Origin: Antedon mediterranea
Taxonomy: Eukaryota; Echinodermata; Crinoidea; Comatulida; Antedonidae
Direction: 5' to 3'
Assembly: GCF_964355755.1 (NCBI RefSeq)
Contig: NC_092675.1
Span: forward strand, 22,236,412-22,300,411
Length of the DNA: 64,000 nucleotides
Of the stretch, positions 1 through 64,000 are shown in pieces. The stretch's first letter is position 1. Each line of letters opens with the position of its first letter. The notes beneath the pieces are model-generated. The model was not told the DNA's origin. It saw only the letters and a program-made list of their open reading frames with translations, and searched no databases. Position numbers and translations under genes: made by a program.

Positions 1-3000
1 AAAATTAATAAAATGATCACAAATATTCTAAATTAACTTCTTTTAATAATCATTTAGATGATTACAGTATTTATTAATTCTGTTTGGTGGACCAATTTCG
101 TGTTTAAAAAGAACAAAGTGGAAAAAGAACAAAAAGAGATGGCAACAACGGTTTTGATTCGAAAAAGATTTACGTTTTAATCTTTTATTTCTCTGGTTAA
201 AAAAAAATCTAGAAGAAGAAAAAGGAAAACACTTGAGTAAAAATACGTGACGATTAAACTGAAAATTCACAAATTAAATTTCCTTTAAAGTACGATTCAA
301 GCATTTCAGTTTAGTAAAACTAAATGCGATTTCCATCAAAATCGTCCTAATATTATAAATGTTAATATAATTTTGTTTTAATGTCATGTTTTTAATAATT
401 GTACACCTGCGATGACAATCTGATACAAAGAGATAATTGTCCACTCATACCTTACAGTTGTCATTATCAACAATACTTTTGTTTGCAGAGGAAGTTTACC
501 AGCATTTTGGCTCATTCTAGTTGTGTCATTGATGGACCCACGTGTGGGAGGATGAGTCTTGGCTATAGGATACGAATCAAGGGACTTCAAATAAAAAGCA
601 ACAATAAAAACAATATGGAAACAATTTATTGTAATTAGAACAATTGTCGATTTGTTAAAAACACGAGTGAGTCTAGAGGACTTAAACACGATTCATTTCC
701 CGCTCAATATTGCGATCACGTGACAATGATTGATACTGTATTAATAAATCTGGTAGCCTGTTTTCACGTTTACGAATTTACAATTATCCCACATGATATA
801 TACCATTTTTCTTTATAATTACCGATTTGAAACAATTAAAATATATTTATTAATAATTGAAATGAATTGTTTATGGGATAAATAAATGTTTACAACGAAA
901 AATAAACGGAAATATCCGATAAACTCCCGCCGAAAGTACAACTGTATAACATAGCGATTTCACTGAAAAATGATATCGTTGATTGTTTACTGTATAAAAT
1001 CACTTTTGCTTGTTCAGTATACGAATAAATTCAATATCTGCAGCTGACTATAACTGTTTGAGACTCGATTAATAGAATTATATTGAATAACGGTAACGTA
1101 AAGATATCGGTACAGGCTTAGATTAATGAGTCCAGGGGCGTTGTACCACCGGGCAGAATAACTCGTCGCCTAGACAGGTGATACCACTCTCATATAACGC
1201 GTCACTCAATCTAAATATACGTCAGTTACGATATTTAGTTGTTCGTGGTGTGAACGCCTTTGTAATTTTTGTTTGCTTACAATTCACACTTTTTATAAAG
1301 ACCTAACACTATTGGTGGCTGTTTCGTGAAAACCAAACCAGGTTCAATTAGGTCTCTTATTCTACCATTTGTTAGACATCTCATTCAACGTAAGTCACTG
1401 TTGAAAGAAAAACTATTTTTGCAAGGTGCCTCTTAGAGTAGCTTTGAACTGTGTATTAATTCGATTTTACCATTGGACGTAAACAAATATAAGGTGCTAC
1501 AAACTGTGAGCCATTATTATCTGACGGGGTGGCTTATTTATGTTCAATTTAACACTGTTGTTAGAGGTACTTTTCAAAGAGTATAGATTAGATACTTGAC
1601 CTGTTGCAAAAACTGGGCCAGGTCTTTGACCGAACCCTATCGATAAAATTTGACTAATACTAATGACAAAAACGAATATCGACAAAATTTGCTACGTGTG
1701 TATGTTTGATTAATAGATTATATAATAACATATATTATAGATTAATAATATGTAATATTATGTAATACACGTCACTTGTAACGAAATTGTGAATCCTAAT
1801 AATACATATTCTAAAATAAACAGAATAATGATCGAGTAGGCCTATTTATTTACAAAAGTTAAAACAATAATAATTCGGGTAGTCCTGACGATTTGTTAAC
1901 AATTAAATGAATATTTTCGTTTGACCAAATTAAGACCAGGTGACAATACAGTACAATTTATTTTAATAAATCATTGATTTTTATGCATACAGATTTCGCG
2001 TAAATGAGTTTCGAATAAACAATGCGGCCATTTTTCTAATCTGACAAGTAAGTTTTCAACAATAAATGTCAGGTGTTCTGCTAATTGTGTGCAATTGTAA
2101 ATAATCTACATTATTTATAATAACAAATACAATACAGCCACAGATTTGATCAAGTAACACCGATCGCTTTCTTAGTATTCTCGTAAATGTCAACAGTGGT
2201 CCGCGCGTTGACATTTCGCGCCATAAAATCATCAGAAATGCGCCATAAAGTTTAGAAATGCTGAATATACGTCACTTTGACCACACGCAATTAAACCACT
2301 AATAGAAGCATACCTGTCTTTTAAACATTTAAATATGTCATGAATATCCAAGCTGAACACTATTTTTACAGGTGCAAAAAAAAAAAACCGTAAGTTGTAA
2401 AGTTTTTTTTATTTTTTAAATTCTTTTCTTTTTTCGTAAATGCTTTAAATAATGCAAACTCCTTTTTAAAGTGGTTGATTTTGTTAATATCATATTATTT
2501 CTATATTTATTTGATCAAAAATAATTACAATAACAGTATATCGAAGAGTTTATTTATACACTGATCTTTTGGAACTCAACACATTGAATAATTAACAAAA
2601 AATATTTAATATAGGCCTACACAACTCCTAATTGTTTTTCTGAAAAAGTATTTAGGATAATCAAATGTTTGGAATTATTTTAGAGTTAATAAATTTGTTT
2701 AATCCAACTATTTCAAGTTAATAACAAACGTAAACAATGTGAAAGAAATGTATGAAAAACATACCTAATTAAATTTATAATGTAGTGTTAAAAATAGTAG
2801 ACATAGGAGCTACATACTAATGACTTTTTCAAATTCGTAGTTTCGGAATTTATTATTATTATGTTTAAACGCTAGTACTAAATTGATGATGTAATTGTAC
2901 TAATAAATAACATTAATAATAACATGATTGTGAAACATTGCTAAATATGCTACAATGTTATTCATCTTAGAAAAATAAGTTTGAACCGACTTTACGAGCT

Positions 3001-4642
3001 TAAATAATTTATGATGTATTAGTATTTTTCAGCTCCCGAAAACATTGAACATTATATAAATACAATAACATTATAAGCTGAAGAACGTGTAAATGTAGAT
3101 AAATACAAAAACATTATAAACTAACATCAGTGAAGGGTAACAACATAGGGTTAAAATGATCAAAGTAAATCAAATTGATTTTGTTAATACAAGTAATGTA
3201 ACTGCAACTTTACACAGAAAGATACGTTCACTGTGTTTATTCATATCGATCGACTATTTGATGTTATTTTCAATCGCAATTTTGAGTTGTATAGGCCTAA
3301 AGCAGTTCAATCACTGTTGGATAAATTTATCATGTTCATTAACTATAGTTTTTGATTCTCAAACCCTACGATTTGCTATTTTTTTTAATATATAGATGAA
3401 CCCATAACAATAATAATGGTCTTAATTCAATCGCACTGAACGATTTTAATTCATGATAATAGACTGTTGATAGTGTCTATACCTTTACCTCTATCTTCTT
3501 TTCAGTCGCACTGCAGGTTAACTTCGTTTAAAACCAAAAGCCTGTGTAAATTGTATTTCATTTCAACCGAGTTATAAGAAAACTTTCTTCATATACTTTA
3601 AAATGCGTTCGTTCATTTCAATCGAACTTAAAGTAAATTTCTTGGCAATGGGATAATGGAACAAAATACACCGCTGGCGTTGTTATCGTTTGCATCAATA
3701 CTATCTGATAATCAAGTCATTTGATATTATATCAATCCACTGCTCTACGTAAAGCTTAATTTCGAAAGCTAATTCATAAAAAGATTCAGGTGTGAAAAAG
3801 GCATTCCTTACATATTTTTGGAATAAAAAGATTACTGTCTGTATGTATTTAGACTCGAATGTGTAAACGTTGCTGATAGAGTTAAACGAAAGTTATTAAT
3901 CGTAGTAAATTGTTATTATCAGTATTAAAGATCGTTCACACATACAGAGATTATGATCTTGTTGGGATAGTAATAGCTCCAAGGCTCTGGTTGCTTTGTG
4001 ATTGCCTACTTAAGGTAGTCTTTCTTAAGCTAATACCGCGTGCTATATATGAAAACGGTGCTCCGTCAAGTTACACATCTGGATCAAGTCGATTTCAGAG
4101 AATTAACAGTTACTTCAAAACTCAATCTTGCCTCTGCTACCAAAGAATATTCGTTTCTAAACTTTGTAGTGAAGAGTGTCCATACAACAAAGCCTATTTG
4201 TTTTAGATCATCTGAAAACCTTAATGGATAGGATTTAGGCCTTAAAAGTTCATTATTGTGTATGTAGGTCTATGTGCTGAAGGCTTATCGCTTAATCTGA
4301 CTGCCCTTTCTCATAACTAGCCAGGTTTGTTGACAAAACGTTTTAGCAAGACAAAAACTTTATTTAATCAAACAGTTAGTTTTTATTGACAAGTATAGAC
4401 GTAACTATCACTATCAGGTGATCAAGCTGTGCTTCTGGTTCTTTATTTAAATGACAAAGACATTTTATATATGATTTTAAGAGAGTCTATTGTTAAAGAA
4501 AATGCTGAATCAATTCCTTATTTCTTATTTCTAAGGTAAGCCAGAACATACAATTATTATTATTTATTATTGCTGGTTTTTGTACATTGTAATCCTCACC
4601 ATACCATCATCATACATCATCATTTCCATTTAAGATATGGAT

Positions 4643-4765
4643 GGATCTCAATGGAGATACAAAAAAAAATGCGAAAAGATAAATCAAAAACAACAAAGTA
4701 AAACAGCCAGTAAAATTAGCAGAGCTTTCAGGAAACACTAGCCCTTCATCAGTGCAAGTGAGCGA
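4643..4765 (+). repeat. Dispersed repeat, copy 1
   Basis: Shares GGATCTCAATGGA, GTAAAACAGCCAG, AGCAGAGCTTTC and TAGCCCTTCATCAGTG, in the same order, with 54658-54770. Non-coding interspersed repeat of unknown class. Confidence 0.6.
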
Positions 4766-5593
4766 TATATATATTTATCATTATCACAAATTTATGTTTT
4801 TAATAAGAGCCTATGCAAGTATAATGAAACTGTACATGAGAATTGTTATCTTTTTTTTTCATTTAAAAACGGTCGGGTCGTCCATCTAATCAAAACATTA
4901 TTTATATACATTTGACTTAGCAGAATTGTATCCTTTAAAGAAAATATGTTCATATATTTGGGTGACAAATCAATTCTGCTGAAAGGAATATTTGAAAAAA
5001 ATCATTGCTAATACGTAATTTAATTTCGTCGTTGTAGGAAGTAATACATTACGATAAATTACCTTTTCAGACAATTCGTTTACTTTTATGATACACTTTC
5101 GAAATAAGAATGACTTCTATTGTTTACAGATATTATGACGTAAGCAAAATAAGTTGACAAATTTTCAGTGACACGTGCATGCAACAAAATCAGGATTAGA
5201 TGCGCGCGTATGAAAGATCTGGTTATTATCAGTGTTTATACGTGCGCGTGTAAATCGTTATTAAGAGTTGAACGCGCGTGTAAGTTTGTGCCTTGTGGTG
5301 TTGAATGTGTTTTAGAAACATATCAGATTTATTTTAAGAAATAGTTATATTATTGTTTAATGATAGGATGATATGTTAGGGATTGTTGCATAATTATACA
5401 AGACGGAAAACAAAGATCGATTCACGTCTCAAATACAATGAATTTAATCATTATAATTCGTAACAAATGTATTATAAAGCAGATAGTCTTTTCACAGGAA
5501 CATTTCATTAATCCACCTGTTTACCTATGTCCTAAACGTAATAGTCTGCCCATTATGACGTCACATAAAAATAGGAACGAACTATCTATGACG

Positions 5594-5616
5594 TGATGAT
5601 GATGATGATGATGATA
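5594..5616 (+). repeat. GAT microsatellite
   Basis: About seven GAT units in a row. Confidence 0.9.
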
Positions 5617-8600
5617 TAGCTGTGTTATGTTTAATACTGTTACTGATAATTAAATTTCATTAATAAACATTTTAACGAATTGTATATTTCGCCTTTTAGA
5701 TTTGTGTTACACATTTCAAACAAAATAATTACCATCTTATATACTATATTATTTGCAATTAAAACAAATTCATATTTTCTTATATTTAAAAAAATGAAAA
5801 ATATCAATATAGGTAAAAATAATAAATCGAAAAAAAAAACCCCGTTGATATACAATCGGTATGTAAATTTAAGAAATTGGTTTATTTAAAAATTGTTTAC
5901 TTTTCATTATGCTTAACTTTTTATAAAATGTTTATATTATGAAATTTTCAAGAGCAAATTATCTTTTAATTCCAAGTCCTCGTCAACAAAGAAACTTAGA
6001 AACAACATTTTCTTAAAAATGTAAAAATAAAACCAAAACATTTTTGTCTAAACTCTTCATTAATGATTGTTTCCACTGTTTTTAGCATTACCGTATATAT
6101 TGCAACATTTTCTAACCGTTTATACTATTCTCCATTTCTAACAATTTTTCCAGGATGCGGAGATTCTTCTTCAGAATGTTCTTAATTTGTAGTTCTCAAG
6201 TTGTATTTGTCCTTATCTCAGTCTAAGTTTGTTATACATAATACATGAAAGAATGTTTATTGTGCTTTGTTTGTTATTGTTTTTCTGCTAACGAAAAACG
6301 CACATACTATAGGCCTAATTGCATATTACAAATAAAACTAGGCCTAAAACAAAAAAAATCAGGAGGCCAAAAAAAAGTTGACTAAATTTTGAGTCAGATT
6401 AAAGCAGTAACAATTATGATATAATAAGGGGTATTTAATAAATCCTACAATTATTTAAAATACAATTAAACTAAAAATGTTCCATAAATAAAATCAGCTA
6501 ACTTATTTATGTTAAAATAACGAAATTTTGCACACGTGGTTAGATTTTTTTTTTAGTTTACCTTATTTAATAATGCTGTGTAGGCCTACATCAAATTTAC
6601 AACAAACATTTTAAGCCAAATTTTACCAAATTGTATTTATTTTCGTAGTTTTAAAGTAGCCTATCATTTTCAAACACAATCTATACTTCTAATTTGAAAT
6701 TAAATAATGTTTGAATTCGGTCATTTAAATGTATTTTAAAATGTAGTCTAAATTGTTTTCTTTAAAGTATAAAATGTATTTCAATGTCTTATCTTGCCAA
6801 GAAGACAATTTCGATTTTGTTTAGGAATAGGCCTAAAGCATATTATTATCTTTGTCTATGTTTATGTCTTAAATGGTCATCTTGTAAAAAGTTTGCACGG
6901 TGAGAAAGTCTCAACTTTTCATTCGAATAATTATTGTCTCCAGAAAGATAACCGAAATTTGTTTAATTGTTAAAAACTAAATTATGTGTGTTACCATTAA
7001 AACATACGCTCAATGATATTAAGATGTTAAAATTCACGTTATCATAATATAAGTTCATTGACTAAATATTAAATAATTACTAATACGATTAAAGACAAAA
7101 CAAAAAAGTAATATACTTATCTGTTCCTAGGCCTTTGGCAGTAAACCCATAATTACACACTCTGAGTAGATTGTCGTCCGTGTCAATCTTTATCTAGCAA
7201 GGGTCGATATAATAGACTTGCCCTGGGGTCACAATCATGATATTTCACCTCAGTTAGATTACTCAAAAACCCATGGTCTGTCATCAAACACATGCTGTAC
7301 CAATAAGCTACCTAGGCCACCATCATTACGATTATTATATGTTTTTATGTGGATTGGTGGTTTTGAAAGCATCAAACCATTAGAAATTATAGGCCTATAT
7401 ATCTTTTTAGCTTTTAGTCTAAATTCTAAATTGTCCCGTAGAATTACAAAATTATCAGATATCTTTAATTGGTATTTACCGTAAATGCCCATATACTAAG
7501 ACGATAACGACGATAAATATATTTTCTTAAAATAAAACAAAAACAATTAGAAAAATGGTTATTCTATAGTTCTAGAATGAAAACTTTTCTAATTTCCATG
7601 TAAGAAAAAGTCGTCTATTTATCGTCGATCATTACCTTCCTATTGTGTAGCAGTTTCTCTCTATATCATTTTAATCGGAAAATGCCATCGGATTTACTTG
7701 AAGAGTACCAACTTCTTATCCAAAATAATAACATAATAATGAAAGTTATAACATTAAAAGGCATAGACCTAAAGTAAGTACAACATAACATTCCATATCG
7801 AAAGATGATTCATTAAGCCCAATTTAAGATATGCACTCTACATGGAACATGGAATATCATCTATTTTAAGGAATCTGTTGACAAAGATTCGTTTGATTTT
7901 CATTAACTTAAGTTTGAGAGTAGGCATACGGTACAGCCTGAGAGTTAGTGCATTTAAATTACCTTAAGAAAACGAACTTAGTTCTGTTTTATTAAACATT
8001 CTGTGTGTTGAGGTTTCAATGAAAAGAATATTCCACCGGACCCCGATCCCTCATTATTTCCAAATTCTCACAGGCCTATTTCGATTATCTCTACTATACT
8101 TTGGTTTTCTTTTTAAAGAAATCACATTACAGTAGGCCTACAAGATTAGTAAAATGTTCACCATAACTGCTATTTAGATGGACTTATAAACTCAAATTGT
8201 ACAGAGCAATAAGTTATTGAAGTATTAATTTTTCACAGCATGGGGTTAACTGGGGGTTGAATTCAACGCCTCTGGGTGAACCCACTGTACTCCACTCGTG
8301 ATTTCTCTTGACAGATTTAGACAGCAGTGACAAATTAATTCATTGGACTATCGTCTATTGAATTTACACTGTTAAAAGTTAATTTATATGTTCTATTCTT
8401 AAGGCTGTCAAAAATTTATAGTTAAAATCACAGTACCTCCTAGGCAAGAAGTAGTGCCTTATCGTTGATTTCCGGGTTTCCGCCACATGCTGATGAAAAT
8501 ACGTATTATGCTGTCAAAATACCCATCATCACTTAACATACAAACCGCAAAAACTGGACATTCGTGTCATAATGTTCTTATTTTTCTTCTTAATGAATCA

Positions 8601-9885
8601 AATATTTACTTAATAATTACAATTTAAGATTAAGCTGGATTAAAGCCGGTTTTAGAAATATTTCCCCTTATACACATACGATTATATAAGTACCAGCAGG
8701 GAAGAGTGAACATTACACTTTTCCCTAACAAGTACATTTATAATAAAATATCAATATTGAATGCGATGTGTGTTTTATATTTGCAAATACATTCATTTTA
8801 TACGAAAAATTGGAAACATATAAATAAAATATAATAATAAATATAAAACTAAAATAATGGTGAGTGAATTTCACAAGAATACAAACAAAAATTACATTTT
8901 ATTTTCCTGTACATTCCAATTAGAATTTTAAAACGAGTAGACATGTACCTAGGCCTATGTTATAGGTTACTTTCGAACATGAAAAGGTTGAGTTGCGTAC
9001 TGCTGAAACAAGCTATTTGGCCAAATTTATTCTGCAATTTCATTTTATATATTTTAAAGGCTAAACCAGATTTTAATTGAATTGAAGTCAGGGCTATTCT
9101 AAATTATTCTTTACTCCATGGAAATATATATAGTTTAGGTAACTGTAGGCTACAGGAGCGCCATTAGCCTTTAATTTTACGCTGACATTCAATGTGTGTT
9201 TCTTCTTCTGCTTCTTCTGTAGGTTTACATTGTAAATACATTGTCATTTTATTTGTGACAAGGCATAATCTGTGGAAGATGGCAACCTTTATTTGTAAAC
9301 AGCTGCCTATATAAATAAACTGTTGGTTTTCTGCATGTTAAAGAATCTTAGAAACTCTGCCAAAACTTATAAATTTGTAAACAGCTGTCTTAGCATCAGT
9401 TTGCAAAATGTCTACTGCGCGTTATCTGTAGTAATGTCATGTTACATGCCTTAGCAGCAGCTCTTCGACTGTGTTTCCATCCAGTATCCTCGGGCTATAT
9501 GACAACTCTTCGGCTAGTAACTGTAGTGATCTCATCATGTTGAAACTCATACAGGTAACTTTTCTACTGCTTTACTGCAGTAACCTTATTTTACAGTAAC
9601 TCTTCAACTGTGGTGCTGCTGACCTTAATTGAAAACTCTTGAGATTGTAGCTTCAGTGCCTCTTTTAAATGCAGTGTAGTGACGTCAGAAATAGGATCTT
9701 TTTCTTCAACTGTAGATGACAGAATGAGATGAGAACTTTTGAAGTTATAAAGCTTATAGCAACTTGTTGACATTTATTTTTTAATTACGTACGTTTGGGA
9801 CATTTTACCACCATTTACTGTACTACAATGACCACATGTAAACTTAACAGACACGACTGCATTATACCTGGTCCTTTAAGCTTGA

Positions 9886-10010
9886 TTCCCACTAGAGACA
9901 CAAGGGCGTATAGACGCAACGTAATCGAGTTGACCAATGACAAGGTACAATTTTAGTAATCCATCGCTTGTGATTGATCAAATCACTCGCGTTGCGTCTC
10001 TATAGTGCAG
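9886..10010. mobile_element. MITE of the TTCCCACTAG family, copy A
   Basis: Begins TTCCCACTAGAGAC and ends with GTTGCGTCTCTATAGTG, an imperfect inverted repeat. The inner part GACCAATGACAAG...CCATCGCTTGTGATT is shared with the copy at 15030-15174. No open reading frame. Confidence 0.6.
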
Positions 10011-11789
10011 GGTTAGCACAATTTCAAATGCAGTAACCCCATACTATAATGAAGATTATCTTTCAACTGCGGTCCGCGTTGTACTAAGACCTTTAGTAAC
10101 TCATCACCGTGTTACTACGTGTATTGGAACAAAATAATATTTTAACAAAAAAAAAAAAACAATATAAAAGCCAAATATTCATGTTATAATCTTTTAGACC
10201 TAATAATAATATTCACGATTGAATATAATGTTAAGGTCGACGATAATGTTAATTGGGTTAGTTACATCATCTAAATGCCATCTACATATTTTATGCAAGT
10301 TCATCATCCCATGGAATACTTTAATTCTCTTATGTATTGTATATTTATTAATTTTTATTGACGCAACAAAATTCTTTTCTTTTGTTAGGCGTGAAATATA
10401 TAAACTTCTAATCCTATTATATTTTCGTCTAATTAACGAAATTAACTTTGGTTTAAATAATGTGTATGTTTCGTTATTTTTAACATACTTCTAACGTAAT
10501 TGGGGAATTATTAGAGGGCTAGGGCGCATGGCCCGAGGAAATACTGTTTAAGTAAACGTGTGAAGTGGGTAAAGAAACAGATTACTTGACTGTACACGTG
10601 CCACCCCAGCGCAAGGTCGACTCACTATCAAGTCATGATTTTGAACACATATGCATGACTCCGCAAATAATGTTGACTTGACTAGAAAAAATATTGATGA
10701 TATGCCGTGAAGTGTGTTAGGAATATCATGAAGTTTGATGATTTTGGCATTTAATTTAATAAGTTAACTGCGTTGTTGAGGTCGGGGAAGGGGAGTTTGG
10801 CGACACCTCTTCCTTCTTTTAACAACTGAGCTAATTTGCGTTGATCTATGGATTTGGAATTTTATAGACTTGAATTACATTCATCTGATGTTGTATGTCG
10901 ATTTGCATTTGCATTTCTGTCATTTTTTCGAGTAGTCATAGCATAGGCCTATGGTAAGAATATAGAAAAGAAGATAAGGGTATGTGACATTACATGTATT
11001 TGTTTATTTAAATCACAGCTATACATCAGATATAATATTTGGTTATTTGTACATAAATTGAAAAGGTGTAACAAAATCACGACGATAAAACATTGATTTT
11101 TTCTTAAAATTGTCAAATACAAAATTTACCTTTCATTTCAAGCAGGTATATTATACTGGTTCAATTCATGATGCCACATCGTTTTTATAACATTTGTGTG
11201 CAAAAGAATAGGGATTGACTTCATGTTCAATTTGGACTATCTCACAAAATCGTGTAATGTACACATTTTTGAAAATATAAAACATAGAAAACCTTAAATG
11301 TATGATCAATATAATAGTTTTGACCGCACTTGGTCAACTGTAACATGAAGAAACATTGTACGTTTAAGTAAACCCACGTAATTCTAGTTGGAATAAGCCT
11401 ATAAGATATGACCACTAGTGCTTTGAACCTAAAAGATATCGGAAATAACTGAAACAATATACAGATCTTATTGCTAATTAAACACTACTCCAATCTTAGG
11501 CCACTACACCTCCAATTATAGAATTCGTTTCTTCGTCTATCGTTTACTATAAACCATGCTATTTGATGAAAGATTTTAAGATCAAATCTGTTGTCCAAAA
11601 GCCATGTTATAAGAAGTTCTTTGACCAGCAGTTTTAGCAGGCGCTGTAGGAGAAATACTGGAGAGGAAAGGGTGTTGTATAAAAACGAAATATTGTGTAT
11701 ACACAGTAGCAATGATAACAAAACAGTGAAGACTATTATAAAATTCATCTCTTCTTGACTCTATAGCAATAAGTAGTTGAACAAATTTA

Positions 11790-12175
11790 TCGATAAATAT
11801 GGCATTAGTGAATAAGTTGATAGCAACAGTGGCCTATTAATTGGTTCGTTGTCAATATATAAGTTTAGGCGACATTTGTAGATATTGATTCATTGTGAAT
11901 AAGTTTATAGCGACAAATCAATTGAAGGCCAATATGATATTCATTCGTTGTGAATATATATATATATAGGTTTAGCGACATAACCACTTGTATGATATTA
12001 GTTCGTTGTGAATATATTTATATATTATTGATCGACATTTTACTTGTGTAGGCCTATTGGTTCGTTGTGAACTTGTTGATATTGGTTCATTGTGAACAAG
12101 TTTCTAATAGCGACATATTACTTATATGATGATATTCGTTCGTTGTGAATATAAGTTAATATACTAAATAGCGAT
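11790..12175 (+). repeat. Degenerate minisatellite, TTCGTTGTGAATA unit
   Basis: TTCGTTGTGAATA or a close variant recurs about seven times (near 11846, 11891, 11945, 12001, 12060, 12088, 12141), mostly 45-60 bases apart. Units often also carry GATATT before it and AGCGACAT after it. Confidence 0.65.
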
Positions 12176-12518
12176 TATCAGATTATAGGCCTAAACTAAT
12201 TAAAATTGACAAATATATAATCTTCCGTTTAGTAAACATTTTTCTGCCTTTGGGTCAACTATTCTTATTAATTATACCATAGAGATATTAAAAAAGAATT
12301 ATAAAATCTTTTAAATAATACTCTTTACGGTTATAATTAATTTATTGTATTTTCACGCCAAATAAACTCCCCAGTGTGTACATTACGGATACGTTCGGCT
12401 AATTGTGCCTTTAATCTATTTATGAAACCAGGGATATGTGTAATGAAATTATGTTGTTATAATTACGAATGACAGGTTAGGATATACGGTAGTGGCCAAT
12501 ACGCCATTCACACCAGGC

Positions 12519-12600
12519 TAAACCTATGTTCACACTGCTCCTGGATTTGGTCCGGTGAACGGATAAAACTTGAATCCGGTCTCAGTGAGAACGTAGGTTA
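12519..12600. repeat. Small foldback repeat
   Basis: CTAAACCTATGTTCACACTG at the left is mirrored by CAGTGAGAACGTAGGTTAG at the right, spanning about 82 bases. Probably a short MITE remnant. Confidence 0.5.
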
Positions 12601-13436
12601 GGGAAAAATAGCAGGAAGTGCAATCTTTAAATGTATTTACTCAAGTTAAACCATTTATTACATTTATTTATTTTAAAAAACAAATAATATACATAGCGTA
12701 CAAACGCAGTACAAACTTCACATGACGAGAGTAAACCCTGTATTTTCTACCAAATTAGTAGGCTTATGTTATGAGGCTTATGTGGTGCATATCAACCATG
12801 TACTGTAGCCAGGACTTTAACGTAGGCCTATAGTCTGGTATCGCCAAACACGCATGTCAGTTACAAAACTGTTCCATTGTTTACTATGGTACCGTATTAA
12901 ACATTCCAAACTTACGCCTTGTTTTAATGATTTTTTTAAAATTTGGAATTATAATAGAACTGTTATCACAACAAATCGAATCAATGCAGAGGACCGTTGT
13001 AGACCAACCTACGTACGCTAATTATAGTATGGCGACTGTAACCTGTAACCTGTAGTGACCGACAAGATTTGGCCAGGTACTGACCACTAGATCGTTGTCC
13101 TTTTAAACGAACGGAAAACTTTGACTGACCCATGAAGCAGCGACAAGCAGGCACTCAAATTTAGGAAATGAGGATTTATTTATATTGATTGGTTTCCACG
13201 ACTTTGTTAATTGCACGTGAAGTCAGCAGCAAACTACTGACAACTATCACTAAATACTTCTGAATGAGATGTCATGATGATAGAAATTCAATATTTTGAA
13301 ACAGTGTGTTGTTTTTACGTGTCGCAATGAAAAAAGTAATTATACTGCACTAATATAATACAACTATGATTTCGGTCAATAAGTTTCTGACCACATTCTA
13401 AATGTATTCGTACTTTATTTACAACACATCTGGCTT

Positions 13437-13900
13437 ATTTATTTATTCTTTCTTTTTGACTGGATTGCATTTTCAGTAACGCAGTACTGCTTTCCAAAAT
13501 AGTCCAGTTATAAGTTTCAAAGTAAATAAAAAGTATAACATATATAAATACATAGTAGGCCTAATTTAAAAGATATATACATATACACAGAACAGTTAAA
13601 AACAAATAAAAATAAATAATGTAGGATCACTTAGATCACATTAGAGTTGCTATAGGCCTATTTGTTGAGTTTATAAATATTGTTTCCAGTTACTTTCGTT
13701 CTAGTTTCAGTTGGTAAAAGATTCCATTCTTTTGTTGCTCTGTATTTGAAGGTTCTTTTACCTTGAGCATTTTTCCAGTTTGGTGTTATTAATGTTTTAC
13801 AACTTTGGCTACCGGTGTTTGTTACAACAATAGCATAAATTACATTGTACCCACAATGAACCTCGATTAGCAGACTTTCTCCGTTATTGCTTGCATTATA
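13437..13900 (-). mobile_element. 5'-truncated LINE: RT C-terminus and 3' end
   Basis: The minus strand from about 13890 to the stop at 13658 encodes a tail with GKRTFKYRATKEWNLLPTET, the G-R-F-Y-R-x-WN-LP signature seen at the end of many non-LTR reverse transcriptase ORFs. Past the stop is a 3' UTR with a possible hairpin (TGGACTATTTTGG...AATGCAATCCA) and an A-rich AATAAATAAATAAG-type tail ending near 13437. The catalytic RT domain is absent, so this is a dead fragment. Confidence 0.6.
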
Positions 13901-15029
13901 ATATAATCATGCATAATAGAGTGCAACTAGCGTCATCACACAAGTCATAATTTTACATCGTTGTCATTATCATACACTGGAATGCATATTATTTTTTGTG
14001 TATAATAGATTTATATACGTCAACATATATATTTATGTCTATAAATTGGTTCCTGGCCTCTAAGGCGGGACCAATGTAAAGGAACCACAGAGTAGGTCTA
14101 AAATGTTCAATAAGACAATGCATTGCTTGAATTAATTTTAAATATTTAGTGAGGCCTATAAGTTAAAATATAAATGTACCTGTACAACCGATACAACGAT
14201 ATTTTAGAATATTTGATTTGTTGACAAGATTTGATTGAATAAGTCAATAGATGATTGATGTGATGATATATCACGTGATGATATGAGTGACGTATGACGC
14301 ACGATGACGAGGCTGAGCATACATTAAGTACTATGATTTGTGAAGCATTGCATGCCACGTTCTCTCAAATCTTGCGATCTTTTACTGTCTAAGGGGGATT
14401 TACTGCAAACACTTATGATTTAGTTCTGACCACTGTGAGGGTCATCTAAACGAAAATGCGCAAACCAGCACACGTGAAAATACACAATAATCATGAACGA
14501 CCGCTCCAGGGAGTAAACTAATATAAATACATGTTTTATAAACTGTTCTAATAGTATAATAAACATGGTTCTGAACTCAAACAGTATTTGCGGCTTCCTT
14601 TGTTCACCGGGGCCTTAAATACCGGTACATTACCCTGAAATGTGCAGGAAACCCATATATAGGCTCTTTAATCCCTATACTAAGGTTTCCTGGAAAGTCA
14701 TAATTGTATGCATAAAATAGGATTTTATTCAATGATGAAACCTTTTAAAAACATAATACAACTTAATTTAATTTATTTAGGACTATCGTTGACCTACCGC
14801 GTAGTATGCTTAGATGATGTATATGAATTGAATTAAATAACCAGCGGCAATGTTATACTATATAATCTCCATTTTGAAATGAGTAATTATTTATTTCATC
14901 CATCAATCAATCAATTGATTAATCTATCAATTAATAGAATAATGCATTGATTCACTAATTATGTTTTTATCTAAAATCTATGAATCATTCGAAATAGAGC
15001 TCCCTCACATAAATTAAATACTAAGTTGG

Positions 15030-15174
15030 TTCCCACTAGGACGTAACGCAAGGACGTAAACGCAGTGCAAGCGTGTTGACCAATGACAAGCGACAGTTCG
15101 AATAATCCATCGCTTGTGATTTGTCAACTCACTTACGTTGCGTTACGTCCTTGTGTTGCGTCTCTAGGTGGGAA
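15030..15174. mobile_element. MITE of the TTCCCACTAG family, copy B
   Basis: The clearest member. The left end TTCCCACTAGGACGTAACGC mirrors the right end GCGTCTCTAGGTGGGAA, and the middle holds ACGTTGCGTTACGTCCTTG. The core GACCAATGACAAGCGACAG is shared with copies A and C. An open frame overlapping it is spurious. Confidence 0.65.
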
Positions 15175-18100
15175 CGAAGCATTAACGGTGACACCACGTA
15201 CACAGGCGTGCGCAGTGCTCTGCATAATCTTGGGGAAATATATTGTATGTGATTGTAATAAACATTTTGAGGTAATCGGTCAAAAAGGAGAACATAAAGG
15301 GCAACAACTTACAGGGTCATCAACATAGTATAGTCCTATGTACTATTAATGATGATTAATTATAATTATAGGCCTAACCATCGTATAGCCATAACAACAA
15401 CATTTTAACGTCATTTATAATTGCCGTTGGTAGGCCTAAATTAAGTAAATACGTGTTCTGATGACATGGGTATACCCATGTTATAACATAGAATGATTAC
15501 TGTTATTTTACCAGTGAACACAGGCACATTCCAGATTATTATTATAATAATTTGGCACTTTCCCTGCATTACATAATGGCCAGGCCTAATGATTATAAAT
15601 TTGATTGCAAACCGTGGGAATGAATTTAACGAAACACAAACAAAGAACAGACTCCCGGAAAGAAGTTTCTACAAACGTTTGTATAGGACATTAACGAATA
15701 AAAATATTTCCCTTAAAATAATTTGCTTAATTAATTGTCTAAGGTCTAATTAATTATGATAATAGTGAGTGACATTTATTTTGACTTATCTACTCTTAAT
15801 TTATTGTTCACTTTTTGTTGTTGTTAATTAAGCATGTGTATAATAATGGATCACAGTGATTAATCACAAAAGACTAAAATAGACAACGTCTTGTTCATTC
15901 AATAAATTAGGTCTAAATGTATACAATCGTTAAAAATAGTAAAACATAACCGTAACAATAAAAAAAAGTCTATTTCCGAACTAAAATCTAGCATATTATG
16001 TATATTATTATTTGTTTAATCATAGAGAAGGTGGCTTATCAAAAATATTGATTGAAATACACAAGAAGAGTGAATTGTAGTCTTATAATTTTACTCTTAA
16101 TCGGTACACTTAATTAATGATTTTTCATTATACTGTACATGTATCGTAGGCATATTAAATACAATAAACCGATTATTTGTATTTCTGTCAAATGTTAAAA
16201 TGATGTAGGCCTATTGCTGATATGTTTAAGCATTGATACTACAGTATTTAGACCTGTACATTGTAATCAGAAAGACAGAAATGTTGATAATTTAGGCTAA
16301 TCGTATCTTAAGTTTTAGATTATGCTCGTAGTTTATTTCTTGGGTTATTTCTATCATTTTGCTTTGTCATCAACATATTATGTACGCCTCACAAGCTTTG
16401 ACAATCATTGCAAACAATTTGAATAAATTTCGAACCAGAAATTACTAGACACTAATTTAATTTAAGTTTTGAGATCTGTCAAAATAGTTTTACTTTAAAA
16501 AAGAACTTTCGTCGATTTTAGCATCACAAAGTTTTCGTGGATTATGGTAATTCTCTAGGCCTATTTTGTTTTTACAATTGTTATTATAAAATTAAATAAT
16601 TTCAAAAAATTAATTTTATGTGCAGTGCAGTGAAATGAAGAAACCAGAAAGGTCTAGGCCTAATGCGACCCCAGATTACATTATTCCAATAAATTATTTG
16701 TTTTTATATTGTAGCTTATGCTTATATAATGCACATAAAACCATAAAAGTTGAATACGTGTACTAGGCCTATAGTAACTATTTCTAATAATAAAGCGATT
16801 CATCTTTAGTTGTCTTATTTCTAAGGTCATAATTTGTCAGAACAGTAGGCCTACCGGGTAGTAGGCCTAGCTGTCAAAGGCGCGGGGGTAAACCCGACAC
16901 CCAGGACCTTCCACTGTTTCTTTCCTTGTTTGTCTCTCCAAACCTTATTTTGTACCATCATATCAGCCTTGGTCGATGTTCTTTTAAAAAGTATGCACAG
17001 TGTATATCTAGGCCTATAAAAGTTACCTATTCTGCGGAAAGAGGGCACTGTGTAAGGTTGAATGAGCGAAGTACACTATTCGTAGGCCTAACTATTCGTC
17101 AGCAACTTTTCTCCACTTTTGCTTCATTTAACTTACCGTTTTAAATTTCCTTTGCTGAGTTACTTTGTCTTTCGGTAGTTTCGCTATTGTTACGCCAGAC
17201 AAAATACAAACTATATGTCCTATATACCGTGGTCTAGGTCAAGCTTTTGAAATTAAACAGACTTATATTGTAAATTAGATAACAGCGGTGAATTCAGTAC
17301 AAACAATGTAAATTGAGGAGATAAAAATGGTTAATTAAATTAAAAAATTAAAGATTAAACTTATTTGATTCAATAGAATATAGTAGATGCAAATTTACCA
17401 TCAAAGTTTTTATTTGATAAACTAAAGCGACTCAATAGCAAACATTTTAATTGTAGCCGTTTTACAAGCTTTTGATCTAGGCCCTCAAGTTTATTTTCTG
17501 AAACACCAAACCGGGCGCCGATACCAGGTCTAGACTTAGAAAGACCATTCAAATATGTCATCTAATTTTGAAATTTCATTGTGTGTCATTTTAAAAGTCA
17601 ATGGCACTAGAATAATTTCATAACTTAGTGATCAGAAAAACTAAAATTATAAATCGTGAAACAGCAAAAAATCTCATTTTGTTAAATTATCAGAAAACTT
17701 ATTATTTAAAATTGAGAGAAATGAGTTTGTCAGTCTCGTAATAGTCGGCTGTCCCCGGCGGCAATGATGTTGATGGTATCACTTTTTTTTAAAATGAAGT
17801 TAACCGCCACACAGGAAATACTGCTGTCATAAAACGTGTGAAGAACTCAACTCAATGACCTATGGTCGGAACTCAGCTTGCTTTGGTCTTAATTTTTAGC
17901 GGCCATTCTAGCCCAGCGCATTTATATGAAATTAAATCAAAACAATATTGTTCAAAGCATCCCTAAGCGCCTTCAATTATATCCAGTGTATAAACTGTTT
18001 GAGAAGGAATGACCAGAAGCGATTGAAAAACGTTATTATCTTCTTAGCTTAGGGTGACATATGACAGGTAAATTATCAAGGACTTCATTAGGCCTTTTAC

Positions 18101-18404
18101 GTCAATGAAAATATGGATGATGTTCATTAAAATGTCTAGCCTAGCTCAATTCCGACTATCCCCCTTCACGATGCATGCCAACAGCTTGGTAACATAAACC
18201 GCCACACCGATATTGGTAGGCCTATACTTTGTAAATGTTAGACACAGATTTCGAGCCTATCAGAGCAATTCGATGAAGCATAAAACCGATATTTAATTAC
18301 ATTTGCAAACAAATTTATATCAACTTTTATTCTATTTCAGGAGGAGGTTATAGTATGTCATTCCACCAAACGGAAAACCATAATAATGTCTCTATATGAG
18401 AAAA

Positions 18405-18548
18405 CAAAATGTACGGTAGGGTATACTGTAGGCCTACTCAACTACCAGGGAAACAAAATGTACGGTATGGTCTGTAGGCCTACTCAACTACCAGGGAAGC
18501 AAAATGTACGGTAGGGTATACTGTAGGCCTACTCAACTACCAGGGAAG
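18405..18548 (+). repeat. Three-copy tandem repeat, 46-49 base unit
   Basis: Copies start at 18405, 18454 and 18500. Each reads CAAAATGTACGGTAGGGTAT (middle copy slightly shorter), then CTGTAGGCCTACTCAACTAC and CAGGGAA. High identity suggests recent expansion. Each unit contains one TAGGCCTA. Confidence 0.85.
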
Positions 18549-21500
18549 GGTGTGATCTTCTTTTACCTGCTCAACAAATGAAATGCTGTGTCCTAACAGT
18601 AACAGATGTAAGCATACATTTAATATATCGGAAACAGTTATCAAATTAATACGTTAAAAATTAGTTTGAAAATGTGTGTATAGGAGTCCTAACATTTCAG
18701 TGTGTGTGTGCGTGCGTGCGTATACAGTAGGCCTACAATCAAATAGGCCTATAACTAATTATTATAATATTCTTGATAAAGAAAGAAATGTCGGACGAAC
18801 GAAATAATGTAAAAATGGTTAAAGGCATATATTTGGTTTATTTTTTCAAGTTAATGGAGAGGCTTGATAGGGTTTGCACATTCTCCAAACATCATATTGT
18901 TTTGCCTGATGAAATGGCTTTATATTTAGTGTTTAGGCCTAGTAATAGTGTAGTGAGCAACTAAATCATGTAGGCCTACTACACCAAATATGGGACGGTT
19001 TTAATAGGTTCGTTATAAATATATATATAGGCCTACTTCCTATAAGTATTGGCATTGAATATGACAGTTTTGTAAGGATAATTTTCTTTTACTAGCTGTC
19101 GAATTATTTCCTGTCAATGGGAATTGCTTATTCATTCTAATGCTAATCGAAATAAAGTTATTCGTGTATGATAATTAAATAAAACCTAAAATTTGCTCAC
19201 TAGTGATTTAAAATAGTTAAGAAAACACGCAGCAAAATTCATGATTTTTTTGGCGATAAGAAATTGAGTAACAGTATTACATGGCTTGGTATTTCATACA
19301 TGGAGTCACGCTTGTGATGCATATAGCCTATTACCTATATACGGTGACTTACATGTCCAAAATATTCATCACAAATTATAAAGGTTGCCACTGCTGTATA
19401 TAACAACTAAAATGATTTACATTTTGTCTAGTTATGATATCAACATGAACATCAGATCTTCTTTATCAGACAACTAAAATAATGTAAAGATCAAAACTAG
19501 AATAAGAAACCGATTAGGCCTACATCTACAGTAGGTTGTGGATGATTGCTTGTCCGTAGTAACACTTACCATAGTATTTCTAACTAACCATGCCAATGCC
19601 TTATTGTTTTAAAAATGTTGTAAAAATCGCATGTAAAGATTTAAATTAGGCCTATTTTTTTTTAATACTCGGATTATTTGAAGCAACGTACTTCGAGGTG
19701 CTTTAGTTTCCGTTGAGATGATAGCAGGTACGGAAGGGGTCGGATCCAGAATAAGTGACCAGTTGTGTGTCAGGTTTATTTCATTCATGATTCTAAAAAT
19801 TGTAAAAAAAAAACATAAGCTAAAAAAAATAAAGTTCAATTGCATTAGTACGTCGTATTAAATTATAGAAATATGTGAAAATGAATGTTTAAAAAAAATA
19901 ACAAACAAAACAAAGAGTTATTATAGGCCTAAATGCAACATTATCACTTCGTGGTGGTATGTTTCAATCGTCGTAAAATTATGAGATTTGGTTCGATGAT
20001 CAAGTGCATGATTTACACATTCACTTACAAATAACAACATTGTTTACATGTGATGAAATGTCTTTGATTAGTGGGCATATAATAATAAATTAAGTGAGAT
20101 ATAAACCTCTGCAATCTCGACTCTCTTAACTGTGCATACCAAAAACAATCACAGTGAAAAAATATGTGTAATATTTACGTTCAATGACTCCACCATACCA
20201 ATATTAATTTATCATCATCATACTCTCAGTGCAATAAAACGGTTTTTCGCAAGTATAATTGGATGTTATAAAAATTGTTTTTATAGAGAATTGCCTTGCA
20301 CATAGTTAATGACAAGTGCCATAAGATTATATAAAGTTTGTCTGTCGACTATTTTTATCACTCTCATAGCGTTCCATAACAACGCCTTTTATTGACATTG
20401 ACAAACAGAACTTGTTTGAACTTACTCGATTTGCATTTGTTTTAAATAATAACTTATAAATAGAGCGAATAATTTGCTACGTAATAGCACTTTGAGTATC
20501 ATCTGCCGCGTTGATTTGTCTTGTTTTAGCTTTGAACAGCTCCGCGACAGGACTTAGGTAAATACTGGTTTATTGCGGTAATTTCGTTATGTTCTTGTTT
20601 GAGATGTCCATTTTGTATTGGTTTAAAATATTACTTATTTACCACGTTTGGTCATTATTATGAATACTGAAACAACAATAATCACCAATCATTCTGCAAC
20701 TGTTTTGCAAGGCCTATTACGTAAGTAATTCACTCATGTAGGATAAAACGAATTATACGGTAACCATTAAAAAAAGTATAGGCCCTATGCATCCATTTTA
20801 TTCAGTTTCGTTACTTCTTGTATTAACACAATGTATTTGTTTTAACTGTTGGCTAATGTGAGTCAATATAGTCTATAATAAATTAGGTAGGTCTACAGGT
20901 CGAAGTTCAAATGTCAGTGGATATTATTGAACTATAATATTTTAGTAACACTTTGACAGTTTTGTATAGGCGGCCATTTTGTATGGTTCAAAAATTAATT
21001 TGTACTGGAGACTTTTCGTAAGCAATTTTGTTCTTCGATTTTCACAATTGATGATTTTATGATAGCAACTATTGCTAAATGAGATCACAAACGGACCCGC
21101 AAAACAAACACATTAAACACACATTTTAAGAGACCTATAAAATAACATATCATAAAACCTGGTGTTATAAATGGTGGATATATACTGTTCATAATGGATG
21201 ATAAAATCAGTTCATCGAACTTTCAAATAATTTAAATAAATTATTGATAAAATTTCAAAATACAATTACTAAAATCACGATATAACATTGTAAAATAATT
21301 GGAACACGCACCACGACTGTGTAATTATACACAACCAGTGCTTATGAGATATGATTATTTCTCTGTTCACTCACTTTTCTACCATATGTCTACTCTCTAC
21401 AGCGACATTTTGTGGTGGATCATTTTACCAACTAAAAAATCTGTCTTTGTTTAAGTGTACACTCAGATTCTTCCAGGTAATGTAATGTATGTTTATCCCT

Positions 21501-24500
21501 AATATCACACCTTTCTAGCTATAGAAAACACAATAAAGAATAATATATCTTTATACCCGCCGCGGCCCTAATTATTACCGAAAATAAATCAACTTTGATG
21601 CGGCGCTTAATGGACAGCGGCGGTTGATCTATTATTTGCGGTTCATCATTTGCGGTAAAAACTAAACAAAATCCACACAGCTCAGACGAAATGAAAACTT
21701 TTCAAAACGTAGAGGGCGCGGAAAGTTTTTATAAAGCATCACAATGCGGATGCATTACATGATACTGTGAATATTTATCAGTGTGGTTATGATCAAATGT
21801 ATAATTTAATTTAATTTATAGAGGCAATGACTGAGAATAGTAGTAGTATACCGTGTATTAAGATAAAACAAAGTGTAGTTATATAATAATAAATATCCAT
21901 ATACATATCGAACGCGGTGGTAGATCATGAGCAAACAAAACGAGCTAGAATCAGCAGAAACTAGATGGAGAGAAAGGCTCCCAGTCATTTCAGTACGAAA
22001 ACTTAGTAAGAGCCTTTGTAGGCCTACTCAATTTAGAATAAATAGCATTTCTAAATTTGTGTTAATCTGTTTGATAACAGACATTGTTGTATTTAAATAA
22101 GAAAAATACTTGTGTAGGCTAAATACGATCAGACGAAGATTAAGAAAGTCTGAAATTGTGTGTACATGAACTTATAGTGAAGAGAAGTATAGAGCTAATA
22201 TTACCCAACATAATATGAAAGTGATTGCATTGTTTTGTTTTTTTTGTTTTTTTCTAGAATCGTACAGACCTTGTATGTAACGGTCGAATAAACGAACAAA
22301 TTGGGAGAAATTAACTAACACGCATGGTAAGGTGTGAAAGACACTTAACAAAACAAAAATAGAAATATTTAAAGGTTAGAATCCCAGTTTTATGGGGCAT
22401 CATACGAACCCAGGAAGGAATTAATCAGTAGCATCGTATTATCTTTAGTGGCCTCACTTTATACAGATGTACGCCTGAATTGGCCGATGACAGAAAAATG
22501 CCACACAATCTACACATCCAGTTTAACTTACATAAAACCATCAGAAAACATGCGAAGTCATTTTGAACAAGGTAGTTTAAAAATGACCACTTCCTCGTAA
22601 TATGTCAACAGGTTGTTTATGTACCGCCATCTTTAATTAAAACATCCAACACTTCTTGTTATACATGTATTTTACTTGAGTGTAGCGTTTTACGTTAGGA
22701 CATCTATCAACATTTGTGTATGCCTACGCCAAAGAAACGAATCCTCGATACAGTCAAATCATTGCCGTAATATGTTTTTACCCATGTGGCACTCCATACT
22801 TGAGTATTCTGGAGAATAAAGAATCAAGAAAGAATTCAAAATAAGAATATCGCCTTAGAAATCGTTGGAAGTTTGAATGAAAAACTAAAAACGAATTGTT
22901 ATCACTATAAGTAAAAAGTATAGACCTACTGAAAGAACAAAAGGTAAACATGCAATAAAAGAAAACATTTTTTAAGCTGAATTTAAGCTGCCATAAAATC
23001 TAAGAATATCATGAACTGCTTATAGGTCTATGACGGGAAGGTAAGGAGGTGCAACAGGATCCAGAGGCCTTCTGTCAAAACAATAACTATATAGGCCTAG
23101 ATCTAAATGGCAATGCTGGCAGGCGTTGATGGCCAATAACGTTTTAACAATACTCGCTATATTAATGACACCATACTTTGAGCACGGTTTGTACTGTGGA
23201 GCTTAATTAGTAGACAAAGTCCAATCTAATTTAAGAGGAAGTAATTCTATTTATATTATCCTATACCAACATTTATACAGAGCATGATATAACTTGTCGT
23301 TTTCCCACTCAGGCTCTCTACAACAATTGTTGGATTGCTCTAAATCAATTTGTCTTGTAACGTAAATACACCGTACATTTCTAGATTGATTAAAATACGT
23401 GTTTATAACTCGTCGTTGTACCTTACAAATTGATTTTTGCAGTTAAATATACAGTTGTACCATACATAAATACAAAGATCGAACAAGAGTCATAGTTATA
23501 AATGTTTGAGTGAAACGCGTTTCACAGTGACGTCTGACACGATATATTCCCATGCATTCAACATGCACTAGTAGCGGAGTAGTTGAGCAAATTATGTTTA
23601 CATTTTAAGAAGTTGAGTTGAGTTTATCTTTAATCCAAAGAATAATAAGAATAATATTAAAATTACCACATATCTGGATAATTTTTACTCAATTATTCAT
23701 TTTTGTGGAGATAGAGAAACGTTTAATTTTTTTATCTTTATTCTTGTAATGTTTACCATTATCATTATTGTTTTGCTGATGCATTTGATTTAAATGGGGT
23801 ATTTTATAGTCTCTTTTAAGGGTAAGATTGGAATTCAATAGTAGACATTGTTAAAAATACGATTATAATTATATTAATACAGGTAAAAAGGTGTTCTATC
23901 CAGGGCTGTAGATATTCAAAGGTCAAGTAATCCAGAATACACCTAACCACAATTCCTGGGTTCGAAATTCCTTCGAGACAAAATACCTGAATGGATGACT
24001 AACATACTCGGTTAATCCCACTTCAAACCTGTATATCAATTCTTCAATTGTTCTCTCTCAAATGGCATCCGTCTGTCGGCCCACCTGACGTTAGATACCT
24101 GGCCATTAATTTGCGACTTCAAATCAATTTACATCTATCCCACCTGGACTGATCATTACCTTTTCTATACAATACAGTGAATAATTGGGATTGCAGACAA
24201 GTTAATTACTATGGCGCTACCAGTTCCTTTTGAAGTGTTCCGACTCCCTGAAAGTTACTGGGACATTTGCGCCATCCATTACGCCGTCACGTGAAGGATA
24301 CCTGTCCCCCAAGGACAGGCGTATCGTCCACCTATTTCCACATGTTTTACCTAATAAAACCAAAAAGTTGTTGAGGGCGATATGTTGCCTAATGTTATCC
24401 GTATTTGGAAAAAGCGGAAGTATAAAACTTATATTGTTGATAATAAAATGTTATGTATTTATTTTATAAACGGCCTCAGACCTAAAGGAAATACAGATTA

Positions 24501-26321
24501 TATTATTAGATAGTAGATAGTCGAGAAAACTTAAATTTGGATGGATTAACAATAAGAAAATATAGTTTGAAATACGGTAATACCGGTATAATGTAAAATA
24601 ATAATAATAATAATATAATGTAAAATTAAAATCCAATTCAGCCTAAAGAACGTAAAGAAGTCAATGGTAAAATGAACCGGAATGAGCCAAAATGGCGTAG
24701 GCGTAAATACACAATGTAGATGAATTGTACAGACGATGGCTTAACATATTTAAATGTCTAGAATTTATAGCCTAAATTTTTAGTTTTTTTAAAAACTAAA
24801 AATTTAAAAGATTTAAATTTAAAAATTTTAAAGATTTTAAAAAATCTTGTGGGTTTTTTTTGTCGAAGTATTTTCTTCATTTTGGTTTAGTTAAAAAAAT
24901 CGTTAAAATAAACAATAGAAGTAATTTACCGTTATTTTACTAATAATTCGTTGATATAGATACTGTACAATATTTTCAACATGAAAAGTATCTTTGGCGT
25001 TTTAAAAATGGAGTTGTTTATTGAAAACATTTTACACAAAGATCCATAATTTTTAAATGATTAAAACGTCTTTTTATTTCCATTGTACTATAGGCCTATT
25101 TATGTTATGTTGAGTTGCGCGCATCAAAATTACGTAAAAAAACAAAAGTACTTGTACGCTACTATACAGTACACCTTTCAACGGTTTATTTTTTATGCGA
25201 AAGTTCGAAACCCGGCCATTTATGTTATGAGATATGTCATAACTCATAACGTCGTTGTATGTTTTAATTTGTAAATGATGTTCTTCATAAAATATTACAC
25301 ACATGTGTATAATATGATGGTCATTACCCTTCACCACTAGGAATTTGGTTCCAGTTGTCAATCATTAAACACGGCAATTAACGCAACAACTCAACATCTA
25401 GCAAGCGCATTTACCAAAAATGTCCCAACATTTGGAAACGATAACCATGATAAAACTGTCAAATTCATTTTGATGGATCGGTTTTCTGATCATATATAAA
25501 CACAATATTTGGATTGGGTACCGATGAACGTGCCCTGAAAATACCAATCAATTTAAATCACCATGGCAACATGCTCGCTTTGGACTATGTGAGATAACAT
25601 CTTTGCTTGGGCGAGTTACCGAACGTGGCAAGAGGCTTTGTATAGATGGAATTAAGATCCGTTAATAACTTTGCTGTCATATGGTAGTAATCGAAAACGT
25701 TTCGGCTAGCCATATATTTTAACACCTTGTACTTGCGATAAGACATTTTTTTTAATCTGTTGAATTATTATAGAAGCCTAAAGATGATAACATTTTTGAT
25801 CGATGGATATAAGAGATATGCTTATCAGATGTACAATTTACGGTTGTAGGCCTAATTCAAATACGTTTATTTTCATCATAAAATATTTTTTTTAACAACG
25901 AAAGAAAAATACTAGATTAAAAATACTACAGCGTAATTCATTGATCTGGCAATAATGGGTTGTTTTTTACATTTTAACTTCCTCTTCCTTTTATTTTATC
26001 ATTCTCGTTTTATATTTATTTTTTTGAATTAGTATATTCAATCACTCTCAATAATCACCAAATTAATGTTGTTTCATAAGAAACCAATTGGCTTCAGACA
26101 AGACAAAAGATACAACTTCCAATGCAAACAACCGATTCGATTCTAATTACTAAAAGTCAGTCACAAATTGTCTGTGAGTATCTAAAACAATATTGTATTT
26201 TGTAAGCAAATTGAGTTTTCATTAGATAGACACATCTGGGTAATTATAGTAGCAAGATGCACGAGAAGAAATAATGAGAAATGGACTATTGATGATGGAT
26301 TAATAATGATGAATGGTTTGT

Positions 26322-26955
26322 GATTTCAACGAACTAAATGTTTAGTTCTATTATGATTTACTGTTAGTGTTCATACAAAATATAGAAAGCAAAAATGTTA
26401 GCTAAATACATGTATTAACGAACTTTAAATAATTTTTATTTCTATAATAACGGTAGACATATACATAGAAAGCAAGCTCAAATATTATACAAATAATGAA
26501 TGTTTATGATGAGTGCAATGGTACAAATAATGGCACGAGGTGAATGATGAAAGGTTATATCAACGAGGCAAAGCCGAGTTGATATAACCTTTCATCATTC
26601 ACCAAGTGCCATTATTTGTACCATTACACGAATACAAAACATTCATTATTTGTTTTATATAACATCTAGACGTTTTTTTTTCGTACACAAAAATGTTTCA
26701 AAAAGTACTATTTAACGATCGTTGAATAGTGCGTAGGCCTACTATTGCACGCCATGTGACCCACATTCGTCCAATCAAATGACAGGAATTTATATAGGTG
26801 TTATATAATACTGTATTATCAACGAACGAATGTTTAGTTCTATTGTGTGATTTACATAGCAAGCAGACTCAAAATGTTCACTGAATATAATATAGTATTA
26901 TTAATCGAAAATTTAACTATTTTTTACTTCTATAAACGGTAGACATAATGTGCAA
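26322..26955 (+). repeat. Diverged direct repeat pair around the 26.5-kb hairpin
   Basis: The segments at 26322-26470 and 26820-26955 share ATGTTTAGTTCTATT near the start and TTCTATAA...ACGGTAGACATA near the end, with many differences between. They bracket the foldback element and about 150 bases of other sequence. Confidence 0.5.
26482..26664. repeat. Large foldback hairpin with ~85-base arms
   Basis: Positions 26518-26564 and 26578-26625 are almost perfect reverse complements (TGAATGATGAAAGGTTATAT against its complement) around the loop GAGGCAAAGCCGA. Weaker pairing extends outward to 26482 and 26664 (ACAAATAATGAATGTTT). It is flanked by diverged direct repeats at 26322-26480 and 26820-26955. 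Probably a MITE; no coding capacity. Confidence 0.75.
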
Positions 26956-27715
26956 AAAAAGTGTATAGTAACAAAATGTTTCAGTTTCAAATATGCTTCT
27001 GTTATTCCTGCAGTAACTATTTTACGATTCTTCTGCAGTCAAGTTTTAGAGAAGTATAATGTATTGATCTTTTATCGTTTCCCGTAATTTGTTGTTTATT
27101 ATGGGACTTTAAAACAAATAAATGGTAGTGTTTTAGAGGTTCTGTGCATGTTGATCGTTCCCTTCATCATTAGTTATTCTTAATCATAAAAACTAATTAC
27201 GTCGTTACATCACAAAACAATCAAACAATATTTACATAGCGCAGGTTACAAACAGTGAAGGAGAAAATCATAATTACTTCTGTATGACATAGGCCTACAA
27301 CTGTTATGTGATCAATTGGGTTTCTATAAATCTGGCGCATCTGCGACAATGTAATCAAGTTGGTGATAAATACTAATGAGAAATCACTACTTAAAAGCAA
27401 ACAGTAATAGGCCTATAGTAAGTAAATTGCTCATATTCGCTCACGGCTAATCGTGTTCATTATTTTGTGTTGATACACTTCAATTACCCTTTAATTAATT
27501 GTTTTTGTGAAAGAAGAAAATATAAATAGCATCGTTCTACTGTCTCATCATGGAAATGATAAAGCTCTTTTGTGTTAATGATTAGTTTTTCTTGTTTTCT
27601 TTGCCTAATTATTATTCGAAGGCAGGCGCGGCCTACTTGACTTGGCAAAAGCTTTTGTTTTTGGCAACGCGCCCTCTATATCGTCACACATAAAAAACTA
27701 TTACTGTAGGCCTAT

Positions 27716-28375
27716 ACCATAGGGTAGACTTGCCCCAAAATCTGTATTCATTGTCTTTCTTATTTATTTTTTTCGCGCCGCGGCTTTAGCCAGCAATGTT
27801 CCAAGACATACTCATTAAAGGGCTTTATCATCGCGGTAGCTATAGTTCTAAGGCCGACAGTTTTGGGAATTTGTAAACTCGACTATAATTCTATAGGTCC
27901 CAGCTGCTGGACCCAAAAACGGATGGGAAAATTAAGGTCACACACACAGCAGTTCAAAATTGACCATTTTTTAAATGCCATTTTTTAATTAGTAGATTCA
28001 TATTTGTTGGCAAATAATACATTGTTGGAAAGGTACACATGTCTTCTTTTAAATGCTGTTGAAAATTATCAGAAATATCAATTATTCAATGAAATACAAC
28101 CAGATTACTAACACTCACCAAAATGGGCATGATGTGATTTATAATTAAAAATTAATAGTGATTGTGTATTTTTGCGATTAACCAACATATTTTTATTTTG
28201 TTACACGTTTTCATGGTAACAACATATTTTCTATAAATTATTAATATATCTGAAGAAAGAACATAATTAATTTTAAAATGTGGAGCGGCGTTTAAAATGT
28301 CGAACGCCATATGTGCAAAAATATTTATCTTTTTACTAATAATAAGACAAAATTCGGTCTTGAACCCAGACTAAC
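27716..28375. repeat. Interspersed repeat, long copy
   Basis: The left edge (AGACTTGCCCCAAAATCTGT, TTCATTGTCTTTC) and right edge (ACGCCATATGTGCAAAAATA, ACTAATAATAAGACAAAA, CCCAGACTA) match the two ends of the shorter copy at 57848-58022. The ends resemble imperfect inverted repeats. The middle is unrelated to the short copy and includes the GC-rich CGCGCCGCGGC near 27774. Confidence 0.5.
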
Positions 28376-29134
28376 CATTTGGTTACACTTTTTACCTTAA
28401 GTTTAACGATTGTGAAAGTGACAATAGAAGACCAACATTATTAAAATTCAAGATAAAAAAACCCAGGAAAATGATCAGGAAACATCAGGTGGAAACTGTA
28501 ATCTCTCGCGTATGTTTTTTTTTTTTAATATGGCATTATGGCTACAGAAAGTACTTTCTGTAGGCCTACTTGTTGAACCTGAGAGAGGTTCTTCACATGC
28601 ATCTTATGCATTATGAGCTGGGTTTAAGTTTAATTAAGTAAATATAATAATAAACTTCTAGAAATGTAGAAATAATGTAGTAGGCCTACAATATTTAGCT
28701 TTGTGACATCATCGGCACAGAATATACACTTCACTAAACATTCACAAAAATCTTAACCTCAATAGTTGCCCGATTACCTTTCAATGTCAAACCGTAGTAA
28801 GCCTAAGAAAATAATAACAATATCAAGTACTGCCACGTGTATTATAGATTTGATACTTTTTATTATTTATTCACTTTGTTTGATCAAGTATATCAAACTG
28901 AAATAGGTACATTTTAGATCTTTGAACCGTGGTATAGCGTCTGCGGACCATTTAGTTTGTTCTAATTGCAAGTTTATTTAAGTCACTAAACGACAAACTA
29001 TTAAAATGAATTCGTCAATTGGCACCTACCAGTCGCATCATTACGGTAAATGAATTTCCTTAACTGATTTAATAACCACCGAGAATATGGTTTGAATACC
29101 TTCTATAGGGGCATACTGGGTAGACTTAGTGGCA

Positions 29135-29560
29135 TAGTAGTAGTAGTACTAATAGTGGTAGTTGTTAGTGTTGTAGTTGTTTTAGAAGCAGTGGTATTAA
29201 TATAAGTTCCCAAAGCAGTGATGGTACCATGGACCTAATTTTGAGGTTCATGGTAGTACTTTACTAGTGGGAGAAGTAGGGATAGTAGCTGTTCCCGAGC
29301 TGCAATTGGTATTAGCACAAGTTTCAAAAGGAGTTGTATATAGTACTATAAGAAGTAGTGTTAGAAGTTGTGATGCCCATTTAATATAAGTTTTAAAAGC
29401 AATGGTACTGAGTATTAGAAACTTTAGGTAGTGGTAGTACAGACATTTTTAGAAACAGTAGTACTGTTGTGTAAGATGTAGCTAGATGTTAAAAGACTCG
29501 TAGTGAGTACTGTACTAGTTGTAGCAGCGGTGTTGAAGAAATGATGTAGTGTAAGGACAG
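29135..29560 (+). repeat. Low-complexity TAG/GTA-rich region
   Basis: Irregular GTAGTAGTAGTACTAATAGT-type sequence, 400 bases upstream of the dynein light chain exon 1. No clear unit and no open frame of interest. Confidence 0.55.
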
Positions 29561-29963
29561 TGCTACAGAGGTGCTAGATGTATGCTTGTGTGCTTTATTT
29601 AGCGGTAATATAGATAGTTAGTGGTATCATAAGTATAAGTGTTTACTGTAAAGTAGTTATTCTTCAACGAATAATGCCTAAATCACCTAACAATAAAAAT
29701 TACACCCACATGCTCTCAACTCATAGAACAAACCTTGTCACGGTTCGTAACCAGATACAATAACTGTAAGAATTAAACGAGGACGAGTACAATTAGTCAA
29801 AAAAGGTGCGTTGACGCTGTTTCAACACCTTATAATCGGCCACTGTTCAGGACAATACCCATTATTTGTGCCGACTTATCTGTCTATGTTGACTGCCCTA
29901 GAATAGGCATTCTATTTAGGAAATTCGATCTGTAGGCTCAAGTACGGAAGATACTTTAACAGA

Positions 29964-31669
29964 ATGAGTAGCGGTACCAACGTTCGAACCGAGTCGCGGA
30001 GTTATCGAATCGAGACGCAACAAAGATTTACGTCAAACCAACGATCATCTAACGGAATTGATCATGGTACATCATCGGTAACAAGTACCGGATTTAATGG
30101 ATCTTCTACAAATGTACCTAGTATTCGCGTTTCTAGCGACTCCAAGACACACCAGTTCAGACCAGTTTCGCCACTGTCTAGTAACTTTAGTAAGTTTAGG
30201 CCTACTTCGAATGCTTTTTGTTAGTTGATTTTAACGATGTTATTTACTTCATTTCTGGTATGCTATTGCTAATATTTTTTTTAAGAATTACACCATTTCT
30301 CATTAAGACTACGTATTTTCAATACTATATAGTTCGAAATAGCATTGGATGCGGTATAGCTGAAGTATCTGTGTGTCATATAAAGCCTGATTCGGTAAAC
30401 CATAATAATAATCGGTTCAGCCTATTTTGCTATCTTTCTACTTTTTTTTTTCTAAAACTGTATCCTGTAAAATATAAAATTTAGTAAGGTTTGATAAGTG
30501 TTAGTCAAAAGGCGGTTAAAGCAGAGAAATTAAACAAATTGTGCATACTGTACGGTACTGTACAATTTGTATTTAACTGGTCGGTGTCTGTTGGAAAAGG
30601 ATCTTTTTGTTTAAACAAACTGAAGTATGTGGGCTTGTCAAGCAAATTCCATAAAATACAATAGCTAATATAGCCGAGGAGATTAGGTTACAATTGTTAA
30701 CCGTGGGATTAGTAAAACCATGGAGGTATAAAAAATATACCTCCATGGTAAAACGGAGATTTTATCTCCGAATAAAATTGCCGTGGTTGACTGCTAAAAG
30801 TGACAATAACTATCTGGTAGGTCTAGTATTAAATGCTGTATCAATAATTGAAATAAAACAGCCTATTCTCAAACTTGTATTTACTGTCTTTAACGAAAAC
30901 AATTATGTATGTATGTTTGAAATAATATGTATACAAACTATATAAACTAAACAGCCATAAGTCGCGTGCTAAAACGCATAGTGATACCGGACCGACAGAC
31001 AGACCGACCGACCGACATAGTGAACTATAGAGTCGCGTCCACGCGACTAAAAATAAGGAAATCAAATGGGGTAGGCCTATTACGATTCTTGGAGGTAGAT
31101 CTAGGGTTTGGTGTAAATGGTTGTTGGCGTTTTTCACATTCAAGTGATTTCCAACCTAGCAGCTAGAGTGAAAGTTGGTTTTAAAATTCTTTTTGGAGGG
31201 AAATACACTAGAATTTGTATAATAATAATATCCTGGATTTATATAGCGCCTAATGTTGTGAAACCTCTAAGCGCTGAACATTATTACCCCAGTCATTTTT
31301 TGGATTAAACGCGTATGGATGGAAACATACTCCCATCATGATCATAATAGTACTTAATCTACTTCTTTTTTTCTTTTAGACTCAAGATCTCAAAATGATG
31401 ACGATAGGAACACAGCCGTGATCAAAAGCTCTGACATGACCGAGGAAATGCAAGAGACGGCAGTCGAACTAGCATTAGACGCCTTCAAGCGATGCAAAGT
31501 GGAGAAAGACATTGCCGCCAACATCAAACAAGCATGCGATGAGAAACTTGGGCCTACATGGCATTGCATCGTGGGAAAGAGTTTTGGAAGCTACGTAACA
31601 CACGAAACTGATTATTCTATCTATTTATACGTTGGACAAATGGCTATCTTGCTTTTTAAACAAGGATAG
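29964..31669 (+). CDS. LC8-type dynein light chain with long N-terminal extension
   Basis: Two coding exons, 29964-30189 and 31380-31669, joined by a GTAAGT donor and a pyrimidine-tract/AG acceptor. The phases agree: one base is left at the end of exon 1 and the split codon becomes AAC. The predicted protein has 171 residues. Residues from about 88 to the end are a clear LC8 (DYNLL) domain, with [29 protein letters not shown] and the ending [11 protein letters not shown], which are the dimer and ligand-groove segments of the family. Typical LC8 is about 89 residues, so the first ~85 residues (Ser/Thr/Asn/Arg-rich, no hydrophobic segment, probably disordered) are extra. LC8 proteins are dimeric hubs that bind short linear motifs in dynein intermediate chain and many other partners. 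There is no intron inside the LC8 domain. A retro-derived paralogue that captured a 5' exon is possible. The domain call is secure; joining to exon 1 is inferred from phase and splice sites. Confidence 0.82.
30717..31050. repeat. Palindrome and GACC repeat in the dynein light chain intron
   Basis: ACCATGGAGGTATA and its exact complement form a 14-bp stem with a 5-base loop (30717-30749). Further on, GACAGACAGACCGACCGACC (about 30993-31014) leads into AGAGTCGCGTCCACGCGACT, a short inverted repeat. Probably remnants of a DNA element. Confidence 0.5.
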
Positions 31670-33086
31670 TTTTTGTTTTACCCATGAACTTAAAACTCGA
31701 GCGAATTATAATATTATATACGAACAGTAGGAATATAGACGTTTAAAGGTCGCCCTCTGAAAACTCTATATTTGTTGACAGCCGCAACATTTTTTTATTA
31801 TTACTGTAATTTAATAAGTCTTAATTAAGTAATAACGTGGTACATTAACGTATACAGCCTGTGCTACTTTAAGTATCAAGAGGGATGTTGTTTTCATCCA
31901 TTTTGTGGGTTATTTTATATACTGTATATAGTACATAACAGTAGATGAAACACATCCAACATTTTCAATCTAAACCCTCCAAAGTGACGGATCATGTGCA
32001 CAGTGGTACCAATAATTAGACGTATGAAGTAATGAATCATGCACTGCATTGCCAAATATATTATCTTAGATGACCAGTGGAGCGTTAGGTTATGTGGAAC
32101 AATTAATACAGCACTGTAAAATATAGGTGTTTGTCTACACAGAAAAAGTAAACTTATAAAACTTTAATAAACTAAATAAATACTACTACAGCATTGAATG
32201 ACAAATGTTGTCACAACTCTCTTGTTTATCAGTTATTGGAAAATGTTGACCCTTTTATTATATAAAGAGCACAGATAATGAACGCAACCAATATACGTGC
32301 GTACTACCTAGCAATAGCGCATAAAGGCCAAACCGCGGCATAATTCTCACAAATGATCTTCTGATGGTCTTGGGTTAGATGATCGTCCCCATTTTTCATT
32401 CTTTTGACGGGAAATGTTACTTTTTAATATGGTGGTCCCAAATATTAATTTATTTTCCTTTCTCTTTAGTGGACAAAGATAACATTTACCGTAGCGTCTG
32501 CAGGAAGCCTCAATATTTTGGCATATATTGTTTAAACATTGATGCAAACTATTAATCTACCATTACAACACATGACAAAATAAAACAAACAATAAAATAA
32601 ATTTTCCTTTCTTTTTTTAAAATAAACTAATCACATACACAATGTATTCGCTTCTACAACCTTTTAGTTTTAAAACTTAGTTTATTAGTATTTATACAAA
32701 AACAAAAGATTTTTTTTTACCAAGAAATACAATATCAATCATGTGTAGTATCTGTACTTTTCTGAGTATGTTATTAAGTTTGACACGAAAAGGTTGTGCC
32801 GCACACACCATTTTCAATGAAAATTTAAATTTTCAAGTTTTTAATCTTTTCTTCTAATTTTTGCTTACCATTATTGAAAACTTGTCGTCATTATTTTCTG
32901 TATATTTACGGCACTTTCATTATAATAATTTTACAATAAAAAAAAGCTAATAAATAAATAAATAAATGAGAAATGATATCAAGAAAGGCCAGGCAAGTCC
33001 AAGATTAAAAAATATATACAAAAGATATTTCTTCATTTTTTCTTGTAGAAGTTTATTTTATTTTCATGGTCCTTGTTGAATACAGA
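31670..33086. other. Tail-to-tail intergenic region, dynein light chain / SNRPA1
   Basis: Both neighbouring genes end toward this AT-rich interval, so it should hold their 3' UTRs. No exon or structured repeat recognised. Confidence 0.5.
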
Positions 33087-36000
33087 TTACATTTCCATGT
33101 CCTCTTCAGTTTCTACTTCCGGTCGATCTGTAAAGAAAATAATTTGCATAAAATTTAACTGCTACAATTACTTCCAATCCACATACAACCAGATTGTAAC
33201 ACATTGTATGGGCACTGATTGGCCGCGGCTTTTTCTTTCTGTTCTGTAATTGGTTAATTGGTATTATGTCCCCAACTATTAAAAATGCACTCTGAAATTC
33301 TCAGCCCAAGAGAGTCCAGTCAGAGAGTGGTCTATACAGCAAATTACATTATTAGTGTATTGCACAGCTTATACTTGACATAAGAGGATATAAATGTCCT
33401 TGTATGGTTACCCCCAATCCCCCAACCCCTGTGGCAGTTCAAATGTAGTTTAAAACATTGCCATTTTGATACTCCATGTGTATGGATGCCTGCGTGGACG
33501 GTAGGTGGCACTGCATGGTTGCTAGCCAACCAAAAAATGCGTTCAACCTGCCTGAGTGACTCAGAGGTCACCAATGGTTTGGAATAGGCTTACTGAAGGA
33601 AAGCAAACTAAAATTTCAAAAGATAACTAAATATTTGTTTATATACTAGTTTAAATTTTTTTTAATCAAGCTAAGATACATAATTTGATAGAACTACAGA
33701 TCTATATAGTTTATCAACATCGTAGCGTTGAACGCATTTTTTGGTTGGCTAGCGCCATCTATCGTTGTGACGTCACACCGCAGAACTCTATATTAAACTA
33801 ACCTTGTCCATTAGACGTTGCTTCCTTGCCTGGTATGTGGCCTGACTGAAGTAGCTGCTTCAACCTTTCAACTTCATCTAGTGACTTAGCATTTGCTATG
33901 GCAACCTATAAACAACAAGATTAAATGCTGAATTTAAAAAAAGTGTCCTGAACTCTTTTATCCCTGAGTAGTATCAATTCTTTATCAGCTTCATAAAATT
34001 TCATAATTCAAATTATTGATATTAATCTGATTATGGCTATAATTTTTACATAATACTCATTTGTACACAAAATCTTATTATCCAAAATACATGATATGCT
34101 TTAGGATTAAAAACTTTGTGAAGTGAATCCAGGAGTCAAGTTTTTTTTATGTTGGAATGTCAAAAAAAAAATTACATTAGCTCACTGTAGCCGAAAATTT
34201 GTTTGAAGAAGTTCAGTTACTCCTGACTTTTTTGTTGTTTGTGTATGAAAAGTATTTATTAATGTTAAAAATAAGGGCTTTTTGTAAGCACCAAAAAAAA
34301 AGCAGTAGAGCATGACAAACACCTGCACATGCTCACAACCAATGATTGTCACCTACTCTACACTAGGCAGAATCATGGTCATTGCAAAATCTATCATAAA
34401 ATTTATTGTTATGTGAGCATACTCAGGTTTTTGTTATGCTCCATTACTTCCACCATCATCAATGTTGCATGCAGTTGAATATTTGTTGTTATAGTTGCTT
34501 TTGACCGATTCTCGTTGTTTTACATTTTACCTGTCGATATAACACTAGTAACACCGCTTGTCTACTTACCTGATGTACGAATCACTTACCACTTCTACTG
34601 TCTCCTCATCAAAACGAACGCTTCATATTCACTGCCACGTTTCAACTTACAATCATAATTCAAAGACATATTATATTCCCTACCACTAATCCATGCAACC
34701 AACCTTTTCTTTCATATTATTTTTAACAGAATTAGCATATTTTACAAAGCAGGTGTACATTTAAAACTTCCTACTCTGAGTGGAAGGAAAAGCAGAATAG
34801 GCATTGCTTTTTTTTTGTGCTATAAGATTTTTACCTAGTGTTAAAAGATTTACATGGAAACATTGTATTTTTCTTATGTCAATAGTAAACAATGCATTTA
34901 GTGGACATGTCGGCATATTTATAGTACTAATTTCAATAATTTATATCTTTTTATTCATCTACCTAAACAACTACTTTATTAAAGGTTTTCTATCACAGAT
35001 CATAATTTTAAGTTTAATAATTAAACATCTGTGTGTTATTAAATTGTCAAAATTTTACATTCAAAGTTCACATAGTTAATGTACTAATAATACAATATTA
35101 ATATATATTAGCATTTTACTACAGATATTATATAAAACAATAGCAATGGTTACTACCTTGATGGCACTGATGTCAGCCGCTGATGGTCCCGAGCTCTTTT
35201 CAGTCGGTAGACCTGCACCAGGTACAAAACTGCAAGAAAAGTGACAATTATAAGTCTCAAGCCTAAAAACAATACTGGGCAAATATAATAAAAAGTACTT
35301 AAAAAAAAACTATTTAGACAAGAGAGGCATAGAAAGGCAAGGTACAGTAAAGTAGTAACACTTTAAAAGTGATATTTTAAGAAAACCACAAAAAGTATTT
35401 AATTAATATTAAACTTACGTCTTTGACCGTTTCCCCAAATCTTTGGCGAGTGTTTGACCCTTCTTTCCTTTGAACATCAGCGATGCTGCTTCTCTTTCCT
35501 ATAAAAAATATGGTTTGTGGTCTTCAGTAATTCACATGGTAAAAATATTAAAATGATCAAATATATATTTTAGAACTACACCAGGGTCCCAGACCTACAG
35601 CATAATATGAAGTAGATGCATCCAAGATGCATCATCTTGTCATTGGCTGTAAAGAACATCACATAAGATGTACCAAAACATTGGGATGACCCCCTACCCT
35701 AAAAGATAGAGTTCTTCACATGAGTCAGATGTGTACACTACCACCACCATATGGTCAAAAAGTGCCTAGAATCTGTACCAATATGATGGATATGGCTATA
35801 ACTAGTATCCCAAATAAACTATTAACTTAAGCCAGGACAGTTTATGATTCTTTATTTAGTACATTATTTAAATAAAAACTAAAATGTTAATGATTGTAAT
35901 AATGTACACAATTACAAATGATGTGTGTATAACTTAATCATGCCTTACCTTCTGTTTGATTTTCCTAAAATCTAATAGTTTCACTTGAGGTAGTTTATGA

Positions 36001-38197
36001 ACCACATAGAGCCTGTAGTGCCTCTTACTTGTAACTGGATTCCGTAATAAACTAACAAAACAAAAACATATTAGTAAAGTGAAAATTAAGAATACTGTAA
36101 CATTACTAAATTTCAAGTAAATTTTTGTAATTTGATGATATATTTCATGATAATTTGTAAATAAATTTCAAGGGTTTGTACATTGCTAACACATTTGTGT
36201 TTATAGTAACTTTGAGTTTATAGGGTGTTGATAGGCAATTACTGCATAGACGATGAGCATGCTAGACACAATTAAAGATTACATTGTCAATTTGCATCTC
36301 CATCCTTATGTTGCCTATCTCGACCCCTAGCTTAGAACTATTAAATCGTGCTTGGTTAGGCATGAAAGATGTTTGAATTACATACCTAAGGCTTGACAAA
36401 GTCTTCACTGAGGCTAGTGGATCTAAATCACCCTGTAAAAAAGAAAGCTTTATTTGTAGTATTTAAAAAAACAACAGAAATTGTTTATCTTAAAATAGCA
36501 ATTGCAGTAAGCCATTACATATCGTGTTAGTAGTAGATTCAATTACTACCAGTCAAATTCAAGAATTTGTTGTAGATGCAGAAAGGTATCACATGATTGG
36601 TTTAAAGTATCCTCTTTGGTACAACACCACACAATTGGAAAGATTGTATACCATATGATCATTTTTGCTTACAGACTTACATTATTTAATGAAATAGGGA
36701 GATGTGACTATAGCTTGCAAATCATTAAAACATTAAACTTACCAACTCCTGCATGTTGTTGTTGGTAAGTATTAAGCTTTCTAATCGTGGAAGGGACTCT
36801 TCTAGATTCTCTCCAATGCGACTGTTAACAAATTAAGCACAGTATTCTTGTTATTATGACTCTAGTACTGTATATTTGGATTGGAAATTAACATTAAACT
36901 ATATTAGAATGCTTGTGTGTTCTTTTTTCTTCTCTTTACATAAAAAAACACTCATTAAAATACATGAAAAACATTTGTCATAGTTCTACCACCTTTAAAG
37001 TAAAGGTGGTTAGTTTCTCATGAATATTACTTTTTTCATAGTGCTCTCTTTTCTCTGTTTGAAACATGTAGGTTAATTATTCTATTATTAGTTTGACTTG
37101 ACTATTAAAAACAAAAACAACCAAATCACCTACCATACTCTGTTGTTGTTTAGCATTATGTGATTAAGTCTCTTCAGCAATGGAAAACCATCAACCTTAC
37201 GAATATCATTATCTGATAAATCTATTGTATCAAACTGGTCCTGGGGAGAAAAAAATGTATATAATATAAGGCTACATTTACACTTGTTTTCCTTATTTAA
37301 TCAAACGTCAGAAAAAATGTATATTGTAACTTAATAGTGTGTGCAATGTAAGCTTGTTTCCCACTAGGATGCAATGCAAGGACATAAGCATCAGAGAAAA
37401 CGAATAGACCAATCAAAAGCAATGAATTATTCGAACTGTCAACTGTGATGGTCAAATTCACTTGTGTTGTTTAGGTAAATTCAATTTACAATATTCAAAT
37501 TTACATTGTCAACTGTAACAATAACATTTTATTGTGTTTCTATTATTATTGAAATCTGGTTTTGCTAATCATTATTATTTAGACTACTGTAAAACATTAA
37601 ATTACCAAAGTCGCTCCAAGATTTTCAATTACCGGGATCTTGTAACCTGAAATACAAAAGTAAAAAAATAATTGGTATAATTATATAAATAGGCCCTAGG
37701 CTCTAGCTAGGCCCAATAATAATGTGTATCAACTCCAGTTTTATTTAGCCTAGTAAGGGCCTAGTCTAGAGGCCTAGTACTACGGTAGCTAGGACTAGGC
37801 CTAGGACCGGTACGTAAGTAGGCCTACTAGGCTAGGCCTAGTCAATTTTCTTTAGAAGTTTTACAAAGATTTTAAAATAATATTATTAGCTTCTAAAAAT
37901 TAAATAAATACAGTACAGGGAATGCCCATTACCATACATTATCTAGATAGTAGTTCTGCCTACTAACCTACTGTAGATCAGGTAGTAGAGCAGTAGTCTA
38001 GACCGGCCAGGATCGGGGGGTAGTATGCCGGTAAATCCAGTATGGTGAGCCTATTGGCGCTCCAGCCTAGGCCTAGTTAGCTAGCTACCACATCTAAAAA
38101 CCTAACATTACTTACCCCGCAAATCAAGTTCACGATCCCGTACTGGATTAATATATTGAGCACATTGCTCTATGAGTTCTGGAGTAAGTTTCACCAT
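33087..38197 (-). CDS. SNRPA1: U2 small nuclear ribonucleoprotein A' (leucine-rich repeat)
   Basis: Ten coding exons on the minus strand, all phase-consistent: 38116-38197, 37606-37646, 37134-37240, 36743-36821, 36386-36432, 35949-36051, 35419-35498, 35157-35229, 33803-33905 and 33087-33127. They give 251 residues against about 255 in human. The start MVKLTPELIEQ and the motifs VRDRELDLRG, FDTIDLSDNDIRK, LNNNRVCRIGE, LILTNNN and LLRNPVTSKRHYRLYVVHK match U2A' throughout. The protein is a short leucine-rich-repeat domain plus LRR cap that pairs with U2B'' on stem-loop IV of U2 snRNA in the spliceosome. The C-terminal part has MFKGKKGQTLAKDL and PGAGLPTEK, and an acidic tail ends in EDMEM. A polyadenylation hexamer (AATAAA, minus strand) lies about 30 bases past the stop at 33052-33057. 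Intron 2 carries a short inverted-repeat element. No frameshift or missing segment was seen. Confidence 0.97.
33516..33757. repeat. Spaced inverted repeat in SNRPA1 intron 9
   Basis: GCTAGCCAACCAAAAAATGC with GTTCAAC (about 33520-33548) is repeated in reverse complement as GTTGAACGCATTTTTTGGTT with GGCTAGC (about 33727-33753), leaving about 180 bases between. Likely ends of a small DNA element. An open frame across the left part is not considered a gene. Confidence 0.55.
37358..37473. mobile_element. MITE of the TTCCCACTAG family, copy C (in SNRPA1 intron 2)
   Basis: Starts TTCCCACTAGGATGCAATGC and has the family core GACCAATCAAAAGCAATG and AATTATTCGAACTGTCAA. The right end is degraded. It lies wholly in an intron, so the gene is undisturbed. 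Confidence 0.5.
37680..38095. repeat. Dense AGGCCT/CTAGGC tract in SNRPA1 intron 1
   Basis: Runs of TAGGCCTA, CTAGGCC and CTAGCTAGG variants without a fixed period. Ends about 20 bases before SNRPA1 exon 1. Confidence 0.7.
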
Positions 38198-38290
38198 ACT
38201 CAGTTGCTTTCAAAATCCCTAAATTGTATTCTTAAAATGGACAACTTTACTTTAATTCCGGTGAGTCGTCGTACAAACGTTCAGGACGCG

Positions 38291-38300
38291 ACCGCCATTT
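38291..38300 (-). promoter_or_regulatory. YY1-like site upstream of SNRPA1
   Basis: The minus strand reads AAATGGCGGT about 95 bases upstream of the SNRPA1 start codon. This matches the core of the YY1 consensus (AAnATGGCGGC), which is common near transcription starts of housekeeping genes and often in the gene's own orientation. Single short match; function inferred. Confidence 0.4.
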
Positions 38301-40072
38301 ATAACACATGTTTTTTTTTTACAATTGCGCCCTCTATAAAACATTGTCTCGTTAAATTTTATATCAAAGTCTCGCCTATTATCAAAATGATATTCATAAA
38401 CTATTTGCGTTATATTTATACACAATACATGATCTTACACCGGGCATATGAATGTTTAAAAAATTCTTTATAAATTAATTTAACAAATATTTTTTTAAAT
38501 ATGGATATTCTATTCTATCTCTATCTGCTTTGGAATGTGGATTAGAATCGAATAGCAAATGAGACAATCATAATATAAAACCATTAATTTTTTTAATTAA
38601 AAAAAATTGATATTATACATTGAAATTGACGATTTATTACATAAAACCAGGGAAGAGTTAAATTAACTCTTCCTTGATAAAAGAGGTACTGTAATGATAA
38701 AAACAGGTTAGCGAATAATATAATTCAATAGAATAATAAAATTATCAAATCAAATGAAAAATACTACTGTAACTCATAGGCCCTAGGTTGTCGCAAATTC
38801 CCCCTATCAAACTTTTACAGAACGTCTTTTGAAAATGAAGTAAATTGAAAGCTTAATCGTAGTTTATTCATCCACACTTGATCATCATCAATATTGGTTT
38901 GTCATCGTCGCGAATATATCCAGTCTAAAATGTCCTCACCTAGAAAATAGACGAACTCGGTTAAAGCAAATGTTATTTTTAACTTTTATTTCAAAAACAG
39001 TATTAATCATGTAGTTGTAGTACTGTACAGACGGTGTTGTGTTTAAAATGCCATGTGTACAAACAATAATTTACTATACAAATATTTATACCATTTCAAA
39101 TTTAACAGGCCTATCATTCATTAAAAAGCATTTTTATTAATTAAAAACAGTATAAAAATAATTATTGACAAAAGTTTAATATTAATATATATTTAAAATA
39201 ATAAATGCAGCTTGCGTGAACCAATAACAATTACCTTTAATTTGACACTTTCTACATTTTACAAATTCTACAAACATTTTAAATATCAAACCTTACCTAA
39301 CATGATGTTGGTCCATTTCATGCCTATCTTATCTGGATAAACCAACATTGGCCTAATTTCCTTTCACAAGAGCACATCAATTAAAAAACACCCACATCAC
39401 TTAATGGTACAATCCATATTTCCTAAAGCATACGACCATATTAACATACCACCACCATCATCATTTCTGATTAGTGTGTTCAATCATAGTCAATTTACTT
39501 CTATTGACTATGGTTCAATGAATGTTATGTATTTGAATTGTAAGGCTGTTCTCAAAGATAGTTCGGCTAATTTTTGTTGATGATCCAGGTAAAGTTGGCA
39601 TGAAATAAACAATTAAAAAGAGTATATGATGGTAATAAAAAGAATATATATCAACCCTGAGACTATTACAATTAGGTTACAAATTAAATAACAATTAAGG
39701 TATATCCTTATTTTATCTTTTTACTCTTTTCTACTTTTAACCTCTTTCAAGTTATAGCATTGTATAAGATATAATATTATAATAAATTAATAATACGTCT
39801 ATTTATATTTAATTGTAAACTATATTATTCTAAATTTCCCAAGCAATATGTTTGTATATTTGTGTGTAAATTTAATAATATACTTAAATAATAGTATAAT
39901 TACAGCAACCATTTTTAAATGGAATTTTATATTTTTTTAACTTTTTTTATATCAGAATGTAAATTTTGCGCAATTCAGATTTTTCTGCAATGTCACTTGT
40001 TTTTATAAACCAGAATTGAATTGAAGAGTGAAGATAGTCACACAAAAGTCAAGACAAGGATATCCCATATAA

Positions 40073-40230
40073 AGCTCTGTCTACACTATCAAACTTTATG
40101 TGATACAAAAATGTGATGTGCCCCATATATGGACATGACGATGACATATAACTATCACATTTGGGCATATCACTACCCTATTTTTGGGAACATCACACTT
40201 TTTTTCAAGTTTCAAGTTTGATGTTAAGAT
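40073..40230 (+). repeat. Fragment of an interspersed DNA element
   Basis: Starts GCTCTGTCTACACTATCAAA, a terminal-repeat-like end, followed by TGTGATGTGCCCCATATATG and a mirrored AAGTTTGATGTTAAG near 40215. The full right end with CTGTCTACAC is not seen, so the copy looks truncated. Lies in the interval after the ELOVL4-like stop codon. Confidence 0.4.
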
Positions 40231-40488
40231 ATTCAAAACACTAATGTTATTAAACAGAGGTTAAAATATTAAGGAAAAGGAAAGGGTAGACACCTCAGAT
40301 CATTGCATTGCATAAGAAACTTTGGTATATTTTTATTTTGAAATCATGTTTTAAGATTGAAACTATCTTAGTACTGTACAACTTAAATCCAAATTTTGCC
40401 TAGAGGGATGAAGTTGCAAATTTGTATGGTTCTGTGTTGTCTAACAGCAAGTCTGTCGTAACAACACAATTTATATTTGTTAGCGTAA

Positions 40489-43264
40489 TCATTCTTTATA
40501 TTTTTTGCCTTTCTGTTTGTATGACTTAATGTAGAAATTGGAAAAGAGTACCACCATGGAAAAACAATATAAAAACACAGCAATGTTAAAACCAGTTGGA
40601 AATCCACACTCTACTGTCATGTTGTAACCAGTATGAAATAAAAATCCAAAGAATTGAACCTAAAAGAAAGATTTAAATATTACGTTTTATTTTATCGTTA
40701 TAACAGCTATAAATTCATCATTTTTCTCAATAGACCATATTTAGAACTAGGCTTATATAGCTGTATTAAGTACTCAGTCCTCTTATAGGAAGACAAGACA
40801 GGACAGTGACATCCTTTGATTATGATTGTACATGTACTTACCAATTGTAACTGTGTCATGTACCTCTTCCACCACAAGTACTTTTGCATATGTGGTCCAA
40901 TTGCTGACAGCGCATAGTAAGAGTACATAACAACATGTACAAAACTGTTCAACATCCCTATGAAGAAGGCTGCAAATGAAAAACATATCATTATGTTAAT
41001 GCGTTAAGAATTCCTGAAATCTTAAGGTTAAGGTTCCAGTTTTGGGAAAATGGTTAAATACAGTATGCTGTAATTTTCATTTTTAATGTTAACAGTGTAG
41101 AAAATCATATGTAAAGTTTATGGGTATGTTCAGATCTATGGATATTATGCTTTCGTATCGCAAGCAATGTCATATTATAATTAGCGTCGTAACAAAAAAA
41201 TTTTCAGATTTGCCTAACTAACGCTTTCAATTCAAACTGAAGTGTCACCAATTTGGGCGAACATCTGGTATGCAGGAGTAAATTTGATTGGTTAGAGGTC
41301 AAAATCGTTGATGCATGACTTTTGTATCGTAAGCGGCGTTCACTAATCTTTTACCTTGAGCTGTTGTAACGAACGAGGTGGCTTCCACTAATCTTTCCCT
41401 GGTTCAGACCTATGGAGTTGTACGCCGCGTACAGTAAGAAAGCATAACTCCGTAGGTCTGATCAGGCCCTTAGTGACTCCTTTTATTTGGCATTCAAGCT
41501 GCCTCATTCCTTACTTATAGAAAAAGGTGATAGATCTTTACCAAACAAGAATTGTGACAAGACTATTTTAAGAGGGTTAGTTTGGAAATATGAGTTTGTA
41601 AATGATTTGACAATTCTCATATGTGAAAAAATCAGGACTGATAATATCTGTTGAACTTCCCCCTACCTTGACCTCCAGCGACATATTTAACACCAAGCCA
41701 CCAATTGACAACCATTGAGCTGTGGTGATAGACATGTAGAAATGTTACCTGGTTATCCTTTTTACGTAAAATAAAAAAGACAGTGTCTAACAATTCAATG
41801 ACTTTAGAGAAGAAAAACCACCAGCAAACTCGTGTCATCTACAAGAGAAAAAAAAGATGAATTAACTAGGAACTTCTTCATCACTGAAATAGGAATTTAA
41901 CACCCAGGAGAATGAGAATGTACAATAATACAGAGTTCTAAAGTACTATGGAAACCCACGGCAAAATGTAATAATTATGGGCAAATCACCGACATCATGA
42001 ATAGGAGCGGTTCCTGGGTTTTCCCCATAAGAGTTAAAATATAGCATGGTGGTTTCACTTGTTCCTGACGCTCTAAGCAACTACGATACACTGTCAAATC
42101 AGAAAATCATTCTACACATGCTCAGAAGCAGGATGATGGTTTGACGTGATGCGTAAAAAAGTACAATTTTCTATATTTTATAGAATCAACAATTTGACTC
42201 AATCTAAATTTAGCAAGTTGAGAACTTTGACAGCAGCAGGAACTTACCCTCATAGCAAGAGGCGAAGTAGAATAGTCTACAGTCTGGCAACGGTAACTAT
42301 AGTTTCCCAATAAGGAGGTGATTAGAAACTGAAAACGGGAAAATAAAAAACCATGTAAAATAAAAGGCTACTCGATCACAATGACCTTTTGGTCTTTTTC
42401 TTTTCTATACAGTAGTAGATAGTTTAGGGTCAATGGTAAAAAAAGTCACTTTCGATTTTTAAGCAACAAAATGTTTTTAATTGTTTAATTGTTGTTTTTA
42501 TTATTGATTATTTTATTTGTTCATATTCTGGAATTCAGATCATCACTTACCTCTTTAAACATATAAATTGATAAAATCACAAGCATAAAATTGTACACTA
42601 ATAAAGTAGATTTCAGATTATATGGTTCTCTGTTCTTCATGAACTTTGGTCCAAGCCATACAAATAAGAGGTACGTTATAATAAAGGCCATGGCTGGCCA
42701 TGGTGTAGCCATCAAAAGCCAATCCTCTACCCGGTCATCTATAAAACAAAACAACACAGTGATTATTATTGGCTCTTAGTAATTATTTAGTACTGTATGT
42801 TTGAAAAGAAGAAATGTTTATGATTGGAGCAACAATAAAGATGCCGATTCGGTGTTGGGCTGGCAATAGCAATAATTTAACAGAACATGATGAGTGAACT
42901 GAAACAAGCAATCTTTTACGTTCAACTCTGTGTCACGGTGGTCTGATTAACTACTGTCTCCTTCATCTACTTCCCTGAAATGAAAATCATTATTTCAGTC
43001 ACACAACGTATTTACACTACAGTTAGAATTCCTCCTCTGGAACACCTCTATTCAGGTAGCATTAAGTAGACACTTTCACATGACACATAAGACATTTTGC
43101 TGGATCCTAAATGTGTCCAGGAGTTCTACTGTATATTATTCCATATTGTGTCAAGATTGATTTGTACAAGACGGTATTTTAATTGCAATTTAGTATACAT
43201 ACATACCTGCTACATCTTCTATCCAGTCATAGAATTCTGTTATCCTTCTCACTGCCACTGCCAT
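40489..43264 (-). CDS. Very-long-chain fatty acid elongase, ELOVL4-like
   Basis: Six exons on the minus strand: 43207-43264, 42551-42738, 42248-42328, 41667-41838, 40842-40969 and 40489-40659. Phases agree and give 265 residues. ELOVL enzymes are ER multi-pass condensing enzymes that add two carbons from malonyl-CoA to long-chain acyl-CoA. The family signatures are all present: KxxExxDT (K121, E124, D127, T128), the histidine box HVYHH (144-148), [12 protein letters not shown] and TQLQLVQ. Resemblance to ELOVL4 is strongest around [17 protein letters not shown] and CQTVDYS. The C-terminus is lysine-rich (ends KKYKE), close to but not an exact dilysine ER-retrieval motif. It lies head to head with a second elongase 1.65 kb away and shares exon sizes (188 and 81) with it. 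Substrate range cannot be read from sequence; ELOVL4 versus another member of the ELOVL1/4/7 branch is a best guess. Confidence 0.93.
41129..41466. mobile_element. Inverted-repeat element in an ELOVL4-like intron
   Basis: The left end GTTCAGATCTATGGATATTA with TGCTTTCGTA is mirrored by the right end AAAGCATAACTCCGTAGGTC. A third partial copy of the end (GGTTCAGACCTATGGAGTT) lies inside near 41401, suggesting nested or rearranged insertion. It lies between exons 41667-41838 and 40842-40969. Confidence 0.55.
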
Positions 43265-44919
43265 TATGTTCTTAGAATTAAAATAAAGTGTTCAAAATAC
43301 TTTAATAGGGCATAAAAAAATCTGTAATATAGAGTACTGTATTGTACTGTACTGTTCTCAGAATAGCTACTGTAGTGAACTATTGGTTATTGGAAAAAAA
43401 AGTGGTGTGTGTAGACATTAATCTATTGCATAAAAGAGGATAACAACTTTGTATCCACTACAATGGATCTTAAAATGCCTGAGCATTGGCTTAAAGTGGA
43501 TTTACACTAGAGCTTTTGTCAAATACTACAATACAAGTAGTTGGATTTCCATGCATGATGCACTCAAATGATGAAACTAATTGTATCAACAATGATAATA
43601 GTATAATATATATAAAAATAAACAAATATGACATTCAGCATTTTGTTGTTGTTTCAAAGTGTATGCTAATATTATTTTGGAAATATGAGTGTTAATGTAC
43701 AATTAAAAACACAAATGATTACAACATTTCTATGGTTAGCATATGAACGGAGATAAGAATTATTAAAAGGTTTCAATATTAATAATTATTTGAATAAATG
43801 ATACTGTATAAAGTTTGAGGTTCTTATGTGGCGATCTAAAGATCCAAGGCATTGACCTGTCAGGTCTAGAATTATACAGTATGTACTCGACATACCCATG
43901 AGTAACTTTTATGATGAGGATCACTACCAACTAAGTCTGAATATATGGACCAGGACCATTTAAGTTCGCTGAACAAAAGGCCTGTCACTCAGCATCAGGT
44001 CCGTCATGCAGCGTGCCGGTTGGTTTTTTAATTGGGTTACACCTGGTCAAATGATAATTGGACCTTGTTTTTTTTAGCTGCTGTGGTGTGTGGTCCATTG
44101 TTGTGGTTCCTTGATTGGGGTTTGCTGTAGTTCTTTGGTGTTCATGGGCGTGGTGGCTAGCTGTGGTTCATTGGATATTGGGATATTTATTTCGATTTGT
44201 CGGACCCACTCCCCAACGCTAGTTCCGTTTCGCACCTGTCATTTATTTCGACTCAAAATTTGTTTAGTAACTTTATCGTGATTACTACACCTTAATAGGA
44301 TTAGGCCTCAAAAATACTTTTACGAAGGAGATCACAAAAATCAGGTGTGAAACGGAACTAGCGCCCACTCCCCTGCCACCAGAGCTGAATGCAACAGTTG
44401 TATAGACCCAGCTGAGGGTCTATCCTAGGCTAGCTATGTCAAACCAAACTCAGTCCACTATCTAAAAAAATGCCTACCTCTACAACAACTCAACAACAAA
44501 AAGGGAGAAGGCCTGACTCAGACTGCCTGGCTGAGTGAGGGGGAGACCTTCAGTGATATTTAATCGATTTCTAAGAAAAGGAAATGTACTAAAATGTTCA
44601 ATACCTTCTAAAAGTATTCTTACTGAACATTTACTGGAATAAAAATTAAAGAAATGTAAAAATTAAGGAATACCAGGATGCCGATAGATCAAGAGACACA
44701 TCCACATATAAAAACCGTCGCAAAAGGTCACGTCCAGGTCTCTTCTGTTCCTCTGTGCGTTCATGCATGACAAGTTGACCTTTAGAAAAAAAGTTTCCAC
44801 TACCACCACGTTTTCTCCCTCTCTGTGACGACGGCCAAAACCACCACCACCACCACCACAAAAACCAAACCCGCGCCGCCGCACACTCTGTGGAATAAGC
44901 GGAGAAAGTAGGCCCAATC
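43265..44919. other. Head-to-head ELOVL intergenic region
   Basis: A 1,655-base interval between two divergent start codons. It holds an inverted-repeat element (44215-44363) and a GC-rich CCACCACCACC/CGCGCCGCCG stretch (about 44838-44882) that is probably the 5' UTR or core promoter of the ELOVL7-like gene. Whether the promoter is shared is unknown. Confidence 0.5.
44215..44363. mobile_element. Short inverted-repeat element with CCCACTCCCC flanks, between the two ELOVL promoters
   Basis: CGCTAGTTCCGTTTCGCACC at the left is mirrored by GGTGTGAAACGGAACTAGCG at the right, about 149 bp in all. CCCACTCCCC occurs immediately outside both ends (44205-44214 and 44364-44373), a likely target-site duplication. 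It stands in the 1.65-kb head-to-head intergenic region. Confidence 0.65.
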
Positions 44920-47900
44920 ATGACTTCTCTTTTACAGTGGTGGGATAACGTAATTACTGAATATGCAGGTGAATTTGAGTAATTTTTTATTAGGCCTAGG
45001 CCTAGGCCTACTAGTAACTAGGCCTAGGCTAGGCCTACTACTACTAGTACTAGGCTAGCCTAGGCCTAGTTCTCGACTCCCGGCCTCCTGCTACTACTAA
45101 GTACTAGCCTATACAATATGCGAAGTGGTAGTAGTACTCTATCTAGAGCCTAGACTCTGACTAGGCCTAGCCTATATGCTATTAGGCCTAGGCCTACTAC
45201 TAATATTCAAACTAAGCAGGTCCAAACCGTGTGAAAGGTGCTGCTATACTTTGAATACTGATCTCAAAACCACACCCCTTTTGCCATTTGGTGGGTAGGC
45301 ATGACAACAAACAAATTCAAACTCAAAGTAAAATTTTTGAAACATAAATTTTGTATTTGTATATAATATTAATAATAGGCTAGGCCTAGTTTTCCTACAC
45401 AGAATGTTTTGGCCTTTTTTTCATTGACATTTTACTAATTTCCTTTTAATATTAATGTAACTATTTTTTGAGTTTCAGTGAAGGTTTCTTAAACAAATTT
45501 TACAAAAAATATTATATGCACATGCATATAAAAGAAGATGTATCAACTTCTTTTTGAGTTTGTCGCCCCACAACACCCAACAGCCAAATATGTAGTACAG
45601 ATAAATACGGTTTTATTTAATTTTCAAGGATTACCAATAGTAAATAAATAAATAATAAACTGTCCTATCAATAGATACCTGTAGGTGGTAATCCACTTTT
45701 TTTGTGAACCAGTTCTTTGTGGTATCTCCCTTCCCGCCTCTTGGTTCTTAAAAGTTCGCTTGGGCAAACTGTGTACACTGGACCTACGTTTTATAGTTCT
45801 TATCCAAAAAGACTTGTTTCACAACCAGAACTAGAAAGGAGCAAGTCAGCCTCAAACCAATGCCGATATTGTTGGCTTTTTATGTATGGTAAATGGGGCC
45901 CCTGTATTAAACGCTCGGTCATTTGTCTCAATGTATTAAAGTTTGTTAAATAGTAATCTGCATGCTGATAATTTTTTACTACAGATCCTAGGGTTAGTGA
46001 CTGGTCTTTAATGAGTAGTCCAATACCAGGCACTATTATGGTGATCATCTACTTGTTTGTTGTTTGGATTGGGCCAATTCAGATGGCCAGCAGAAAACCT
46101 TACCTTTTAAAGAATGTTCTGTTGGTGTATAACATGGCAATGGTTGGCTTGTCTGGCTATCTTCTATATAAGGTTAGTTCATAATGTGCGTGCTCTTCAT
46201 TTCTTATTTATTTAAAACTTTTCACTCACGTTTTGTGGAAAAATCCCAGCACAAATTGTATTAATTATATTATTGTTTAATGGATGATTTTAAAATTTCA
46301 GTTTTTAATGTCTGGTTGGTTGACGGGATACACTTTAGGATGCCAACCTGTAGATTACTCCAATACTCCAAAAGCTTTAAGGGTAAGTAAGTTATACTAA
46401 ATGCATAATTTCAGAAACTTTAAGCCTACACAAGATTGATTAAATAAATTATTATTATATAAAGTATTTATTTTTGTACTCACATTATATTATAATTGTT
46501 GGTTTTTATTTTTCTAAATTAAATTATATCTTTCAGATGGCAAGGTGTTGCTGGTTGTTTTATGTTTCCAAATATATAGAAATGCTTGATACAGTGAGTG
46601 TGTGCTAATTTTAGTCCATTTTTATATTTTTAAAATATCTTTCTGTATCTCCACATACAGTATAATGTAAATCATGTTGTATAATGTAATATAAATAACA
46701 CATAATAGTTAAATGGCAAAGAGAGGTCAGATTAAAATATTCATTCCTTTAAGTTATTCCATAGCAAAGTTTCAGAGACAAGTGATTTTATTACAAGTTT
46801 GTAAATTTTATCCATTGATTCCTTTTATTTTTAAACGTTGTTTCAGATATTCTTTATCCTAAGAAAGAAGAATAACCAGGTGTCATTTCTGCATGTATTC
46901 CATCACGCTATCATGCCATTTAGCTGGTGGTTTGGTGTTAAATTTGTTGCAGGTTGGTTTAAAACTAGGAATATCGATTACTTAAATAATTGATTTCTTT
47001 ATTTCTATTCTTTTCGCACTTTTAGTACTCAGTGGCACATAAAAAATTGTTTGTTTGTTATATAACTTTTGGCAGTTTTTTCCATAACTTATCAGTAAAT
47101 GACACTTAAATGTGACGTGAACATTCTTGCCTTATTCACCTATTCAAAATGGTCCATGGTTATAACAATTTAAATCCAAATGATTACTTTTTATTTAATA
47201 AGGAACATAGAACACGAGGCCATAACCTCAGTAATATCGGACTAGCATGTGATAGGCATGGGTTCGAGGTTATCTGTACCATACTAATTGCATCCTTAGG
47301 CAAGATGCTTTACTCTCATTGCCTAATCTGGTAGGCGCTGCACTGCTGGCTGCCGTGGGTCCGTGGAGGGCCTAATCCGAATTTCCTCACTGAGGACAAA
47401 TATTAATACAAAATACAAATACAAAATTCTTAAGCAACATACTAGGACAATGCACAGTTTTTTTCATATTTCATTGTCGAAAAATGGAACAATTTACTGC
47501 CTGTTGCAGTAAATTCAATTAATGAGTTTAAAACACAACTAGAAAGAGAGCCCAACAAACAATAAGAAGAGTTGATGGTCAAAAAAGTGAAAGTATAAGA
47601 AGACTCTAACAACAATGAAATTGGTACACAAATGATTACCATTGTTCCAAACAATTGTTCCAATAACAAGGCTAGTAAACGATTCTAGTAGATTACAAAC
47701 TTGACCATTTTTTTTATTTACACATCCGCCACAGTATTTTACAAGCAGTGAAGGTTTTACTTTCACCTCCAACTAATTTGAAATTAAGTTCATATTGCTG
47801 TGAATGCAAATGATTATCTTTTACCTAAATGTACAAACAATTTGATCAAGAACTCTATTAAATACCAAGGAGCTAAATTACGGAATTCAATCCATGTAGA

Positions 47901-49400
47901 TATTAAAAATGCATCTACAACTTCTAAATTTAAATTAGTATACAAGAACTATTTTTATTTATTATTATTTTTTTTTTATTTGTTTTTTTTTTCGTATTTA
48001 ATGTTATATCTTGGGGTGGGTCAAACTTAAAGTCTTTCTGACTTATATGACCCTTCCCCCCACATGATTACTTCATTGTATTTGTTTATCCTGTATGTAT
48101 GTTATATTATATTGTGGAAATGAAATTAAATTGAAATTGAACTCCGGTAGTTACCATACAGTTCCTTTGCCAGATGCAAAAGTTGACTCTTTGATCCAGT
48201 GATTATTCTTTTTGAGTTAACAATACTTTCTTTGTATCTTTTTAGGTGGATTTGGTACTTTCCATGCAACAATGAACTCTTTTATACATTTTATGATGTA
48301 CATATACTACGGATTTGCAGCATTGGGTCCAGCTTTTCAACGCTTTCTATGGTGGAAACGTTACATGACCACAATGCAGCTGGTAAACAATTTCTCTATT
48401 CATTTTATAGACTGAATCTTTCATATAATCAATTCTTTCAATATATTTAATTTAAACAGATTAGTTATCCTACAATTTAAAGAATATATAATATAGGTAA
48501 CTCTTTCCAATATTTGTTACCTGTGGACTGGGCTAAAACATTATCCTTGGTTTTCTGAAAAATTAGGTAGTTTCAGTAGAGTTGATAATATAGTACTGTA
48601 TGATGTCATTGCGTATCCAAATAGCGTACTGCCTTCTTGTTGTGTTATGCACACAGGAGCAACAGCATTCCGTCTAAAGCATGACGGCATGAAGCCGATT
48701 TTCCACTAGGCGAAACGTTTCGAATAGAAAAAAAATCGCCTACTCTCTTTCCACTACATGAGCGAATAGCTGCTGCATTATGTTCCTCGCGTGGCTGCTG
48801 AGCTTTTCGATTCGCATGAGGGCTCATGAAAACGTCATAGCTCATTTCCTGAGCTCTGATTGGATGCGCAATATTTCACTTTGCAAAAAGTAGAAACAAT
48901 TTTAACTAGTAAATTTCGCTGCACCGAAAAATCAAAGGACTAGAATTCGTCAAAAAAGGGAGTATGACAGACAGAAACTTGAATGCGCATAGCATGACAC
49001 TTTCGATTCGTGCGAAAAAATTCGCCTAGTGGAAAATCGACTTTATCCATGCCATTTTTATCATAAGCTTAATTCTTTTATATCACTTTTAATTTAATTA
49101 AGGTGATTCAAAATGAACGACTGGTTTCTGTACAGGACATTATTATTTATGAACATCTTCATTAACACTAAACTTACCTTTTAATTTCAGATTCAGTTTA
49201 TTTTATCGATGGTGCATAGTTCACAGCTTTTCTTTATCGACTGCAAGTATCCAAAGGTGTTTGCATGGGTCATCGGCCTCTACGGATTTATATTCTTCAT
49301 CCTTTTCATGGATTTTTATATCAAGGCTTATTCCAAATCAAATAAGAGCAAACATCACAGTCAAAATGGAAATTCTCATTTTAAACATAAAGAAAATTAA
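44920..49400 (+). CDS. Very-long-chain fatty acid elongase, ELOVL7/ELOVL1-like
   Basis: Seven exons: 44920-44968, 45985-46172, 46302-46382, 46537-46593, 46847-46952, 48246-48382 and 49191-49400. They give 275 residues with every phase matching. Exon 1 is short ([16 protein letters not shown] plus one base) and was chosen because it completes the Asp of [15 protein letters not shown], a typical ELOVL1/7 start region. Signatures: KYIEMLDT (K118, E121, D124, T125), HVFHH (141-145), [13 protein letters not shown] and TTMQLIQ, plus several hydrophobic membrane segments. The C-terminus is rich in Lys, His, Ser and Asn (ends KHKEN). Compared with the neighbouring ELOVL4-like gene it has one extra intron after T125, and the next intron sits nine bases earlier. 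The intron before exon 48246 holds a SINE-like copy and two LINE fragments. Expected role: microsomal elongation of long-chain acyl-CoA. Confidence 0.92.
44990..45195. repeat. Dense AGGCCT tract in ELOVL7-like intron 1
   Basis: Starts about 22 bases after the exon 1 donor: repeated TAGGCCTAGGCCTA and CTAGGCTAGG with ACTACTACT interspersed. Confidence 0.7.
47205..47428 (+). mobile_element. tRNA-derived SINE-like copy in an ELOVL7-like intron
   Basis: Contains a near-perfect RNA polymerase III B box (GGTTCGAGGTT, 47261-47271), an A-box-like stretch about 40 bases earlier, a SINE-like core (TTAGGCAAGATGCTTTACTC) and an A-rich tail (ATACAAAATACAAATACAAA). It is too diverged to be a working tRNA gene. 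Confidence 0.55.
47464..47565 (+). mobile_element. LINE fragment, RT ORF C-terminus
   Basis: The frame reads [20 protein letters not shown] then EFKTQLERE and a stop, the usual ending (WN-LP ... FK) of CR1/L2-like reverse transcriptase ORFs. Only this end remains. Intronic, next to a second LINE fragment and a SINE-like copy. Confidence 0.5.
47790..48147 (+). mobile_element. LINE fragment with 3' hairpin and tail
   Basis: The frame reads [13 protein letters not shown], then [19 protein letters not shown] and FKLVYKNYF, matching the end of non-LTR RT ORFs, with the usual WN replaced by RN. Downstream, GGGTGGGTCA and TGACCCTTCCC can pair (about 48014-48060) and an AAATGAAATTAAATTGAAA tail follows. 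Same strand as the host gene. Confidence 0.55.
48692..49043. mobile_element. Inverted-repeat element in the last ELOVL7-like intron
   Basis: The left end CCGATTTTCCACTAGGCGAA and right end TTCGCCTAGTGGAAAATCGA are almost exact complements across about 352 bp. The inside has further mirrored pieces (TTTCGATTCG) and a GC-richer centre. No transposase frame. Sits between exons 48246-48382 and 49191-49400. Confidence 0.7.
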
Positions 49401-51845
49401 TATATTCTAAAAGTGTGGATTAATTGTTCTGTAATACTGCTTATGTTTTAATATGCATGTACAGTACAAACATACTGTATGATGTTACAGGTATGAGGTC
49501 AAAATGAGTACGTCATAGCTATATCTCTGTGATATGTCACAACTATGATGTCTCACAACTATGATAGTGTCACAACTATGTTATGTCACAACTATGTTAT
49601 GTCACAATTACAATATGACTGATACCATGTGATTGACACCAATATACAATATTCCATTCCTGGTTTTGTAGTTTTAATGTTTTATAGTTTTTAGTACAAA
49701 TGTAGTTATTTATGAGGTTATGAAATATCTTTGTGGTATAGAATATGAATACCAAAGTCCTTAATTTATTCATTTGTATTTGTCGTATGTTTGTCAATTT
49801 GGAAATAATTATTGTTTCAATGTTTGATTAAATGTTTATAATTGTCATTTTAGAATAATACATTCTTATGCTCACTGTATGCATCTTGTTTGCCAATATC
49901 CTACACTTTTTTCTTGGATTGCATTTTGTCTTTTCATAATTTTTTTTTAAATTGTTACAGGTAATATTTTAATAATTTAAAATATGTATTGTTTGTTTAC
50001 AACTATACAATATTTAAATATAATGTATTGGTTTAAACAAGTATGTTTACATCTTAAATTATAAAAAATATATTGATATATATAATGAATCATGGTGCAA
50101 AAAATAGTAACAATTTTGTATTGTTTAAATTCATTTTTGTACTGTATATTGAAATATTAAATTATGACATTGTTATTAAAGTAACATATACAGTAGATAA
50201 GAAAGGAATAAGTGGAGTGGTGGTTATGATGCTTGGCTACCATTTCAAGGGTCCTGGGTTCAAGTCCCGTCACATGTCAGGATTTTTTCTAAGGATAAAA
50301 TTACAACTCCACTCCCAAAGACTTTGTTTATGTAGAGCATCTTGTGTATATGTTTGTCTTGTGAACCTCTGAGGGTCCCTAATGATCAGCAATTGCTGTA
50401 TGGATCACCCTCATTAAATATGGTCAACAACAATGACTGAATACTAAACTTTGTTATAAACTGTATGCATCTGTTATGATTCTGAATGAAATGACTGGCA
50501 GAATGCAGTGTTTTTACAATTAATTTACATTAAAATTTTGTAATTATTCCTGTAATAACTGTTGGTAAATTACTGTATACACAAAAAATCTGAATGATGT
50601 GTTTTTTATGTAGGCCAAGACCCACTTGAGCACTCTATTCAGGGGACATTTCCACATGAAACAAATTAGGGTTCTTATTATGTACCCCCCCTCCCCCCAC
50701 CCTTAATAGTATAAGCAAATCGCATATGGCGTAGTTTTCAGAAATATCACCTGCAATGTTAAGTAATTTTTACTTTATTTATTATGTTTATTTCACCGAT
50801 TCTTACATGTTTTCATGTATGAAATGCGCGCTTGCAATAAATGAAAAACGCAGCTTTAATATGAATAAACAATATAATTATTTTAACCTGTATTTAGTTA
50901 TTTATTTTTATTGATATAAATTTTCAGCTCAGAACGGTTATATAGCCATACAATTGACAGAAGGGAAGGGGGCTAGGGTATGGACTTAAAAACAGGTTTT
51001 TTGCACAAAACCCAACATATATTTGAGAAGAGTAGAGGCCTTCTTTAATCCCTTTCTGTCGATGTTACAACAGTTCTGGGAGCCTGCTGTTCCCCTTAGT
51101 ATCATCAAGGCAATCTAACACAACTCGCCTTGCCAAGATAGGAACTCATAACAGTCTGTTGATCTTGTCTGGCTGCGACAAATTCAAACAGTATGGTGTC
51201 TGTTAAGGTGCGTGGAACTGATCGTGTCGCAGCCACAGATCAACCATTTGATCTTTGGAGCTCAGTATCTTGTTGTTAGATTGACTTGGTATCACCATAA
51301 AGTCATGGTAGCCAACTTTTGAACGCAGTCAGCACAATCTAAATTTATTGGTAGGTGTACATGAGCTAGCAATGATATTGAGCAATATACTGTAAATGAT
51401 CAAACATGTACAATTCTCAGGTTTTTTATGCAGTTAGCAAATAATGGTTTGAGCACTATTGCACCGGTACAGTAGTTGTTCCAATTGAGAAAAAAACACT
51501 TAATATTTGAAACTCTTTGTAACGATTGAAATTTTATTCAATTAACACACAACTTCTAGATGTTTTAAATGAAAACCATTCACTTAAACCACATCAAACT
51601 CAACTGTGACTACTGTATAACATTGTTGTCTTTCATATTTTTGCTTCAGAGCATTCCGTAATCTTTTATCTTTCAAATAATTCTTTACAGTATTTTGGTA
51701 AAAATTCAGGAAATTGTGGAAGCTTTTATGATGACCAGGCAAAATCATCATCAAATCATCTGTATTTGTTATGTATCATTTTTTTGTTTTTATGATTAGG
51801 TAAACCAGTGTCAGTTCTAAAATAAATTCAGTCTTTATTAATTAT
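49401..51845. other. Tail-to-tail intergenic region, ELOVL7-like / NDUFB7
   Basis: Expected to hold both 3' UTRs. Contains a short tandem run of TCACAACTATGAT-type units (about 49535-49610), a SINE-like copy (50205-50440) and an AATAAA near 50836. No gene recognised. Confidence 0.5.
50205..50440 (+). mobile_element. tRNA-derived SINE-like copy downstream of the ELOVL7-like gene
   Basis: An exact B box (GGTTCAAGTCC, 50257-50267) and a degenerate A box (TGGTTATGATGCTTGG, about 50220-50235) stand at tRNA-like spacing, followed by a unique body (CTGAGGGTCCCTAATGATCA). The tRNA part does not fold into a full cloverleaf as far as I can see. An open frame across it is not counted as a gene. Confidence 0.5.
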
Positions 51846-54171
51846 TTAACCCTTCAATTCTTCTTTTTCAGCTCTTATTCTCTTCCTTTTAGCTCGCTCT
51901 AATAACCGCTTTTCTCTCTCAAATTCCTTCATTCGTATAACAAAGCTGAAAAGATAAGAAATAACAAATTTAGTTATCATTTGGTTGGAGACATGTATGT
52001 ATATCTAAAAACACAATTTTTCAATTGTCACGCAGCATAGAAAGATCACACACACTGTACCATACTGTATGCTGCATCGATACCTCATCATGGATATTCC
52101 TATGACATCATTTAAACTTGGTGTGTGCTTGGTCAGCAGTTAGATTTGGGAGTGCTTTGAATTCATGAAAATTGAGGAATACTCATTTAAAAAGAGACAG
52201 TTATTATTATTAATAGTTGTTTATCAAAAATAACACTTACTCATCAAATTCGCACTGATCATATTCATGTTTAGCATGTTCACAATGAAAACCTAAAGGA
52301 AACTGATCACGACGGCATTTTCGATAAGATATTAAAAGATGAGCACAATAATCTCGGTCTTTCCAATTCAGATTTGCATTATTCATTTCTTCTTCTGTTG
52401 CAACCATCACTGTAGTGTAATGAAAACAAATGTTTAGATTATAATTTCAACCAATTATTAAATTAAATTACATGTCCGGTTTGAGGTTGCTACTGGTGTG
52501 TGGCTTGAGTAAAAAATGGGGGAGCCCCATGCCAGATAGATACGCCAGATGTGTATTTAATATTTTCTAAAGGAATTTAGAGAAATAGGACACTAAATGC
52601 ACAGTTGAGTAAAGTCTCACAATTGTCGTATTCGAGTGGACCGTTGAGTAGTTTTTCCGTTGAGTACTTCTTTAACGGAGTATTTTGAGCGTTGAGATTG
52701 TTCTTAATGAAAAAGCTTTCGTTGTCAACGTTTTATATTCGAATGATATTCTGTTGAGCACAAATTTACAATTGGAATACAAAAAGTACTCAACGAATCT
52801 TTACGTTGACAACGAAAGTTCCCAATCGAATACGATAAATCACACACCTGAGGTGAGGCTCATGCTTTTTTATTCAAGCTCCCACATCACACACAGACCT
52901 CAAATTTTACGCTTTTTTACCAATCACAATATTTTTTAACAATTACTTCAAAACAACGTAAAAACTAACTTTTTGTTGAGTATGTTAAAAAATTGTCCTG
53001 GCCGTTTTTTGTTTTTTTTTTAGTTGTGTTGTGAATGATGATTTACAAAAAAAGTGTGCAAATTCAATATTTTAGTTAGGCCTAGCCCTAGACTAGACAG
53101 TAGAGAGGGCCTAGTTGAACAGCTAGGTAGGCCTATACTGTCTATGTTATGCGCGATTTGAACGATTTGCGCAATTTGAAATTGCGCAAAAAAAATCCTT
53201 GCGCAATTTGAATTGAAACATGTGTTTCAAATTGCGCAAGCAACGTATTAAATTGCGCAAGTAATCTGCAAATTGCGCAAGGTTTTTCCGACAGATTGTG
53301 AAATCATGCACACCCATATTTTTATAGTAATTTCTAAGAATGATTCAAAATTAAAGATAAATATCGCATTTCCTTATTTTAGTAGTGCAAATATTGTTAT
53401 AAGTTAGCATACCGTCGAAGAACCGACGAAGGAAAACGAAGCGGTGGTGTTCCACCAGGCGGGCGCGGCGCGGGCGGCCGGCTATACTACTCTAGCCTAG
53501 CTAGGGTCTGGACTACTGATACTGACTAGGTTACATGGCCTAGCTTAAACTAATATTAAAAACTTAAAAAGTGAGTATTAAACATTATCTTCATTGAAAT
53601 GGTCTTATTTATATAATAAAAATAATACTAAATTTTAAACTCCTCTGCCTAGGCCTAGCCTAGCCATGTATGGGAAAATTTACAGTTCGTTTTCAAATTG
53701 CGCAAAGGTGTCATATTGCGCAAGAACTATCTTGCGCAATTTACAAATTGTGCAGCGCAATTTAAAATTGCGCAAAGATTTTCTTGCGCAATTTGAAATT
53801 GCGCAAGTTGATTGCGCAATTTGAAATTGCGCAAAAAAATCCTTGCGCAATTTAAAATTGCGCAAGAATTCTTTTGCGCAATTTCAAATTGCGCAAGGAT
53901 TTTTTTGCGCAATTTCAAATTGCGCAAATCGTTCAAATCGCGCATAACATCTATATAGGCCTACAGTAAGCGCTGCATGTAGTATACACTCTACTAACTA
54001 GTAGGTAGACCTGGCCTAGGCCTAGCCCAGCAGTTCCAGCAGTGACCATACAAAAATACCTCGTTCTTCTCGTCCATCAGGAAACCCATAAAGAGGATCA
54101 AAAGTCGGGTCAGTCCCTAGCGTCGGCGCCGTATCAGGATGTATGAAATAGTGAGAGACATAATGTCCCAT
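51846..54171 (-). CDS. NDUFB7: NADH:ubiquinone oxidoreductase (complex I) subunit B7
   Basis: Three coding exons on the minus strand (54060-54171, 52241-52409, 51846-51945) give 126 residues against 137 in human. Diagnostic features are an initiator MG (Gly2, the site of N-myristoylation in the family), YGFPDGREER, VMVATEEEM, the paired CX9C motifs (C59/C69 and C80/C90) that form two disulfides after Mia40-dependent import, and FVIRMKEFEREKRLLERAKRKR at the basic C-terminus. The protein is an accessory subunit on the intermembrane-space face of the complex I membrane arm. Intron 1 (1.65 kb) is unusual: it contains a 214-bp inverted-repeat element, a GC-rich patch near 53408-53480 and a large inverted repeat packed with TTGCGCAA palindromes. 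The coding exons themselves look intact. Confidence 0.95.
52624..52837. mobile_element. Short inverted-repeat transposon, copy 1 (TGTCGTATTCGA ends, AAT duplication)
   Basis: A 214-bp element with ends TGTCGTATTCGA and TCGAATACGATA, flanked on both sides by AAT. Inner inverted repeats (CTTTCGTTGTCAACG against CGTTGACAACGAAAG, and GTTGAGTACTTC against GTACTCAAC) let it fold on itself. A second copy lies at 61683-61905. It sits in NDUFB7 intron 1. It carries an open frame, which I read as a by-product of the repeat. Confidence 0.75.
53144..53950. mobile_element. Inverted-repeat element packed with TTGCGCAA palindromes (NDUFB7 intron 1)
   Basis: The ends are near-perfect inverted repeats starting ATGTTATGCGCGATTTGAAC and continuing for about 70 bases. 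The octamer TTGCGCAA occurs six times at the left (53167-53280) and 14 times at the right (53698-53927), usually in pairs such as TTGCGCAATTTGAAATTGCG. The interior (53290-53690) has an AT-rich part, a GC-rich patch at 53408-53480 and AGGCCT runs. Short open frames across the right cluster encode only a repetitive peptide and are not counted as genes. Best read as a non-autonomous foldback or MITE-like element; no transposase was seen. Confidence 0.7.
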
Positions 54172-54657
54172 CTTGAATACTTATATACTTTTATTTTCTT
54201 CAAAAAGTTAGGCCTCCATACAATGATTTATAAAAAGCGTAACAGAGACGGTTTTGACGGGTCTTCTTATTTGGTCCACTGCATATTCCCCCGGCGCTAG
54301 CGATTTCCGCTCGAGCTTACAAAAAATATATATTACGACGCATGGGGGCGGCATTACATTTTTTTTTTTATCAAATCAGAGAGCTTTAGCAGTATTTAAC
54401 ATGCAAAATCTCCTATCTAGTGAATACAATTTAAGAAAAATACTTAAATGTTTATTGAATTGACTGAAATTCTTAATATTTAATATATTATGAAATTAGA
54501 TCTCGGATCGTTTTATTTATTTCATGTTTATTGAGCTCTACTCTTCCGTGTATTGAGCACTCTCAGGTAAACTAAATTTATTTATTAATTTATATACTGT
54601 ATATTAATCCAAAGGCAAATTACTGAAAAAATGACAATGCTGTGGGTATCAGTGGCA

Positions 54658-54822
54658 GGATCTCAATGGACATACAAAAAAAAAGCGAAAAGCTAAATCA
54701 GAACGATAAAGTAAAACAGCCAGATTAGCAGAGCTTTCGGGTAACACTTAGCCCTTCATCAGTGATTTATATATGTTAATATATTATACTTGCACTGATG
54801 AAGGGCTAGTGATTCTTGAAAG
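54658..54822 (+). repeat. Dispersed repeat, copy 2, with inverted end
   Basis: Second copy of the 4643-4765 repeat. Its end TAGCCCTTCATCAGTG is followed about 30 bases later by GCACTGATGAAGGGCTAGTG in inverse orientation, so the 3' part can form a hairpin (about 54747-54813). This suggests the family is a foldback DNA element, with copy 1 holding only one half. Confidence 0.6.
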
Positions 54823-55429
54823 TTTCTTATTTTATTTTGTATCTCCCCTGAGACTGATACAAACAGTCTCCACTAATTACCGGAATGGTAATAAAATATT
54901 CTCTGCTGTAGGCCTATATATTCTTCTCCTGCACATCTGTGAAAAAAATAATAATTTGCCTTTGGATATATTTTATAATTTATAAATAAACATTCTATAA
55001 TTACATAGCCACTATAATTAGTTAATCTATTTATTAATCGCCGCAAACTATAACGTGAAGAAAAGTGATACAAGGACAGTGTACCAGTCCAGAGAAGATA
55101 ATATTTCCGCCTACTTGGTTGAGTATGTGTAACGACATTGATACAGTTCAGTGCTGGTCTTTTTAGAGAGAGATTCATTAAATTGAATACAATGTTTGTT
55201 TATGGAACAAATTGCAACAAAGCTATACAATTGACAAAAATGTATGGTAAAATGTTTAAAATACTGTTAACGGTTAATTAGAGACCAACTCTACTAAAGA
55301 CCACTAAAACCCGGGTCCCAAAAAGGGGTCTGATGTTTACGCGCATGATTATTGTTTACAACTCACTACTAATGATACTTTGTGTCCCCATTAGCGTCCC
55401 ATATGTGATCAAAATCTGTCAAATAATCG

Positions 55430-55592
55430 CGACGAAAAAAGGGGAGGAGCGAGCGCGCGAGAGAGCATGCTGTTTGTCACAAGATTACATAATTTGTTTA
55501 GGCCTAGGCCTAGATCATTACAAAGCAGTTTTTTATCGTGCCGGTATATTACTGCTGTTCCATACGTTAGCGTTGTAAGCTTCACAATTATG
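55430..55592 (+). promoter_or_regulatory. Candidate GPX4 promoter and first exon ending in ATG
   Basis: A GC- and CpG-rich patch (55438-55475) is followed by an ATG at 55590-55592 that directly abuts a GTAAGT donor (55593-55598). Joining this ATG to the acceptor at 58184 gives ATG-GCA-CAA-GCC-ATG-GAT, in frame with GPX4, so translation could start here and add three residues (MAQ-A before M). A dense AGGCCT tract overlaps it, as for other first exons in this window. Inferred from splice grammar and phase; no transcript evidence. Confidence 0.4.
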
Positions 55593-55945
55593 GTAAGTTA
55601 TATGGCTAGTAAAATTAAGCCCAGACTAGACTAATTAGATCGTGAGTGTAAGACTGGGCTAGCTAGGCCCTAGCTAGCTCTAGGCCAAGGCCTACTCCTA
55701 GGCCGTATAGTAGAGTACCCTCTAGGCCTAGCTAGCGTGAGCGCGCCCTATGTATCCTCTGGATCCTCTACCTACAGACCGCTCATATAGCCTAGCCTAC
55801 ACAGACAGACAGCAGTCTGAGAGTGGGGATCAAAGTTTTGTAAACAGTAAAGTAAGAAAATGTTTTATTTCTTTTTTGCCATTATTATATTTATAATATA
55901 GGCCTAGCCTAGTAGCCTAGACTAGGCCAGGCCCAGGCCTAATAA
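55495..55945. repeat. AGGCCT-rich tracts around the candidate GPX4 first exon
   Basis: Two clusters, 55498-55745 and 55898-55945, with TAGGCCTAGGCCTAG and CTAGCTAGGCCC. They overlap and follow the proposed GPX4 exon 1. Confidence 0.6.
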
Positions 55946-55949
55946 TTGA

Positions 55950-56219
55950 TTGTAGAGAGTAGAGGTTGTGTCTGGATTCTACTAATGTATAGACTATAAT
56001 TATATGCCTAGGTAGATGCTGCAATGTTTAAAATTAAAATGCCTGAAAAAATAATAATGCTAAATTGATTTGGAGCATTTTTTTTTATATTATTTGGCTA
56101 ATATCAAAAAAATGCTCCAAATCAATTTAGCATTATTTTTTCAGGCATTTTAATTTTAAACATTGCAGCATCTATCTAGGCATATAGTAGAATCCAGACC
56201 CAACCTCTACTCTCTACGC
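55950..56219. repeat. Foldback repeat with ~115-140 base arms
   Basis: The left arm (about 55952-56089) and right arm (about 56104-56219) are nearly perfect reverse complements, from GTAGAGAGTAGAGGTTG through ATGCTGCAATGTTTAAAATT to TTGATTTGGAGCATTTTTTT. The loop is about 15 bases. The left arm has an extra ~18-base insertion near 55984-56002. The high arm identity implies a recent insertion or active conversion. It lies in the proposed GPX4 intron 1. Confidence 0.8.
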
Positions 56220-56976
56220 CTAGTATAATATGAGAAGTTCTATATAAAATAGGCCTACATGATGCCTAAAAGAAGTGAAAAGTACAACAGTTTAATATTG
56301 AAGTTCTGTCTGTGTAACATAACGTTTCCTTTTTATCTGACCTTTTTAAATATTTTAATTTTTTCGAAAAAAGTCAGTATTTCCGTTGTAAACAATTATA
56401 AAAAATATAAAATAAATGTAACTTTGTCAGAAATTAAAATGACAATATTTGACAGTTAAATAAAAAGTCTGTAATTCCAGATCATTTTGCATTATTTATC
56501 TAATTTTGTGACAGTATTATTATTCTTTGCTTCATACAATGTCATACACATTTGTTTGTTTGACCTCTCTCTCTCAATGGAATGAACCTCTCAATGGAAT
56601 GAACTTCATTAATTAATATTTAACACGATAGTAATGCATGCTTTAATAAAATAAATTTACAATAGACTTGGCCTCAGATGGTAGTGTACTTAGTATTTCT
56701 CATACAAAGGGGCTTACCATACCAAATTTGATATCGATGATGACCCCATTTAAGTGAATACTTTTTGTTTATTTAATATCTGAATTTAAATACTGTTCAG
56801 AAAGGTCAAGAGGTACTTATAAATCTAAAGTCCAATTTTATTCTTAAAGGTCAGCCAGAAACATGCATGTCAAAATTATTTTGTAAATTATATAAACAAA
56901 TTTAATTATTATTTAAGCAAAAAATTCAAATTGCACTGAAAAAATGTCTTAATAGTAAAATGTCGATTTTGTTTAA

Positions 56977-57523
56977 AGATGTATTGTCCCTTTGACTAAT
57001 TAAAAAAAAAATTTTTTTTTTATATTTCGATAAAAAAGTGTGTCATTTTGAAGTGTCATAATAGTTATTAACTTTCACCAAAAATTAATTGAAAAAAAAA
57101 TAATTTAACCGAAATACGGACGTTTTTTTGTTAAAAAAATAACTTTGACTTCCAGTAAAAGTTTTCGATCAAAACATATCTCATAATGCAACATGCTTGT
57201 TTGGCTACTCTGTATGCATAATCATAAAACTTACTCGCGATCTGTGTGAAAACACCTTCTCAACCGCGACGAGTTGTAAACCATCCTAGTAAGCATCATG
57301 CATAATGCATACTCGTGGTTTGAAATTTTTGTTTACTTTCGCTTGTGACGATTTTCTAGACGAAATGTAATCAAATCAATTTACCTGTTAATTACGTAAA
57401 CTTGTTGTTTTTGCCTCAAATTTTCGACTTAAAGTGAATAACTTTAATATTACTTTGATATGGTCAATTTAAATTTAGAATATTTTTTTTTTCATTTTTT
57501 GTGTTTCAAGGGACAATACATCT
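56977..57523. mobile_element. piggyBac-like MITE flanked by TTAA
   Basis: Terminal inverted repeats AGATGTATTGTCCC and GGGACAATACATCT bound a 547-bp AT-rich segment, with TTAA immediately outside both ends (56973-56976 and 57524-57527). TTAA duplication is the hallmark of piggyBac transposition. There is no transposase frame inside, so it is non-autonomous. It lies in the interval between the candidate GPX4 exon 1 and the main GPX4 exons. Confidence 0.75.
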
Positions 57524-57847
57524 TTAATATCAGTAGTTAGTTATATTACTTAATTAAGTATTATTATTATTAACTTAAATTAATTTCCAGTAAGTACCGT
57601 AATTTTTTTTTAAATGATTGTGATGACTTTACAGAAACTGAAAATATGGTGCAAGAAATGTTTGTATTGTACAAAAGTAAATTCATGACTTCGATTAAAA
57701 CCTAGAAATAAAATTTAAGTTGTTCATAATATTACAGTGTGTGAGTGTGTAATTATTTCCCACCAGTACCATACAGTAACATTGTTGGGATCTTTAGATG
57801 CCTCCTTATGACATTTGTGTACAAAAAATAGATTTATTACTGCATAA

Positions 57848-58022
57848 TAGACTTGCTCCAAGTCTGTATTTATTGTCTTTTTTATGTCATTCCACACGTC
57901 ATCGTTTTGATTTTTGTTTGAAAATACAACTCAAGTATTACACGTATGAAACGCCATATGTGCAAAAATATTTATATTTTTACTAATATTAAGACAAAAC
58001 TCCGTCTGGAGCCCAGACTACT
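57848..58022. repeat. Interspersed repeat, short copy just upstream of the main GPX4 exons
   Basis: Has AGACTTGCTCCAAGTCTGTA at the left and ACGCCATATGTGCAAAAATA plus AAGACAAAACTCCGTCTGG at the right, as in 27716-28375 but with most of the middle absent. It ends about 160 bases before the GPX4 acceptor. Confidence 0.5.
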
Positions 58023-58192
58023 GCATCTATTAATATTTTATTGGATCTACTGTATGGTGCATTGTAAAAGTTTTTTATAAATTAGCTAAGATTGAATATA
58101 ATGTGAGTCTCTTAGTCTATACATTTAATAACTTAGCGTTAATGATGTTCAAAGTCTATCAAGTCAAGTATTTTGTTTTGCAGGCACAAGCC

Positions 58193-60754
58193 ATGGATTG
58201 GAAGAAAGCAAAGTCAATTTATGAATTTTCATTAAATGATATAGATGGCAAAGAAGTTAGTTTAGAGAAATACAGGTATAGTACACTAACTCATGTTTAA
58301 TATCGGAACTCTAGGCATTGTAATGGGAATTGCTGGACGATAACAATTTGCAGTAAACCCTGCTTACAAATAAAATAACAAAATAAAAATCGGCTTTCAC
58401 GCAGCTCATTCCCCAAGCCTCTGTCCACAATTTTCTAGACACTACTCATATTTGACATCAAGATTAATTCCAAAATACATTATAATGTATTCATTAAATT
58501 ATGGTTTAATACTGTTCTACGATACTCATACTAAAATGTATATTCATTCTTAAATTGTATATACATTGTAACACAATACTAATTTAAATTTAAATGTTCA
58601 ACATTGTAAAATGATATGTTAACATAGTGAACATTGCTCCACAATAAACATGTCAATTGGTAAACATAGTGCTTAGATCTAGACACAAAGGAATAAAATA
58701 TCAACACTGCAGCTCTTGTTGCCATAGCAAGTTTGCATTTTCTGGAACTTTTGGCTTACGAGCTATAGAGCTTCATTGACTCTTTAGAAGCCCCAGATGC
58801 TGTTTGTCTAACAAATAAATGAAATTAAATATGTTTATTAATATAAGTAAAGGTTGGGTTAATTAACAAGCACATGTTTTCCATTTGATCTGTAAATTAT
58901 TAACAATAACATATTCTGTTTGAACTAAAAATCCAAACAAACAGACTTGCAGTATACTGAGTGGCGATCCTATGAAACTATTAAATTAACTAAAAATATT
59001 TTGTTTGTTTGATTATTTGCAGGGGTCATGTTTGCTTAATAGTAAACGTTGCCTCTCAGTGAGGGTTCACCGTTAAGAACTACACTCAGCTACAAGAATT
59101 GCACGCTAAGTATGCTGAGTCAGAAGGTCTTAGAATCCTAGCATTCCCTTGCAACCAATTTGGCAAGCAGGTAATTGATAAAGTAAAATTAAAGATATAT
59201 TTGTTTGCACTAGTCTTTGTAAAAATTTAAACCATGGGTAAATTTCAGTTGTTGTAGTTACCAAAGTTTTACAGGGCAGGTAATAGTCTGTAAAAATAAT
59301 AACCATTGGCCTTGATTAATTTAAGGGAATTGTAGCAAAGGATTTTTTCTACAGGCAATGTTCATTCATTCAAACAACAGACTTGACCTGGTCCAGATTT
59401 CTGGGTGCCCAGCTTTTCCTCAAATGTACACTCATGAGTCTATTGTATGGTATTGTTAGTCCATTTTTTTATTAATTGTTTTATAATTTTAGGAACCGGG
59501 AACAAATGCTGAAATTAAGGAATTCGCTACAAGTAAATTTGGTGCCGAATTTGATTTATTTGCAAAGATTGAAGTGAATGGAGATAAAGCTGACCCGCTT
59601 TATAAATATCTTAAAAGCAAGCAAGGTGGAACGCTAGGAAGGTTTGTAGTAAACAGTCTCTTCATTAGCATGGAAATAAAGTTAATATTATTATTTATTA
59701 TCCTGCCATTATCTTATTATTTATAGCAATACCAAAAATAATGGAATCTTTCATTGAATTTCATACTAAAAGTACTTAATTTCTCAACAATTAAACAAAA
59801 TTACTCGATTTGTTCAAAGATGATGTTCTTCTATGCAATTATACACCGTGAAATGTAATTAATTTAACCTTGATAGTACTTCACTCCTTTTAAAAAGAGG
59901 TCATTCCTATTATAGAATTACGATGTGAATAATCTTCTGAAAAACATTATTTAGACTAAAAAAACTTTTTTTTCATTTCAGTTCAATAAAATGGAATTTC
60001 ACTAAGGTAAGCTGATTTTAGTTTTTATTTAATGTTGGAATTGCAATGTCTAAATATGCTTAACCTTCTAACTCCAGACCAACTTGAGTTTTCGCATCAC
60101 CAAAAAAACATTACAATTAGTCTTCACCAACAAGACAAACAAAATCTTATAATATAGCTCATATTGATGAGCTGCAACATGACATGGCTTTTTCTACCTG
60201 ATGAAGTAGTCTTGACTAACATTTTTGGTACGTTTTTTCTTGCAGTTCCTTATAAATAAAGAAGGTATTCCAGTAAAACGATATGGACCACAGACTTCTC
60301 CACAAGTAAGTACATAACATTGCAGTTGAAATATTTATAAGTGACAGATTGACAAAGAGTAGTCTGATGCACAAAGGGAACAAAGACAATCTTGTGCTGG
60401 AGGTACAGGATGCATTCAAACAATTTTGGATAAAGCTATCATTAATTGTGAATTATCTAGAAGCAAGCATAAAAATATCTCATAGAATTTTGTTTGTGAA
60501 AAAGGTTACTGGCCGGGGTTGTCTGAATATCAATTTTTAGTTGAATTTGGCCACACAACTCTCTTAGTCCAAAATTAAAATTAAATTTCTTTTTTTTCTT
60601 ATTTTGCCATATCTTGTTTCTTGTTTAAATTGTCAGTTTGTGATCAAAATGATTATATCTAGTCATTTTAAAGAAATATACAGTATCTATAAAAAAAAAA
60701 TTTTTTTTAATTTTTTTTCAGAGCTGTGCGAAAGACTTCAGTAAATACTGGTGA
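58193..60754 (+). CDS. GPX4: Phospholipid-hydroperoxide glutathione peroxidase, GPX4-type selenoprotein
   Basis: Exons 58193-58275, 59023-59170, 59493-59641, 59982-60006, 60246-60305 and 60722-60754 give 165 residues from this Met. An in-frame TGA at 59060-59062 falls exactly where GPX4 has selenocysteine (VASQ-U-GFT, residue 41). The rest of the catalytic tetrad is present: Gln77 (in NQFGKQ) and Trp131-Asn132 (in KWNFTK). The enzyme reduces phospholipid hydroperoxides with glutathione. The short chain lacking the tetramer-interface loop fits monomeric GPX4. A SECIS element starts 78 bases after the stop, confirming that TGA at 59060 is read as Sec. Coding exon 1 begins after an acceptor at 58182-58183, and GCA-CAA-GCC precedes ATG in frame, so the true start may be an ATG ending an upstream exon at 55592, giving 168 residues. 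The last exon ([10 protein letters not shown]) is short and assigned by phase and by likeness to KDxxKYF-type ends. Confidence 0.93.
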
Positions 60755-60831
60755 TAGTGTTAGCGGTTTTAAAGAAAGGTTATCGGCATACAGGTTGTGT
60801 GTCCATGTGATATGTAATCTTACAACACTTT

Positions 60832-60877
60832 ATGACGGTCGACTCCTAAACCGCACTAGCGGTGGTGTTGACCTGAC
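60832..60877 (+). promoter_or_regulatory. SECIS element (type II) in the GPX4 3' UTR
   Basis: The 5' ATGAC (832-836) faces a 3' TGAC (874-877), forming the tandem G.A non-Watson-Crick core. GGTCGACTCC (837-846) pairs with GGTGTTGACC (864-873) with one wobble and one T-T mismatch. Twelve bases after ATGA comes the conserved unpaired AAA (848-850), followed by a mini-stem CCGC/GCGG closing the loop ACTA, which is the form-II layout. SECIS elements recruit SBP2 and eEFSec so that UGA is decoded as selenocysteine. The flanking sequence may extend the lower helix by a few pairs. Confidence 0.88.
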
Positions 60878-61682
60878 AATTGCGTGCTTGTGTTTGTATG
60901 GTTGCTCTTACAAGGTCACATGACCTTATACGTTGATAACTGCTTCGTATCTGCTTTTAAGTTTTAATTAAATGTTTTCTTCCATATCATGTTTAATCAA
61001 CTCATTTTAATTTTTATAGAGATATTTAGGGTAGGCTATGAAATAGTGAAATTGTATTTGAAATAATTTCATTTTCCGTCCAATCTAACAGTTGTTGGTG
61101 GCAATACAAACTGTGAAATAAATGTATGTAAATTCATTTGCTGTTGACAAACACTGCTAACTTTTAGAAATAAAACAAGTTGATTCTAAGGCAGAATGTT
61201 TAGGAAACTTCTAGTTTAAGTTTTTGGAATTCAGAACAATGGATGATTTTCTGAACTCGCCACATTGTTTTGGTTGTGTTTGAACTGTTATTGTATAGTA
61301 CATTTACACAGTGATAATGATTGTAAAATTAATTACCAGTATTACTATTATTAATTCATTTGCTATCAACATTTTATTATTTAGATATTTAGAAATATAA
61401 ATAATACCAAAAATACCTTTTTCAATGTGCAATTTCTTACTAACAGTGAATGTATTTAATCAAAACGTTATTTAAATTGAAGCATAGAACAACAACACAG
61501 GTGAAATAACATATTCAAAATACTTTTTTTGCAAACAAAATTATAATTTTACCAGAAATTAATCTTCCAAAACTGCACTACATATTTCATGTTTCATGCT
61601 TCTTGTTTTCAATACTGTAGGTTAATTAGATAAGTGACTGATTTTAATAAGTGATTACTGTATACAGTACAGCAGTATCATT

Positions 61683-61905
61683 TGTCGTATTCGATTTAGA
61701 CTTTCACCGTTGAGTACAGTTTTTCCGTTGAGTACTTCTTTAACGGAGTATTTTGAGCGTTGAGATTGTTCTTAACGAAAAAGCTTTCGTTGTCAACGTT
61801 TTCTATTCGAATGACTTTCTGTTGAGCACAAATTTACAATTCGAATACAAAAAGTACTCAACGAATCTTTACGTTGACAACGAAAGTTCCCAATCGAATA
61901 CGACA
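61683..61905. mobile_element. Short inverted-repeat transposon, copy 2 (ATT duplication)
   Basis: Same family as 52624-52837 with few differences. The termini are TGTCGTATTCGA and TCGAATACGACA, and the flanks are ATT on both sides. It is about 1 kb downstream of the GPX4 stop codon. The different but matching 3-bp flanks at the two copies support real target-site duplication. Confidence 0.75.
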
Positions 61906-62324
61906 ATTGATTTGAAAAATACTGGTTTTCAATAAAGTGTAATTAGATTCACATCAAATTGTATTTGTTTTATTTTTAATATTTGTTTGACACTAACCAT
62001 GGAGCATATTTCTTCATGTTATAACCCACCATAAGAAAATAATTATTCTGATATATACTGTATAATTAATTTATATTTATAATTTATATTTATTTAAATT
62101 TTGCATTGCATCGAGCACTTTAGTAATCAAGTTTACACCATACTTTAAAAAAGTTCGAATTCCTGACGTATGGGGCGCTATACAATTTTTTATTTTTACT
62201 AAAACGATTTTACTTTCTTTTGTAATGATGAGGGCGTTGTTCATAAAATCATTTTTTAAAAGCGTTCCATATTCGATCGTCACAAACGGCGCGCATGGCA
62301 ACAAACAATTCCAATTCCAAAACT

Positions 62325-63035
62325 GGCTAGGCCTAGGCCTAGAACTTTTCAAATGCTACGTTAACAAATATTAGGCTAGTTTAAGGTATTTATGATTTAC
62401 ACTTCGCTTTCAACTATCTTCGATCCTAACACTGATTAATATTTTTTTTTTTAGTTTCTAATTGTGTTATTTTATTTAGGCTAGGGCTAGGGGAGGCTAG
62501 GCTAGGCCTACCGTAGGCCTAGGCCTAACCCCTAACCCTAGGCCTAGCTAGGCAAGGCCTAGCTATGCATAGCCCTACTAGGCTAGGGCCTAGCCTAGGC
62601 TATATTTTATTTTTTGTTTTGAGGAGCCTATTCACCATTCTTTTAGGCTCCTCCACTTTATATTTATATATTTGTAAAGTGAAATAAATGAAATGAAATA
62701 TAGGCCTAGGTTAGGCTAGGCCTATTATTAGTACTCATTAGCCTAGCCTAATTTAATTAAACCCTAATTAGGCCTAGGCTAGCTAGGCCCTGGCCTTAGT
62801 TAGCTAGGCCTAGCCTAGCTAGGGTTTAGGCCTAATCAATAAATCAATCAATGGCTAGGCCTACTAGCCTACTACTACTAGGCCTAGGCCCTACTAACTA
62901 GGGCCTAGGCCTACCTAGCTAGAGTAGGCCTAGGTTATATAGGCCTACTAAACTAAGAAGGTAGATAGGCCTAGGTAGGAGGCCTACTATTAGTAGGCTA
63001 GGTGTGGGACTAGCTACTACTAGACTTCTTAGGGC
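62325..63035. repeat. Longest AGGCCT tract, upstream of the nucleoredoxin-like exon
   Basis: About 700 bases dominated by overlapping TAGGCCTA, CTAGGCTAGG and CTAGCTAGG, broken by a retroelement 3' end at 62605-62702. Ends about 340 bases before the nucleoredoxin-like start codon. Confidence 0.75.
62605..62702 (+). mobile_element. LINE/SINE-type 3' end with terminal hairpin
   Basis: GAGGAGCCTA and TAGGCTCCTC form a perfect 10-bp stem around 62620-62652, followed by a GTGAAATAAATGAAATGAAA tail. This layout resembles the 3' ends of CR1/L2-like retrotransposons. No coding part remains. Confidence 0.4.
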
Positions 63036-63373
63036 CTAACACTACAGCGCCCTCTATGCTGTGTCAGCAGAGTTTTCTCATTTGCAATAATATTAATAAG
63101 GTTTATCGCAAATAGCTTGCATGATGGAAAGGGTTTGGGAGCAAACGTCACGACTCGTACACACAAACACCAAATTATGTACGTACGCATAAACCTTATG
63201 TCCAAGTTGGCCAAGTATTTCCTTGTGCTGCACTTATTGGCACTTGATTCGGTCCCAATAGGACTACCTCGTTGCGTTGGGGTCGCTAAGCCTAGATGGC
63301 TAATTGCAAATTTAAAAAAAAATTTTTGATATTTAATTTTTTTTCTCTTATCATATTAGGCCTTATATAAATC

Positions 63374-63669
63374 ATGGCATCATTATTCAAAGGAAAGAGA
63401 CTTCTACGAACCAATGGCGAGGCCATTTTGGATACAGATGCCATATTGGATGGTAAGGTGATAGGCGTATACTTCTCAGCCAGTTGGTGTCCACCATGTC
63501 GTCAATTTACACCCGTCCTTGCTAATTTATATCAAGAAATAAAAGACAAGAAATATCCATTTGAAGTAGTGTTTGTGTCAGTTAACGAAGATTCTGAACA
63601 ATTGAAGCAATATCTTATTGAAGATCATGGTGATTGGCTGCACTTGCCATTTACAAGTCCTTTCACAAA
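63374..63669 (+). CDS. Nucleoredoxin-like protein, first coding exon (gene continues past the window)
   Basis: The N-terminal 98 residues of a TryX/nucleoredoxin-type thioredoxin fold. After FKGKRLLRTNGEAILD comes the strand-turn GVYFSASWCPPCRQFTP with the redox CxxC (WCPPC), then a helix and FEVVFVSVNED, and finally WLHLPF. This order matches nucleoredoxin and NXNL1/NXNL2 proteins, which reduce target disulfides. Unlike human NXNL2, the full WCPPC is kept. The frame stays open to 63829, but family likeness stops near SPFTK, so I place a donor at 63670 (GTATTT, weak) and treat the rest as intron. Later exons lie outside. A 5' UTR acceptor (TATTAG, 63353-63358) just upstream of ATG suggests an upstream non-coding exon. 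The exact family member cannot be settled from one exon. Confidence 0.82.
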
Positions 63670-64000
63670 GTATTTACTGTTTTTGTCTTTACTTTTCTTA
63701 GTACAGTATGCAAGACCGAAACCATTAAAAAAGGCAGCACTGCTCCAATTTTGGACATGGAGTAGAACAAGTCCTCTACGAAAACCTCTTGTCACGCGTT
63801 GGGTGGGTGCTCACTCACTGAGAGTGTAATAAAAATGAAATTGCATTTTGCATAACGACACTCCACTCTCTCAAGAGTGTTGTATAACATTGAGATTGCT
63901 ACTAACACTTTATATCATCTGACCACCAAATTAACATAAAAGCTATCTGCTACTTAACTCAATTGATACTATAGCACACCATTTTTAAAAGAAAGTAGCA

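Follow-up and report, generated by a model that had tools for sequence, protein, structure and literature searches.

A dense cluster of the palindrome TTGCGCAA inside the first intron of NDUFB7 raises the question of what such a cluster is: a regulatory platform for this gene, or a piece of something that occurs elsewhere in the genome as well. We addressed this in a 64-kb window (the whole stretch of DNA that was analysed) and in the 354-Mb genome from which it comes.

A motif cluster inside an 805-bp element

The window is AT-rich (GC = 0.32) and holds 21 copies of TTGCGCAA, 20 of them clustered and the remaining one at 39966. The sequence-only reading had counted 20 perfect sites in two arrays and a ATTGCGCAAT at 53811; we recovered the same count and the same positions (Table 1), and ATTGCGCAAT has its sole occurrence in the window there. 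That reading had also proposed that a shuffled expectation near 20 would remove the signal. In 100 shuffles of the window we observed a mean of 0.83 copies and at most 3, which is far from that figure. Dinucleotide shuffling of 805 bases (n = 1000; 53146-53950, offset by one base from the element) gave a mean of 0.21 and again a maximum of 3. With 20 sites observed against a maximum of 3, we rejected chance as the origin of the cluster. In its natural order, this 805-base stretch contains no 8-mer that differs from TTGCGCAA by exactly one mismatch.

The placement of the cluster in NDUFB7 intron 1 was confirmed by a hand-joined exon reading, which matches the Pfam NDUF_B7 profile over positions 1-63 of 63 (94.2 bits, E 3.8e-27). 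The gene lies on the minus strand, and its first intron (54059-52410) contains the element.

The arrays belong to a sequence bounded by inverted ends and flanked by a short target site duplication. Its span had been given as 53144-53950, which is nearly right: each side takes in one base of the TCTA duplication. The inverted match is accordingly 51 bp with this extra base and 50 bp inside the element. The claim that the inverted repeat takes in the entire element is only partly right: it holds for the ends, and no inverted partner for ~53281-53697 was present among the 25 longest of 75 inverted pairs. Within the right array, motif starts from 53768 onward are 13-16 bp apart and mostly alternate between 15 and 16, corresponding to a 31-bp unit. 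Elsewhere in the window, at 18405-18548, a 49-bp tandem unit is present in three copies.

Table 1. Coordinates, in the window, of the element and of the neighbouring NDUFB7 exons.
Feature	Position	Strand	Remark
Non-autonomous DNA transposon	53145..53949	+	805 bp, TGTTATGCGCG...CGCGCATAACA
Left target site duplication	53141..53144	.	4 bp, TCTA; G before
Right target site duplication	53950..53953	.	4 bp, TCTA; T after
Left terminal inverted repeat	53145..53194	+	50 bp perfect, ~68 bp at 99%
Right terminal inverted repeat	53900..53949	-	50 bp perfect
Left array	53167..53280	.	6 perfect TTGCGCAA
Right array	53698..53927	.	14 perfect TTGCGCAA
Inter-array stretch	53281..53697	+	inner part varies among subfamilies, unlike the arms
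NDUFB7 coding exon 1	54060..54171	-	splice site read by eye
NDUFB7 exon 2	52241..52409	-	splice sites read by eye

The element is one copy of a young repeat family

A genome search, in which 40 of 438 candidates were scored, gave 40 nearly complete copies at 99-100% identity, one of them the copy in the window. Bases 5-45 of the end, a string of 41 bases, match exactly at 512 places in the genome, 257 forward and 255 reverse; the reversed control has none. The search for other copies that the sequence-only reading had proposed thus yields many of them genome-wide. These hundreds of relatives indicate that the TTGCGCAA cluster belongs to a repeat family and is most likely not a special enhancer of NDUFB7, and the 512 end copies led us to reject a single-locus enhancer as its origin. 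The further statement that few natural loci carry so many sites does not hold in this genome, which contains those 512 end copies and 11,438 TTGCGCAA, compared to 3,269 occurrences of the reversed word.

A large share of the genomic TTGCGCAA may be derived from the family, since 46 of the 93 distinct places listed in C1:1-2.84 Mb fall in three clusters. These start at 683118, 1330398 and 2620338, in each case some 20 bases inward of a family end. On the same contig, C1:920068-938511 carries 12 TTGCGCAA spaced 1.3-3.2 kb apart, mostly by ~1.5 kb, which suggests a tandem array unrelated to the 805-bp element.

We excised 48 copies (L001-L048), chosen from the best BLAST hits or from exact matches to the 41-base end; one (L040) was dropped as its right-end core was not found, leaving 47 with both end cores. 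Relative to the majority sequence, 38 copies (subfamily A) differ by 0-1.3% substitutions and nine (subfamily B) by 6-7%; the selection on good matches or exact ends biases this sample towards young, intact copies. Judged by these substitutions, the family looks recently active. The labels A and B, and C and D below, were coined in the present analysis. The copies carry 15 to 21 TTGCGCAA each, and in five of the 47 the right array is shorter by 29-31 alignment columns; array size shifts in steps of about 31 bp.

Termini and target sites agree with Ginger2/TDD transposons

Exact 4-bp duplications flank 40 of the 47 copies and exact 5-bp duplications three, two of which are not independent since they come from copies with nearly the same flanks (L023 and L047); the remaining four have neither. 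When flanks were paired at random, exact 4-bp duplications averaged 2.3 with a maximum of 7. The length of the duplication is somewhat ambiguous: 24/47 copies fit 5 bp if the first T of the element is counted into it, and three of the 47, with TATATA-type sites, would fit 6 bp. L023 and L047 are a B-type and an A-type copy with near-identical flanks, and their 5-bp duplications coincide when one locus is reverse-complemented, so that either the same target was used twice in repeated sequence or there was an exchange between copies.

A purine precedes the duplication in 42/47 copies and a pyrimidine follows it in 42/47. The commonest exact duplication is TATA (7/40). Position by position, T, A, T and A are found in 24, 31, 29 and 23 of the 47 copies, and 8/47 left flanks read TATA; in AT-rich DNA such as the window, the TATA component carries less weight than the flanking R and Y. 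All 47 copies start with TGTTAT, while 46 end with ATAACA and one (L031) with ATGACA, in rows that had been picked by an intact core beginning with the last two letters of the terminal six.

Ginger2/TDD transposons are described as having TGTNR termini, 4-bp duplications (5 bp in TDD-4/5), an RTATAY target and inverted ends of ~50-180 bp (Bao et al. 2010, PMC2836005). The element shares each of these features: TGTTA...TAACA ends, 4-bp (40/47) and 5-bp (3/47) duplications, R and Y on either side of the target, and inverted ends of 50 bp perfect and ~68 bp at 99%. Our limited searches revealed no transposase gene with these ends, and the superfamily assignment is therefore made from ends and target; on that basis the element agrees with a Ginger2-like, non-autonomous transposon. 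Ginger1, whose duplications are CCGG or CCGT (PMC2836005), does not fit, as no CCGG, CCGT or ACGG duplication occurs in the 47 rows.

The closest comparison is Ginger2-1N1_NV, which has the same termini, duplications and RTATAY-like target; its inverted ends are about as long, and it lacks a transposase gene (PMC2836005). It measures 252 bp compared to 805 bp for our element, whose arms in addition carry 20 TTGCGCAA, partly in 31-bp units, a feature that the parts of that account available to us do not mention. Among the titles listed for Ginger2 elements and MITEs, for bZIP binding of TTGCGCAA and for subterminal repeats, none describes the family, although a published account may exist.

Other transposons resemble the element in part. 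hAT transposons make 8-bp duplications. The hAT element Hermes also has short motifs repeated inside its ends, some forming quasi-palindromes, which its transposase binds, but its motif is AAGT, and the likeness lies only in the way of working (PMC10368747). Galileo and Foldback-like elements share internally repetitive inverted ends with a varying number of repeat units; Galileo, however, belongs to the P superfamily and its inverted ends average 668 bp, and our comparison for P-type features was by duplication length only (PMC3573991). IS481EU elements have TGT...ACA termini and, in some families, 4-bp duplications. They come from parabasalids, and their duplications are often ~15 bp (PMC10045372), whereas those of our element were compared at 3 to 6 bp only.

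The motif as a candidate transposase-binding site

Subfamilies A, B and C have both TTGCGCAA-bearing arms in common, but no clear similarity links the middle of C to that of A or B. In a fourth group, D, a diverged version of the left region is present. We compared motif and spacer positions in 65 grouped loci (38 A, 9 B, 10 C and 8 D), which provided 36, 8, 7 and 5 usable left arms and 38, 9, 6 and 0 usable right arms, respectively; loci L040, L054-L056, L058, L059, L070 and L073-L081 were ungrouped. Motif columns were set from the A majority, and tests were run on the A-C pair and on two within-group tables of C only. The A and C majorities differ at 0/143 motif and 11/319 spacer positions (Fisher p = 0.02). 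In the left arms, the corresponding motif and spacer counts are 0/47 and 5/182 for A versus D and 0/47 and 4/182 for C versus D. Within A, substitutions affect 0/1728 motif versus 19/6586 spacer positions on the left and 6/4152 versus 55/5678 on the right. Within C, the right arm shows the same direction (6/504 versus 28/722, p = 0.004) and the left arm no clear difference (5/321 versus 34/1414, p = 0.53). In the left arms of B (3/384 versus 4/1464) and D (2/235 versus 3/910), motifs changed at a higher rate than spacers, at tiny counts. The motif-conservation signal in these alignments is modest, and homogenisation of the arrays could also make the motifs alike.

Since the arms are shared while the middles differ, and since the changes between A and C fall in the spacers and not in the motifs, TTGCGCAA is most likely a subterminal transposase-binding site. 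It has been suggested that repeats in inverted ends or subterminal regions act as secondary transposase sites, seemingly a convergent trait (PMC3573991), and the Hermes transposase binds its subterminal repeats (PMC10368747). We favour, with a probability of about 0.8, a recent insertion into NDUFB7 intron 1 of a non-autonomous (MITE-like) cut-and-paste element with Ginger2/TDD-type ends and target, for which an unseen integrase-like transposase would use TTGCGCAA as its subterminal sites. The transposase, supplied by an unseen partner element, would recognise the TGT...ACA tips; the arrayed palindromes would serve as its subterminal binding sites, and might load several transposase subunits and help to pair the ends. 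One option named by the sequence-only reading was a transposon whose transposase binds the motif. That the element is a transposon is supported by its many copies, its target duplications and inverted ends, and the arms that the subfamilies share.

The other options of that reading were an intronic enhancer and a sink for bZIP proteins. In this view, the array would be a platform for C/EBP-type bZIP factors that enhances NDUFB7 from within the intron or, over hundreds of copies, soaks up bZIP proteins. In keeping with this, TTGCGCAA is the reported consensus of C/EBP alpha and beta, with structures of both proteins bound (PMC10941009), the element starts ~110 bases into the intron from the end of NDUFB7 exon 1, and the window copy has 20 perfect sites within the range found across the family. 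The element is, however, a genome-wide repeat placed by an RTATAY-like target preference. Moreover, TTGCGCAA was outperformed in one binding assay, in which TTACGTAA was bound 1.4-fold more strongly by C/EBP alpha and 3.8-fold more strongly by C/EBP beta (PMC10941009). Enhancer and sink seem unlikely explanations of the cluster.

It is similarly doubtful that the arms are kept for a fold-back structure, a DNA cruciform or an RNA hairpin, instead of for sequence-specific protein binding. The right arm, read as NDUFB7-sense RNA, does fold strongly (-147.5 kcal/mol compared to -73.7 in shuffles, z = -15.6), but arrayed palindromes would be expected to fold in this way in general, and folding alone leaves unexplained why the same 8-mer is retained while the A-C spacers change. 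More speculative than either is a scenario in which a recent burst of the transposon scattered thousands of perfect C/EBP-type palindromes over the genome that host C/EBP-family proteins bind, so that the element borrows host bZIP proteins for its movement, or rewires or buffers the bZIP network; we regard this as very unlikely.

Search for an autonomous partner

For the favoured transposon reading, we looked for a partner using patterns in which the same ends or arms run into a different interior, with the known subfamilies excluded. The patterns gave 5, 38, 1, 2, 80, 3, 2 and 16 matches. We read four of the 38, 20 of the 80 and both matches of one two-match pattern. These limited, partial searches of the genome revealed no transposase gene with family ends. 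The first 24 loci (4 + 20) are copies of ~0.4-1.3 kb, except for three without a second end in the stretch examined. These three (L073, L074 and L075) were extended. Nothing integrase-like was seen by eye among the frames listed for the 1.7-kb locus L074, and L075, with ends ~2 kb apart, showed no frame of at least 150 residues. Of the two further loci, one is a typical B copy; at the other, L080 (C7:5217600-5220900), a right arm that lacks its left partner directly follows a 1.4-kb tandem duplication with 99% identity. After extension, L073 (C7:10527149-10533600) proved to be a family copy with a nested Gypsy-type retrotransposon that has a 1091-residue open frame.

A Pfam integrase search of the genome, in which 150 of 838 candidates were scored and four loci examined, likewise yielded no H2C2 zinc finger and DDE integrase with family ends. 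At the four loci, RNase H- or reverse-transcriptase-like frames lie beside the integrase, and we read them as Gypsy type. At C9:5060566-5085216, four integrase matches lie in 1516-residue open frames on one strand, ~8-9 kb apart, as if several retrotransposons stood in a row.

Perfect inverted ends are not expected of an LTR. We rejected the weakest alternative, in which a Gypsy-type retrotransposon left the copies behind as solo LTRs, as extremely improbable: TG...CA ends with 4-5 bp duplications would suit it, Gypsy LTRs also have the TGTNR end pattern (PMC2836005) and Gypsy-type reading frames exist in the source genome, but the 50-bp perfect ends are inverted in 47/47 copies (rows selected for both ends), no two direct copies around gag-pol were noticed among loci L001-L081, and the Gypsy element in L073 is itself enclosed by the inverted ends of a single copy.

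Implications

A striking motif cluster thus turns out to be part of a young transposon family whose anatomy can be read, and the locus is an example of how a repeat can resemble a regulatory element when viewed in a single window. If host bZIP proteins bind TTGCGCAA, the family would have dispersed their binding sites en masse. If TTGCGCAA is the transposase site, the 47 copies would form a natural series of arms, with 15 to 21 sites per copy, that could address the number of subterminal sites required by a Ginger2-type element.
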